From Morinoia aosen (lineage: Eukaryota > Arthropoda > Malacostraca > Amphipoda > Talitridae), in NCBI GenBank assembly GCA_030386875.1, contig CM059578.1, positions 27,079,009-27,143,008 on the forward strand: a stretch of DNA of 64,000 nucleotides, read 5' to 3'. Below, piece by piece: positions 1 to 64,000 of this stretch. Both the position numbers and the translations under genes were made by a program. The notes under the pieces were generated by a model, which saw only the letters and a program-made list of their open reading frames with translations, did no database searches and was not told where the DNA came from. The stretch's first letter is position 1. The number at the start of each line of letters is the position of its first letter.

Positions 1-190
1 CATGAGTGTGTGTGTACATGTGTGTGTGCGTGGATGAGCGTGGTGCTGTGTGTGTGTGTATGGTGTTGTGTGTGTTTATGTGTGTGTCTTTATGAGCGTG
101 GTGCTCTGTGTGTGTTTGTGTGTCTATGTGTGTGGTGTTGTGTGTGTTTTTGTGTGTGTATGTATGAACGTGGTGTAGTGTGTGTATGTA
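1..190. repeat. GT-rich microsatellite/minisatellite
   Basis: Imperfect (GT)n broken by short motifs such as ATGAGCGTGGTG, which recur about every 45-50 bases. The open frame across it (Cys/Val-rich) is a product of the repeat and is not called as a gene. Confidence 0.9.
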
Positions 191-392
191 ATACCATTTT
201 ATTGTTGAATTGTACAATCACGATGCTATCACCATTGGCATTGTTACTATTGCATCAAACTCCGTTTCCAATGATGTACCTCGTGGCTCAGTTTTGTTGC
301 CACCACGTACTGCACCAGCGATACATTATTTGATATTTCCGACAACCGTAACTATCTCACGATGCGTGATGTCGCTTCGGCTGCGCGATTCA

Positions 393-500
393 TTTTATGA
401 TCATCGACATTTTATGATCATTTTGATCATTTCATTTTATGATCATTTTGATCATTTCATTTTATGATCATTTTGATCATTTCATTTTATGATCATTTTG
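393..500. repeat. 25-bp tandem repeat
   Basis: About four copies of a 25-bp unit containing TTTATGATCATTTTGATCAT; TTTATGATC starts at 411, 436, 461 and 486. Each unit is rich in the palindrome TGATCA. Confidence 0.9.
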
Positions 501-1639
501 CGCCCGCACACACACCTGCTCATTAAAATAATGCTTTCATTTCAAATAATGCTTAAAAATAATACTTGGAATCGTATCCCTGTAAGTTGTGTTGTGCCCC
601 ACTGCACACACACACACACACACACAGTAACGCAACTTGCCGTCCACTCCTTTTTAGTTAATATAATTTCATGCCCAGTAATATCTGTTTGGTTCGAGTG
701 ATGTGTCTCTCAAGGACTGGAAAATGAAATGAAAAGCAAGTAAGGAATCATAAACAAGTAGGTGCGCTTGCCAATTTAAGCCTCATCTCAAGGATATTAA
801 TAGACTGAGGAAGGCGTCTCTCAAAAATCTTTTATGAGAATAAATTTGCGACAAATGTGCGATGGAAACGTGTAGAGACTCAAACCTCACGTTCAGCCCT
901 ACCTGCTATCCCTCCCACGTCTTCTGCATTACTTTACCACACTAAAATTTTAAGGTCCTTTAAAATAGAAAGTGGAAGTTTAATAGAGATAGTGAAACGA
1001 ATTATAACTAGATAAGCAAACAAAGTAGCGAATTTCATTTATTCCAAATATTTAGAAGCAATCGAGTCAACAGTGAAATATTTTCTACGAAAATTGGACA
1101 AATGATTTAACTGTGAGATAATTTCGAAAGTTTGCGTTCATATTCGTGAAACTACCAGAAATGTAATGATGTAATTTCCATTTCCAGCTTTAATGTTCAA
1201 TTCTATTATCAAATTTTGAGTTCTCATCGTAATTTTCATTCGCAATTCTTATTCACAATTCAAACTCAAGTTTTGAGACTTTTTTATTTTAAACTCCTTA
1301 TTATAATTTTCAAAATATTAATTGCGATTGCTATAGTTTCAACTCCTTATTCTAATATTCGATATAATTTTAAATACAAATTACGAGCACTTAATTCAAA
1401 TTTGGAATTTGAAAATTCCTATATAAATTTCCAATTTCTTTTTTCAATTTCTAATTTGAATATGCAACTCAATTGCTTATTCATGATCTCAAAATTTAAA
1501 TCCAAAACTTACCACAACACCTTCGTTGACGTAAAGAAAGACTCAGTGCCCCAAGTTACCCACCGTTACCCACTCCTCTCACTCGGCCACTCGTGAGTGA
1601 GTTGGGTCACGCACTCTTCATCTCACACAAAAGGGAGAA
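501..1639. other. AT-rich stretch with no gene seen
   Basis: No conserved coding segment was recognised on either strand. There is a short (CA)n run near 603-626, and 1200-1500 is low-complexity AT-rich DNA built from variants of AATTTTCAA. The open frame at 1216-1596 lies in that low-complexity DNA and has no recognisable domain. Confidence 0.6.
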
Positions 1640-1780
1640 AAGAAAAGGAAGAAAATCAGTTTATTTCCAATGAAAATGATACAAACAGCACATCATTGGT
1701 TTTTAAAGAAAGGTTCTTAAATAAAGAAAGGTTCTTAGAGAAAGAAAGGTTCTTAAAGAAAGGTCAAGAGGTGTATGTAT
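1640..1780 (-). repeat. Tail fragment of interspersed family B, plus 18-bp repeat
   Basis: Contains the family-B signature: a purine-rich run, then TTTATTTCCAATGAA, GATACAAA and CATCATTGGTTTTTAAA. The same order recurs near 10,090, 14,100, 24,870, 43,020 and 48,350. It is followed by three or four copies of an 18-bp AAAGAAAGGTTCTTA-type unit. Read on the minus strand, the family ends in an ATTGGAAATAAA-like tail, typical of a retroposon 3' end. Confidence 0.6.
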
Positions 1781-2084
1781 AACTTCTCTTTTTATGTTTT
1801 TCTGTTTGTAGTAGCTGTTTCAGGAAGTAATCCTTGAAGCTGGACTACAATTTCATGAATTTACTTTTAAAAAGCAATGGTATTTATGTTTTATTCATTT
1901 ATTCCATTGGAGTAGCAGTTTCTTGATATTGGTCTTCCTTAGCAACCATGAAGCCGATCCACCACAACATGAAATTTAAAAAAAAGCAATGTTATTTTTT
2001 TTTGTACCAACTTAACTGAAAATAAACCAATTTTCTGTTCTACCTGTAAAAGTTACAGCTGGCGTTCAGTTTACTATTGTTATG

Positions 2085-2965
2085 TTCACAGTGATGCTCA
2101 GTGTTATGCTTAAGGGGTTGAGTCATTTGATGCGCTAGGTGATGTCTTAACGAGGTGCTCAAATAAAAAGTGTATAAACACCAAAGTGATGCTTAATGGA
2201 GTGTCCAAAAGGATTCCCATAGTGATGCACAAAGTGATGTTCAAGTAAGAACCACAATGACACATCACTGATGCTTCTAAGCGTTTCCTTGGAGGATGTT
2301 CGAAGTGATGAGCAATTTGATGCCGAAAGTAATGATTCAGGTTAAAACGCTAAAAGTGATGAATAATTTAATGACCAGAGAGATATCTGAAATTATGCAT
2401 TACAAGTTAACAGAAATGATGAATTAGTTGATGCTTTAGGCTATAATCCCAGTGATGTTCAAGGCGATGCTCACAGTGATGCCCAGAGTGATGCTCACAG
2501 CGATTCCCGAAGCGGTGATAATAGTGATGCCCAAAACTATGCTCTCAGTGATGCATAAAGCGATGCTCACTGTGATGCCCAAAGTGATGCTCACAGTGAT
2601 GCCCAAAACTATGCTCACAGTGTTGCATGAAGTGATGCTCAAAGGTTGCCCGGAGTTATGTTCAAAGGATGCTCTAAGTGATGCTCAAAGGATGCACAAA
2701 GTGATGCCCAAAGTGAAGCTCAAAGGATACTCAAAGTTATGTTTACCGTGATGAACAATTCGATGCTCACAGTGATGCACAATGCGATGCTCACAGCGAT
2801 GCCTATAGCAATGCTCGCAGTGATACCCAAAACTATACTCACAGTGCTGCATAAAGCGGTACCCAAAGGATGCCCAAAGTGATGCCAAAAGGATGCCCAA
2901 AGTGATACTCACAGTGATGCATAATGCGATGCCCAAAGGATGCCCAAAGTGATGCCGAGGCTTTT
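2085..2965. repeat. Degenerate 12-bp minisatellite
   Basis: About 70 units related to AGTGATGCCCAA or AGTGATGCTCAC. Because 12 is a multiple of 3, both strands stay open for stretches and give artefact peptides rich in MLTVMP on plus and ITVSI on minus. Order is best kept at 2440-2950; the left part is more decayed. Confidence 0.9.
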
Positions 2966-4119
2966 TAGGAAGCGACGCTGGGCGGCTGCAGTGCCCACCT
3001 GACACCACGCCGTTTAGGCCTACCTGCGCCTACCGGGCCTCGTAAACACCGCCGCCTCGCTGCGCCTACACAACCTCCAGCAACAGAAAAACAATGTGCT
3101 GCATGTGAAGTTGCACCAGAAACACAAGATGGTATTAGGGCTTTGTACCAGCAACACAAACAAAATGTGCTGCATGTCAAGTTGCACCAGCAACACAAAC
3201 ACAATGTGCTGCAGGTGCAGTTGCGTGGGTACAGAGACAACACTTTGCTCCTATGCATCATTGTGAAGTCGCTGAAATTTGCCCTATTTTCATATTATTT
3301 TGACTTGACTTGGAGCCTGTAAATTTTTCTGTATATTTCTTATGCCTGCTCATTAACTCAGCAGAACGAGGTAAGAACTGATGAGTAAAGTGAAACTCAT
3401 TTTCGGGCATTCTGAATATCATCAGTCCAGAAGCACTTCAGTCAATGTTTTTTTAGGAATTTACGTTATGTTTCATTTAAAGACCACAACGCAGAACTTA
3501 TATGAGCGGAAGTTTCGACTTGCATGCATTTTACTTACAATTAGGCAACATCAAGGAAGACTAAAAAAATACTGTTCCCTTTTTGAAACAAAAATCTTTG
3601 ATAACAAAAGCCTGATCGGTTTGAAAGAACCTATTTGATTTGGGGGAAATATTTATATAGCTCCATTTTAACTCAGTCAACGCCTACATGTAACTAAAAG
3701 TAAGAATTAATATAAGCAGGAAAAATGAAATGCAAGCATTTTGTTCAAGATTAAATTCGATCCAGAAGCCCGTTTTTCCTATAATAAATGATAATAGCTC
3801 AAATGTATTGAATATATAACAAAATAATTATAATCTCATAACATAATCTCATTGACAATGATAATAACATAGATAACAATAAGAAAAAACATAAGTTTCA
3901 TTTTTCGATTAATCATTTTAAAACATTCAGGTAAGGGATGGAGTTCTCCCAATTTTCACTGCCCCTAATTTCCAGTACTAGAACAATCGTTTCCAGAAGA
4001 GAAAACTATCTCTTATGAGCATATTTACAGCCTACTTCTGAAATAAATTTAAGCAAATTGCTGAATTTTAATTTTTGAAACTTACTATATTTTGGTGACT
4101 TGGAATTTCATTAACTTTG
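2966..4119. other. No gene seen; short decayed repeat inside
   Basis: From 3090 to 3225 there are three decayed copies of a unit of about 55 bp containing AATGTGCTGCATGT and AAGTTGCACCAG. The remainder is AT-rich with no conserved coding segment. The open frame at 3381-3638 is unrecognised and has no supporting features. Confidence 0.6.
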
Positions 4120-4120
4120 A

Positions 4121-4890
4121 TTTTCATTCCAGTCAACGAGTCATTCATTAAATATAATTTTCATTCCAGTAGACGAGTCATTCATTAAATATAATTTTCA
4201 TTCCAGTAGACGAGTCATTCATTAAATATAATTTTCATTCCAGTCAACGAGTCATTCATTAAATATAATTTTCATTCCAGTCAACGAGTCATTCATTAAA
4301 TATAATTTTCATTCCAGTAGACGAGTCATTCATTAAATATAATTTTCATTCCAGTCAACGAGTCATTCATTAAATATAATTTTCATTCCAGTCAACGAGT
4401 CATTCATTAAATATAATTTTCATTCCAGTAGACGAGTCATTCATTAAATATAATTTTCATTCCAGTCAACGAGTCATTCATTAAATATAATTTTCATTCC
4501 AGTAGACGAGTCATTCACTAAATATAATTTTCATTCCAGTCAACGAGTCATTCACTAAATATAATTTTCATTCCAGTCAACGAGTCATTCACTAAATATA
4601 ATTTTCATGCCAGTCAACGAGTCATTCACTAAATATAATTTTCATTCCAGTCAACGAGTCATTCACTAAATATAATTTTCATTCCAGTCAACGAGTCATT
4701 CACTAAATATAATTTTCATTCCAGTCAACGAGTCATTCACTAAATATAATTTTCATTCCAGTTAACGAGTCATTCACTAAATATAATTTTCATTCCAGTT
4801 AACGAGTCATTCACTAAATATAATTTTCATTCCAGTTAACGAGTCATTCACTAAATATAATTTTCATTCCAGTTAACGAGTAATTCCTCC
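4121..4890. repeat. 37-bp satellite-like array, 21 units
   Basis: Twenty-one near-perfect 37-bp units. Each contains TATAATTTTCATTCCAGT followed by an ACGAG core. Units differ at two places: GTCAACGAG, GTAGACGAG or GTTAACGAG, and ATTCATTAAAT or ATTCACTAAAT. The first ten units carry CATTAAAT and the later ones CACTAAAT. GTTAACGAG is confined to the last four. This is a record of step-wise expansion. Each unit also holds a pyrimidine-rich TTTTCATTCCAG that resembles a 3' splice site. Confidence 0.97.
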
Positions 4891-5044
4891 GACAACTACG
4901 ATTAGCTTCGCTCAATCACAGACATGCACCAGCTGTTGTTTTTTTCCTTTGAGTGTTGGCGGTGGAGGCGCCGCACGAAGGCAAATGATTTGGGAGTCAC
5001 AAAATTCCAAGAAGGACCGAGTGCCGCATTTTGCAGCGCGGGAC

Positions 5045-5410
5045 GTTCGTCTCTGTTTCGTAACGAGCAGCTGTGGCATGACTGTAGGTCTGAATCCTGC
5101 TCTACTGCCCGAGTGAAAGATTTTTAAAAATTCTTGTAGATTTACAGTAATGAAGAAAAATACAGCTACGCATGTCTGTAGGTACTGACTCTTGATCTAC
5201 CGTCCGAGTAACGTCGATCTTCACAAATTCGTGCAGATTTTTCAGTAATGAATAAAAATACAGTTGGTACGCCCGTCTGAGAAACGATGAATCATTAAAA
5301 TTCTTGAAGATTTTTCGATAATCAAGAAAAACTCAGTTGGCACGCCCGTCCGAGTAACGATGATTTTTTAAATTTTTGTAGATTTTTCAGTAATGAAGAA
5401 AAATACAGTT
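5045..5410. repeat. Decayed 72-98-bp tandem repeat
   Basis: Four copies of a unit containing CTTGTAGATTTTTCAGTAAT and GAAGAAAAATACAGTTG, spaced 98, 73 and 72 bp, with ACGCCCGTC as a linking motif. Confidence 0.75.
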
Positions 5411-5698
5411 GCACATGACTTGCTGATCAAACTTGAATAATTCACTTTTAGTGCAATTCAATTCGCGTAAGAACACATTGACCGGGACAAAAATTTTTCG
5501 ACTTTGTCGAAGACAGTTTATTTTAAAGTTGAATTTTCGATTTTCAGCAGCTTTATTCTCTGTTAAATGTAGCCTGACCACCTTAATTTGTGTGAGCAGG
5601 TCACTGTGTCCTGCAACCATTTTTCTCTACTTGTTTTTGAGGACACCATTTCCCTACAGAATATACAAAGCGACTGACATGCCTTAGAAGAGGCAGTG

Positions 5699-5919
5699 GA
5701 TCTTTTCCAGATAAGCCCCGCCACTAATGCAACAAATAAGTTCACCGGCTTTTAACTTTCGAAATAATGCACCTATCGACTTCAAACTACTTTCAAACGA
5801 AAGATTAAAACATTCTATCACTTGAATGTAATTTGAAGTCAATTGGTGCATTATTTCGAAAGCTACAAGTGGGTGAACTTATGTGTTACATTATTGGCGG
5901 GGCTTATCTGGAAAAGATC
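5699..5919. mobile_element. Palindromic MITE, 221 bp
   Basis: The two halves are inverted copies of each other over about 100 bases. The left arm begins GATCTTTTCCAGATAAGCCC and the right arm ends with its complement. Inner parts also match, for example CTTTCGAAATAATGCACC on both arms. No coding capacity. No clear target duplication was found, so the superfamily is undetermined. Confidence 0.85.
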
Positions 5920-6399
5920 TGAGGCGGTCGACCCTACATCCCATACTGAACTCTTGTGTGAATGAGTACCGTCTCGGCTCAAGGTGTTCGTTATTGCGTT
6001 TCCTTATTAGTAATTATCGAACTTTAGGAATTTCATCAAAAAATATCTTTTTATCTAACTGCATTAAAATGTTGAATATATCATACATGATTATAACTAG
6101 AGCGTTCGATACATCACACCTCCGTTCACCTCCGGAACGCTTCGCAGGTCTCCCTTCAAAGATCCTCTGAGACCCGCGGCTTCTGGAGACGAAGACCGGC
6201 CCGATGAGGAGGAGGCTGGTGAGCCTGAGAAGAGAGCTTCTCCCTAATTGACTGCAGTTCAGTGACTCAGCAGAATATGAATTGTGTCTTTTATACGCGT
6301 TTTGGACCGGTCGTGTGAGCGTGACGCTTTTTGGCCCTTGAAACGCGGCCGCTTGTCCGGCAGAGACGGAGGTGTCGGGAGCAAGTGGGGACAGCGCTT

Positions 6400-6680
6400 C
6401 GGCCACACACACACACACACACACACACTGAAAGAAATATAGGAAACAAAATAACAGCTCATTTCCAATCCACTCACACACACGCAGGAAGAAATATAAG
6501 AAAGAAAAAGAGCTCATTTCCAATCCACACACACACACACTGAAAGAAATGTAAAAAAGAAAATAACAGTTTATTTCCAATCCAAACACACTTAGAAAAA
6601 AGAAAAGAAGGAAAAACCGTTTAATTCAAATCCACACACACAAACAAAGAGAAAAAAGAAAAACTGTGCATTTCCAAGAA
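6400..6680. repeat. Composite (CA)n minisatellite
   Basis: Four or five copies of a 60-75-bp unit, each made of (CA)n, a GAAAGAAATATAAGAAA-like stretch and a piece resembling the family-B tail (TTTATTTCCAATCC). This suggests a retroposon tail that was amplified in tandem. The 191-residue minus-strand frame at 6014-6589 crosses it and is judged an artefact. Confidence 0.8.
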
Positions 6681-6811
6681 AGTTGGTGCATGAAATGTGT
6701 AACATTGGGTTTTAAAATATCTTAACTGTCGTGAGGATACATCACCATACGAGGCACGGCACGGCTATCGCCCAGCACAAGTTGGGGACATTGTAAAATG
6801 GAAAACCCAAA

Positions 6812-6905
6812 GCCAGTAAGGCAGAAGACACAAAGACAGTAAGGCAGAAGACACAAAGACAGTAAGGCAGAAGACACAAAGACAGCAAGGCAAACGACAC
6901 AAAGA
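6812..6905. repeat. 23-bp tandem repeat
   Basis: Four copies of a 23-bp unit containing AAGGCAGAAGACACAAAGAC (starts near 6818, 6841 and 6864, plus a degraded copy). Confidence 0.9.
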
Positions 6906-7029
6906 TATAAAGGCATAAGCCACAAACATCTCATTACGTCGAGTAACTCGGTTGCATCGACGTACAGGTACGAAAAATGACAGAAATACCGGCACAAGAA
7001 TGTAAAATTTGCTTCAGTTATGGGTTGGG

Positions 7030-7610
7030 TCATTCTGTATCGCAAAGACAGCTTGCATTCGACGTGGGATGGACCAGCTGAGGTCCAGTTGCTAAAAATT
7101 CACTGAAATTAGCCCCCATTCCTCATGCGTAGCGGTCTCGAGTTCAGGTAGAACACGTGGAGGACGAAACCAACCACGGACTTTGATATACGCACAAATA
7201 TATGATTTCAATGATATGAGATCAGTGGTCTAGAAGCACCGGGTCAAAGTCGTCGTTTCATCATTACGATTTTTTAACCGCGTTTAAATACAGTGAGCAG
7301 TGTGGACAAAGGTGTTGTCATTTTGGAATAGTGGACTTTCTCCTGAAAACAATGTATGAAGCCAAGATTTGATGAAATCTGCGAAAATACTGCGATAGTT
7401 ATCGCCTGTGATGGTCACGAGTGGCTCCAAGCCACGCCAGGATATCGATTCCCCAATACATCACGCTGATACATTCATTTAGACTGCCCGTATGGCAGTG
7501 TAGTCTGATGCTATTGTTTCCAATACCAATCTATTATGGTCAATTCGTTAGTCCCGGTGATCATTCCAGTCAAGATGGTACATGACATATATTCAATATT
7601 CAGGTTTCCC
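7030..7610 (-). pseudogene. Tc1-type transposase relic
   Basis: Minus-strand translation in pieces resembles the C-terminal half of Tc1/IS630-type transposases. From N to C terminus I read a VMYWG-like block (near 7480), a FQNDN...HTAHC block that corresponds to the catalytic-Asp segment FQQDNxxxHTA (near 7290-7330), then RPPRVLPELETA, HEEWG and SIPRRMQAVF near 7040-7150. Several stops and frame changes interrupt it, so it is not functional. Transposase ends and terminal repeats were not located. Confidence 0.6.
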
Positions 7611-7723
7611 GATACCTAACAAATATCTATAAGAAGACACTGACAAATACCAGTGCAATGACACAATAACCCTTCAACGGCAGCATTTTTGTACTCATAT
7701 TGCCGTTATCACAACCACCATCA

Positions 7724-7947
7724 TTAACCCTTTAACGTTAGCATTATTGTACTCATATTACCGTTACCACAACTACTGTCACCAGACTGGCGCTGGCATC
7801 AGTTTTTCTCCGGTACCAAAACTAGGAAGAAACTGGCAATCGGCAGAGCACTTCTATATAGGAACACATTAGGGAACCAATTGAAAAAGAAATACAATAT
7901 ATCGAAGCTAATTTGAATGGGGATCGCTTAGTCCTCTCAGGCGTTAA
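7724..7947. mobile_element. TTAA-flanked MITE, family P1
   Basis: Starts TTAACCCTTTAACGTTAGCA and ends GGCGTTAAGG, about 224 bp. Two relatives occur at 35,352-35,580 and, interrupted, at 39,395-39,779. The TTAA at each end followed by CCCTTT is typical of piggyBac-like elements; it has no coding capacity. The 60 bases before it (7666-7723) are a second, partial copy of its left end. Confidence 0.75.
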
Positions 7948-9100
7948 GGGAGACGTGTAGTAAAAATCGGTATAGGTGGTCCGATTTTCTGTTTATAGCT
8001 CATTTTATAGGGATTGTTTTCTGAACCTCACGATATGCTTCACTGCTTTGTAAGAATGTTCATTGTTCTACTACAACTTAGCAGACAAATAACCCTAAAA
8101 TACTTCAGAGAACTTTTTCCTCTTATTTCAATTTTTGCAACATATACCAACTTCCAATCTTTATTTCTCCGGAATCATTCTACCTATTTTCACCATTCAA
8201 CTTGCAAAAGGGAGAGAAAGGTATTAGCTATAAAAAATGATCAGAGTATGTTAAATTGTTGTCTTCCAAAATATTTTTTCCGATTTTTTTGAAAAACCTC
8301 TGCAAAATGAAAATTGCACTTCTTCTAATTTTCTACAAACTGATAACAATATTATTCAAACAAGACGGATAGTACTTTTATAGCTAAAAGCTTTCTCTTT
8401 ATTTTGCATGTTTAATGGGGAAAATCGGTCGGAAAAAGCCATCGAGATAGAAATTTGAAAATTTACTTCGAAAAACTTAAAAACGTCATTAACTCAAAAA
8501 TATAAATAATTTCGAAAAAGTCATGTGAGCAAAAATGTCTTAAAATTCATATTTACATAGAACTGGAAAGTTTCAGATGAATTGAACAGTAAACAAACAA
8601 GACGACTCCGAAGCTACACGCACCCCTTAAAGGGATAAGGGAACGCTCCCTGCTGAGCCTGTCCCACCCGCACACCAGGGTAGAGAACTGTGTGTTGCTT
8701 CCATCCCCAAGCTGAGCAGTGCGGGATTCGTGCATTAGAAACTGAGCATTGCTGGCGCTGAAATTCCCACCCCTGAATTATCTGCATACTGGCATACATG
8801 CGTGACAGGTTGATTGAGACGATCAGGTGTAACTGTGTAACATAGGCAATCTCCGCATACCATCTCGCTGAGCACAGTACACATTAAAACTCTGACACGC
8901 CCCACACTAGCACACTGACACACCACACACTAGCACACTCACATACCACGCACACTAACACACCACAGTGCTACACCACACACAGCACAACAACCAGCCA
9001 CACCACACAACTGAGCTCACTTCACAATTCGCTAATCCAGATCACGCTAAGCATCCTCCTCCGTGCAAGTTCCGCCAGGTCACCTATCGGTCAGTGAGCG
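7948..9100. other. No gene seen; AT-rich then CA-rich DNA
   Basis: Positions 7950-8580 are AT-rich with no recognised coding or repeat family. Positions 8590-8830 are more GC-rich but did not match any structural RNA I know. Positions 8880-9010 are a run of CACACCACACTAGCACACT-like repeats of about 20 bp. Open frames here are short and unrecognised. Confidence 0.6.
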
Positions 9101-9104
9101 CTGC

Positions 9105-9570
9105 GCCGCGTTGCGCTCTGCTGCGGGGTGTGGGGTTGCGGGTGTTGCGCTCTGCTGCGGGGTGTGGGGTTGCGGGTGTCGCGTTCTGCTGCGGGGTGTG
9201 GGGTTGCGGGTGTTGAGTTCTGTTGCGGGGGTGTGGGGTTGCGGGTGTTGTGCTCGCCATAGCCATGTGGCTAGAGGTTCTGCCGCCGTGCGGCAGACCC
9301 GGGTTCGAAACTCGGCGCTGGAGGTGGCGATTTTCTCTGTTGGGTATAGGAGAAAAATTCCAAGCACAATACCCCACACTACCCAGGTGTCTGAAATGGG
9401 TACCGGTCTTGACCGGGGGAAAGCGTCATGGCGTCCTGGTGTTAGATATAAGGCATTTGAAAATCCAATGTACAAGGTGATATGTATCAGGCTTGATTGG
9501 AAATAAAGCATCCGTAGATGCCTTCATTATTCATTATGTTGCGCTCTGCTGCGGGGGTGTAGGGCTGAGG
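9105..9570. repeat. 34-37-bp GC-rich minisatellite split by a SINE
   Basis: Four copies of a unit containing GCTCTGCTGCGGGGTGTGG and TTGCGGGTGTTG lie at 9110-9250. A further partial unit (TGTTGCGCTCTGCTGCGGGG) lies at 9537-9560, on the far side of the SINE at 9252-9508. The array therefore probably existed before the SINE insertion. Confidence 0.85.
9252..9508 (+). mobile_element. tRNA-derived SINE, family A, copy 1
   Basis: The head has RNA polymerase III-type boxes: an A-box-like TAGCCATGTGGCTAGAGG and the B box GGGTTCGAAAC. The conserved family core follows, with TACCCAGGTGTCTGAAATGG, GTACCGGTCTTGACCGG and GCGTCCTGGTGTTA, and the 3' tail GATTGGAAATAAAGCATCC. Four further copies exist in the window. 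It is a non-autonomous retroposon, not a working tRNA gene. Confidence 0.85.
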
Positions 9571-10080
9571 GAAGGAGGGAGATTTTGTACTTGCAGGGTG
9601 TGGGGTTCGCTCTGTAACGTTGGCTGGGTACTTGCAGAGTGTGCGTTCAGTTGCGTGAAGGTGCAAGGTGTATGTATGTAGTTATGCAGTTGTGGGGTGT
9701 GTGCGCTGTTTCGGGGGTATGTGTGTGTGAGTGAATGTAATCGCGAGGAGAGCAAGCAGTTGGGTGTGTGGGCAGTTTTTTATATGCGTGTGCTTGGAGT
9801 TACTAGGTGTGAACAATTATTGCAGTAAAAATGACTTACAATACGTATGCGTTGTAGTACTTGTGTATTACAGTAAATGTGCGGTGCACCACCACTTCTG
9901 ACGTAACAACAACAAGAATTTGCTCGACACACATTCACACCCACGGATTCACAAAATAACTCTCGTTGCTGCAACACACGTGAGGACGAAAATATCCTGC
10001 GTATGTCGTATTCTAAGAGTGCTGTCGAAATTCTACTTCCAAGCCAATTTGTCTTATCAAATTTTGCTCGTTTTGGGGAA
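9571..10080. other. GT-rich DNA, no gene seen
   Basis: Positions 9571-9800 are GT-rich and weakly repetitive. Positions 9800-10,080 are ordinary AT-rich sequence. The minus-strand frame at 9780-10,097 is unrecognised. Confidence 0.5.
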
Positions 10081-10084
10081 AAGA

Positions 10085-10240
10085 AGGAAGAAAGCAATAT
10101 AGTTTATTTCCAACAAAGATGATACAAAAAGCTCATCATTGGGTTTCTAAAACATCTTAAAGGTATGATCATTATATGATACACCACATATGAGTATCGT
10201 AATACCCATGTCACTAGTCAAAACCAATGATAGAGGACAA
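10085..10240 (-). mobile_element. Interspersed family B copy
   Basis: Shows the family-B order: AGTTTATTTCCAAC, GATGATACAAAAAGCTCAT, CATTGGGTTTCTAAAAC, then the inner part GAGTATCGTAATACCCATGT. This inner part (ATCGTAATACCCRTGT) is shared with the copy at 43,014 and marks it as more than a simple tail. Confidence 0.7.
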
Positions 10241-10639
10241 TGTATTCATATTGTTGCTTAATCTAGATTTGATAATATATATAATCGTATAGAATACTGT
10301 ATGTTCTAGGGTAACCGATGTTTATTTAAACACTTCATTTTCTCTAAACTAAATCTTAAAATAATACATCTTGAACATAATCTCGCCTTCAGTGATTGCA
10401 CAAAAACATTTATTAATTACACAGTGATACGTAAAGCACGAGGCCATTCCCAAGAAAAAAGTCGACGAGATAAAACTAGAATTTGGACAGGAAGTCCTTT
10501 TATGCGTTTATTGAAGGCACACAACTTTGACAGCTTCACAAAATGTAAAATTAACATCAGCAATCGTGGCTGAGGCCCAATAATAGAGAATTTATTCTAT
10601 TCGTAGAGTTTATTCAGGATTTAACAAACGTATTGAGAT

Positions 10640-10925
10640 AGAAGTAATGTAGCAATGGAAAAAAGACTGTTATATTTTTTGTAGCATCACTCTTATGGCT
10701 ATTTTCAGGCGGTTGCTGTACGTTTTTACTAAATCATTTTGGCATTTTCGACCATTCTTCAACTGCTTATGCCACCCTCAGTTGATAGAGGCTGGTCGGT
10801 CGTCTCGCCTCAATGTTGTTGCTTTTAAAGCACTAACGAACTGCCTCGGCCACATGCTTAGGATCATCGTCCTGTTGGAACAGCCTCAGAGATCCAAGAT
10901 CCACTTTCCACAGAAAATTTGCTAA
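10640..10925 (-). pseudogene. Tc1-type transposase relic
   Basis: The minus strand reads LRLFQQDDDPKHVAEAVR (near 10,835-10,890), a close match to the Tc1 catalytic block FQQDNDPKHTAK. It is followed after a gap by VEEWSKMPK (near 10,750), which matches the EEWxxIP block near the transposase C terminus. Stops and a deletion between the blocks make it a relic. Confidence 0.7.
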
Positions 10926-11859
10926 ATTTTATACTAAAGTTTCACGACAGTCAAGTTAATGAATCACAAAGTTAAATAAAGAGAAAAAATGGTACATTAT
11001 TGAAGATAAATAATTAAATTGTGGTTTTAAGAATTTTTCAGGCCACATTCAATTGGTCTGACATAACAATGACTCAAAATTTAAATAGAGAGAAGGAAAT
11101 GGTGTTTCATTTTCGATAATTTTTAGCGTAAATTTCTCTAATAATTTGGCATGCACTGTTTTCTTTTCAAAACTTTGCAATTTGATCCTATAGCCCTAAA
11201 ACTCGAGTTCAAACGTTAGGGTTTTCACCACGACGAAAAATTTTGCAGCGTAGCCAAATCGACAGAGAAATTTTGCTGCAGTAATACCCCCACGACGATG
11301 CCATGAATTTCTCGGAAATCCCGCTCTTTATGAGAAGAATAGAATGGAAAATGGCAACAGAAATGGCAACCCATTCTAGGGTTGTCCCCAAGTCCCGTGC
11401 CGTCAGACCCCAGTCACGCTGAGGCATCAACCAAAGCATTTACAATCCTCAATTTTCATCCTTCCGAACATTGATGAAAACATTGATGTCAACGAACCTT
11501 TCGAACGTTGGTGTCGACGAACCTGTCGAACATTGATGAGAACATTGATGTCAACGAACCTGTCGAACATTGATGAGAACATTGATATTAACGCGATGTT
11601 TCATTTTCCTTAACGAGGCCGTTACTCAAAGCGTGGTCTGACCGTTTTCTTCTCATTTTTCTAAAATAATAAAACCAATATCACCTTCTTTCTTCCACGG
11701 CACGCGGATGCCACTACTTTTTGAGGTAATACCTTCGGAATTGATCCTGTATCAGATAATTAAATGAAGTTTCCGATAACACCGACTGGAGTTAGCATTT
11801 AGATTTTTCTCTTTAAATACCTATGGAATTCTGATAATAGCAGCAGCGTACCCAGTAAA
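10926..11859. other. No gene seen; 39-bp repeat inside
   Basis: Mostly AT-rich. Positions 11,475-11,595 hold three copies of a 39-bp unit containing AACATTGATGTCAACGAACC. No conserved coding segment was found. Confidence 0.65.
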
Positions 11860-12128
11860 AAATGATACTTTATTCCAACCAATGAAGCCTGATACATATC
11901 ATCTTGTACATTGGGTTTTCATATGCCTGATTAGTGATTACTAACACCAGGACGCAATGACGGTTACCCCAAGTCAAGCCGGAACCCATTTCCGACACCT
12001 GGGTGGAGGTGGAAATTGTGGCTGAGTTCTCCCTTTACCCAAAGTCGAAAACCATCGTGCACCGCCGGGATTCGAACTCCCGACGTCCCGTGAAGGGCGG
12101 GCTCTCAACCACTCAGCTGCGGGGACCA
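11860..12128 (-). mobile_element. tRNA-derived SINE, family A, copy 2
   Basis: On the minus strand the head runs CAGCTGAGTGGTTGAGAG (A-box side, like a Ser/Leu-type tRNA) and GGGAGTTCGAATCCCGGCGG (B box). Then come the core GCGTCCTGGTGTTAGTAAT and the tail GGAATAAAGTATCA. It is the clearest tRNA head in the window. The core motif AGGACGCAATGACGGTTACC is shared by all family-A copies. Confidence 0.9.
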
Positions 12129-12720
12129 GTAGCAAGATAACGGCGCACGATCAAATAAAGCACACAACACACGGAGATGAACGTGGTTGTCCACACCGAG
12201 AAAGCGCACACGGAACACGAGAGCACGCGCAGTCCGCATAGTGAGGACATCGTGACGGCGGCGTTGCTAAGAAAAGCGGACCTGCATCCCGTTAAAGCGT
12301 TCATGGCATGGGTTTAGGCGGGTGCATTATCCCCGCCACGACTCGTATTACTCTGCTAAGACAAGCATCGCGTCCATTAGAACAAGTAGGGATGCGAGAA
12401 ACAGCACGGCTGGCGGTGTCGTCCCGGCGCCGTGAAGCGTGCACGGCGACGCAGGCCGGCAAATAGTCCGGTAATTTGTCCCTATTTTGAGCAGCGGCGC
12501 AGGCCGAGCGTGGGAGATTACGGCCGTCTGCGCACGCGATCCTGGCACCGTGTTGTGGCCTCTCCGGTAGGGGGCTGTACCGGCACGTACTGTACCGGCA
12601 CGTACTGTGCTGTACCGGCATGCACCGTGTTTTGGCCTCTCCGATACGCGGCTGTACCGACACATACTGTGCTGCACCGACACGTACTGTACTGTACCGG
12701 TACAATACCGGGCTATATGA
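12129..12720. repeat. GC-rich stretch ending in a short tandem repeat
   Basis: Positions 12,129-12,550 are distinctly GC-rich with frequent CG and several open frames on both strands, but no recognisable protein. Positions 12,550-12,715 hold about eight copies of a 15-20-bp unit (CTGTACCGGCACGTACTG). Whether the GC-rich part is a CpG-rich promoter or decayed repeat cannot be told from sequence alone. Confidence 0.6.
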
Positions 12721-13554
12721 AGCGTTTATATAAAGGCTCAGAGACGCTGAACTTCAAATAAATTCTTCAAGTTGTTCGTATGATTAATTCGAAGAGCCAA
12801 CTATACATAATTTGCAATTCTCCATATTTCTCTTTAATTCATTATAAACGCCAGCCTTTACTTTCAACAGCCACAATGTTTACTGAAAATGATTTATGAA
12901 TTACATTCAGAATCACATTATTTTAATTATTTTTTCATACAATTGTAGTTTTTTATAGGTCTATACAACAAAAACGTTAAACTACATACTAATAAACAAT
13001 ATTTTATTCTCAGTAACTGATATGACTACAATAAACCATTCTAATTTCAAAACCATCATATTCACCATCAATTAACCATCGTGTTTTGCTAACAGTAACT
13101 ACTGAGTAATGTCCACAAGCCTACATATCAATAACGGCATTCACCAATTGTCAAACTTATCAATTTAGTGCTTTCAATGATCACAATATTTTTTTTTGCT
13201 TGTAATTATCACCGTATTTTTTTTTATTGGTTTTAAATACCACATTTTTTGCTTGTAATATGTAATCACAATTTTTTTGCATGCCATTATCTTAATAGTT
13301 TTTGCTTACAATAATCAACATGTTTTGCCGCAATTACCACCATTGCCTGCACTATGACCACAATGAACGCCATGTTTAGCCACAATATTATTATTATTAT
13401 CGTCGTGTTTTACCAAGATTTTCAGTCACATTTTGTAGACAATACCCACAATAACCATTGTGTTTTACCAAGATCAACTACAACACTATTTTCTGTTCAC
13501 AATAATTGCAGCGGTTTTTGACCCCGAAGCTGCTGACACGACGATGCTTGACGC
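12721..13554. other. AT-rich stretch with no gene seen
   Basis: Contains loose, decayed repeats of an ACAATAACCA-type unit (roughly 13,020-13,500). No coding segment was recognised. Confidence 0.6.
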
Positions 13555-13970
13555 TCGAGTACATCTAAATGTGTTAAATGTAAATATGTCAAAATGTTGA
13601 ATTTAGAAATGTTAAATGTAAAAATGTTCTTTGTAAAAAAATTTTGCGTGAAAATGTTTAGTGTAGAAATGTTAAATGTAAATATGTTTTGTGTGAAAAT
13701 GTTAAATTTAACAATGTTTAATGTAAAAATGCTGTATGTGAAAATCTTAACTGTCAAAATGTTAAATGTAAAGATGTTAAATGTAAAAATGTTAAAAGTA
13801 AAGATGTTAAATGTAATGATGATGAATGTAAAATGTTAAATTTAACAATGTTTAATGTAAAAATGTTCAATGTAAAAATGTTCAATGTAAAAATGTTAAA
13901 TTTAAAAATGTTAAATGGAAAATGAAAATTCAAAAATGTTGAACGTCAAAATGTAGAGCAAAATGTAATC
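13555..13970. repeat. 15-bp minisatellite
   Basis: About 27 units related to ATGTTAAATGTAAAA. The unit is a multiple of three, so one frame stays open (13,594-13,839) and reads as a false MLNVK-type repeat protein. Confidence 0.92.
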
Positions 13971-14094
13971 ACAAAGCAGCAATCCGACGTCTTCAAGAGG
14001 CAACTTTGCAACCTTGGGATGCGCCGCCTACAGGAAGAACAAACATTCTCCGATGCACAATCTGCACAACTGAACTCAAAAATATGGAAAAGGA

Positions 14095-14235
14095 AGAAAG
14101 AAGAAAAATCCAGTTTATTTCAAATGAAGATGATACAAAAAACTCATCATTGGTCTTTAAAATATCTTAAAGTAAGGACCCTCACATGGTACACACATGA
14201 GCATCGTGATACGCATGTCACCAGTCGAAAAATAT
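14095..14235 (-). mobile_element. Interspersed family B copy
   Basis: Purine-rich left end, then CAGTTTATTTCAAATGAAG, ATGATACAAAAAACTCATC and ATTGGTCTTTAAAATATC, then the inner motif GAGCATCGTGATACGCATGT. Compare the copies at 10,085 and 43,014. Confidence 0.7.
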
Positions 14236-14639
14236 CAAATATCGCAATCTTATAAAGAAATCCTACAACATTTGCAATAAATCCCGCTCTTCTATTGCAA
14301 TTTTGACGAGAAAATTGTCATGGGTAAACATTATACATATCGCTGTAAATATGATTGTAGATAATTTCCTCGAAAAGAGATATGTCGGTGAACTTCACGA
14401 GAGCCGAAAGGTTTGTGGTCATTAATTTTGAGGTGACTCGGAGATGCTCTTGGTTGGAAGGTGAGGTCAGATATGATTATTTTTGTCTAGATTTCCCTTA
14501 ACAAATAAGATTAAGATATGAAGTTCTACTGCACTTACTCGTCCACGTGTATTTTGCCTCGCATTTGGAAACATTAAGTGGTGCTGAATAACAGACAGAG
14601 CACAGCTAGCTGTGCAAAGAGCACGGCCAGCACTCGAAT

Positions 14640-15395
14640 GATGCAGCCAATACAACATGCACAGTGCAAAGAGCACACCAGCACACAAGAGATGCACCCA
14701 ATACACAGTATAAAGAGCACAAGAGATGCAGCCAATACACAGTGCAAAGAGCACAAGAGATACAGCCAATACACAGTGCAAAGAGCACATGAGATACAGC
14801 CAATACACAGTGCAAAGAGCACACAGCACACAAGAGATGCACCCAATACACAGTACAAAGAGCACAAGAGATGCAGCCAATACACAGTGCAAAGAGCACA
14901 CGAGATACAGCCAATACACAGTGCAAAGAGCACAAGAGATACAGCCAATACATAGTGCAAAGAGCACAAGAGATGCAGCCAATACACAGTGCAAAGAGCG
15001 CAAGAGATGCAGCCAATACACAGTGCAAAGAGCACAAAAGATGCAGCCAATACACAGTGCAAAGAGCACAAGAGATGCAGCAATACACAGTGCAAAGAGC
15101 ACAAGAGATGCAGCCAATACACAGTGCAAAGAGCACAAAAGATGCACCCAATACACAGTGCAAAGAGCACAAGAGATGGAGCCAATACACAGTGCAAAGA
15201 GCACAAAAGATGCACCCAATACACAGTGCAAAGGGCACAAGAGATGCAGCCAATACACAGTACAAAGAGCACACCAGCACACAAGAGAAGCAGCCAATAC
15301 ACAGTACAAAGAGCACAAGAGAGACAGCTAATACACAGTGCAAAGAGCACATGAGATACAACCAATACGCAGTGCAAAGAACACACCGGTACACC
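14640..15395. repeat. 34-bp minisatellite, about 20 units
   Basis: The unit contains CCAATACACAGTGCAAAGAG and CACAAGAGATGCAG. Several units carry a 13-15-bp insertion (CACACCAGCACACAAG), giving a higher-order pattern. A 34-bp unit free of stops shifts frame at each repeat, so frames up to 318 codons appear on both strands. They translate to the same short peptide in rotating frames and are not genes. Confidence 0.95.
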
Positions 15396-15513
15396 AGAGA
15401 TGCACCCATTAGCGATCAGTGCAACGTCCGCACTTGCCGGTCCAGCCGTCAAGACGACGGCCACCAACCGCGCGTTGCGGAAGCGGTAGTTAGGATACGC
15501 GCAGGCCGTCTTG

Positions 15514-15783
15514 CACGGTAGAGGAAACAAGGTAGGTTCAAACCATTTTTTTTTTTCGTTGACGGTGTGGGTTTGCTGAGGTCACGGCTCCAAGCCAATA
15601 GCAGCGATCATATTGCATCTGGTAGCACTGCTACCCCCGAATCTGGCTTCACTATTGGCCTAAGAGTGCGTTATGGTGACGTCATAAAGTTTGTTTGAAA
15701 TAAAGCCTTTCTATTGGCTAGCCGAACAAGAGCAAGTGTATTTTCTCCCATAGAAATGACCCTACCTTGTTTCCTCTACCGTG
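15514..15783. mobile_element. MITE with CRE-like core, copy 1
   Basis: Terminal inverted repeats of about 25 bp: CACGGTAGAGGAAACAAGGT at the left and its complement at the right. The interior carries AAGCCAATAGCAGCG, GGTGACGTCATAAAGTTTGT and TCTATTGGCTAGC. A related, more decayed copy lies in ALKBH7 intron 3 at 51,757-52,005. It has no coding capacity. Confidence 0.85.
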
Positions 15784-15957
15784 CCACGTTGTGTGCACTG
15801 TATTCGTGCCTGTGAGATAACCTGCGCAGGCAGACCTGATAGGGAGAAAAGACGTATACTTCCGGAGAGCTGTGACTTGCTGCCTGCGCTAGCGCACTTA
15901 ATGAAGAAAGTAGAACATGTTGTTCGACTTGTGCGTGCAAACCATGCAGACATATTA

Positions 15958-16080
15958 TTCAGGCATGGCAGGCGGCCTGTAAAGGCATGACAGGCAGCCT
16001 GCACAGGCATGACAGGCGGCCTGCACAGGCATGATAGGGGACCTGCACAGGCATTACAGAGGACCTGCACAAGTATACTT
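15958..16080. repeat. 22-bp tandem repeat
   Basis: Five copies of a 22-bp unit, AGGCATGACAGGCGGCCTGC plus AC, with starts at 15,961, 15,983 and 16,005 and onward. Confidence 0.92.
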
Positions 16081-16211
16081 GATACAAAAGCAGACCGGAA
16101 AGGATCAACGCACACACACCGGACATCCGACATTTCCGCATCTCGATAGACGAGCTCGGTAGGATGCGATTCCAAATCAGTGATGAGATCTTCCTGCTTT
16201 CGCCGATTAAA

Positions 16212-16530
16212 AGATGTTTTATTCCAGTCAAGCTTGATACATAATATCATCTTGTACATTGGTTTTTAAAATGCCTTATAACTAACACCAGGACGCAATG
16301 ACGGTTACCCCCGATCTAGCCGGTACCCATTTCCGACACCTGGGTAGCGTGGGGAATTGTGGCTGAGTTTTTCCTTTTCCCAACGCGGAGATACACCGGG
16401 CGGCACAGCCGGGATTTCTGTCCTCTGATGACCAGGTGTAAATTTCTGTTGTTTGATGACCAGGTGTAAATTTCTGTCCTCTGATGACCAGGTGTAAATT
16501 TCTGTTGTTTGATGACCAGGTGCTCTGACG
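16212..16530 (-). mobile_element. SINE family A, copy 3, with 31-bp repeats in place of the head
   Basis: Tail and core are intact: TTTTATTCCAGTCAAGC, ATCTTGTACATTGG, AGGACGCAATGACGGTTACC and CATTTCCGACACCTGGGTAG. Where the tRNA B box and head should follow, there are four copies of a 31-bp unit containing TGATGACCAGGTGTAAATTT. The head appears lost or replaced by tandem expansion. Confidence 0.8.
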
Positions 16531-17404
16531 GCCATGAAGTTTCAACATGAACATAGAATAATTTTCAGAATGCATTTGAATTTACTCAAAAGTTCACCTC
16601 CTCCTTTTGGTGCGCCTTTGTATCGAGGCTTGCATACGTCCCAGATGTTCAGTGATCACTTGATACCTTTAATTAAGGATTTTGATATTTTGTTTCAAGT
16701 CAGTATTCCAATTTCTTCTACTGGTCCCATGTTTGTCTTTTCTTCCTGGGTGTTAACGAACGATTGAATGCGGTAGAAGTTACTTTCAGGTTTCACAGTA
16801 AGATATTTTTACCTCGTGTATTGTAGCATCCTGCTGTATAAAAAAAATAATAATAAAGTGGCAGCCATGAGGCCTGTAGTTAATGATAATCACTTTTAGA
16901 TCAATTGCGTAAAGATATTTGGTTGAGTGACTGAGGGGGGACTATTAAAAGGTACTCGGAGATAACCGTAGAATGGCTGATCAATAATTTATTAACATCC
17001 CAAGAACTCCATTAGCTCACACGATACCCACACACATCGCATTCAAGAGCCATTTCACGCTCAACACACACATGTGTTCACACGATCAAACACACCACAC
17101 AAGCACCTGCGCAAAAAGACAAAACAAGATTTACTGCAGCGGACAAGCACATGGAACTATCATCACGCAAGATCCTTCACGCACCTTTCACGCTCCTTGC
17201 TCATCTTTCACGCATCGTTGTGGAAACATTCTACAGACCCACAAGCGGACAAATGAACGGGACAACGGCTAAAATTCGCCGAGCGCGTCGGTGCTTGTTT
17301 CGGCTGAGCAACGTCGGACGGTCCCCTTAGCAGGGATGTGTTATTAAAGAAAGGCCAGCGAGCCAACGAGAGCGTGAAGTGTGGCTATGGTAATTGGCAT
17401 CCGT
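16531..17404. other. No gene seen
   Basis: Mixed sequence with a CACA-rich stretch at 17,025-17,110. The short plus-strand frame at 16,534-16,767 has no recognisable domain. Confidence 0.5.
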
Positions 17405-17565
17405 ACAGTGCGTCTCGCGTGTGTTGTGATGTGTTGTGTGGTGTGATGTGTGTGTAGTGTGTTGTGTGTAGTGTGTTGTGTGGTGTGTTGTGTGTGGTGT
17501 GTTGTGTGGTGTGTTGTGTGTGGCGTGGTGTGTGTGCAGTGTGTTGTGTGTTGCGTGTGGTGTAT
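17405..17565. repeat. TGTGTTGTGTGG short tandem repeat
   Basis: Irregular array of TGTGTGTTGTGTGGTG-type units. The His/Thr-rich frames on the minus strand come from it. Confidence 0.92.
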
Positions 17566-17644
17566 CGAGTCTTTCCTTGCTTGCATGGCGCTGTGAGGGA
17601 CTTTCTGGTGATGTCGTGTGCATGCAGCCTTTCTTAATTAACTG

Positions 17645-17850
17645 AGGGCTTAGCATAGTTCAATTGATCCTTACACCGCAGTCGTGGATTTAGCATAACT
17701 CAACTAATCCTTTTCAGTCGTGGATTTGCCACAGTACAACTGATCCTCACACCACAGTCGTGGTTTTAGCATAGCTCAACCAATCCTTCCAGTCGTGGAT
17801 TTACCAGGTATACAACTGATCTTTACACCACATTCATGGATGTAGCCTAA
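17645..17850. repeat. Paired tandem repeat, unit about 40 and 85 bp
   Basis: Half-units containing CAGTCGTGGATTTAGCATA and CAACTGATCCTTACACCACA alternate with shorter relatives, giving a higher-order unit of about 85 bp repeated two and a half times. Confidence 0.75.
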
Positions 17851-18259
17851 TTGGATAACTAATTTATAACTGGATGATATCCCCACTGCATGAAAGCTTC
17901 CGCTTTGTGAACTTATTTATTATTATTATTATCATCATTATTAACATTATTATTATCATTATATTAAATTCTTTATCAACTGAGAACATGCACAGGGGAA
18001 ATAGAAATAGGAAGCAGGAGATGCCAGCATGACCCGGTTTGGGGGCGAGGGGGTTAGCAGAAAAGAAGGAGGGGGTCGGCCGGGGGCGTAATTGTAGAGG
18101 GGGCGAAGTTTGGCGCCGCGCAGAACACAAAGAGAATAAAATACAGACGCCCATGCAGTTTTGTTGCTCCTCTGCTCGAGTGCTTCCGGCGCAGCGGCGG
18201 CTACGACTTGAGCTGAGCTCGTACTCCAGAGATATGCTCGAGTGCTGTGTTGTGTGCAT

Positions 18260-18290
18260 GTGTGTGGGAGGGCCACACATCCCTCTGAGT

Positions 18291-18321
<31 letters not shown>

Positions 18322-18865
18322 GTGGGAGGGCCACACATCCCTCTGAGTTGTGTGTGTGTGTGTGTGTGCGCGCGTGGGGGCCACGCATCCCTCTGAGTTG
18401 TGTGTGTGCGTGGGGGCCACACATCCCTCTGAGTTGTGTGTGTGTGTGTGTGTGCGTGGGGGCCACACATCCCTCTGCGTTGTGTGTGCGTGCGTGTGTG
18501 GGAGGGCCACACATCCCTCTGAGTTGTGTGTGTGTGTGTGTGTGTGTGGGAGGGCCACACATCCCTCTGAGTTGTGTGTGTGTGTGTGCGTGGGGGCCAC
18601 ATATCCCTCTCAGTTGTGTGTGTGTGTGTGTGCGTGGGGGCCACACTTCCCTCTGAGTTGTGTGTGTGTGTGTGAGTGCGTGGGGGCCACACATCCCTCT
18701 GAGTTGTGTGTGTGTGCGTGGGGGCCACACATCCCTCTGAGTTGTGTGTGTGTGTGCGTGGGGGCCACACATCCCTCTGAGGTGTGTGTGTGTGCGTGGG
18801 GACCACATATATCTCTGAGTTGTGTGTGTGTGTGGGGGCCACACATCCCTCTGTGCTGTGCGTGT
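18260..18865. repeat. Minisatellite with embedded (GT)n
   Basis: About 14 units of GGCCACACATCCCTCTGAGT, each joined to a (GT)n tract of differing length, so the period varies from about 35 to 55 bp. Frames up to 326 codons on both strands are artefacts of this array. Confidence 0.95.
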
Positions 18866-18959
18866 GCGTGTACGCGCGTGTTCGTGCGCACGTGCGTGCG
18901 TGAGTAATGAGTATGTGCATGAGTTCGTAATGAGTATGAGCGTCTATGCGTGCATGCAT

Positions 18960-19076
18960 GGGTACAACGAACGAGCCAACGAGCGAACGGGCAAACGGGC
19001 AAACGGACAAATGGGCGAACGAGAGAAAGAGTGAACGAGCCAACGAGCGAGCGAACGAGCAAACGAACAAACGATT
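18960..19076. repeat. 8-bp AACGAGCC-type repeat
   Basis: About 14 units of AACGAGCC, AACGGGCA or AACGAGCG. Confidence 0.85.
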
Positions 19077-20814
19077 GAATTACGTATATATTTAGTGCCT
19101 ACAGCAGCTGGGTAACGTATTGCTTTGCCCACAAATACGCTCGACAACTAGTTTTATATCAATTCATTAATATGTAAGTAAAGATTTAAATTCATTGCTG
19201 AATGCAAATTTGTAGGAATAAGTAATGAACATTTTTCTTACTTCTTAATTCAGTACTTGCGTTACTATAACAAAGAACTCATGTTGTCGCACCACACACC
19301 ACTTACACCACACCAACTTTCTCTACAGAACACCAGTTTGCAAGAAATGATGCAATGATTAGAAGATAAAGTCATCAGACAGTGCACTCTCATGGCGGTC
19401 TACATCATGCACCACCTCACGCTCTCTCGTGCTCTTTATATGTACTTACGTGTACAATAAATAAATTACAGAGCAGGTGGGTGTTGAGAGAATTGTGTTG
19501 GTGTAGAATGCGTCATTGAACCGGACGGTATTATGCAAATACCGCAATTTGATCAGTCTAATGCGTAACTATATTACTGAATTAGGTTAAACATTACAGT
19601 ATGAATTAGGTTAAACATTACTGTACACCGTAGAATAGCGCTAGAGGTAGGATGCCCTAGAAGTCTCCGAACTTATTTGGGCCCACAGGTAGCTATACTC
19701 AAATTTGACCATTGTACTAGACTTAAGAAACAATCTACTCCTGTATCGCTTGTGGTAAATAAATTGTTTGAATTGTTTAATTTGTTTAAAGAAACCACTC
19801 CTTGTCTTATTAGGCACTTTTATTATTGCTCACGTTATATATAAGCATTATTTATATCATAATAAAATGCTTGTAATATATAATTTCATGGCATTATAAG
19901 CATTATATGAAATTTATATATATATATATATATATATACTATAGGAAGTGAGGTCACTCCTCATCATTAATTGAACTTCGTCGATTCCGCTCTGGTGAAA
20001 GAGGGGTAACTTCCCGTGAGCAAGAGGAAAAATCAGCCATTGTTAGCGGTGCTTATTCTTGTAGAGCTTGACCCTGAATATGGAGTGCACAGAGAATATC
20101 TGCCACAAAGCCATCAGCTCTTCTGTGCGTAAACTTGTCTCAAAATCAAAATAAAAACAAGTGTCTGCGGTGCACAGTATCAATCACGGTATTCTGACAC
20201 ACTTATGTGAGTCATTGGCTGTCTCGACTCACGTAAGTGTGTCAACCATGATGCACGTGGCGTGAGTTAGCACTATTTCACACACATCTATTGTTTTGTC
20301 ACACTAGCCTGTGAATGAATGCATTGACTGACATAATACAGGAATTTGAAGCATAGCCAAGATTTCAAGGTTTTGGGAGAGTTATATTCCATTGCCACAT
20401 TTCAAAGAATATTTTTAAGCAAGAAAATTTCCCTTCAAGTGGATGTGAATTTGTGATTTAAATTTCCCGATCTCTTGAGAATGGGGCGAATAGAGAGACG
20501 CTAATATGTGAAAGATTGCTCAGAATAATCGTTTGACTCACATAAGGGAGAAAATGTTTTAAAGTGCGCACGCTGCTTGTTGACTTCAAAATAATGAGTT
20601 TCCGTGGCAGTTAATGCCGTCAAACCAGATTTTTGTTGACTTACGATCTATGTGCACTATTTAAAACATCATTTTTAAAAATTTTCTCAGCTAATTCTTT
20701 TACACGGCTTTTAAAAGCGAACGATCTTCTTTGTATTTAATTCACGACTCGATATCCCCCAAATTCTGTTTAGCTTGAAATTAACCGTCCTTGAAGATCG
20801 TTTAGCCATCTCAT
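19077..20814. other. No gene seen; (TA)n and other simple repeats
   Basis: Includes a (TA)n tract near 19,913-19,938 and a 25-bp direct repeat near 19,575-19,622 (GAATTAGGTTAAACATTAC twice). The AATAAATTGTTTGAATTGTT run near 19,758 resembles the 3' end of a LINE, but no reverse transcriptase was found next to it. Confidence 0.5.
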
Positions 20815-21200
20815 AAGTTAACCAACGTACCACAAAATGAGTTCTCATAAAATAAGCCATCTGATTAACACCATCCATTACCAGTTACTCCATAACCTAA
20901 CCAACGTACCACAAAATGTGTTCTCATAAAATAAGCCATCTGATTAACACCATCCATTACCAGTTACTCCATAACCTAACCAACGTACCACAAAATGTGT
21001 TCTCATAAAATAAGCCATCTGATCAACACCATCCATCTCTAGTTACTCCATAACCTAACCAACGTACCACAAAATGTGTTCTCATAAAATAAGCCATCTG
21101 ATCAACACCATCCATCTCTAGTTACTCCCTAACCTAACCAACGAACCACAAAATGTGTTCTCATAAAATAACTCATCCGACCCACACCATCTATCAGTAG
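20815..21200. repeat. 79-bp tandem repeat, five units
   Basis: The unit contains AACCTAACCAACGTACCACA and TGTTCTCATAAAATAAGCCA. CCAACGTACC starts at 20,822 and 20,901 and onward. The last unit is more diverged. Confidence 0.95.
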
Positions 21201-22003
21201 TTACTTCACTTGTGTCATCAGCGAGTTTGCCTGCTTGATTTCTCAGCTAACTTGTCACCCCAGATTTGAAGGATTTTTTAGCATGATAGAAAGTTAGTGA
21301 CTGCAGCTCACTTTTGCAACCTCACCTAAAAATTTACAACTGAAAATAACGAATTGGAAAATATCATAATTTATAAAACTCTTTTGAAAATTTCAAAATT
21401 GAAAATTAGTAATTTTTAAATATTACAGTAGAAAATTTCTAAACTGAAAACTTCAAGGACAAAATCGCTTCTTTATTTTCAAACTCGCGTCTAATGACCC
21501 TGGCCTGTGACGGACGATGAACGCAATTTAATTCGCACTCAACTCTAATTTCCTCTATATTTCCTAAATGTGAAAAGATTAAATGTTCTGAAATCAAAAT
21601 GCAGAATTCCAAGCTCCTCGACTTACATTCAATTTTGGAAATTCGTATTTTGGAACCCGAGTGCTCAGCCACCATGGTCTCAATTTCACCAATTAAGCTT
21701 TCAAAAATAGCGAGCGCATTTTTTCTTTAGCTCATGAGGTAAAAAAATGAGAAGAAAGTTGAAATATCTAGCGGGTGAGGAACCGCAAACTAATGAGTAT
21801 CATACTGGAGTAATTTACTCAATTTTGCCTGAGTTATCCATTCCTCAATAATATTCAACTGAGACAAAAGCAGGTGCTCTGAGCACAACACACTTGCGTG
21901 CGTGGGAGTCTAATCAATATTTGGTCCGCTCAGTAACAGGCCACCGAATTTCACAGCGACAGTCCTCGCCAACAGTTACAAAATGTTAAGAACATGAGCA
22001 AAT

Positions 22004-22232
22004 TTAACACGTTGACTGCGATGGGTTAAGCTGAAGTTCAATATTCAACTCAAATTTATAACCAAAAAGTTGTTAGCAATTTTACAAATATCAAACATTA
22101 ACTGGGTCCATTGAATTTCACTAGTTTAAAAAAATTATTGAATGTTTTCTAACGGTCCAGCGATGAGTCGTCTCGCAGCAGGAAAAACATAAGCACGAGC
22201 CACCGATAGGGGTATCGCCGGCAACGTATTAA
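22004..22232. mobile_element. TTAA-flanked MITE, family P2
   Basis: Begins TTAACACGTTGACTGCGATG and ends GGCAACGTATTAA, 229 bp. It matches in length and order the copy at 60,374-60,601 (228 bp, opposite orientation). Relatives lie at 26,242 and 42,961. It has no coding capacity; TTAA ends fit a piggyBac-like source. Confidence 0.8.
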
Positions 22233-22304
22233 GGAAAATTTTAGTTTTTTGTGAAACAGTGATTGAAAATTTTCAGTCGTCTCCAATTTCAATAACGAAA
22301 ACTT

Positions 22305-22490
22305 TAAATACGGGGTAATTCCAATTCCAAAAACGTTAAAAACGGAGCAATGTCAATTACAAAAACATAAAATACGGGGTAATTTCATTTATAAAGATGT
22401 TAAATACAGAGTAATTTCAATTACAAATAGCGTTAAATGCGGAACAATTTTAATTTCAAATAACGTTAAATGAGGATTCATTTCAATGTA
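22305..22490. repeat. 31-bp tandem repeat
   Basis: Five or six units with AAATACGGGGTAATTTCAAT and a run like ACAAAAACGTT. Confidence 0.85.
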
Positions 22491-22721
22491 TATTCAACAC
22501 AAGCGTTCCATAATTAAAAAGATGCAGTTTTTGCCCAGGTTGTCTCGAGATTTATCGGTTTTCAGGAGAATAAAGCGATGGAAGTGGAAGAGCAGAAAAC
22601 TCCCTTTGGTGAGATATTTATGACAATTTTAATGAGAAACAAGAAACAAAAGAAAGACAAAAGGCGAAAGAGAACACGCAAAGAAACCTATTGTGGCGAC
22701 CCCAAGACATGCAGGCAATCG

Positions 22722-23020
22722 ATGCTCTAGCTCGGCTTCTATAAGGAGCCGTAATTTGCTCCATTTTGTTTAATTTCAATACCATGATGAAAACCACCTC
22801 GTTATTTGAGCCTTTAGTAGAAATGCAGTGCAGTCGCAAATGTTTCATTAACTCTATCTTTTTCAACATACTCTAGCTCGGCTCGTATCTGGGGCCGTAA
22901 TTTATTCCATGTTATTTAATTTCAATACCGTGATGAAGAACAGCCTCATTATGTTGGCCTTTAGTAGATTTGCGGTGAAGTCCTGAATATCTTATTAACC
23001 CCATACTTTTTCAACATGAA
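22722..23020. repeat. 146-bp direct duplication
   Basis: Two copies beginning CTCTAGCTCGGCT at 22,725 and 22,871. Both contain GCCGTAATTT, TTTAATTTCAATACC and GATGAA, and both end with CTTTTTCAACAT. Confidence 0.9.
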
Positions 23021-23479
23021 GGAAAAGATTTCATCAGTCGTGTTGCCTTCCCTTCCAAGAAGCTGATCGATTTTCTGCATTCAATTTCTTCAAAAATAAG
23101 TAAGAACTAGTCACAATGTTTTGCATTATTAAGCCTTAAGTCCATAGAAATTTATTCTTTTTCCTAATAAAAAGCAAGTTCTGTCAATTTTATGAAATTA
23201 GTATCTGAATGGACACATTCAATTTTTTAATTAATGCAAAATTCTAATCGTACCCTCGAAATTCCCTCGAATTCTTATCGTTCCATACCCTCTCTTTCAA
23301 ACAAAGGAAAAACTATCAAAGAACTCCGATCTCGGCTATCGAATTCGCATCATATCATTAATAAGTCACCCAAAAAGACTACGACGTAACGGGGAGAAAA
23401 ATTTACTGTAGAACCCTGGTTTCATGGTACACATTTGAACAACTTCTCTGTATTTTACCCTAAAACAAACTGGAGAGTA

Positions 23480-23815
23480 CGACAACAGAGAAGGGCAAGA
23501 AACAAAAGCTTGTCAACGAATCCTGATAGCTGCATTTGAGAAATTTTACGTCACTCAAAGCACAAATAAAGAAAACAAAAGATAAGAAGACAAGCAATTT
23601 CAAAACAAGCTCATCAACAAACCCTGGTAGCTACATTTGAGATATTTCATATAATTTCAGGCACAAACAAAGAGAAAGAAAGATAAGAAGACAAAGAAAA
23701 ACAAGAAACACAAGCTCGTCAACGAACCCTGGTAGGTACGTTTAAGCAATTTCACGTCACTCCAAGCACAAACGAAGAGAAAGAAAGATAAGAAGACAAA
23801 GAGGAACAGGTTCAT
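23480..23815. repeat. Tandem repeat of about 100 bp
   Basis: Three to four units with AAAGATAAGAAGACAA, AAGCTCGTCAACGAACCCTG, GGTAGCTACATTTGAG and TTTCACGTCACTCCAAGC. Confidence 0.85.
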
Positions 23816-24124
23816 CAGGACTTGCCAGCTCCCTTTTAGCGGGAGTATCTGTGCGGGGTCCCAATTTACTAAGGTGGTCCAGTTTGCGAGATCGCGCCCG
23901 AATACTGCTCATAAATCGCCGTCCCAACGACCGGAGGGGGCTAGGGGGGTCCGGCTGTTAAGGGAGGGGGTCGGAGCAGGGGGCCGCGTGCCTTTAGACG
24001 AAAAAATGCCATGTTAAAAGGAGGCAAAGCGAGAGCGGAGTTGGCACTATATATGGCGGCTGATTGTGCTTCTTTCTGTGATGGCCGGGGGGCAGGGAGG
24101 GAGGGGAGGTGGCTTCTCGAGGAG

Positions 24125-24480
24125 GAAACGAAGGATGTGAGGGTAGGAATATCTGAGGGTAGGAGGAGGCGAGGGTAGAATGATGTGAAAGTAGAAGAAC
24201 GTGAGGGTAAAAGGATGTGAGGGCCGGAGGATGTAGGAGGGGAAGAATGTGAGAGCAGGAAGATCTGAGGGTAGTAGAATGTGTGGGTAGAAGAGTGTGA
24301 ATGTAGATGAATGTTAGGGTAGAAGAATGTGAGGGTAGAAGGATGTGAGGAAGGAAGAGTCAGAGGGTATAAGGATGTGAGAGTGGAATTAATTGAGGGT
24401 AGAAAAATCTGAGGGTTGCAAGATGTGTGAATAGAAGGGTGAGAGGGTAGTCGAGTGTGAGGGTAGAAGTATGGGAGAGT
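24125..24480. repeat. 15-16-bp minisatellite
   Basis: More than 20 units of GTGAGGGTAGAAGGAT type. The Ser/Thr/Pro/His-rich minus-strand frame at 23,941-24,540 is produced by it. Confidence 0.92.
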
Positions 24481-24867
24481 GAGAGATGCGACTTTCATTT
24501 CGATGGTTATGTTTGACAGGACTTTGACAAATACATTCATATATATTATTTATGAAACCACTCAGATGATGTTTCAAAACGCCGCGACAACATAAAGGAT
24601 CTCTATACATGTCTATATTTATAAAGAAAGAAAACAATGAACTGGACTCTAGCAGACCGGGTATTACTTTAGGTTACCTAAAATAATATGAACAAGCTGA
24701 TGCGAAAATATTTTTATTAGTTCAGTGAAAGCTTACAAGTTACTCTGAAACTACTAGAGAAAAGGAATAGAATCTTACATAGGACTATATAAGATCGAAT
24801 CAATCCTTCACTAAAGCATCGGTCAATTTTTACACTGCTGGGCGTAAGAATTTAGCCGCGAGTGAGT

Positions 24868-25080
24868 GAAAAGAAAAACAGTTTATTTCCAATAATGTTC
24901 AAACATTTAATGTTTACAACATTGGTTTCTAAAGTATCTTAAGATTAATCCTTAGTTGCTACTTACACATCGGTTACACATCGGTAACATCGGTACCCAT
25001 GTAAAATGTCGAAACAAAAATAATTGAGAGAAAAACACAAAAAATGAGTTCCTTTCTGTGTGTTAATCTGATTTTGACGG
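24868..25080 (-). mobile_element. Interspersed family B copy, longer form
   Basis: Shows AAACAGTTTATTTCCAATAA, CATTGGTTTCTAAAGTATC, ATCGGTACCCATGTAAAATG and GAGTTCCTTTCTGTGTGTTA then TCTGATTTTGA. The last two motifs recur in the copy at 43,014-43,235, so the family body is at least 210 bp. Confidence 0.75.
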
Positions 25081-25146
25081 TGCTTAGGAGAGCTCCTACT
25101 CGTGCCGTGGCGGGCAGTTTGGGTATTGTATGAACACTTAAAAAAA

Positions 25147-25410
25147 GAATGTTTTATTCCAATCAAACCTGATAAATTTCATCTCGTACACTGGTTTTTC
25201 AAATGGCATATAACTAACCCCAGGACGCAATGACGGTTACTGCCGGTCAAGCTGGTACCCATTTCCGACACCTGGGTAGAGTGGGGAACTGTGGCTGAGT
25301 TCTCCGTTTTCCCAATGGGGAGAATCACTGGGCGGCACTTCCGGGATTCGAACTGCCGACACTTCCCGTGAAGGGCGCGCTCTTAACCACTCGACCACGG
25401 TGACCGTGGC
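25147..25410 (-). mobile_element. tRNA-derived SINE, family A, copy 4
   Basis: Complete on the minus strand. The head carries GTGGTCGAGTGGTTAAGAG and the B box GTTCGAATCCCGGAAG. The core is AGGACGCAATGACGGTTACT on the plus strand, and the tail is TTTTATTCCAATC on the plus strand. Confidence 0.88.
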
Positions 25411-25695
25411 CATTAGACCATCATCAGATTTTCGAGTATGATCTAATCAATTCAGATTTCATAATTCTGATTAAATGTTCAAGTGAGTTATCATCCTTAC
25501 TAAGAGCTATCATCCTATGTAAAAATATTACTATGAATGATGTCGACCATGCAGCGATCCATCCTACGACTAACAGCAATAATCGCTCCAGTTAACCGCA
25601 TGTCCAAAACATCTCGGAACAACTCTCATATAAGGAGGTACAGACAACATATTTAACGTCGCTTTTGGTCTCTAACAATTGTTTTAAAATAAGAC

Positions 25696-26245
25696 TTAAG
25701 CACTGCTCAGTCGTCTGACACAACCCTACTTTGGCAGAAAGATTAAATTGACTCAAGTTGCGGCGGTGTGAACGGATGGCAGAGCGCGGCGTGGAGTTAC
25801 TCCATGGAGAAAGTTTGCAACAGCACGGTCTCATGTCTGGTCTCAAAGCCGTCACACGGAGACCAAATGGTAACGTTTCGTCACAATCGTCTACAATCAG
25901 CGGCACCACTCGGTCTGTCCAGCACCACGAAACCGTCAGATTTCAGCCTAAGTTTCCCAAATTAAGGTTGAAATTTTCAGTATTTCCTGTTTGGAGATCC
26001 TATTATTTCAGCCTTAGTTTAGGAAACTTAGGCTAAAATCTGACAGTTTCGTGGCGCTGGACAGACCAAGTGGTGCCGCTGATTGTAGACGATTGTGACG
26101 AAACGTTACATACCATTTGGTCTCCGTGAGACGGCGGAAGCTGCGCTCTTCTACCGCACTCTCGGCTTGCCACGCCGCCTTCTTCGCATCTCAATTTGAT
26201 CTTCATACCGGAGTAGGGTTGTGGCAGACGACTGAGCAGTATTAA
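25696..26245. mobile_element. Foldback MITE flanked by TTAA, 550 bp
   Basis: Two inverted arms of about 240 bases around a 40-base centre. The ends are TTAAGCACTGCTCAGTCGTC on the left and, on the complement of the right, TTAATACTGCTCAGTCGTCT. Inner arms share ACGGAGACCAAATGGTA and GACAGACC. The right TTAA is also the left TTAA of the next element. Open frames inside are read through the arms and are not called. Confidence 0.88.
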
Positions 26246-26452
26246 CACGTTAACTGCAATGGGTTAAACTGAAGTTCAATATTCAACTCAAATTTAGAGT
26301 CAATTGTGGTAATCATCTTTAAAAATAGCCAACATTAACTGGACCGGGTCTTCATTTAGCTTTCATTAAGCATTAATAAAAAATCAGTTAGTGACTGCAG
26401 GTGGGTCAGCAGCACTATGAAAATCACCTAAGTGACCACCGGTGGGTAACTT
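26242..26452. mobile_element. TTAA MITE, family P2, right end lost
   Basis: Begins TTAACACGTTAACTGCAATG and follows the family P2 order (GAAGTTCAATATTCAACTC, then GTCAGCAGCACTATGAAAAT and GACCACCGGTGG). The right terminal repeat is missing. It abuts the foldback element and shares one TTAA with it. Confidence 0.75.
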
Positions 26453-26889
26453 CACAGGAAATATGCTGAGTTTTATTTTAAAGTAATTGATAGAGAATAG
26501 AACTGACACTGAATATGTTGTCCGTACCCTCTTATATGAGAGTAGTTCAGTGATGCTTTGGAGAGCTTGCAACAACAAGGTTGCAGGTCTGGTCTAAGAA
26601 GAGCCTTGTTCTTCCTGAATTCTATTTTCTACCTATCGTTTTGTTTGGTTGAACGTGAATTGTTAGATTATTTCTTTATGAAATAAACATTCAGATAATT
26701 CATTCATATCTGCATGCTCACTTTGAAACAACCGAGGGCGTCCTCGGATGGGTGAATTTAATTCATTTATGTCGGGGTCTAGGATAGTATTAGATTATTT
26801 CTTAACGTATTATTCTTTCAGATAATTCATTCACTTCTGTAGGATCACTTTTAAACAACTGAGGGCATCTCCTATTGGGGGAATTGAAT

Positions 26890-27790
26890 TAATTAATCTC
26901 TGGATCTAGGATAGTCAGAATCGAGAATAAGGAAATTGAACCCTTTGTTAGGGTTCAATTTTCTCACCTTGAACCTCCTAACGTGGTTTACATTACCCTT
27001 GTCCAGGACTGTAAGCAGCTTAGGTGATTTACTTGCCGATAACTTGCTTGACGGTAAGAACAATTTTGAGGCTGTAATATTTTCAACATTTGATATTTTG
27101 CACGTGGTAATTTTACACTTTCTTTTTGTGTTATGGTTATCCATAATAAATATAGGTATTTCAGCTTCAGAGTTTGAAATGCTGACCTCCAAGTAGCAGC
27201 GAGGAGAAATCCGGTAAAATGCTTGATCGTTAAATTTGAATTTACAGCGAAAAGTTGCAGTACGTTGTTCTCTATGACATTGATGCAGTTACAGTTTGAG
27301 AGTTTTTTACATGGCAGGGAAGCATATTCCGCAAAAGAGCTTCAGAAACTGATAGAGATTTTTGTCCCGAGTTATATGAATGGTAATTAACTAACACATC
27401 ATTCCTTCAACTTGGTTATTATTCGGAATATTGAGTACAAGAAGTTTGTTACAAAGTCTGAATTACTCTGAAGGAGGTAAAGAGACGAGAAAACTTGTCG
27501 AGCTTTATGAATGAGGATTTTTTCAGGAATTGGGGTCAAGCTAAGTTTTCTTAAGAGAGGGTTTTCTTCTTAAGTTTTCATTATCGCGTTTCCTAAAATT
27601 ACCTTTGCACACCACTTTGGATGCGAAGTTCATATATTTGTCAATTTCTTTTTGAAGATATTGAGATATGTCTCCCCAGACTAGACTGCAATGGTTCAAA
27701 CGCGATTATACTTATGACTTACTTAAGGGCCTGCGAACCCATACGCAAGAAACAGATAAATATAAAACAAATATGGGTACAACCACGTTA
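26890..27790 (-). pseudogene. Possible LINE reverse-transcriptase relic
   Basis: Minus-strand fragment LNHCSLVWGDISQYLQKEID followed by FASKVV (near 27,610-27,700) resembles the YCxxxWG...LQxxQNxAxRVV segment after the catalytic core of CR1/jockey-type LINEs. About 330 bases on, RNMLPCHVKNSQTV (near 27,290-27,340) recalls the WNxLPxxVRxSxT segment that follows in those proteins. Frame changes lie between. No catalytic motif was seen, so this is a tentative call. Confidence 0.35.
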
Positions 27791-29161
27791 TTCGACTTCA
27801 CGCCACCAGTTGCCTAAACAATTTTGCATTGATCAAACAATAGGGTAAAAACGCGAACCTTAATAAATAATCCATGCAAAAGTTACTTTCTACGCTACAT
27901 ATCGCATCACCACAATTGAAAGCAAAGGAAGCCAAAAACTTTCTTATATTGCAGGACATCAGCTATGACGAGACGCAATTAAATTAAAAAAATTATTTCA
28001 TTCTATTGTATGAGTAAATTTAATTTTCATTTCACTTTTACGAGATGCAACGTCTGTATTTTCAGAAGAAATAGGTATTGGGCTTTATGAGTGAGGAATT
28101 TATCTTGAATAGTAGTTTATTTAGGAGGATTACATGATCTCTGATCTTATTTTACTTTTGCCTGCCGCCTTGGCCGCGAAATTCGAAAACTTTGCAACCT
28201 GAAAAAATTAAGGGATGTCTCCTATACTTAGTTGAAATACTCAAAACGCAAAAGCATTAAAGATTGAATGGTTAATAAAGTAGAACTTTGATCGTGCATA
28301 CTTTTTAAACGATAAAAAAACATAAAAGTAGCCTACCGTAAATTCTATTTCAAGTCTTCTCAACATGAGATTTGAAAGACAATTTTTGATCGAACTGAAT
28401 ACTTAAATTTTCCACTTATTCCTAATACTCAATTTTATCCTTTCTTACTGTTAAAGTTGAACTTTTTAATCGTATCTTTACTTATCGTATCTTTGAATCA
28501 AAAAATACATTGTTTTGTTTGCATTTAATATCAAACTATTTTGGTCATCCCAGAATTTCAGGTTACTCAGTATGTTCTTAGCTTTTATCTGCGTCTCCGT
28601 AGATTCTACTGTGTAACTTACAAAAAGTGGTGATAACAGTTACAACATGGGCAAGGGCAATACATTACCAGTGTATATTATAGAGAGCGCTTAGAGTAAG
28701 ACACCATTAAGGCGATTGAAAACTTGCTGAATTCTCTCTTCTGTAGGATAAAAAATCTAACTCATTCACTTTTTGATTAAAAATTTATTTTTCATAACTG
28801 TCCGTCATAGAAATTAAAATTTAAGTTTACTTTTTGGATGGTTTTGCCTTTACTTGTTCAATTGCAACATACATGTGCACTTTATGATCAAATGTTTAAC
28901 TTTCTTGAGAACGCAAATGATTTTTGTTGGAATTCAGAATACCAATTAGCGCATTAAAACAATAACTAAGAAAATAAATCGTGACCAGTAAAACAAAAAA
29001 TGCCTCCGAACCTGAGATCCCTTGATCGTCGAAAACTTCCGTCATTCCGTAGTGAATTCTCGGATTATTTGTTGACATTTCATTGCAAAAAATCTGAGAC
29101 TCGGTATTCGATAAGTTCAAGTTCAAGTGTGCATTAAAAATATTTACTTCTTTATAGCATA
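27791..29161. other. AT-rich DNA upstream of CIAO2A; no gene seen
   Basis: No conserved coding segment. The CIAO2A promoter and any 5' UTR should lie in the right part. A weak acceptor-like run (TTTACTTCTTTATAG) ends at 29,157, four bases before the ATG, so a 5' UTR intron is possible but unproven. Confidence 0.5.
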
Positions 29162-32100
29162 ATGTCAGAGTATGATACGAGTGAAATTGATGCTGTTGCT
29201 ACAGTTTATGGTGAGGAAGATGTATTTGATCCATAAATCAATGATTTTCTTTCATCTGCATGTTCCTTCATCTTTTTTTCCTTTATGCACACCTTTGCAG
29301 ATAATAAGCATTTGTTTTAACATATGACTAAGGTACTTTTGTATATTATATTAATGACATACTCTGAAAACGAAACTATTTCATGCATTTCCCTTATTAA
29401 TGTGTTACGTTTCTTAAGCTGAGTGCTTATGTGTAATGGTTTTCTTCTCTGAGGTGGAGACTGTTTTGGTTGTTGTAATGAAATTAGTTGATTACTTTTT
29501 TAAATTGGGTTTATTATTTAGGAAACCTGAAATATTATAAAAACAACATTCGTGAAGTGCACCTGACTGATTTAAATATGCTGCATAAATATTTGTTTAT
29601 TTGAAGTTTACTTACTAACATAGTTTTTCAATGTTTAATGATTTATACATTTTGTGAAAGGTAAATTGATGCTTGATATATATTTTTATGTGGTCAATAT
29701 TGAATATAATGTTGTCAACGAATTTAATAATTTCGTAGGTATAGATAGGTAATATAGTCGATTTTAAGACGTTTTACACGAATGACAATATGCCCGGAAA
29801 TGCTTAGTTTTGAAGATATAGGATAAATAACGCCAGGTAAGAATAGCATTAACAGCAGTTCCGATATGGCTCTTCCGGCGTTTTGCGGACGCGGACCACG
29901 CCAAGTTTTTTGGCGGGAGTCATCGGCCTCGGTATGGTTGAGTTAAATTAAGATATTTTAGGCTTACTTAGGTTAGGATACTTAACTAAATTAACTTTAC
30001 CAAACCTAACCTTACCTATCGTTACGTCAGAACCGGATTTCTGCTTATTTACCTCTCCATTTGTTCAATTTTATAAACGACGTTCCTATAACTTCATAGT
30101 TAAATATCTCCAAAACTAAGCATTTCCGGGCACATTGTCATTCATGTAAAACGTCTTAAAATTGACTATATTACCTATCTATACCTACGAAATTATTAAA
30201 TTCGTTGACAACATTATATTCAATATTGACCTTTTATGTTATTAATTGCTTAGAGGTTTTTGATCAGAGATTAAATCAAGTTTGGAAAACTCTGTAGGAA
30301 TTATGCTTAACATGATGTTAACGTCTAAAAGTAATCTGTTACCTATAGCATGTTGTGCTTGTTATGGCTAAAAATTTGATTGCATAGCTTAATAAAAATT
30401 TTTATCGGTAAAATAAAATATATTTTGATGTTAGCATTGTTATATATTCTGAATCTGTTGAAATAAACATGTAATAGTTTCCTGAATTTGTTGATTAGCT
30501 AGATCAAAAATACTTCAAATTATAATGCATCAAGACTATACTCTTTTCACTTCAGGCAAAAGTGATTATATATTATATAATATTTATTTAACACTTAATT
30601 TATATATATAAGCCATTTTTGTTGATAGAACCTTTGTCCAACATTCTCATATGAGATCCATGTTGCACTTTCTTATAATTTTTTATTTTTTATAAAAATC
30701 AACTTATCAAATACTTACATTAACTTCTTTATATTTATTTTTTTCATTGTTTATAAATATTTAAAATTATATTAATATTTATCAGTAGGAGAAATATTAA
30801 AAAAGTATGCCAAAGGTTTCAAAATTTAATAATTCAAATTATAACATTTGGACTACAGCTAAAAAAAGTGTGAGACCATGTATTATGATGAAACAAAATT
30901 TAGTCATCTTAGCTCATTAGTCTTAGTATTTATTTTGCAATTTTTCATGCAAATCATCAATATTTTAGCAATTCAATGTTTCTGTTAGTTTTTTGTTATA
31001 GCAAAATGAATAATAGACTTTTTTGTAGACTATCATATTAAATTCATATAGTGGCAATCAATTTTGAAATGCCATATATAATGTTTATGTTTCAGTGACT
31101 CTTTTGCATTTATCATCAGCTGTTACTGTTGTTGCTATAGAAAAATATGGTCAATATTGAATTTAATGTTGTCGGTGAATTTAATAATTTCATAGGTATA
31201 GATAGGTAATATAGTCGATTTTAAGACGTTTTACAGGAATGACAATGTGCCCGGAAATGCTTAGTTTAGGAGATATAGGATAAATAAGGCCAGGTAAGAA
31301 TAGCATTAACGGCAGTTTCGATATGGCTCTTCCGGCGTTTTGCGGACGCGGACCACGCCAAGTTTTTTGGCGGGAGTCATCGGCCTCGGTATGGTTGAGT
31401 TAAATTAAGATATTTTAGGCTTACTTAGGTTAGGATACTTAACTAAATTAACTTTACCAAACCTAAATTTACCTATTGTTACGTCAGAACCGGATTTCTG
31501 CTTATTTACCTCTCCGTTTGTTCAATTTTATAAACGACGTTCCTATAACTTCAAAGTTAAATATCTCCAAAAATAAGCATTTCCGGGCACATTGTCATTC
31601 ATGTAAAATGTCTTAAAATTGACTATATTACCTATCTATACCTACGATATTATGAAATTTGTTGACAACATTAAATTCAATATTGACCAAAAATATTTGT
31701 TTCTTGTATCACAAAATGAGTTGATATAAAACTTTTCTTTTGAGAAAACTACAGACAGCTCACCTTAAGGTGCTTATTCCTTTGAGTCTCATTCAATTTT
31801 CATGGATCTTACTCATCTATCTTTTGATCTGTCTGATGATTTACAAATGTTGAAAAGCTGTACTGCAAGATATCTGAAGCTTTGATGAAATTTTTTAGAT
31901 TGTTGTTCTTAGAATAGGTTTTACTAAAGCATTTCATCCCTCATGAGAATTGAGTGATTTTTATCTGCCTCTTAGCTGGTTTTCAAGGTTTTTACCTACT
32001 GAATAGAATTTTTTGTACTATCTCTGGATAGTTCTGAGGTCAAATGAATCAGTGTTAAAATTCTGTACAATATTTCATTTCGCTTCTGAGGTGGAGTGAC

Positions 32101-35100
32101 CTAGGTTGTATAAACATTAGAAAGTCACTCAGGATTGTTTAGTTGTCATTCTAGTCACAGTGCTTATTGTAGTTATTGTATATGGTTAAATTTTGTTGTA
32201 TGAAAATGAAATAATGTAAGTACAAAGACAAGCATAATAAAGTCCATAATTCTCTTATGAAAAATTCATTAAAATATATTATTTTATGTGCACCAATTTA
32301 AGAATGAATATGCTCCAGCATATTATATGCTATTTCTGTTGTAAATTTTTGTATGGTTTTTCCACAAATACAGCTTGACAAATTTTGTCACCAAATTTTG
32401 TCGAGTCAGAATTTAATATTGTGCATCTTGTGAAAGTACTTATGGAAAGCAAGCGTTCTTTAAATTGAAAATCAAGTATTCAATTATGTAGCTTTTATTA
32501 GAGGACACATTTGTAACATCGTTTTGGATGTGTGCTAAAAATTATGTTTTCCAAAGTGTAGGTAGTAAGCAACTTGAATTTAGTTTCTCATTCTATCTTC
32601 ACAAATGCAAAAGCAATTAATGCTTTCACTCCTATTCAATTACCTAATTAATTAAGACAGTTTTTTAATTGCTATCATCAGGAGTCAACCTAAATATCCC
32701 AATTCATTGATATTTATGTTTCAGATATTCTGCGATTTGTCAAAGATCCTGAGAAAGATGCAACTCTGGAAGGCCTTGATGTTCTTCAAGAAGATAAAAT
32801 TAAAGTTAGTAAACTGTAGTTGCTTGAATGTGTTCTATCAAGTAAGAAAAATATTGAACTTGTGAAAAGCAACTTAGGATGAAAAAGATAACTGAAGACT
32901 GCCTCTGTTGGAGAATATGCTCTGTTCTAATGCCTTATTTTAGTATTCCTAAGGTGTTTCTCACAAAATTGTTATTAATGATGCTGCAGTTCTTCATTCA
33001 TTCTTTGATGGGTACCTGGAGTTAAATGTGATCTTTTCTCCTGTGAATTTTTACTTCCCACTGAGTAACACCGTACAGTTACAGATTCTATCGAAAGCTA
33101 GAATTCATGGTTTTCTTCCACAAATTCTAAGTAGGAAATTTGGCCAATAACTGCATGTCAATAGTCTTGGGATGTCTGTTTTGATTACTGTATCAAGCTA
33201 AGTAAAGTCAAGTAGGTTATTCAAGATAAAGAAACTGAGAATTTTTCTCCCTATTTTAAAGATGAATAAGTTCAGCATTTTATGTTGGCCCAGATTAAGT
33301 TAAATCTGCTTGGTACAGATTTAGCACTCCTAGGGGCAAATGTGAGCTCCTGCGTTTCATTTCCAAGTCAGTGCAGTGGATGGTTTTGATTTTTTCCAGA
33401 TTGATCCCTGCACACTTCTCTGGCTGCCTTTATCTACCTCTCAATCCCCAACCAATTACGCTTTGGCAAAACAAATCTCATATATCCAAGTGATTTCTAA
33501 CCTTCTCAATTGGTTATGCAAATAAAAAATATGTCTTTTCAGGTGTTGATGTTTTTGTCCCCTTCAGTTGGCTAGTTCTGTATCATTTTGATCTACCTCA
33601 ACCATTTCCATGTCAATGAGAGGAATTCTGCATTTTTCATACTATTTTAGCTAGAACTGTGACATCAATTAGTGACTTCTTTTGGGAGTAAATTTTTAAG
33701 CACTTTGTCTTCATCATATTCCGCATAATCCTTTACTCCTTCTTTGAGAGTAAAGTTTTTGAGATGAGTGCTTTGATCACTCCTAATGAGCATATTTTTA
33801 ATGCTCAATAAGTTTTCAGGTAAAAAAGCTAGAGCAAGGCAAGTATCTGGTGCATGTCACTTTTGTGCCCACCGTCCCACACTGCTCTCTAGCTACTCTC
33901 ATCGGCTTGTGCATTCGAGTCAAGCTCAGTCGGTGTCTTCCATTCCCATACAAGATCAAGATTGAAGTTGCTGAGGGCACGCATGACACTGCTGATGAAG
34001 GTGATGTTTCAGACTTGAAGTGTTCTAAATTTACAAAAGTGCATGCAAATCTGTTGTTGGTTTTGTTTGAAACTCGACAATTACTTGTACCGTTTGCGAA
34101 TTTGGTTGATACAGTCGTTTAAATCATTGACAATTGTCATCAAATGTAAGGATTTCTTACTCGAATTGGGAACCTCTATATTTCAGTTCACAATCTAGTC
34201 ATTTTATTCTCAGTTCTTAGGGTGTTTTTCAGAAATTATAGTTGGGACCCCTCTGTGTCTGATGTTTGCCTTCAAATTTTGACGAGAACTATTGATATGT
34301 TTTATAAAATAGTCGATAAAATAGCAAAAACCAAGGTATGTTGTATGCAAGAACTTGATGATGCAATAATTGGAAGAATTTTGAAATGCAAAATCATCAT
34401 CGATTTCCAGTAAGTCTTAGTGGTGGTAGAATCTGCGCTGAATGTTGGCACTGTCAGCTGGGAAATATGAGGTCCTAAGCTGTAGGTTAGGTAGGCCTTC
34501 CTTTTGTTGAAATAGAATTGGTTTTTTGTGTTATTGAATAGTATCTTTTTATGGTTCTCTGCTGTCAATATAATTGGAAGAATTTTGAAATGCATAATCA
34601 TCATCGATTTTCAGTAAGTCTTAGTGGTGGTAGAATCTGCGCTGAATGTTGGCACTGTCAGCTGGGAAATATGAGGTCCTAAGCTGTAGGTTAGGTAGGC
34701 CTTCCTTTTGTTGAAATAGAATTTGTTTTTTGTGTTATTGAATAGTACCTTTTTATGGTTCTCTGCTGTCAATATAATTGGAAGAATTTTGAAATGCATA
34801 ATCATCATCGATTTTCAGTAAGTCTTGGTGGTGGTAGAATCTGCGCTGAATGTTGGCACTGTCAGCTGGGAAATATGAGGTCCTAAGCTGTAGGTTAGGT
34901 AGGCCTTATTTTTGTTGAAATAGAATTTGTTTTTTGTGTTATTGAATAGTATCTTTTTATGGTTCTCTGCTGTCTTATTTTCTAGCACCTGCTACATTTT
35001 TTATAAACTTTTATCTTGCTTCACAAATTTTACCTCCTAACTTACATGTTACGATGCCCATGGAATCATGTGTGGGAACATTCCATGTGTATACAGTCCC

Positions 35101-35769
35101 TTTTTCCTGTGCTCCATACTTAATGGTGCCTTCCCCATTTTTCTTTTTGGAACGCGTTAACTATATTCAAGGCTTAAATTAACTTATCTAACCTAATTGT
35201 TTGATCTCCAGTGAGTAATGCTGCAGTGTAAGTATCAGTTATCATGCTTGGTGTAAATGACTCGAAAGTTCATTAATGTTTTTTTGGTAATCAATTTTAC
35301 AATTGCAATTATGTGGTTAAATTTTAATCTTCTTTTTTTTATTCCTTATAATTAACCCCTTAACATCAGCATTTTTCTACTCATATTACCATTATTATAA
35401 CCGCCATCACTAGACTTACTCTGGCATCAGGTAGTGACTGACATCAGAATGAGCAAGGAGCTGACACTCGGCAGTTAACTCTAAAGAGTACACTAGGGAA
35501 CAAATTTAACAAGAAATACAATGTATTGAGACTATTTACAAAAGTGGACCAATTTGTTCTCCAGGGCATTAAAGGTTTAAATTATTTAACTTGTATTTAT
35601 AGCTACAAAATCATTACATTTACCGGCGCCAGTGGATACGGTCCTATTTTGATGGAAGCTGTTGCTTGCAGTGAACAAGCAAATCAACGACAAGGAGAGG
35701 GTGGCAGCAGCGCTGGAGAACCCAAACCTGAAGGCCATCGTTGAGAAGTGCATCCATGATGGAGACTGA
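29162..35769 (+). CDS. CIAO2A: CIAO2A (FAM96A), MIP18-family iron-sulfur assembly factor, four exons
   Basis: Coding exons are 29162-29210, 32725-32804, 33820-34000 and 35672-35769. They join in frame to a 135-residue protein ending at TGA. All introns are GT...AG. Residues 16-30 ([15 protein letters not shown]) match the helix that opens the MIP18 fold. Residues 58-72 hold the family signature [15 protein letters not shown], with the conserved reactive cysteine at 65. [13 protein letters not shown] and the C-terminal [20 protein letters not shown] complete the domain. [13 protein letters not shown] and [10 protein letters not shown] fit CIAO2A rather than its paralogue CIAO2B. In animals CIAO2A works with CIAO1 in cytosolic Fe-S assembly and stabilises iron regulatory protein 1. 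The protein is shorter than the human one (about 160) because it lacks the N-terminal extension. The start is the first ATG of exon 1 and fits the conserved domain; an upstream non-coding exon is possible. Introns hold two 540-bp transposons, a 204-bp tandem repeat and a TTAA MITE. Confidence 0.95.
29692..30231. mobile_element. 540-bp inverted-repeat transposon, copy 1 (CIAO2A intron 1)
   Basis: Ends GGTCAATATTGAATATAATG and complement, with arms of more than 150 bases (AGGTATAGATAGGTAATATA and GCCCGGAAATGCTTAG on both). It is flanked by a perfect 8-bp target duplication TTTTATGT (29,684-29,691 and 30,232-30,239). It has no transposase. An 8-bp duplication fits hAT or P superfamilies; the ends do not decide between them. 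Confidence 0.93.
31149..31688. mobile_element. 540-bp inverted-repeat transposon, copy 2 (CIAO2A intron 1)
   Basis: Same length and orientation as copy 1 and very similar, including TTTTTGGCGGGAGTCATCGG in the centre. It is flanked by a different perfect 8-bp duplication AAAAATAT (31,141-31,148 and 31,689-31,696), so it is an independent insertion and not a segmental duplication. Confidence 0.93.
34371..34975. repeat. 204-bp tandem repeat, three units (CIAO2A intron 3)
   Basis: TGGAAGAATTTTGAAATGC starts at 34,371, 34,575 and 34,779. Each unit holds ATCGATTTTCAGTAAGTCTT, which reads as an acceptor-like TTTTCAG followed directly by a donor-like GTAAGT frame, and GTAGGTTAGGTAGGCC. Units differ at only a few positions, so the expansion is recent. 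Confidence 0.96.
35352..35580. mobile_element. TTAA MITE, family P1 (CIAO2A intron 3)
   Basis: Begins TTAACCCCTTAACATCAGCA and ends GCATTAAAGGTTTAA. It matches the copy at 7724-7947 through TACTCATATTACC, CTGGCATCAG and AGAAATACAAT. It ends 91 bases before exon 4 of CIAO2A. Confidence 0.78.
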
Positions 35770-35788
35770 CTTTCGCTGTCCACTTGCG

Positions 35789-35928
35789 GTGTTGTCAACC
35801 TGTTGGCAGCCCAGCTGTAGATGTTGAATGCTGCAGTGTTCTCAACCTGTTGGCAGCCCAGTTATAGATGTTGAATGCTGCAGTGTTGTCGACCTGTTGG
35901 CAGCCCCGTTGTAGATGTTGAATTCTAT
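35789..35928 (+). repeat. 47-bp tandem repeat in the CIAO2A 3' UTR
   Basis: Three copies of GTTGTCAACCTGTTGGCAGC and TGTAGATGTTGAATGCTGCA (starts 35,791, 35,838 and 35,885). It begins about 20 bases after the CIAO2A stop codon. Confidence 0.9.
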
Positions 35929-37610
35929 ATTTTCCTCTCCTCCCAAGAGGTGTGGTTGTGGTGCATTTAGTAAGTTATTTTGTACAGTAACTGACTTCTC
36001 GTAGTGTAGGTTGAATTTTGTTATGTGGTTTATTTAATTTATCATAAATTTTCTTGGAGATCTTTGAGAGACCCTTTAATCAAATTTTGTGTACTTGATC
36101 TTTTACTACTTTCCGATTTTTTTTCCTGAACTCAAATACTGCTAATTTGAAACTTTTGCCACAAACCAATTAGATATTTGGCTGCTGCCACTCAGCATCT
36201 GCAGCTACTTTTCAATCGTATTTTATCAGTCAGTTATTTATTTTTGCTTGCATTCAAGTCAAAAATCAGTGTGAGATTCTATTTCTCTCATTGTAAAACA
36301 TTTTAATTTTTTCTGTATGGCAAGTGGAATTGAGTGGCCTGATTTGGTTTAATTCCAGACAGTCGCAGTTGATGATGTACATCGCAAAGTCGCTTATCGT
36401 TACTGTCCTGCTATTGTACTGCTTATCACTTACATCAGTCCTGGCTTCTTGTTTTTCAAACAACTCACAAATTCTCGGTCCATCTATCTGTTAGAGATGC
36501 GCTCTATATCCTCATGGTAGTCCAAGAGCAGGATTTAAACGTCTGTGATCCTAGTTTAGATCAGGTTACCATCTGAAGTTGTCAAGTCATAAGTTTTGTA
36601 CCTGGACAAAAGATGTGTAATTCTTGCTTCTGAAGGCCACCTAATATTATCCCAACCATTGTTACTGGGAGGAAATAGTGCAATATTGGGTGGTAGAACA
36701 TAATATTATCCTTCTGCTCTGGTACTGGGAGAAAATAATAGAATGTTGCGTAGTAGACCACAGCTGTGAACACGTATCTCCAACTCTGACAACGAAATAG
36801 CCCAGTTGCACTCAAATACCCATGAATGTGACTGGGTTTGGCTCAGTCCTAGTTCAACTCCGCAGCAGATATCTGTTGATATTTTACAGTAATTTTTAAA
36901 TATGACACTTAAAAATTTAGCCTAATTTTATAATCTCAAAGAGTAAAATAAATTATCCTCAAAATCCCCGCTTTTTTGGGTTTTGAACATATTCATCCTA
37001 CGGTCAATACAAAGATAATTGTTCTCAATGAATCGGTTTGATTCTAATATTATGTCAAAATCATCATCGGAGCAACGTGTCGTTTGCCACTTAACATCTC
37101 AGCTTTATAAATCAAAATAGTGTAAATGGCCTGCCAAAAATGATAAGATTCAATATTTTTAAAATAATCTTCCAGATGCGGCTGACAAACAAATGTATCT
37201 ATCCTAATAGAACCCATGATTAAAATATTCTTGTACATGTGCGCTGATGAGACTCGTGTCACAGATACGGTCTTTCAACATCCTTTACAAGAGAGACAGA
37301 CGAACGAAGCCAGCAACAACTCTGTATTATTTATACAGTAGATTGTTCAATGCTAAATGAAAAAAATTCTGACGCAAACCGTGTCAAAACACGCAATTTG
37401 CTGCATGATTTTTCATCAATATCAGATTATTAATTAAATTACAGAGAAAAACTAATGGGGGTGATTTTGAAGGAAAGTTGATTTTGTAAAAGATGTCTAA
37501 TATGTGGAGAGCAGAAGACGTGAAGTTTATGTGAGGATAACGACTATCATGCCACGTATTTTGGTGTATGTATATGTAATGCATCATATCTACAAGTAGG
37601 AATAACATGC

Positions 37611-37648
<38 letters not shown>

Positions 37649-39394
37649 GAATTCATTAAGCTGTTCATGAAAATCTCACTATTTTTATAGCCTACCAATG
37701 ATGTATCCTCATTAAAAAAACGCTTCATAAGAACTCCTGCAAATTTTATTTTCATTTGAGAAGGATATTTTTGCGTACATTTGTGAGCAGTGCTTTGTAA
37801 TTGGGTTGTGTGCTGCTAGAACACCTCCTCTATGGTCTGGAGCACTGGTTGTTGCGTTTTTGGCATAAATTGCAATGATGTTGGTTTATATATGGAACGA
37901 CCTGATCTTTTCTCTATTTTGTTTTCGTGCACAATATTTCGCAATATTTCCTTTTGCTTCTACATTCAGGCTTGCTTCCATCTTATTCTTTTGAAGAGGA
38001 AGAACGATTTTCTTGGAAACTTATCCATATTTTGCGACACTTCTTTATATTTTTACATTCAGCTTTATTCCTTCTAATTCTTTAGAAATAGAAAAGGAAG
38101 AAGTAAATCCTTGGAGACTTACTGATATTTTGCGAGACTTCTTTCTTCCTTCCTTCTAATTTTTAAGAAGAGGAAGAACGATTCCTTGATGACTTCTCCT
38201 TTTTTAGAGCATTCTCGTGCTCCTCTTGGTGGTTTAGCTGACTGTGCTTCTTGCCGTCAGCGCCTGAGAGCCCGGCACGCTTCATTAAAGTCTCGAGCTA
38301 CCGTCAACACAGGCAGTCATTCTGGTAGTCAGAAATCATTGTAAAATTAACCATCTCTTTTTCTACGTCCATCCTGTACTCCATCAAAGATTATACAAAA
38401 TCATGATCAAATTTTACATGCTAGCATTAGAGCAAAGAAATTTTTTGTCGCTACCTTGAAGTAACAGTGTCATGAACGAACAAAAGAATTCAAATGCCTT
38501 TTAGTCCTGTGTGTAATGCAGTTCTTAGTCTCATGGCAGCCACAGTTGTCTAGGTGTATTGTTTTATATGTCATTCACACATCATCATATGATGCCGTCA
38601 CTCCTATTTGTCCACTCAAATTTCGGCATTTTTCATGTTCATTTTCTATACATTTCCTATATATCTTATTTTTTGTTCTTTATTGCTTCACTTCCATTTG
38701 CATCTCACGTCTCTGATGCAGAATACCTTGATGTCAGAGACAACATCCCTTGTCTCTGTGTTTGAGACCTTCGCATTCTGTCACTGTCATCTCTACTGAG
38801 CGATCAATATTGCTGCATCAAAGTTTACTAGCCAGCAATTTACATGCAGAATAATTATGTCCAATTCCAGTTTCGTCATAGATTTCTTGATTTGTTCGTC
38901 CACTGAAGGACTGCGCGATCCTTGGAAGTACACCAAAGTTTACTAACCAGTAATTTATTATATGTATAATTATGTAAAGTTACTGTTTCGTCTTTCATGG
39001 CTTGTTTCGTTAGGTCAACTGAAGGATTGCAATTCTTGAAAGTACCTGAAACATCACGCGCGCAACAGTTATCTTAAAGCTCTTAGATCATGGAGTAGTG
39101 GTGGGCATACCGGTGAGACGCACAGGACTGCAGTTAAGGCGTGATGTAGCGGGTACAGGAGAAAACCTCAATTAGATTGAGTAGGCACTTCGTTTACCCT
39201 CAAGCGATGCTGTAGCCTGTCACTTATAATCATGCATTGTTTGGGTTGCCTGCACTTCAGAGGCTGTAAGGTGGTTGAATGGAGAGATAACTTAGCGTGG
39301 AGTTCCATTCCTTGTGCTAACTAAACGATAAGTGTATGCGAGATGTGGGTAGACACAAGATGTGTGCCACACGTCTCAAACCCCACAGGACTAT
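35929..39394. other. CIAO2A-ALKBH7 intergenic DNA, first part
   Basis: The CIAO2A 3' UTR end is not fixed; a candidate AATAAA lies near 36,947. Positions 36,990-37,290 are a decayed relative of the ALKBH7 intron foldback arm (minus orientation; ATGTATCTATCCTAATAGAA and CGTGTCACAGATACGGTC). A (TA)n tract lies at about 37,612-37,646. Positions 37,955-38,190 hold three decayed units of about 95 bp with GAAGAGGAAGAACGAT. Positions 38,810-39,055 hold two units of about 130 bp with CAAAGTTTACTAACCAGTAA. No gene was recognised. Confidence 0.6.
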
Positions 39395-39779
39395 TCGGTC
39401 CTCTTTCAAAAATCGCCGCCATATATTGTATTTCTTGTCAAATTTGTTCCTTATGTCTTATTTGGAGGGCAAATATACAGTGTCCTAACCCACTTTCAAG
39501 CAGAGTGGCCTAGTTCCTACATCAGTTCCTAGTTAGTAACTTGGCTAGGAAAAGCCTGTTTGGCCACCCTGCGATGAACACCACGCCTCTAACTTGAGTG
39601 TCTTAAAATCCTATGTTTTGTGGGTTAGGACACTCTGCATATTTGCCCTACATTTGATGTTTACTGTTGAGTGGCAGTTTCTTCCTCATCCTGGTATCAC
39701 CGTATGTCAAGACCAGTTTAGTGATTTTAGTTGTAACTACGTCAACATTAGTACAAAAATGCAGGCGTTAAAGGGTTAA
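39395..39779. mobile_element. TTAA MITE, family P1, interrupted
   Basis: On the minus strand it begins TTAACCCTTTAACGCCTGCA (ending at 39,779) and contains AGAAATACAATATATGGCG and AATAGTCCTGTGG, like the copies at 7724 and 35,352. It is longer because another element (39,466-39,649) sits inside it. Confidence 0.7.
39466..39649. mobile_element. Small MITE nested in the family P1 copy
   Basis: A 184-bp element with inverted ends AGGGCAAATATACAGTGTCC and complement (CACTCTGCATATTTGCCCT), including GTCCTAACCCAC on both arms. It has no coding capacity and is younger than its host element. Confidence 0.8.
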
Positions 39780-40404
39780 GCATGTTGTCTGAGAAGCCTC
39801 TCAATCTGTAAGTAGATTACGATAGAGGTTCTTAAATCCTCACCATAAAATCTCCTCCCCAAGTGTTGTGGAGCCCGGGTGCCTCATTCAACAGTTGTGC
39901 TTGAAAAACTTTCCATAACTTTTATTTTGTTTCATAAACTACGACCGCGCAAATTACTCAGAAATCCGACCAATGAATACAAGGATAAACAATTCTGTGT
40001 GTAAGGCTACAGCATCAAGGGAATGCGCACTCCCTGGGGTTCCAAGCTCCATTTCAAACTAAAGCGGGATCTTGACATTTTTAGCCCATAGTGACACTAC
40101 GCTTACGATGACGGACACAAGGCCTAAATTACGACGGACACAAGCACTTGTTTTTCGCTCATACACCTCCATTGAGGCAAAAAACCCCTGAATAAACAAA
40201 AATTATGAATGTGTTTTATGTTAGCAACTCTACGTGAACCTGTAAAATTCTTGCATGAATTATATGTGGAACAATGAAAGACCTTAGCTGACATCTGCGT
40301 AAGAAGATATGCGCGATTTTTCAGTCCAGCCTCTTGGTCAACCGAAAAGAACCAACGGTCACTAGGAGAGTGATAGCCAACCTCTTCATTGCAGATTCTA
40401 ATAA

Positions 40405-40715
40405 TTTTATTTATATTAGTTTAACGCCTGAGCTTTTTCCCTCTCCATATATCCTGGGAGAGTGAAGCCGATCTCTCCTGTGCAGATTCTGATAATCTTT
40501 TTTTTCAATAATTTTACGCTTGAGCTTTTACCCTCTCCATATATCCTGGGAGAGTGAAGCCGGTCTCTCCTGTGCAGATTCTGATGATCTTTTATTTTCA
40601 ATAATTTTACGCTTGAGCTTTTACCCTCTCCATATATCCTGGGAGAGTGAAGCCGGTCTCTCCTGTGCAGATTCTGATGATCTTTTATTTTCAATAATTT
40701 TACGCTTGAACTTTT
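40405..40715. repeat. 93-bp tandem repeat
   Basis: Three full units (ACGCTTGAGC or ACGCTTGAAC at 40,516, 40,609 and 40,702) after a partial one at 40,424. Each has CTCTCCATATATCCTGGGAG and GTCTCTCCTGTGCAGATTCT. The unit is a multiple of three, so both strands stay open; no gene is called. Confidence 0.95.
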
Positions 40716-41667
40716 TCCTTCGCGATGTTTTCATCAGGGCTTTGTGCATGGCACTTTGGTAGGTTGGGTTTGCCTGCTATTTTATTTTATATTTTTTTCT
40801 GTGGGCAATGCATGTCGAATGCAAGTCAAAAGCATGCCGTTACCTGCTGGGATTTCCGGAAGTAACGGCTGCTTAGGGATGCAGGACTAGAATATTTTTA
40901 AACAGTTTTCAAAAATCTATTCCCAATGTGTGTGGATAAACTACAGTACATAACAAACTCATAGCAAGTTGAGATGAAATATTTGGCTTTCTTCAAGTTT
41001 AATTCCTGATTCAAAATTTGAAAAAAGTGGTTTAAACATATATTTTTTATGTCACTCATCTAATGCACGCCGGCATGGAAAAGGACGAATTTTTCCACAA
41101 TCCCTGATCAGGCGTTGCTGGTTGCATTGTATCAGCTTAATAACTGTTACGAAAAATTATTTTTACCATTAATTAGGGGGTTATTATATCTAGGCCTCAA
41201 CTCTTTGCTGCACCAATTAAAATTGGGAACGAAAAACTTTTCCTCTGAAAAGTGCACTAATATGTAGCTTGAAACATAGAGCCAAGTACTTCCATTAATA
41301 AGTGAGATTTCTGTTAACAAAAGGGATAATCGCATCACACAAAAATGACAAGAAGGTATACAGTATTTTGCAAGTTTTTTGTAATTTAGTTTGTTCTATA
41401 TCTAGCACTTGGTGCCAAAAAGAGTCAAGATCAACTCCTGTTTGCTGGGCGCAGCTGTAGAACCGGTCGTCCTCTTGGTTCCCCTCCACTGTTCTCTGTT
41501 CAATCCCATGCTGAAAAACAGTAACGTTCCTGTTTCCGTGAACCATTTTAAAATCCTTGCAGTCACCCCTCACATGAATGATTTTCGCACCCTTCATCGT
41601 TAAGCTCAGAACCCTCTAAATTATACTCAAAAGTACTTTTCAACTCCTGTTCTTACAGAGTGTCGGA
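40716..41667. other. DNA upstream of ALKBH7
   Basis: No repeat family or coding segment was recognised. A good 3' splice site (CCTGTTCTTACAG, ending 41,658) lies 9 bases before the ALKBH7 ATG, so a non-coding first exon and the promoter probably lie further upstream in this stretch. Confidence 0.5.
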
Positions 41668-44600
41668 ATGCTGCGGCGATGTCTCGCCCAACTACAACGT
41701 TGGGATATTCTAGTTAAATACCCTCCAGCAGCCGCTTCAAGCTGTCATGACATCTCCTTGTTCAATAAATGCAACAGGTATTTTCATAAGTCATTCACTC
41801 AAGCTCATCACACGAGACTTGAGATCCCCTTAAGTAATTCAGATTCTTCCTGTGTAAATTACCCAGCAAGCAAGGCGTTCATTAGTCGAGCATATTGCCA
41901 TCATGCCGAAAAAGAAAATTCAACTCCCAGTGCAACAACTTCCTCAAAGAAATATGATGCCTCGTCTGATGCGGGAGGCTATGCATCACCCGCAGAAATG
42001 ACATCAAGTCACACGAACTTCACCTTCACCGCCACCTGTACCCAAGAAACCAAAGAAGAAATTTTGTCCAGTTTTTCCTTGCATGTGGACTTCGTAACGC
42101 CGGCAGAAGAAGCGCAGCTCATCAAAGAGGCGGACCGACACTTGCAGCGCCTGAGGTACCAGTTCAGCCACTGGGACGACGTGAGTCTTTTGCATTTTTT
42201 GGCCTTTAAAACGTTGCTCGCGATATGACTCATCGATGGGTCGTGGCAGTCGAGTGGCGCAGCCAGCCAAAAATTTTGGTAGGGGGAAGCCAGGATCTCG
42301 GGCAAATAATTTCGGGCGTGCTTAGAGCACCTCGCTCCTGTGCATTTCTTGCATTGATTTGCGGCAGGACTTTCAACACGTTACTTGCGGTATGACCGAT
42401 CGATGCGTCGTGCTTAAGTTCTTCTAGCTACGAAACGACACAACGATGGGTCATTTGAAAATTTTTAACAATCTCTTAAAATTTGTGGTATTTAAAGGAC
42501 CCAGTTAATGTTTGGTATTTATGAAATTTCTGAGAACTTTCGACTTTAAAATGTGATGTTGATGTTCATTTATTGATAGGAAATTTAATTAAGAGTAAGG
42601 GGGATGGTTTTTGTGCTTATGTTAGAAACTTGGCAGTCTCTAGGTCAGATACCTGAGGTTCACAAAGTTACGTACACTGTGACTAACCTTGTTCAAAAAC
42701 AAAGACTTGTGTGTCTCACACGTCTTAGCTGCCCATCACAGGAATAGTTACGGTAGAAGCCGAGATGGAATGAGTTTTAACATTCGGTAAGCTTCAACCT
42801 TCGTTATTTTCTTTTCTTTTGAGACCCCCAGCATGTCAGAAAACGACGTTGCTGTGTCCAGCATTGCGTCCTTTCACTTCTGCATTCATTTTCTCCACAC
42901 TTGAGTGCTCCTGCAGTTGTCGACACACTTCTTATGTAACTGCGGTAGTTGAAATCAATGTTACCACATTGACTCCGATGGCTTATACTGAAGTTCAGTA
43001 GTCAACTTAAATTCAAGAAAGAAAGAAAAGAAAAACATTTTATTTCCAATGAAGGACAAACATGAAATGTCGATACATTGGTTTTTAAAACACCTTAACA
43101 TTAACATCCTTAACTGATTATATCACATTGGTATCGTAATACCCGTGTAGAATGTTGCAACAAAATGATTGACAGAAAAGCACAACAAAATGAATGAGTT
43201 CCTTTCCTTGCCTAATCTGATTTTGAACTTACAGAACACAGTTTCCTTATCTACAAGAGACAACGAGAATTTCAATTAGAGTTGTTAAGAATTCCCTGAA
43301 GACACAGCGGTAGCTGGGTCCATTAAATGCCATTAATACAGGATTGTTAAAACTTCTTCAAATGATCCCCCGGTGAGTCGTATTGCAGTCAACGTGTTGA
43401 TTTATTTTGAAGCGTTCATGGTTCATCAGTCTGGTTGATATTTTATTAGTGATGTACCGATACCATTTTTTTGGCCGATACCGATACCCATATTTTTTGC
43501 CGATACCGATACTCCGATACTTGAAAATACCGATACTTTGACCGATACTACTACCGATACCGATACTTTTACAATCATCTAACCTAATAATACGTATTTC
43601 GTTGTATGTTTGTTTAGGTAGTTGTTTGGTGTCCGCTTCTTAAGAAACATAAGATGACTGAGTTTGCGGTATCATGGATACCGAATTCCTCAGTGTAAGT
43701 AACATTGAAAGATCGTCTGTACATGCATTGATATGTTTGAAATTTTATCAGGATAGGTTAGTAGTATTGGATAGGTTGTTGTGATCGCCGTAATTTGCCC
43801 ATTTTTCCTAACCATGTCGCTTTTGTGCAGCTTTCAGGCCATATTGAATAATTAAAAGACATTGAATTAAATATGGTAATTTTGAGAAGAGCTGTGCCCG
43901 AAGTAATCGTTTTTGAGTAATGGTGATTTGTCACTGGAAGGGAACTCTGAGCCAAGAGAGCTTTGTGTGTTCTTGTACATATGTGCTCGGCATTAACATT
44001 TTAAACCTACCCGACTTTCCGTTCTACGTATTGACAACAGCTAGTGGACAACGCATTAGTGGTGTAGGGCCTACAAGAACCGCAGTTGCTACCATGTAAT
44101 GACGATCACTAGGCCTTCGCGTCGCGAACGTGCTCTGTGGCAGTGCGAGTTACGACATAGAATTAGGATAGCATAGGTTAGATAATGTTGACGGAATTTT
44201 TCCATGGGTCCATCTAGCTTAACGATGACACTGTCCTTGGCATTTCCATGGGTCATGCTGCTACCTAATAATACCCTTGTCCTTGGTTTATTTGTTTGGT
44301 GTCTGTTTCTTTCATTTCTGTCACGCTCATAAGGATAGTTGTAATGACCGTATCTGTGATACGAGTTTCACCAGTGCGCAAAAACAAGAATATTTTTCAT
44401 CACGGGTCGGGTACTGTTAGGATGAATATACTGTTTTGTTTGTCATCTACATCTTGAAAATTCATTCATGAAAGGTATTGAATCCCACCTTTGGCGGGCC
44501 GTGCACATTTGTATTAAAATAAAACCATTATAAGCCCTACATGGGGGTTATAATAAAATTATTTGCTAATATAGCTAATAATATAAAAATATTTACAATA

Positions 44601-47600
44601 AAGTTTCCGATTATGATAAATAAAATGCTCTTGCTATGTTAACTATATTGTCGAGAAAAATAACAAAATGAAATCCATTAAATAGATATGTGTTTCTAAT
44701 CGTATTGCAACGTAATGTAGACAAGCTATAATAGCAACAAGCTATAATTTGTAGACAAGCTATAATTGGTCCAAAAGTGGACCAAAACAATAATTTCTCC
44801 AAATACGGGTTGTCATTTTCGTGTTATTCACACCAAATACGAGTTCATACTTTGGCGAAAAAAAATAGTAAAATTCGATAAGCCCCGAAACCGAAAATAT
44901 CCGCAAACACGCAACCATCTATAAGATGAGGAATTTAAAAACGAAAATTTCAAGGAACTTGATCATATATATATTAGGAATACGTTTCGGAGTCCAGATC
45001 CATCATCAGTTCGTAAATGTACAAATCATTATGTCTGAAATAGAAGAAAAAACAAAATGTTGGATACAGTCATTAAAGAAAATCAAGAAAATAAAAATAA
45101 AATTAAAACATGTCCCAGAAAAACTAAAATCGACAAGACTATTATTTAGTTACAATTTGTAATGGGTAGGAACTATCAGAATTGTTGAGGCCCGGTTTTC
45201 GTTTAAAAATATGTAACGATTCTAAAATTCTGAGTTCACATGCAGTTGAAGCCGAATATAAGATTTTGAAGTCCTCAGAGAATATTGGTTCGTTGTATTT
45301 TACTGCGTGATTACGTACTGCGGAGTGCGAAGAGTAAGCTAATTAGTTCCCCGCGCGGAAGCTTCGACCCCGATGTTCGCCCATTCTGTTATAAAAATAT
45401 CGGGACGTCATGCCGACGTACGATGATGTGCACTGCACACAACTGTACAACTGTTAAGAATAAATCAGAGAGGCCCGCATCTCCATCGGAAGCGTATCCT
45501 TGTACCGGAAAAAAGAAGCAACCTTAAAATTATACAATAACAAGACAAGGATACGCTTTTGAAAGAGAAGTGAGCCTTCTGATTTATTCTAACAGTTGTA
45601 CAGTGCTATGCAGTGCACATCATCGTACGTCGGCATGACGGCACAAAATTTTTATATCAGAATAGCCGAACATCGGAGTTGAAGCTTCCGCACGGGGAAC
45701 CAATTCGCACAATTCGTACGTAATCACGCAGTAAAATGCAACGTACCGATATCCTCTGTGGACTTCAAAATCTTAGATTCGGCTTAAACTACATGTGACC
45801 TCGGAATTTTAGAGTCGCTACATATTTTTAAACGAAAACCGGCCCTCAACAATTCTGACAGTTCCTACCCATCGCAAATTGTAAGTAGATCTTGTCGATT
45901 TTATTTTCTCTGGGACGTGTTTTGATTTATGTTTTGTTTTCGTGATTTCCTTTAATGACTGTACCCAACATTTACTTTTATTGTAGTCATAACGAATTTT
46001 ACTTTTACGAACTGATGATGGAGCTGGACTCCGAAACGTATTCCTAGTAAATATGATTAAGTTCCTTGGAATTTTCCTCGTTTTTAAATTCCTCATCAAG
46101 TTGAGATTAAAGCAAACAACTGACCCGTTCAGATGTATTCAACTATAAGATTGTTGGTAGATTTTTCAAACATCTTAACATTGAAGAATAATACATGATT
46201 CGTTATGAACGGCGATATACTTGCTAAATTAAAATAAATTCTTAGCTTCGGAATATTTGACGATTTACAAGCTAAATTAAAATAGAATTTTCAGCTACTT
46301 CTCTACAAAATTCACAAAAACTTTCAAATGCACCTTCAACTTTATTAAATTGGTTTGGTTTTTGTTAGCCAGTCACATACTTTAAGAAATGGATATTAGG
46401 TCAAACTAAATAGGTTTTAGTCGTAAAAGTATAATAATTTTATGTCGCTACAGGGTTTAGCTATTCATGCTACATAGCTTTCAGTTATGACCGTGACTCA
46501 TCGGGAATTCAAAGTAGTGAATTCAGTTAGCGGGCCTGATCAAGTGCTACAATTCAACTGTCAGCTAACTAATTTACTAGGTATGAATAGGCTCTTTATT
46601 TGATTACAAGTACGCACAGCCCGTCAAAAATGACGGGATTCACTAACTTTCTTTAAAAAATTTTCCAGATGTGGTGCCTAACGAATGTATCCATCCTAAC
46701 AGCACCCGTAATGAAAAATATTCTTGTACTTGCGCGCTGGTGAAACTCGTATCACAGATACGGTCACTATAACTCTCCTTATGAGCGTGATATAAAAAAT
46801 GGAAGAAGCAGACTCCAAATAAACCAAGGGTATTATTAGATAGTAGCAGGACCCGTGGAAATTCATGGAAAATGGCATCGTTAAGCTAGGTGGACCCGAG
46901 AAAAAATTCTGTCAGTATTACCTAACCTGTGCTAACCTAGCCTACCCTAATCTAAGCTAACCTAACCTATCCTAACAAAACCTATCCTGATAAAATGTCA
47001 AATATTTAAATGCATGGAAACGCCATCTTTCAATGTTACACTTAGGAATTCGGTATCCATGATACCGCAAACTCACACAACCTATATTTATTAACAAGCG
47101 GACAACAGATCGTAAATAAACACACAACGGGTATTACTAGGTTACATACTTTTACTTTCATGATTTATGACCTTAATTTGAATGATAAAATACGTATTAT
47201 TGAAAAGTATCGGTGAAGTATCGGCCGGATTTTGCCGATACCGATACCACTAAAAATGGCCGATACTGCCGATACCGATACCGATACATCGGTACATCAC
47301 TATATTTTATACGCAGTAATTTATTTTTGACATGCCGAAGGTAGACTTTGAGGTTGAACAAGAACATATTACATAGGGTGGTCTTATATTAACGCGAGGT
47401 ATATCACTGTTTATGACTTAACAATATGCCACTCATGGGAAAAATATGTGTGGAACTTAAACTACATGCATCTTTGATTTCCCAATCCGTTGCCATTTTA
47501 ATGGTGCTTTTATTTTTTGTTTTAGCCTAATACGAGATCCTCCGAAGCTGAAATATAATAGTACATACGTTTTTGGACGTACGGTTTTCCTCAAATTGAG

Positions 47601-50600
47601 TTTACGTTTCTAACCTCACCCAACCTGCATTCACACACAGTCACAGTTTTATCTTATTTTGTATGCTTGGTAGTGTTGTATACCATGTGTCCACTTTTAT
47701 GATCGTCTCATAGAAGACACAATATAACACAATACCGAGTCCTGCTACTGCGTGTGGGTGGGTACCTCGTTTCACGAGGTCAGACTTGCCAATCTCACGC
47801 GGAGGTGAAATGAGCTCCAACTACTCAGCACCACCCTCTTTCACGTATGCTAAGCATGCATTCAACTGTATTCCTGCAGTGTTTGTTTTTCGTTCGGTGA
47901 ATGGGTTTTACTACAAACTAAAGGGTTTGTTCAATTTTTGAGTAGAATTTGGGAACGATTAGTCTCAAACTGGCTTGCTGGCTAACCGAAAATTTAGACT
48001 TCTGAGAAAAATTTGGGAACGATCAGTCCGAAAACTTTTGGTCTACGAGGCTAGGATGTGTGCAATTCTGACTGTGAGGCTTAACATGTGTCCTCGTGTT
48101 TCCGTATCTACGAGAGACAACGAGAATTTCTATTAGAAGTTCATTCAAGCATTCTTTAACCAATGGAGTACTCGGGTCAGCCGTGTTGACCACTAACACT
48201 ACACACAATGTCTGCGATTAGTTCATTTCATTCAGTAAAACTGTGTTTTTTTGTAGATGTTGCAATTATTGTGAGTAGACGACTTCATACGGGTGAAAGT
48301 AACACTAGAGTCCTGGGCAGACGACTTCAAACAAGGGAAAGAAAAAAAAGAAAAACAATTTATTTCCAATAAAGATGGTACAAGAAGCTCATCATTGGTT
48401 TCTAAAATATCTTACAGTAAGAGAGAGTAATACCAGTATACCGGGCAGGCGATAGAAGGCTACCGAGAGACGGAAGTATCGCGTTGGTCACCGGGCAGCA
48501 GTGACGTGCTGGAGCGGCTACGCGCCCGTGCCTTCAGAGGCGCGCGTAGCGTGCTCGTGCACACCCACGTGCTCGACCTGGCGCCTGAAGGGTACATCAA
48601 ACCGCACGTCGACAGCGTCAGGGTGAGTCGCGTCTCCTAGTAGATGGTGCTGGATTCTTGGTAGTCACTTGACTGGTGGTGAGGGTTAGTTACCCCACAT
48701 CAAACCGCACGTCGACTGCGTCAGCGTGAATCGCGTCTGCAGGTGGATGGTGCAGGATTTTTGCCAGTCACTTGACTGGTGGTGAGGGTTAGTCACCGCA
48801 CGTCGACAGCGTCAGGGTACGTCGATATATAAGGATTTGTGACAGTCACTTACTGAGCGTTAGTTACCCTACATCAAACCGATCGTCAACAACGTCAGGG
48901 GGAGTTGCGTATCCTAGTGGAAAGAAACAAAAACCAATAGTTCAGGATTTTTGCCCGTCTTTTGTAAGTTACCTATCCACGTGGATAGTTTAGGATTGTT
49001 GATCGTCACTGGACTAGTGGTGAGGGTTAGTTACCCTACACATGAATAGTGCGTTCCAAACAAACAATGAGTTAAGTACCCACCTGGATCGTGCATGTGA
49101 AGAAAAAGGTTAATTTCCACATTGATAGAGCGTGCAAAGGATATTGCAAGTTTTCATGACTATGTATGAGAATATTGTAAACTACCACGCAGGTAGCTAT
49201 GACGAAGATCATGCCACCATGTCACGCGGATACTGCTAGGGTGAACCAATTGAAATGATTCCTACGGTGCGTCAGTTAAGATTGGTCGTTCGTGGAAAAA
49301 TTCTCATCTATATTGATGCGCGACACATCACGTACATCACGACACAGTAGACTCAATTATTTGATAAATTATCGACAATTATTATTGTTTGTTCATGCTC
49401 GTTAATGTCCAACACCATGTTACTTATCGCTGGCTGATTTTTTTATTTGGCGAACTTATTTCCAACAATGTCTCTGTTCTGAAATCTCAGCAATAAGTGT
49501 GTCGCAGAGGCCGAGCGGCTAAGAACGCACCCATCACGGGAAGGTAGTAGTTCAAATCCCGGCAGTACCGCCCAGTGTTTCTCCCCGTTGGGAAATAAGA
49601 GAACCCAGCCACAATTGCCCACTCTACCCAAGTGTTCTCCCACTTGGGAAATGAGAGAACCCAGCCACAATTCCCCACTCTACCCAGGTGTCAGAGAATG
49701 TGGGTGCCGGCTTTACCGGAGGTAACCGTCATTGCGTCCTGGTGTTTGTTATAAGGCATTTGAAAAACCTACGTAAACGATGATATTATGTATCAGGCTT
49801 TTGATTAGAATAAAACATCCTTTACCACCAACTGACAAAGAAACGTTTGTGTGAGCAGTTCTGCGGGTCGACCATAGCAGGAATCTCGCTGGGTAGCGCA
49901 GCGGTGATGCGGCTCATGAAGCAAGACCAGCTCGACCAGAGCGTGGATGTGCTTCTGCCTTCGCGCTCCCTTTACGTGATGAGGTGGGTGGGGTGTAGAG
50001 GATTCTCACCGACAGCAATTCGTGGCACAGACGCATTTTAAGGTTCGATTATAGAGGCACTTTTCAAGGCTCAATCAGCTAATCATGAATGCACCCGAGT
50101 GCTTCTTAGATGTGTGAAGTTAGTGCTTTTTAATGACAGTTACTTATGTGATGGGCGCATTTCCACGCTCAACGGCAGCTAATGGATGATGTATGCACCC
50201 GAGTGCCTCTCGACTGCAGATCCTTGAGAGCGGGGTGCACTTACCTAACCTAATAATACCCGTTGTGTGTTTATTTATGTATGTTTGGTGTCCGCTTCTT
50301 CAGAAACATGGGATGTCTGGGTTTGCGGTATCATGGAAACCAAATTCCTCGGTATAACATGAAAAGATGGTTTTTACATGCATTGATAGGTTTGAATTGT
50401 ATCAGGATGTGTTCGTTTAGGATAGGTTTGGTTAGATTAGGATAGGATAGGCTAGCATAGGTTAGGTAATATTGGCGGAATATTTACACGGGTCCACCTA
50501 GGAATTTCCACGGGTCCTGCTACTACCTAACAACACCCATGGTTTGTTTGTTTTGAGTCCGCTACTTCCATTTCTCTGTCATGCGTGTGAAGATAGCTTT

Positions 50601-52443
50601 AATGACCGTATCTGTGATACGGTCATAAGTGCAATAATATTTTTTATCACGGGTACTGACAGATATTTTTGATAACCATCCACGTCTGGAAAGTTTGTTC
50701 GAGAAAGGTATTGAATCCCGTCATTTTTGGCGAGCCGTGCACACTAGTAGGAAATAAATGGTTAGTAACCAGCAATTCGTTAGAGATGATTGCCTTAGTA
50801 TCAATGCTACCTTACAACTAAAGGGATCAAGTTATAGACTCAAGAGAACCTTATGTTGTATAATTATTTTTATACAGCTCTTAAAACTCAATGATGAAGA
50901 ATTTAGGTCGTAAATATGAATTACATGAAAATTGACTCACCACCTCTTTTTGTGATAAAGCAAATAACTTTGTTACTATGCGTATTTTTGAGTACAATTT
51001 GCCCTAATTTTATGGAAGCATGCATGATGCTGAAAGTTTAAAGAACGCATTTCAAGTTTCCTATGCAGAAAATAATTCAATTTTGATGTATTTTTGCAGG
51101 GTTATTCAGGTTCTTCGTGGTTACTGAGCTTTCAAATGTGTTCAGCTGTTGTGCTAAATATTTGAAACTTGAGAATGAATTGCGTTTGAAAATGAATGCA
51201 TCGGTAAAAATGGTTTCTCAATTCGTAGTGGACTGAAGGGTGCATTACGCATCAAAGAAATGTGCTTGAAAGCCTCCATAAAATATTAGAGAATCACATG
51301 CAAAATGAATATATATATTTTTCTTACCAGTTGTGCACTAGAAGAAATTTTATCCAGGATGTCCATGAAAATTGTATCGATTTCTTTTAAAACTTCAGTG
51401 CAAAAAAATATTTAACTTTGATCTACTTTCAAGGTCTCAATCTGTCAAAATATAGCTTAATAACCATCGCAGAATAATATTGCATCATACACACTTAAAA
51501 TCAGTGATTGAATAAATTGTTTGCAGATCCTACATATTATTTTATTCCAGATCCCTCGGATGAAATATGCGATCTAATATTTTCTAGAACTTCACTAAGT
51601 TAACTAGCCCTCGCGTCAATTGTAAAGCGGAACTTTTCACACTTCCATTCACTTTTAACATCATGTGATTACTAGGCATACTTTCAGCACTTGATTTCCA
51701 GAGCACGATAAGTGGGCTCTATAAAAAATTAATGACGCAAATTTCATGGTTCCTCACACGGTAGAAGAAACATTGTAGGGTCAAACTAGTTTTTTCTGCG
51801 TCGATCATATGGCAATCCAGACCTCATGGCAACGAGCCAATAGCAGCGTTCAGATAGCACCTGACAACACTCCTAGCCCCAAATATGGCACAACTATGGG
51901 CCCAACATGTCGTAATGGTGACGTCATAAAGTTTGTTTGGAATAAAGCCGCTCTATTGGCTAGCTGAACAAGAAAAGTAGTATTTTCTCGTATAGAAATT
52001 AATCTTATAAGGCAGGTATCAAAAAATAAAAATCACCAGGCATAAAAAAATCACGTGGTAAGGAGGGACTGGAATTAGAAAATCAATTCGTGACGTAAAT
52101 TTCCTCTATATCTTCCTACCCTCAGCGACGCGTCGCGGTACCTGATTTCCAAAACATGATACGAAGAAGCTGGTATTAAAAATTCAATTAACGATGTGAA
52201 TTTGATCTCTGTCCTTATTGCGGTACCTGGTTTCCAGAGCACGATACGAGGGAGTTGGTATGAAAATATTAATTCACTACGTAAATTTGATCTGTCTCCA
52301 TCCTCAGCGATGCGTCGCGGTACCTGTACACCCACGAAGTGCTGCGAGAGGCGCAGTTCCGAGGCGAAGTTATCACCAAAGGCCGCCGTGTGTCCATCAT
52401 CTGCAGGAATCATCCGCCGGCTGCCAAGCAACCCGCCACCTGA
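41668..52443 (+). CDS. ALKBH7: ALKBH7, mitochondrial Fe(II)/2-oxoglutarate dioxygenase, four exons
   Basis: Coding exons are 41668-42180, 48449-48622, 49859-49983 and 52308-52443. They join to 315 residues, all junctions GT...AG. Residues 149-190 (TPAEEAQLIKEADRHL to HWDDAIEGYRETE) match the start of the ALKBH7 domain. Iron ligands are His224 and Asp226 in YIKPHVDSV and His280 in YLYTHEV. The 2-oxoglutarate-binding arginines are Arg298 and Arg304 in GRRVSIICR. In animals ALKBH7 acts in the mitochondrial matrix and is linked to programmed necrosis, fatty-acid metabolism and mitochondrial RNA demethylation. The human protein has 221 residues; this one has about 100 more at the N terminus, starting MLRRCLAQLQRW, which looks like an import presequence, then a Ser/Thr-rich linker. 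The frame is open across exon 1, but the first start could be further in. Introns hold SINEs, a foldback hAT element and copies of its own splice junctions. It converges with MYCBP. Confidence 0.95.
42181..42960. other. ALKBH7 intron 1, first part
   Basis: Just after the donor (GTGAGTC), two decayed copies of a unit of about 165 bp contain ACGTTGCTCGCGATATGAC or ACGTTACTTGCGGTATGAC and TCATCGATGGGTCGTG or its relative. Positions 42,430-42,560 resemble a decayed family P2 MITE in reverse orientation. Confidence 0.55.
42961..43400. mobile_element. Family P2 MITE carrying an inserted family B copy
   Basis: Left end TTACCACATTGACTCCGATG and right end GCAGTCAACGTGTTGA match P2 ends, though the flanking TTAA is mutated. 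At 440 bp it is about 211 bp longer than the intact 229-bp P2 copies. The excess is the family-B retroposon at 43,014-43,235. Confidence 0.75.
43014..43235 (-). mobile_element. Interspersed family B copy nested in a MITE
   Basis: Purine-rich start, CATTTTATTTCCAATGAAGG, ACATTGGTTTTTAAAACACC, GGTATCGTAATACCCGTGTA and GAGTTCCTTTCCTTGCCTAA then TCTGATTTTGAAC. It is the longest family-B copy with clear limits. Confidence 0.78.
43447..47302. mobile_element. 3.86-kb foldback hAT-type element (ALKBH7 intron 1)
   Basis: Ends TAGTGATGTACCGATACC and its inverted relative CGATACATCGGTACATCACTA without its first base. It is flanked by a perfect 8-bp duplication TATTTTAT (43,439-43,446 and 47,303-47,310), as hAT elements make. 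Next to each end are clusters of CCGATACCGATA. The left outer arm (to about 44,530) is matched in inverted order by about 46,600-47,200, including CGTATCTGTGATACGAGTTT. The centre is a second palindrome, 44,925-46,097, with arms of about 580 bases around 45,540. No transposase frame was found, so it moved with help from elsewhere. It accounts for over half of ALKBH7 intron 1. Confidence 0.9.
47311..48339. other. ALKBH7 intron 1, last part
   Basis: No coding segment or known repeat was identified. A short direct repeat near 47,936-48,025 repeats AATTTGGGAACGAT and TCAGTC-type strings. A second run, CGTATCTACGAGAGACAACGAGAATTTC without its first bases (near 48,105), also occurs near 43,252. Confidence 0.5.
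48340..48425 (-). mobile_element. Family B tail copy just before ALKBH7 exon 2
   Basis: Purine-rich run, ACAATTTATTTCCAATAAAG, CAAGAAGCTCATCATTGG and TTTCTAAAATATCTTACAG. It ends about 25 bases before the exon 2 acceptor at 48,449, so it supplies the region where the branch point and pyrimidine tract should be. Confidence 0.72.
48593..49047 (+). repeat. Tandem copies of the ALKBH7 exon 2-intron 2 junction
   Basis: The last 30 bases of exon 2 and the first part of intron 2 are repeated downstream. Exon-derived parts lie at 48,593-48,622 (real), 48,697-48,725, about 48,799-48,816 and 48,870-48,899; a fifth copy (48,963-49,047) has only the intron-derived part. The intron part carries CAGTCACTTGACTGGTGGTG and GAGGGTTAGTTACC. 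Copy 2 still reads IKPHVD, copy 3 keeps HVD, and copy 4 has lost both ligands (PIVNN). Donor-like GTGAAT and GTACGT follow copies 2 and 3. Confidence 0.93.
49048..49496. other. ALKBH7 intron 2 remainder
   Basis: No repeat family or coding segment was recognised. Confidence 0.5.
49497..49812 (+). mobile_element. tRNA-derived SINE, family A, copy 5, before ALKBH7 exon 3
   Basis: The head has GCAGAGGCCGAGCGGCTAAG (A box) and GTAGTTCAAATCCCGGCAG (B box). The body contains an internal direct duplication of about 65 bp (AGAGAACCCAGCCACAATT occurs twice). The core CGTCATTGCGTCCTGGTGTT and tail AGAATAAAACATCC follow. It ends 46 bases before the exon 3 acceptor. Confidence 0.9.
49984..51684. other. 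ALKBH7 intron 3, first part
   Basis: Positions 50,040-50,235 hold two units of about 115 bp with ATGCACCCGAGTGC. Positions 50,235-50,760 are a partial plus-orientation relative of the left arm of the foldback element (TTTGGTGTCCGCTTCTT, TTTGCGGTATCATGGA, GACCGTATCTGTGATACG, GTATTGAATCCC). They end GAGCCGTGCACA as the arm does near 44,505. The rest is AT-rich and featureless. Confidence 0.65.
51685..52326 (+). repeat. Tandem copies of the ALKBH7 intron 3-exon 4 junction
   Basis: The real junction (CCTCAG then CGATGCGTCGCGGTACCTG, exon start 52,308) is preceded by a near copy whose exon-like part starts at 52,126 (CCTCAG then CGACGCGTCGCGGTACCTG), a more decayed one near 52,213-52,230 (TTGCGGTACCTG), and an older one near 51,690 (ACTTGATTTCCAGAGCACGA). 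Units are about 85-97 bp and include GGTTTCCAGAGCACGATACG and AATTCACTACGTAAATTT. The MITE at 51,757-52,005 interrupts the array. Confidence 0.9.
51757..52005. mobile_element. MITE with CRE-like core, copy 2
   Basis: Left end CACACGGTAGAAGAAACATT matches the element at 15,514. The interior shares AGCCAATAGCAGCGTT, AATGGTGACGTCATAAAGTT and TCTATTGGCTAGCTGAAC. The right end is decayed. Confidence 0.75.
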
Positions 52444-55400
52444 ACTCCATTACTTAGTGGCGCAGTAGACACACGGTGCGCACAGTAGTTTTTAGAAGGC
52501 CTAAGCTGCTGCGTTCGGTTGGAGTGAATGTGAAATATCAGGTTACGAAGGTTACGAAAAACGGTTGACGAGAGATTTTCCATCAATGATCCCAGATGTG
52601 GACTTGGCTTTACAGTTATTTGCGTACAATTTGTGGAGCCTCTCGAGCTTTTTGAGAGGTTTAAGCTGCTGTATTTGGCCGGAGTGAATGGGAAATGCCA
52701 GAGGAAAGGTTACGAATAATAGTTGACGTGAAGATTTATCACAAATGGGATGTGGACTTGACTCAGCAGTTATTTGTGTGCAATTTGTGAACATTTCAAA
52801 CACGAGGTGCATTGCATTTTAAAAATGGTATCTCCATGGCATGCAGAGGTTAAACACTTTGCATAAGGACTGCAAAAATTTTAAAAATGAATTTTTCTTC
52901 AATGCTTTGTGTCAGTACCGGGAAAATTTGTACCAAGTTCCTTTCTTTAATCATTTGCCTACAAACGGTAACTCAAGATACAGTGACAACTGCTCGGCAT
53001 TACCAGTGCAGAAAAGGGACTTTTGAAATAACTTGCCTCTCAAGGTATGATATTGGAATAACCATTACAATTAGCATCAAAAATCGAATTTTATATAATG
53101 AAAGCCATTCAACTGTAATTTTCCTTGCATTGACTCGGGATGTTACGCTGAAGAATTTTAGCTACGAATTCTGCGATATTTTATACTATGAAAACCAACT
53201 GTAATTTTCCTGTCATTGGCACTGTAGCATTATAGGTACAAATTCTATATTATTCACATGACTCTACCAAAGCCTTTTGATTAAGATTCCATTCTGTTGA
53301 AGGCAAGGTTCAAACTACATTCTTATAATATAATTTGAAAATTATCAGGTGTACCAGTTCTAGTAAATGGGTTGAATATCTGCGCTCCTGGAAAAAATTG
53401 TTTAAAATTACAAGATTTATCAGTACGTAGGTGAAGTTGCTGCGATCATCAAATCATCATTATGAAGAATTTCCTTTCTTCAATTGCTGACATACATACT
53501 TACTCCCTAGCTATTTTTGGTGTTAAAAACAAAACTCATGTGCTTTGCTACTCAAAAGTGAATGTTTAATATTGAAATAAGCATAAATTACACTCAAAAT
53601 GATTGCACAACTTGCTCATTCGCCAGAATATTTTCATACAATCCAGAAATCGAAAGAGCCCAGACAACTATCCCTAGATTCAGCTAGGTTTGTGTACAGT
53701 TTGTCAATAAACGGTCAGCCAAATGAGTGTCTCGTTTACTTAAGACCCTATCAGACCATGGTGTGCGCCAGCTTCTTAAGAAATGCTGCTAGTCATTTCT
53801 ATACAGCAAATATCACGAAGGAAGTTACCAAAACGAAAAAAACATATTAATAAAAGTGAATTTTATGTGGTATAGAGCCCACTCACACAAATAAAATACT
53901 GCATCTTTGGCGTTCCCGATACATAATACCTGTACCACACTGCATTACACATTAGAAACGTAAAAAGATAAGATTAGATTATAGGTTAGTTTAAGACTCC
54001 ATAACCTCTACAAAAAAAAAGTGTAACGAAGAGAAGAAAGAGAAAGACACGATTTAGTATGGAGATGAGAGAATAGGGAATCAATGCAGAAGAGGCTTAG
54101 AAACAGCAAGTTGAGAGAAAGTAGTTCATGAAACAAGATCAAACTTGAAGAAGTAGTAGGTACTGAAAAACAGGTCAGCAGTGTACCGAACAAAATATGG
54201 TTCTTAACATTACAAAAGCCTTATATTTCATCAAAAATCTACCCAACTTTCAGCTCGGGCCCTCACATTCTCCCCCTGGGAGTGCTAATTGCCATAGATA
54301 CAATAATTGTATCCCGTTGAGTAGAAACATAAAAAAAGCCTAGTAACAGTACTCCTCCTCAAGGGGATACAATTATTAAACACTCCTTGAATGGGAATGA
54401 CAAACATGAAAAGGTTAATCATCAGAATGCAGGCAGAAAAATTTCACTAGAACTGAAATTCTTTTGTTATGTACTTCTGATAATACTACATAAAACCCAT
54501 TTTTCATCTTATTAGTACTTGTAACTGAATGAATTTCTGACGTCCTTAAGCTAGGAAGACTAAATATGCCTACCCGCAACACTATTGCGACAATTCAAAC
54601 AGCCAATAGTTGAGATTCCCAGCTATTAAAAAACTAAGCCATTGCAAATGCTAGATCTTTTTCCTTAGCCGAGTTTAATTGCAATAGACCAAGTTAAATT
54701 AGACTGCAACTGTGGTTTTTGATTGAATTCAAATATAATAATGATGATGCGATTTAAAGTGAATACAGCCCATGGTAGTGAAAATAAGGGAGAAGCATCT
54801 CGTTATCTTCTAAAAATTTTGGGCCCACAGATACTAGTTGCCCCAACATGTCAGGTGAAATTTGAACTCTTATTATATCAAGTCGCAATGCTACCAACTC
54901 AACTGCCTGCATCTTGATCTTCATAACTAACTATATCCTTTCAACTATCCACTTACATAACATGATTGAAACCTATACAATACAACTAACGTCTCTATAA
55001 TAAGCATATAAAAATACCCTAATTTGAAAGAAATTACTGGAAAGGCATTAAAGTGATTATATTATTATACTGAACTTGATGACAATAATTTTGAATTACT
55101 GAAAATACATTCACCAATAAGAGCTTAATAACATGTGGAAAAATGAAAGTTGATCCCAGTGCCTAATATTCAAATTCATCAGAGAGTATTAAATACAGGC
55201 CACTGTAAGTCAAATTATAAATACTCGCTCATCAATTAGTATCATGAATTGAACATTTTTAGTGAACATAAAAAACGGAATGTAAATTTGCTAGAGCAAA
55301 CGGGTATCCATTTTACACAGGGTATGTAAAATTGTATCAGTGGATTCCAAAAACACTTCGATTCATCATAATAAACACTTACATACATGGATGGCATTAA

Positions 55401-55475
55401 AATACATTTGAACGAGTAGAAATATATGATACATGAACTCATTATATAGATAATGTAAACACATGATACAAAAAA
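52444..55475. other. ALKBH7-MYCBP convergent intergenic DNA
   Basis: Positions 52,501-52,800, directly after the ALKBH7 stop, hold two units of about 161 bp (TAAGCTGCTG, GGAGTGAATG and AGTTATTTGYGTRCAATTTG), probably in its 3' UTR. A candidate AATAAA for ALKBH7 lies near 53,849. The remainder has no recognised gene. The plus-strand frame at 53,599-53,850 is unrecognised. Confidence 0.55.
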
Positions 55476-58400
55476 TTAGGGCTCCGCTTCACTCTGAGCT
55501 TCACTGGTTGCCTGGAAAGACTTCAGCTGTTTCTCCAGTTCTTGTTTTTCTGCTTCCAGACGAGCGACCTGGGAAAAATTTTTCATCGTCATACTTGTAA
55601 CAACACATGCAGAATCAAACCCCTACAATGACCTAATACCAATAACTATGAGAATACTTCCAAACCTTCATCTACTTGATGCAAAATTATTAGAAGGAAG
55701 TTGGGATTATGAGAGTGCAGCCACACAAACAACTTTGAGTTCAAGCAATTCTATGAAATACAAGCCCAAGCCCATATCAGGATCAAAGAATTTATAAAGT
55801 GCCCCAGTAGTTTTTACAAAAGCCTTATTGTGATAAGAAAAAAAGCAATTGGACTTGAAGGTTTTTGCCAAAAACTTTGGACCTCAATGAGAATTGGCCT
55901 GGACATTGCTTTCATTGTTTAGTTACAGTGACTTGTGGATAGCAAATGTTTTGGGTACATCAAATTTCTTGTCAACATTAGTTTGGGTTTACAATTTTGC
56001 CCAATATTTGATCAGTATTATCCTATCTAGCATTTTTTTCTTGTATGTGGAGTGATGATTAAAAAGTCAGTACTGAGTACATAGGTACTATATTTCTTTT
56101 ACTAATCAAATCTTGAAAGACTTATAAGTGTTTACATGTTCCATTAATTCTGGAGAGGTTTGACCTACCAATCGGAGAAACACTTGATAGTTTACAAAAT
56201 AATTCTATTTGTTTTATTACTCTTACAAGCTAAATCCACAGATTACAGTATAGAAATGGCTAAAACGAAAGTTCTCAAACAATATGCATGGTAAAATCAT
56301 TGAACGTAACTAAAGATCACAACAATATGGAAAAATATGCAGAGCATCGAATCTACCACTTAATACTGTAGGAAGCATGATCAGAAAGTATAAGAAGGTT
56401 GGTGAAAATTATAAACCTTCCAAGAATTATATGGCAGACCAAAAAAGATGAACAAAAGAAACTCATGGCAAATCAGCCAGAAAGGTACAGAAAAACATTT
56501 ATTATCCATTTTGAAATTCAAACAGACCTCAAAGGCGCTGGGATTGAAGTAAGCACAGACACCATTAACAGAGCTCTAAATTCCACTGGCTTGGTTTCAA
56601 GACAACCAAGGAAAGTGCCATTACTGAAGTGCCAACATATGAACACCCTGTTTCTGTAAAAATTGTTTAGAGAAAACATTGGGTTATGAGAAAACTTCAT
56701 CTGGTCAGACAAAACCAAACTCTTCAGATGAAACAACAACGCACGTTTGGCGGAAAAAGACCACTAACACTTAATAGAATACTATTCCCACAGAGAAGTT
56801 TGGCAGTATTTCTATCATTCATGATATAGGGATGGTTTTCAATCAATGGCACTGGTCAGTCGGAAATTATCAATTGTAAAATGAGTGGTCAAATGATCAG
56901 GGAGATTCTCAAGAAAAATCCTCGGAAAGCTGCAGTTTTGTATGACATGGTCGCGATTTTATGTTCCAAGATAACTTTGATTTCAAACACACTGCCAAAC
57001 AAGTCGCGATTTTTTGTTCCAAGATAACTATGATTTCAAACACACTGCCAAACAAACTCAAGAATGGCTTAAAAATACCAGAATTATTGACATTCTCAAT
57101 CCCCTCAGTCTCCAGACAACTCAATTGAAAATTTGTGAAAAATGTTGAAGTTCAGAAGAGGAGTCCACAAAATATCATACAATTAGAGGAGTTCTATAAA
57201 GTAGAATGGTGGTAAATACCAGTAGATCTTTGCAAGTATCTTGTGCGGAAAGTGGCTTGAAGCAGTTAAACAAAATAGAGGCTTTGTAAAAAATACTAAA
57301 TGAATGTCTCCAAGATACTTTTGCTTGGGATCATTTTTCATTTTGACCAATACAACAACTATTTCAATACTGTCTTTTTGATTATTCTTCCACATACAAG
57401 TAAAAACGCTACATAGGATAATACTAGCCAATATTACGCAAAATTGTACACTCAAACTGTTTTGAAAAAATATGTGATGTATTCAAAACTTTGTATGTCA
57501 CTGTACATTTGAAAGTGGAAAACTTCAGAAAACATAGATCTATAAAAATAGAAATATAAGGTATTTTAAATGGCAAATATAATATCAAGCAAAAACCAAA
57601 TTGAGATTTTTTCTTAAAATTAACAAATTTAAGTTCTCAAGCAGCACTCTGAACAATATAATACTTTGACAACTTTCCTTAACATACGGAAAAGAAACAT
57701 TTCTCTTTAAATGGAAATACAGTCATTCAAGTTGGTAAATGTAACTCAAGGCAAAATAAACCTCTGTAACTGTAGCCACACACACACACACACACCCATG
57801 TTCACAGTACTGCTTGTGACCTTTTCGTGCCACGAGTCTGGTTGCTCGCGACTTTCGGTGCTGCTTGCAACCTCCGGCCAGCGCCGGGACTACTTGCGAC
57901 TTTTGCGGTCCTGCTTGCGACCTCAGCCGTTTTGAAAATTTATTCCAAAGCGCTGAAGAACTTTTTGTGATGAATAGGTTATGATGAATGAAGAAAAAGA
58001 GTTCAGAATAGGAAATAGGTCTCACTGAATGTTACCAGGTATCGCTAAACGCTGACTCGGTATCGCTGAACTCTGCAGGGACTGCTGACTATTAGGGACT
58101 GAACGCCCATCCAAGGCCTATAGCCAATTAGTGTGAGGGGCGGGGCCTATTAATTCGAGGGGCTGGGCCTAAAATCTTGCTAATTAGCGGGAATAGGTAA
58201 GCAGCAGAAAGGCTTGGGTGGACGGGCTACTACAGGCTTGTAATATGAAGGGCTCAGCCGGGGTTGACAGCCCACTGGGCTTTGCACGTTTTGAAGGGTT
58301 TTTTGAATTTTATTTGCCCCTACGTGAGTCCCAAACACTATACTAAACCTAATGGACTTTGTAAATGAAAAAAGAATTGTACAAATCCATTCCAAATCCA

Positions 58401-59604
58401 TCTCAAAAAGCCAAAAACTGATATCGGTTTGAAAGGATTTCTGGCCAAGATCGCCCAAACCGGTAACACTGATGGAAACAGTTTCAAAAGTGACATCATC
58501 ATACAAGTCCCGCCTGAAATCAAATTTTAAACTACGCCCAACTGAGCTTATACTCTGCCTGTTTTGTTTGTGACTTTTTTTATGACTTTTTTATGACTGT
58601 TTTTTACTTGTTTTTTACCTGAACTTGGGCTTTCTCAACCCAACCTAGTTGGACTCTGCTTTAAACACCTGCACACTAACACACACATTTTACACACAAG
58701 TGGACACACGTGGTAAAAAGTGCACACACTATAAGGCACACAAAAACAAAACCATAAAATAGGCCTAGACTGACATTTTAGAACACATATGGTGCTAGGG
58801 ACTGCTTACGACCTTTTTTGCCTTTTAAAAAATACGAGTGGAGAAAAACAAAAAATTAAAAATCGTGACCAACACCATCGGATAGAGAATTGAACGTAGA
58901 GTAAGGAAAAAATATAATTTAAGAAAAAATGAGTTTTCATCAGTGCATAAATTGCAAAACCACAAAAAGTCGCAAACAGTACAGGCTCTGTGAACATGGA
59001 CACACACACACACACACAAGATGCACTTCAAGGTAACTAGTGCAACAGACAAGATGTACTTCTAAGCAACTGCTATTCAAGAATAGGGATATATTTTTTT
59101 TCAGTAAGACATAAATATAACTCATTTGACGCACAAGAAAATACAATAAAACTCAAGTTTTTGCATAAAAAAATGTGTCACAGATTAGTTAAGTTAGAGT
59201 ATGCCTCTCTATCCACAACATGTGGGTTCTAAAAAGAGGAATAAAAAGGCACCATTTACTCAGGAGTTCATGGAATGGAGAATCTATGCAAAAAGATATG
59301 TTCCCACACAAGACCTCCTCCACAAGGAAATGGTAACCCAAAGAAGAAAATCATTGATACAGAAATTTCAAGAAAACATTTAACCAGGATACAGCATCAC
59401 AAGAGTTTTAGAACTTACTTTCTCTTCCAGGGCTTTGATTGTGTCTGCATCAGGAGAATTTTTTTCAAGTTCCTTTCTGATAAATCCCAGAGGATCATCA
59501 GGCTTTTGAGGTTGCTCATATAATTTCACCAGGATTCCTGTGAGGGTTGACATTATGCCGCTTTTTTGCACGTAGTTCCGAAACTTTTCTCTATCACTAT
59601 CCAT
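55476..59604 (-). CDS. MYCBP: MYCBP (AMY-1), c-Myc-binding protein homologue, two exons
   Basis: Exon 1 is 59604-59419 (62 codons, donor GTAAGT) and exon 2 is 55568-55476 (30 codons plus TAA, acceptor TTTTTCCCAG). They join in phase 0 to 92 residues. DREKFRNYVQKSGIMSTLT (residues 4-22) and VKLYEQPQKPDDPLGFIRK (26-44) match the helical N-terminal half of human MYCBP. Residues 55-83 form a coiled coil with hydrophobic residues at regular heptad places (I56, L59, V63, L66, L73, L77), running unbroken across the exon junction. This supports the two-exon model. The human protein has 103 residues. MYCBP binds the N-terminal part of c-Myc and A-kinase anchoring proteins and is found in cytoplasm, nucleus and sperm or ciliary structures. 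An in-frame TGA upstream supports this start; TCTTTTCAG about 36 bases before the ATG could end a 5' UTR intron. An extra small exon in the 3.85-kb intron cannot be excluded. Confidence 0.93.
55926..57503 (+). mobile_element. Tc1-type DNA transposon with long inverted ends, decayed (MYCBP intron)
   Basis: Bounded by TA at both sides. The left end is CAGTGACTTGTGGATAGCAA and the complement of the right end CAGTGACATACAAAGTTTTG. The inverted ends are unusually long, near 200 bases, and share TACAATTTTGC, AGTATTATCCTAT and CTTGTATGTGGA. Between them (about 56,220-57,200) the plus strand carries transposase pieces in changing frames: RKHWVMRKLHL, INGTGQSEI (like SxxGxGxL), the segment before the catalytic Asp with a short duplication (TTTCAAACACACTGCCAAAC twice), and SPDNSIENL (like SPDLNPIEN). 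Many stops and frame changes make it inactive. Confidence 0.88.
57776..57930. repeat. (CA)n and 28-bp GC-rich tandem repeat
   Basis: A (CA)n tract at 57,778-57,796, then five decayed units of about 28 bp containing CTGCTTGCGACCTCCGG or a relative. Confidence 0.8.
57931..59418. other. MYCBP intron remainder
   Basis: Two (CA)n-like runs, near 58,675-58,740 and 58,999-59,018. No coding exon was recognised on either strand. Confidence 0.55.
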
Positions 59605-59905
59605 GATTAGTCCAATAAAATTTCAGTGAAGGATGACTGAAAAGAAGTAGATAGATAATTATAGGATAAAAAAATGCTGATGCCTTGTCTTAAATGGTAG
59701 GGCGACAATTCAGCTAGTTGGCTAAAGAGAGAATGAATACTAAATATTTAAAAATAGTATTTCATTATTGCATCCACCTAAAACTCTGAAATTCAAGAAA
59801 ACTTTGAAGGTATTTTATTTTGGATAATCACAAAACTTTATAAAGATGCAATACCAAATACACAGATAGTAAGATTTGTTCCCGTTCAGATGATTGTCTC
59901 TGGCA

Positions 59906-61230
59906 TTAACCCTCTATGACCCACCGTCCTTCCTGAAGGACATTAGAAAAATCCCATTTATTTTCTTTCAGGAAAGCTTTTTCAAGCAGTACTGCATGTT
60001 AGTAAAGAGCAGAGACGTTGTGCTTTAATAAATGAGCGTAGTGTGTCGTAATATTTCGCTCACTAAACTGTCACAGGCTTCTTAGTTTGGTGGAGCGTGA
60101 AATGCCTGTAGGTGATCACACACTCCGTATATTTGTGTAAATTTATTTGCTTTTAGCAAACATAGAGCACCACAATAATTCATGCAGATGTAAAAACCAT
60201 TCAACATTCCTTTAAAAATTTTTTTCAATCAAATAACTTTGTTTTGTAGAATTATTGAGTGATTTTTTTAATGTCCTTCATGTAGGACATTGGGTCGTTA
60301 CACCAAGTCTTTTATGCAACAATGGATCCACCAAGATTCTATACTACCTCTCCTACATGCCACATAGCAGGAGTTAACACTTTGACCGCAACGTGCACCA
60401 CCGGTGGCCACGGAGGGGATTTTCATAATGCTGCTGACCGACCAGTTGTCTCAAACTTAATTTTCAAAAATACTTAATAGAAGCAAAATGAAAGCACGAT
60501 CCAGTTAACGTTTCCTATTTTCAAAAGTGTTTACAATAATTGACTTTAAATATGAGTTGAATGTTAAACTTAAGTTTAACCAATTGCGGTTAAAGTGTTA
60601 ATGCTAAAGAAACAAGTGTTGATGCGATGTTGAAGATGCTTCTACAATAATTGAACAAGCTGAGTCTATTATAAAGTTTATTTATCAAAATATCAACACA
60701 TATAAATAATTATATGTGATACGTCAGCAGAAGGAACACCATGGAGAATTGTATCTGAAGAAATTCACTTATAAATGACAATTGAAACAGGTTCTAGACA
60801 TGACCCATTAGATTTCACCTGATTTGGGTTATGTTTTATTTAATTTTGATTGTCTTTTTCTCAATAAGTTATTCTGATACATATCTACAATTTTCCTTTT
60901 TATACGAAATTATATCAATATTTAAATATATATCCAATAATTATAATTTTTAGTGGGTAAAATATGCAATCCAAACCAAAAACTAGCACATTTCAACTGT
61001 ATTTGCCATGGTTTTAGCTGAGGGATATTTTTAGTCCCACTCTGATGAACTCCATTCGGCATGTCCTAACGACCCAATGTCCTTCCTATAGGACGTTAGA
61101 ATAAAACAAACTATTTCAAGAGTTGGCTTTCCAGTCATTGAAATTACTCTACGTGACCATAAATTACTTATCAGAAGTAAAAAAGAAAAAATTTTAATGG
61201 CAGAAATTAATTTGGGTTATAGAGGGTTAA
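59906..61230. mobile_element. 1.3-kb TTAA-flanked element
   Basis: Ends TTAACCCTCTATGACCCA and, on the complement of the right, TTAACCCTCTATAACCCA (17 of 18 match). TTAA followed by CCCTCTA is typical of piggyBac-like ends. Subterminal motifs recur in inverted order: AGGACATTGGGTCGTTAC near 60,287 and CTAACGACCCAATGTCCTTC near 61,066, and TGTCCTTCMTGWAGGACATT-like hairpins. No transposase frame was found. It contains a nested P2 MITE. Confidence 0.82.
60374..60601. mobile_element. Family P2 MITE nested in the 1.3-kb element
   Basis: 228 bp with TTAA at both ends. Ends are TTAACACTTTGACCGCAA and, complement of the right, TTAACACTTTAACCGCAA. Contains CACCACCGGTGGCCAC and GACTTTAAATATGAGTTGAA. 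Confidence 0.88.
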
Positions 61231-62610
61231 GAAAAGCAACATATCCCATTCCCAATTCAATGATTTACCAAGGTTTTTTGCTTCATTGTTGAAGCTTTAA
61301 GGAATTTAAGTAATGCTGATACTTTTTCATCTAAAATACCATATGTTTAATCAGTCAGCAATAATTCAATTTCTAATTATTTGACATCTTCAACTTCTTT
61401 GTTGACAGTTTCTTCATTATATACCAGATATAATAAAATTTTACTCTAATTCTAAACTGAGATTCTAATTCAAAATTCTACATGAATGAAAATTCAATTC
61501 AATAAAAAGTTATATATCATAAGATGGTATTAATGCTAAATGGTAAAACAAATAGTAAGCTCTTATAAACAAAAATGATCATTTCTGACTACTATTCACA
61601 ACAAAGAATACGAGAAAATCAAATCTTAATTTCATATTTGGGATATGTAATTGAATTTTATTACTAAGCTCTGCAAATTTTATTCAAAATGTAAATTTGA
61701 AAAAATTTGTTGAACAGTTGATTAACATATTTTATTCCCAAAATCAGTATAAATACGCGTAGGAAAGAACTCTTCCACACTTCAAAAGGTAACGATTTAA
61801 AAGGTTTTACAAAATGGATACTCATGTCATACCCAATAATTTTAACTTGATGCAATGCGAGATAGTCTTACGGTACCTAATGGGTTGGGTTATGATATAA
61901 GTAAGAATAATGATGATAATCACAATAATAACACAAATAAAAATACCTACAATAGGTGGATAATATTACTGCACACTCTTGGAGTTGGGCTAGAGATAAC
62001 AAGCAAACACAGGAATAATTTCCATTAGTTGGAAAAAACTAATGGTGGTAAACAATAAAATTTTATTCTTTATAGATATGGCGACTGGTTTTGGTATCTT
62101 GGACTCAAACAACAGGGCTAAATACTGTCACGACTGAAGGGGCTTTGAAACAGCCTATATTACTCTCCAATGCATAACACCAAGATAGCATTAGCATAGC
62201 TGAGTTTCTTACCAGGAAACTAAACTAAAACATAAGATATCCAGGACCATTTTATGGAAAAATTTACCCATGAAGGCAGTTACCAGGCAGTATTGCTAAA
62301 TGCTTCAGAGCCAGTTTTCTACAATACACTCTGGAAGTAGGCCATCAATTATAACCCAATCTACACAAATAGCTATTCAAATTAAATGTCATTTTGTTTC
62401 AAAAATGAGGTTTAAATTAATGGTTGACAGTAGTTGGGGGTATTAGTTATGGCCTATGAACCTTAATACACAACCATCAGGATGGTTCTGTGTAACAGAA
62501 TGATCAAAAACAATTTCTGAGGTCAAACTGGGTCATTTCATGTCACATGAACTACATGGGCATCACTCGGAAAGTCAGCTTGTCAAATGTGAACCCTCGT
62601 ACATCGTTAA
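61231..62610. other. AT-rich DNA upstream of MYCBP; no gene seen
   Basis: No conserved coding segment on either strand. It lies between the 1.3-kb element and the LINE. Confidence 0.5.
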
Positions 62611-62619
62611 CCTCCATTA

Positions 62620-63937
62620 TCATGTTTACCGTTTACTGAACTTGAACTTGAAATTGCGGGCCGACAGCCTCGGGGCCTTTGTAACGGCCTACAATTCCCT
62701 CCACAATTTTCACACAAAGAGTTCAGCACCTAGTACCAGACTTATCCAACAAACTACTCAGGATCTACCAATCCTTGTCACAAGCTAAAGCTGCCATTGG
62801 ACAGCATCACTGGGATAACCAGTATGTCAAAACACCATCCCCAGGCATATTGGGTCATTACTGACCATTCTACCTGACTGGCTCATTCCAGTCACTGTCT
62901 CTTACTCCAGGCATGCACAAGAAACATTTTTATAGCTTCAATGATACTCAAATTACACTCCTGATCCAATCCAGCAAGACAGCTCATAACACAATCATTT
63001 TCAGCATATCTGGCAAACCACACATTCTCTCCACACTGCTCAAGCACCACATTCATAAAACTTTCTCTCTCTTGCTCATACTTACTACATTCCAGCACAA
63101 AATGCTCAATTGTTTCCTCCACTCCACTAATACATTGCCAAAATAATCTGTTATTATTCTCATTCCACCTCCATATACGTCTGTTCACACTCAATGACTT
63201 ACACCTTGCAGCAAACAAGAGTTGACTTCCAAAACTACCATCATAGAACATCTCAAACTTAAGTAAGGTGCTTCCTTTTTCATATACCAATTAAGTGTAT
63301 GCTTCCGCATCATGCTAAGCTTCCACTTATTCAATCAATACTCTTTTGTTTGCCTCTCAATCTCTTTCTTCCACCTCTTGCAGTCCCACTCAGGCCCTAC
63401 ACCTCCAGCATTTATTAAACTCCAGTCATCCACAGGTCTCCCAATTCTAACATGAATAATCTTTTGCATACTGAGCTTCCTTGCATGCCCCCAACATACT
63501 TTCTCCCAATAGCTCACACTCAGATTCCATTCAAAGATTCGCCTTTCCCACCTGCTATTCTGCATTCTTTCAATTCTCACCTTATAATTCAGCACAGCTT
63601 TCATCATTCTTTCTGAAAATAGGCTCCACCCTAGGTCACCTCTAATGGCTTCTGTAGCTGTCCATTTTGGAGCACCCAATGTTACACGTCCTACCTTATT
63701 TTGTATCACATCCAGCTTTTCAAGATCACTTCCATTCCAAGCAAGAGCACTCATACCATACATGACACTAGGTACAGCAACATACTTCCACATTCCTCTC
63801 ACACATTCGTATTTGTTTGCTCTGTATCTGGCCACACTACCTAACCGTCCACTCCATTGCATTGTTTTTGCCACTTTCTCACCTTTAGTTCTAGTACATC
63901 CATCTTCACTTATCATACAACCTAGATATTTGCATTA
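62620..63937 (-). pseudogene. LINE (non-LTR retrotransposon) 3' part, 5'-truncated
   Basis: The minus strand starts KYLGCMISEDG (near 63,935), the YLG segment that follows the LINE reverse-transcriptase core. It continues with VPSVMYGMSALAW, DVIQNKVGRVTLGAPKW and EAIRGDLGWSLFSERM (near 63,590-63,780), as in the thumb region of LINE ORF2 proteins. One stop near 63,334 and one frame change near 63,270-63,290 follow. After these comes a Cys/His segment ending CISGVEETIEHFVLEC (near 63,080-63,130), the usual C-terminal zinc-knuckle-like motif. The catalytic core is absent: an in-frame stop and unrelated sequence lie just upstream, as expected of 5' truncation. The 3' UTR seems to run to about 62,620, where repeats of TTCAAG occur. 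Confidence 0.82.
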
Positions 63938-64000
63938 TCTGCTTCGGTGTTCGACTTTTTGTAGGTTGGCGCTAAAGTGGCAGCTAACAAAAAAATCATC

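Follow-up and report, generated by a model that had tools for sequence, protein, structure and literature searches.

A short tandem array that carries the exon 2 donor of ALKBH7 into intron 2

The ALKBH7 locus and the layout of the array

In silico analysis of the window, by which we mean the whole stretch of 64,000 nucleotides and to whose first base all plain coordinates refer, places four exons of an ALKBH7 gene on the forward strand:

41668 to 42180, forward strand: coding part of ALKBH7 exon 1, placed by a tblastn search with ALKBH7 proteins from the database (best E 2.7e-12), the open reading frame 41620-42228 and the donor score
48449 to 48622, forward strand: ALKBH7 exon 2, phase 0, ending ...IKPHVDSVR and carrying the HxD motif (HVD)
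49859 to 49983, forward strand: ALKBH7 exon 3
52308 to 52443, forward strand: ALKBH7 exon 4, reading DASRYLYTHEVLRE...QPAT stop, located with the help of database relatives

The first exon ends in ...FSHWDD/GTGAGT (the slash marks the splice site throughout), and its start codon is a presumed one. Exons 2 and 3, when joined, encode 100 residues, all of which are covered by the match to human ALKBH7 (4qkd, E 1.8e-27); the alignment takes in the segment GYIKPHVDS with the HxD, which in AlkB-type dioxygenases is the iron-binding motif. The match across this motif confirms the gene identity given in the original prediction. Database relatives number 76, many of them bearing the name ALKBH7. Exon 2 still ends in IKPHVDSVR, a sequence shared by 8 of 11 relatives that were retrieved. 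A retro-copy or pseudogene was rejected: in the 1.99-Gb assembly of 29 contigs the exon 2-3 protein query matches the ALKBH7 locus only, at its two exons, and a 541-base region finds a single genome match, itself, in a search that passes over very frequent words and simple repeats.

The end of exon 2 and the start of intron 2 form the first unit of a tandem array, composed of the following copies:

48594 to 48696, forward strand: copy 1, the terminal 29 bases of exon 2 (48594-48622), the true donor GT at 48623 and an intron part
48697 to 48794, forward strand: copy 2, with a weak donor-like GT at 48726 (AGC/GTGAAT)
48795 to 48870, forward strand: copy 3, without the first 7 bases, with a donor-like GT of ordinary strength at 48817 (AGG/GTACGT)
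48871 to 48974, forward strand: copy 4, in which the HxD bases and the GT are gone, with extra sequence within the intron part
48975 to 49038, forward strand: copy 5, intron part only

The repeat unit consists of 29 exon 2 bases, the donor and about 74 intron bases, and the array spans 48594-49038. Tandem Repeats Finder reports its first part (48594-48801, period 103, 2.0 copies, 87% match), and local alignment stretches it to five degraded copies, as far as 49038. Aligned to the downstream intron, the 29-base exon tail scores 51, against a maximum of 25 in 1000 dinucleotide shuffles (z 18.5), and the whole unit scores 142, against a maximum of 31 in as many shuffles. The four junction copies and the fifth, intron-only copy that had been proposed are therefore present, far above the shuffle scores. 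The duplicated segment holds exon as well as intron bases beside the splice site, with 29 exon bases (22 in copy 3) in each of copies 2 to 4. As minisatellites are defined in the available part of a Daphnia tandem-repeat survey, the unit measures 10 to about 100 bp (PMC3152781); the present units are arranged head-to-tail, and at 103 bases they lie at the upper edge of that range. All extra copies lie within intron 2, and the protein alignments imply no additional coding exon.

No pair of inverted repeats was found in 48300-49400, and the 64-kb window contains no Rfam family at gathering score and no tRNA gene according to ARAGORN. Elsewhere in intron 2, at 49499-49720, a putative tRNA-derived SINE head (GCAGAGGCCGAGCGGCTAA...) stands beside a 56-base tandem repeat; neither ARAGORN nor Rfam gives a match. 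On the minus strand of the window, at 62892-63934, there are open frames whose translation gives the impression of the end of a retroelement reverse transcriptase.

Divergence of the copies and strength of their donors

The exon part is identical to that of copy 1 at 27/29 positions in copy 2, 22/22 in copy 3 and 25/29 in copy 4, and the intron part at 59/69, 35/54, 37/60 and 49/62 positions in copies 2, 3, 4 and 5, respectively. The claim that identity falls with distance does not hold as a steady trend: the exon part of copy 3 is closer to copy 1 than that of copy 2, and the intron part of copy 5 closer than that of copy 3. The claim that the copies include the bases encoding the HxD motif applies to copies 1 to 3 (CAC-GTC-GAC) and fails for copy 4, which reads ATC-GTC-AAC and has GG where the donor GT would be.

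Singleton changes in the exon part are confined to the copies (none in copy 1, two in copy 2 and four in copy 4), and divergence between copies 1 and 2 is about half as high in the exon part (2/29) as in the intron part (10/69). Over these few sites, the pattern fits drift of the copies, with the true exon alone being constrained. Pairwise, the copies differ by 0-21% in the exon part and by 14-38% in the intron part, and they carry private indels. These differences also bear on whether a single junction was simply assembled several times. Assembly errors often arise at tandem repeats, but stitching of one junction would yield near-identical copies, so that an artefact of this kind is extremely improbable.

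Donors were scored with a weight matrix built on 45 donors of the same genome. This reference set excludes 12 named rows (mostly for in-frame stops) together with weak or distant calls, and it leans to the consensus because an approximate weight matrix was used to choose it. The score of the true donor is 10.2. The donor-like sites of copies 2 and 3 lie at +103 and +194 from it, neither distance being a multiple of three, as the original prediction stated, although the two are far from equal: copy 2 scores 2.2, under all 45 reference donors, whereas copy 3 reaches 8.0, the 58th percentile of the set. Copy 4 has no GT. The junction copies therefore offer one spare donor of ordinary strength and not two. 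Beyond the true donor the frame continues as GTG AGT CGC GTC TCC TAG, which agrees with the predicted stop within six codons; as this TAG is reached at codon 6, use of a copy would indeed truncate the protein.

The copied donors, mainly that of copy 3, could act as an alternative 5' splice site, giving rise to NMD-targeted or truncated ALKBH7 transcripts and tuning expression. The copy 3 donor ranks second of the 103 GTs counted from the true donor onward, and its use would lead to the stop six codons beyond the true donor. Moreover, the exact exon tail of copy 3 combined with a donor of ordinary strength exceeds what pure decay requires, and this counts against a neutral reading. On the other hand, the true donor is stronger, copy 2 scores under every reference donor, copy 4 lacks a GT, and seven other intron GTs score 7.5-7.9, so that the copy 3 donor stands out little; the divergence pattern, too, fits drift. 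We therefore regard regulated use of the copies as very unlikely, and the first, strongest donor is presumably the one that stays in use.

Six of these seven other GTs are situated inside the intron units of the array. Three intron units each carry two extra donor-like sites, GTG/GTGAGG (48679, 48782 and 49020) and AGG/GTTAGT (48685, 48788 and 49026); the array therefore multiplies cryptic donors besides the exon junction.

Repeat background and exon ends elsewhere in the genome

The original prediction regarded growth of a repeat out of an exon boundary as unusual. A loose first pass over the four ALKBH7 exons flagged exons 2 and 4 and left exons 1 and 3 unflagged; at exon 4, it is the acceptor edge that is copied:

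52063 to 52144, forward strand: duplicate of the acceptor edge at the intron 3/exon 4 boundary, with an acceptor-like CAG before 52126

This copy lies 182 bases upstream of the real edge and includes 19 exon bases; if its acceptor were used, the reading would be SDASRYLISKT followed by a stop. In the region 52063-52326, the exon 4 acceptor copy adjoins an array with a period of 85 bases (Tandem Repeats Finder, 52135-52293).

For the repeat background, a 200-kb sample was composed of 20 stretches of 10 kb, taken at 12.0 Mb from every one of contigs C1-C20. Tandem arrays with a period of at least 20 make up 11.9% of the window and 13.1% of the sample, much of the latter being due to two stretches (98.7% and 55.9%), with the other 18 averaging about 6%; arrays with a period of at least 50 cover 7.0% and 4.0%, respectively.

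The myosin-head exons of the same genome served as a control. From 77 matches, 68 were analysed with about 600 bases per side, after exclusion of six repeated exons of muscle-myosin type on contig C1 (profile 376-452) and of C12:91997330, C17:37527647 and C12:91848686. With calls that used an approximate weight matrix, the donor was callable at 53 of the 68 exons and the acceptor at 28. A site was counted as straddled when a tandem duplication had at least 12 bases on each side of it. The control is small, being limited to these 53 donors and 28 acceptors of one gene family.

A looser first pass had found a self-match crossing the edge of the profile match in 6 of the 68 exons. Two of these loose matches, C8:61644142 and C1:35653708, are doubtful, as the profile match seems to overrun the real splice site, and a third, C11:27516376, matches inside the exon. 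C1:35653708 is still within the count given below because the counting rule was automatic, and C2:45546905 was kept despite in-frame stops at its 5' end because its donor end reads YLLEKSRVVFQ.

Under the stricter test, 4/53 myosin donors lie inside a tandem duplication (95% interval 3-18%), or 3/52 without one doubtful row with an in-frame stop (2-18% spanning both counts). Among random positions of the 200-kb sample submitted to the same test, the figures are 52/380, or 28/342 without two satellite-like stretches. For 4/53, Fisher's test gives P = 1.0 against 28/342 and P = 0.28 against 52/380; for 3/52 the values are P = 0.78 and P = 0.12. Near the control donors, straddling affects 5-9/53 at intron positions +40 to +200, 3-5/52 at +250 to +500 (where the 600-base flank shortens matches) and, within the exon, 2/53 at -10, 1/53 at -20 and 0/53 at -40 to -80. 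Among the 28 called acceptors, straddling occurs in no case at the site itself, in 0-1 on the exon side and, within the intron, in 1-4 at +10 to +500. At an uncalled acceptor, C11:27526911, an array reaches the site with few exon bases, as judged by eye. The small myosin control (53 donors, 28 acceptors) therefore reveals no excess of duplications at exon edges. With donors straddled at this rate, and with the acceptor of ALKBH7 exon 4 likewise copied, the description of the exon 2 array as unusual is not supported. In this repeat-rich genome, exon ends seem to be copied roughly as often as random positions, so that the array looks like harmless repeat growth and not like a special device.

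Three myosin exons illustrate the form that such arrays may take. At C9:53913532-53913660 a second exon tail with its donor (AGG/GTGAGA) lies 90 bases downstream, and at C2:45546905-45547126 a long array starts at the exon end, its units measuring roughly 60 bases and carrying CAG/GTCAAT or GAG/GTCAAT. At C11:27529910-27530092 (minus strand, locus L052) a myosin-head exon ending in YFYLNQ is followed by an array of 42-base units, each of them mostly a copy of the exon tail with the donor GTTAGT. Eleven donors (six CAG/GTTAGT, four CAA/GTTAGT and one CAT/GTTAGT) occur from 0 to +450, each at a distance divisible by three, and read-through stays open for four units (donors +42, +84, +126 and +168) before a TAA in the fifth.

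A duplication process aimed at splice junctions in this genome, driven for instance by transcription- or RNA-linked DNA damage, would account for the edge copies at ALKBH7 exons 2 and 4, at three myosin donors and, by eye, at one myosin acceptor, as well as for the myosin exon with 11 donor copies. The control speaks otherwise: straddling at donors is not above that at random or nearby intron positions, and none of the called acceptors is affected. A modest excess would still be compatible with a sample of this size, given the width of the interval for 4/53; targeting as such appears highly improbable.

Proposed origin and comparison with known systems

The array is most probably a short minisatellite that arose through repeated tandem duplication of a segment of about 103 bases across the exon 2/intron 2 boundary and that is nearly neutral. 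The extra copies sit downstream of an intact exon end and donor, so that the coding sequence and the first donor are untouched, and duplication would therefore be close to neutral. A tetranucleotide recurs at the limits of the array:

48870 to 48873, forward strand: TACA at the junction of copies 3 and 4, also present at the left end (48593-48596) and the right end (49037-49040), a 4-base microhomology

The first duplication would have joined two TACA tetranucleotides, that of the exon at 48593-48596 and that of the right end at 49037-49040. The junction predicted from such joining, CCC-TACA-TCAAACC, is found between copies 3 and 4. This is weakly consistent with an origin by slippage, because four bases can match by chance. 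Slippage or unequal exchange would then have added further copies, which, presumably without function, would have decayed through substitutions and indels.

As a single locus the ALKBH7 array matters little, being ordinary in this repeat-rich genome as far as the small control tells. A fair share of exon ends in this genome may carry spare donors. Duplicated splice sites have been used in classical laboratory work; if the share of 3/52 to 4/53 holds genome-wide, such exon ends would be the natural counterparts of those constructs and would steadily provide spare splice sites, so that one could trace in real genes how identical donors compete and how alternative sites are born. It is conceivable, though rather unlikely, that the tandem repeats of this genome regularly carry working donors into introns, leaving two to eleven identical or near-identical donors in competition at each such exon end, and that at some genes, best of all the myosin exon of contig C11 with its 42-base in-frame units, several are used, so that repeat number sets protein length or the productive share of mRNA. 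The myosin array on contig C11 is a better test case than ALKBH7.

A literature search found no report of the ALKBH7 exon 2 array, which is not proof that none exists. To judge from the title, a 2007 PNAS paper by Zhuo et al. reportedly treats tandem arrays as the origin of alternatively spliced introns. The terms splice, exon boundary, intron-exon and exon-intron are absent from the main text of the survey of tandem repeats in Daphnia (PMC3152781). Intronic minisatellites are described, in the available parts of the respective papers, for the metallothionein genes of earthworms (PMC12783039) and for introns of the GH and MSTN-2 genes of sea bream (PMC3045353). The sea bream case resembles ALKBH7 in its intronic repeat blocks (150 bp in MSTN-2), which its authors suggest may be explained by duplication of the minisatellite type; it differs in that the part of that paper at hand states no exon edge to be included in the repeats (PMC3045353).

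Closer parallels come from work on intron gain, as far as the accessible portions of these sources go. The Rogers model proposes that introns are gained through tandem duplication of exon segments containing AGGT, with cases in ATP2A1 and fission yeast (PMC4974935), and duplication of proto-splice sites is described for introns of Drosophila (PMC2891723), where NMD has also been proposed to shelter new introns whose splicing is weak (PMC2809761). As in ALKBH7, splice-site sequence is multiplied in these cases, the yeast one being formed by multi-copy 24-bp repeats (PMC4974935). However, the duplications behind intron gain are exonic and create introns, whereas the ALKBH7 array takes an already existing donor outward into an intron.

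The same article, in its accessible part, reports a tandem duplication across an intron-exon boundary with new splicing in the RdRp gene of potato (PMC4974935). There, as in ALKBH7, the duplication spans the edge of intron and exon and the splice signals are copied, the potato copies differing at ten nucleotides. In potato, the acceptor side is duplicated and a new intron has been created, as 106 RNA-seq reads support (PMC4974935); in contrast, the ALKBH7 copies are of the donor side, lie in an intron that already exists and do not imply a new one.
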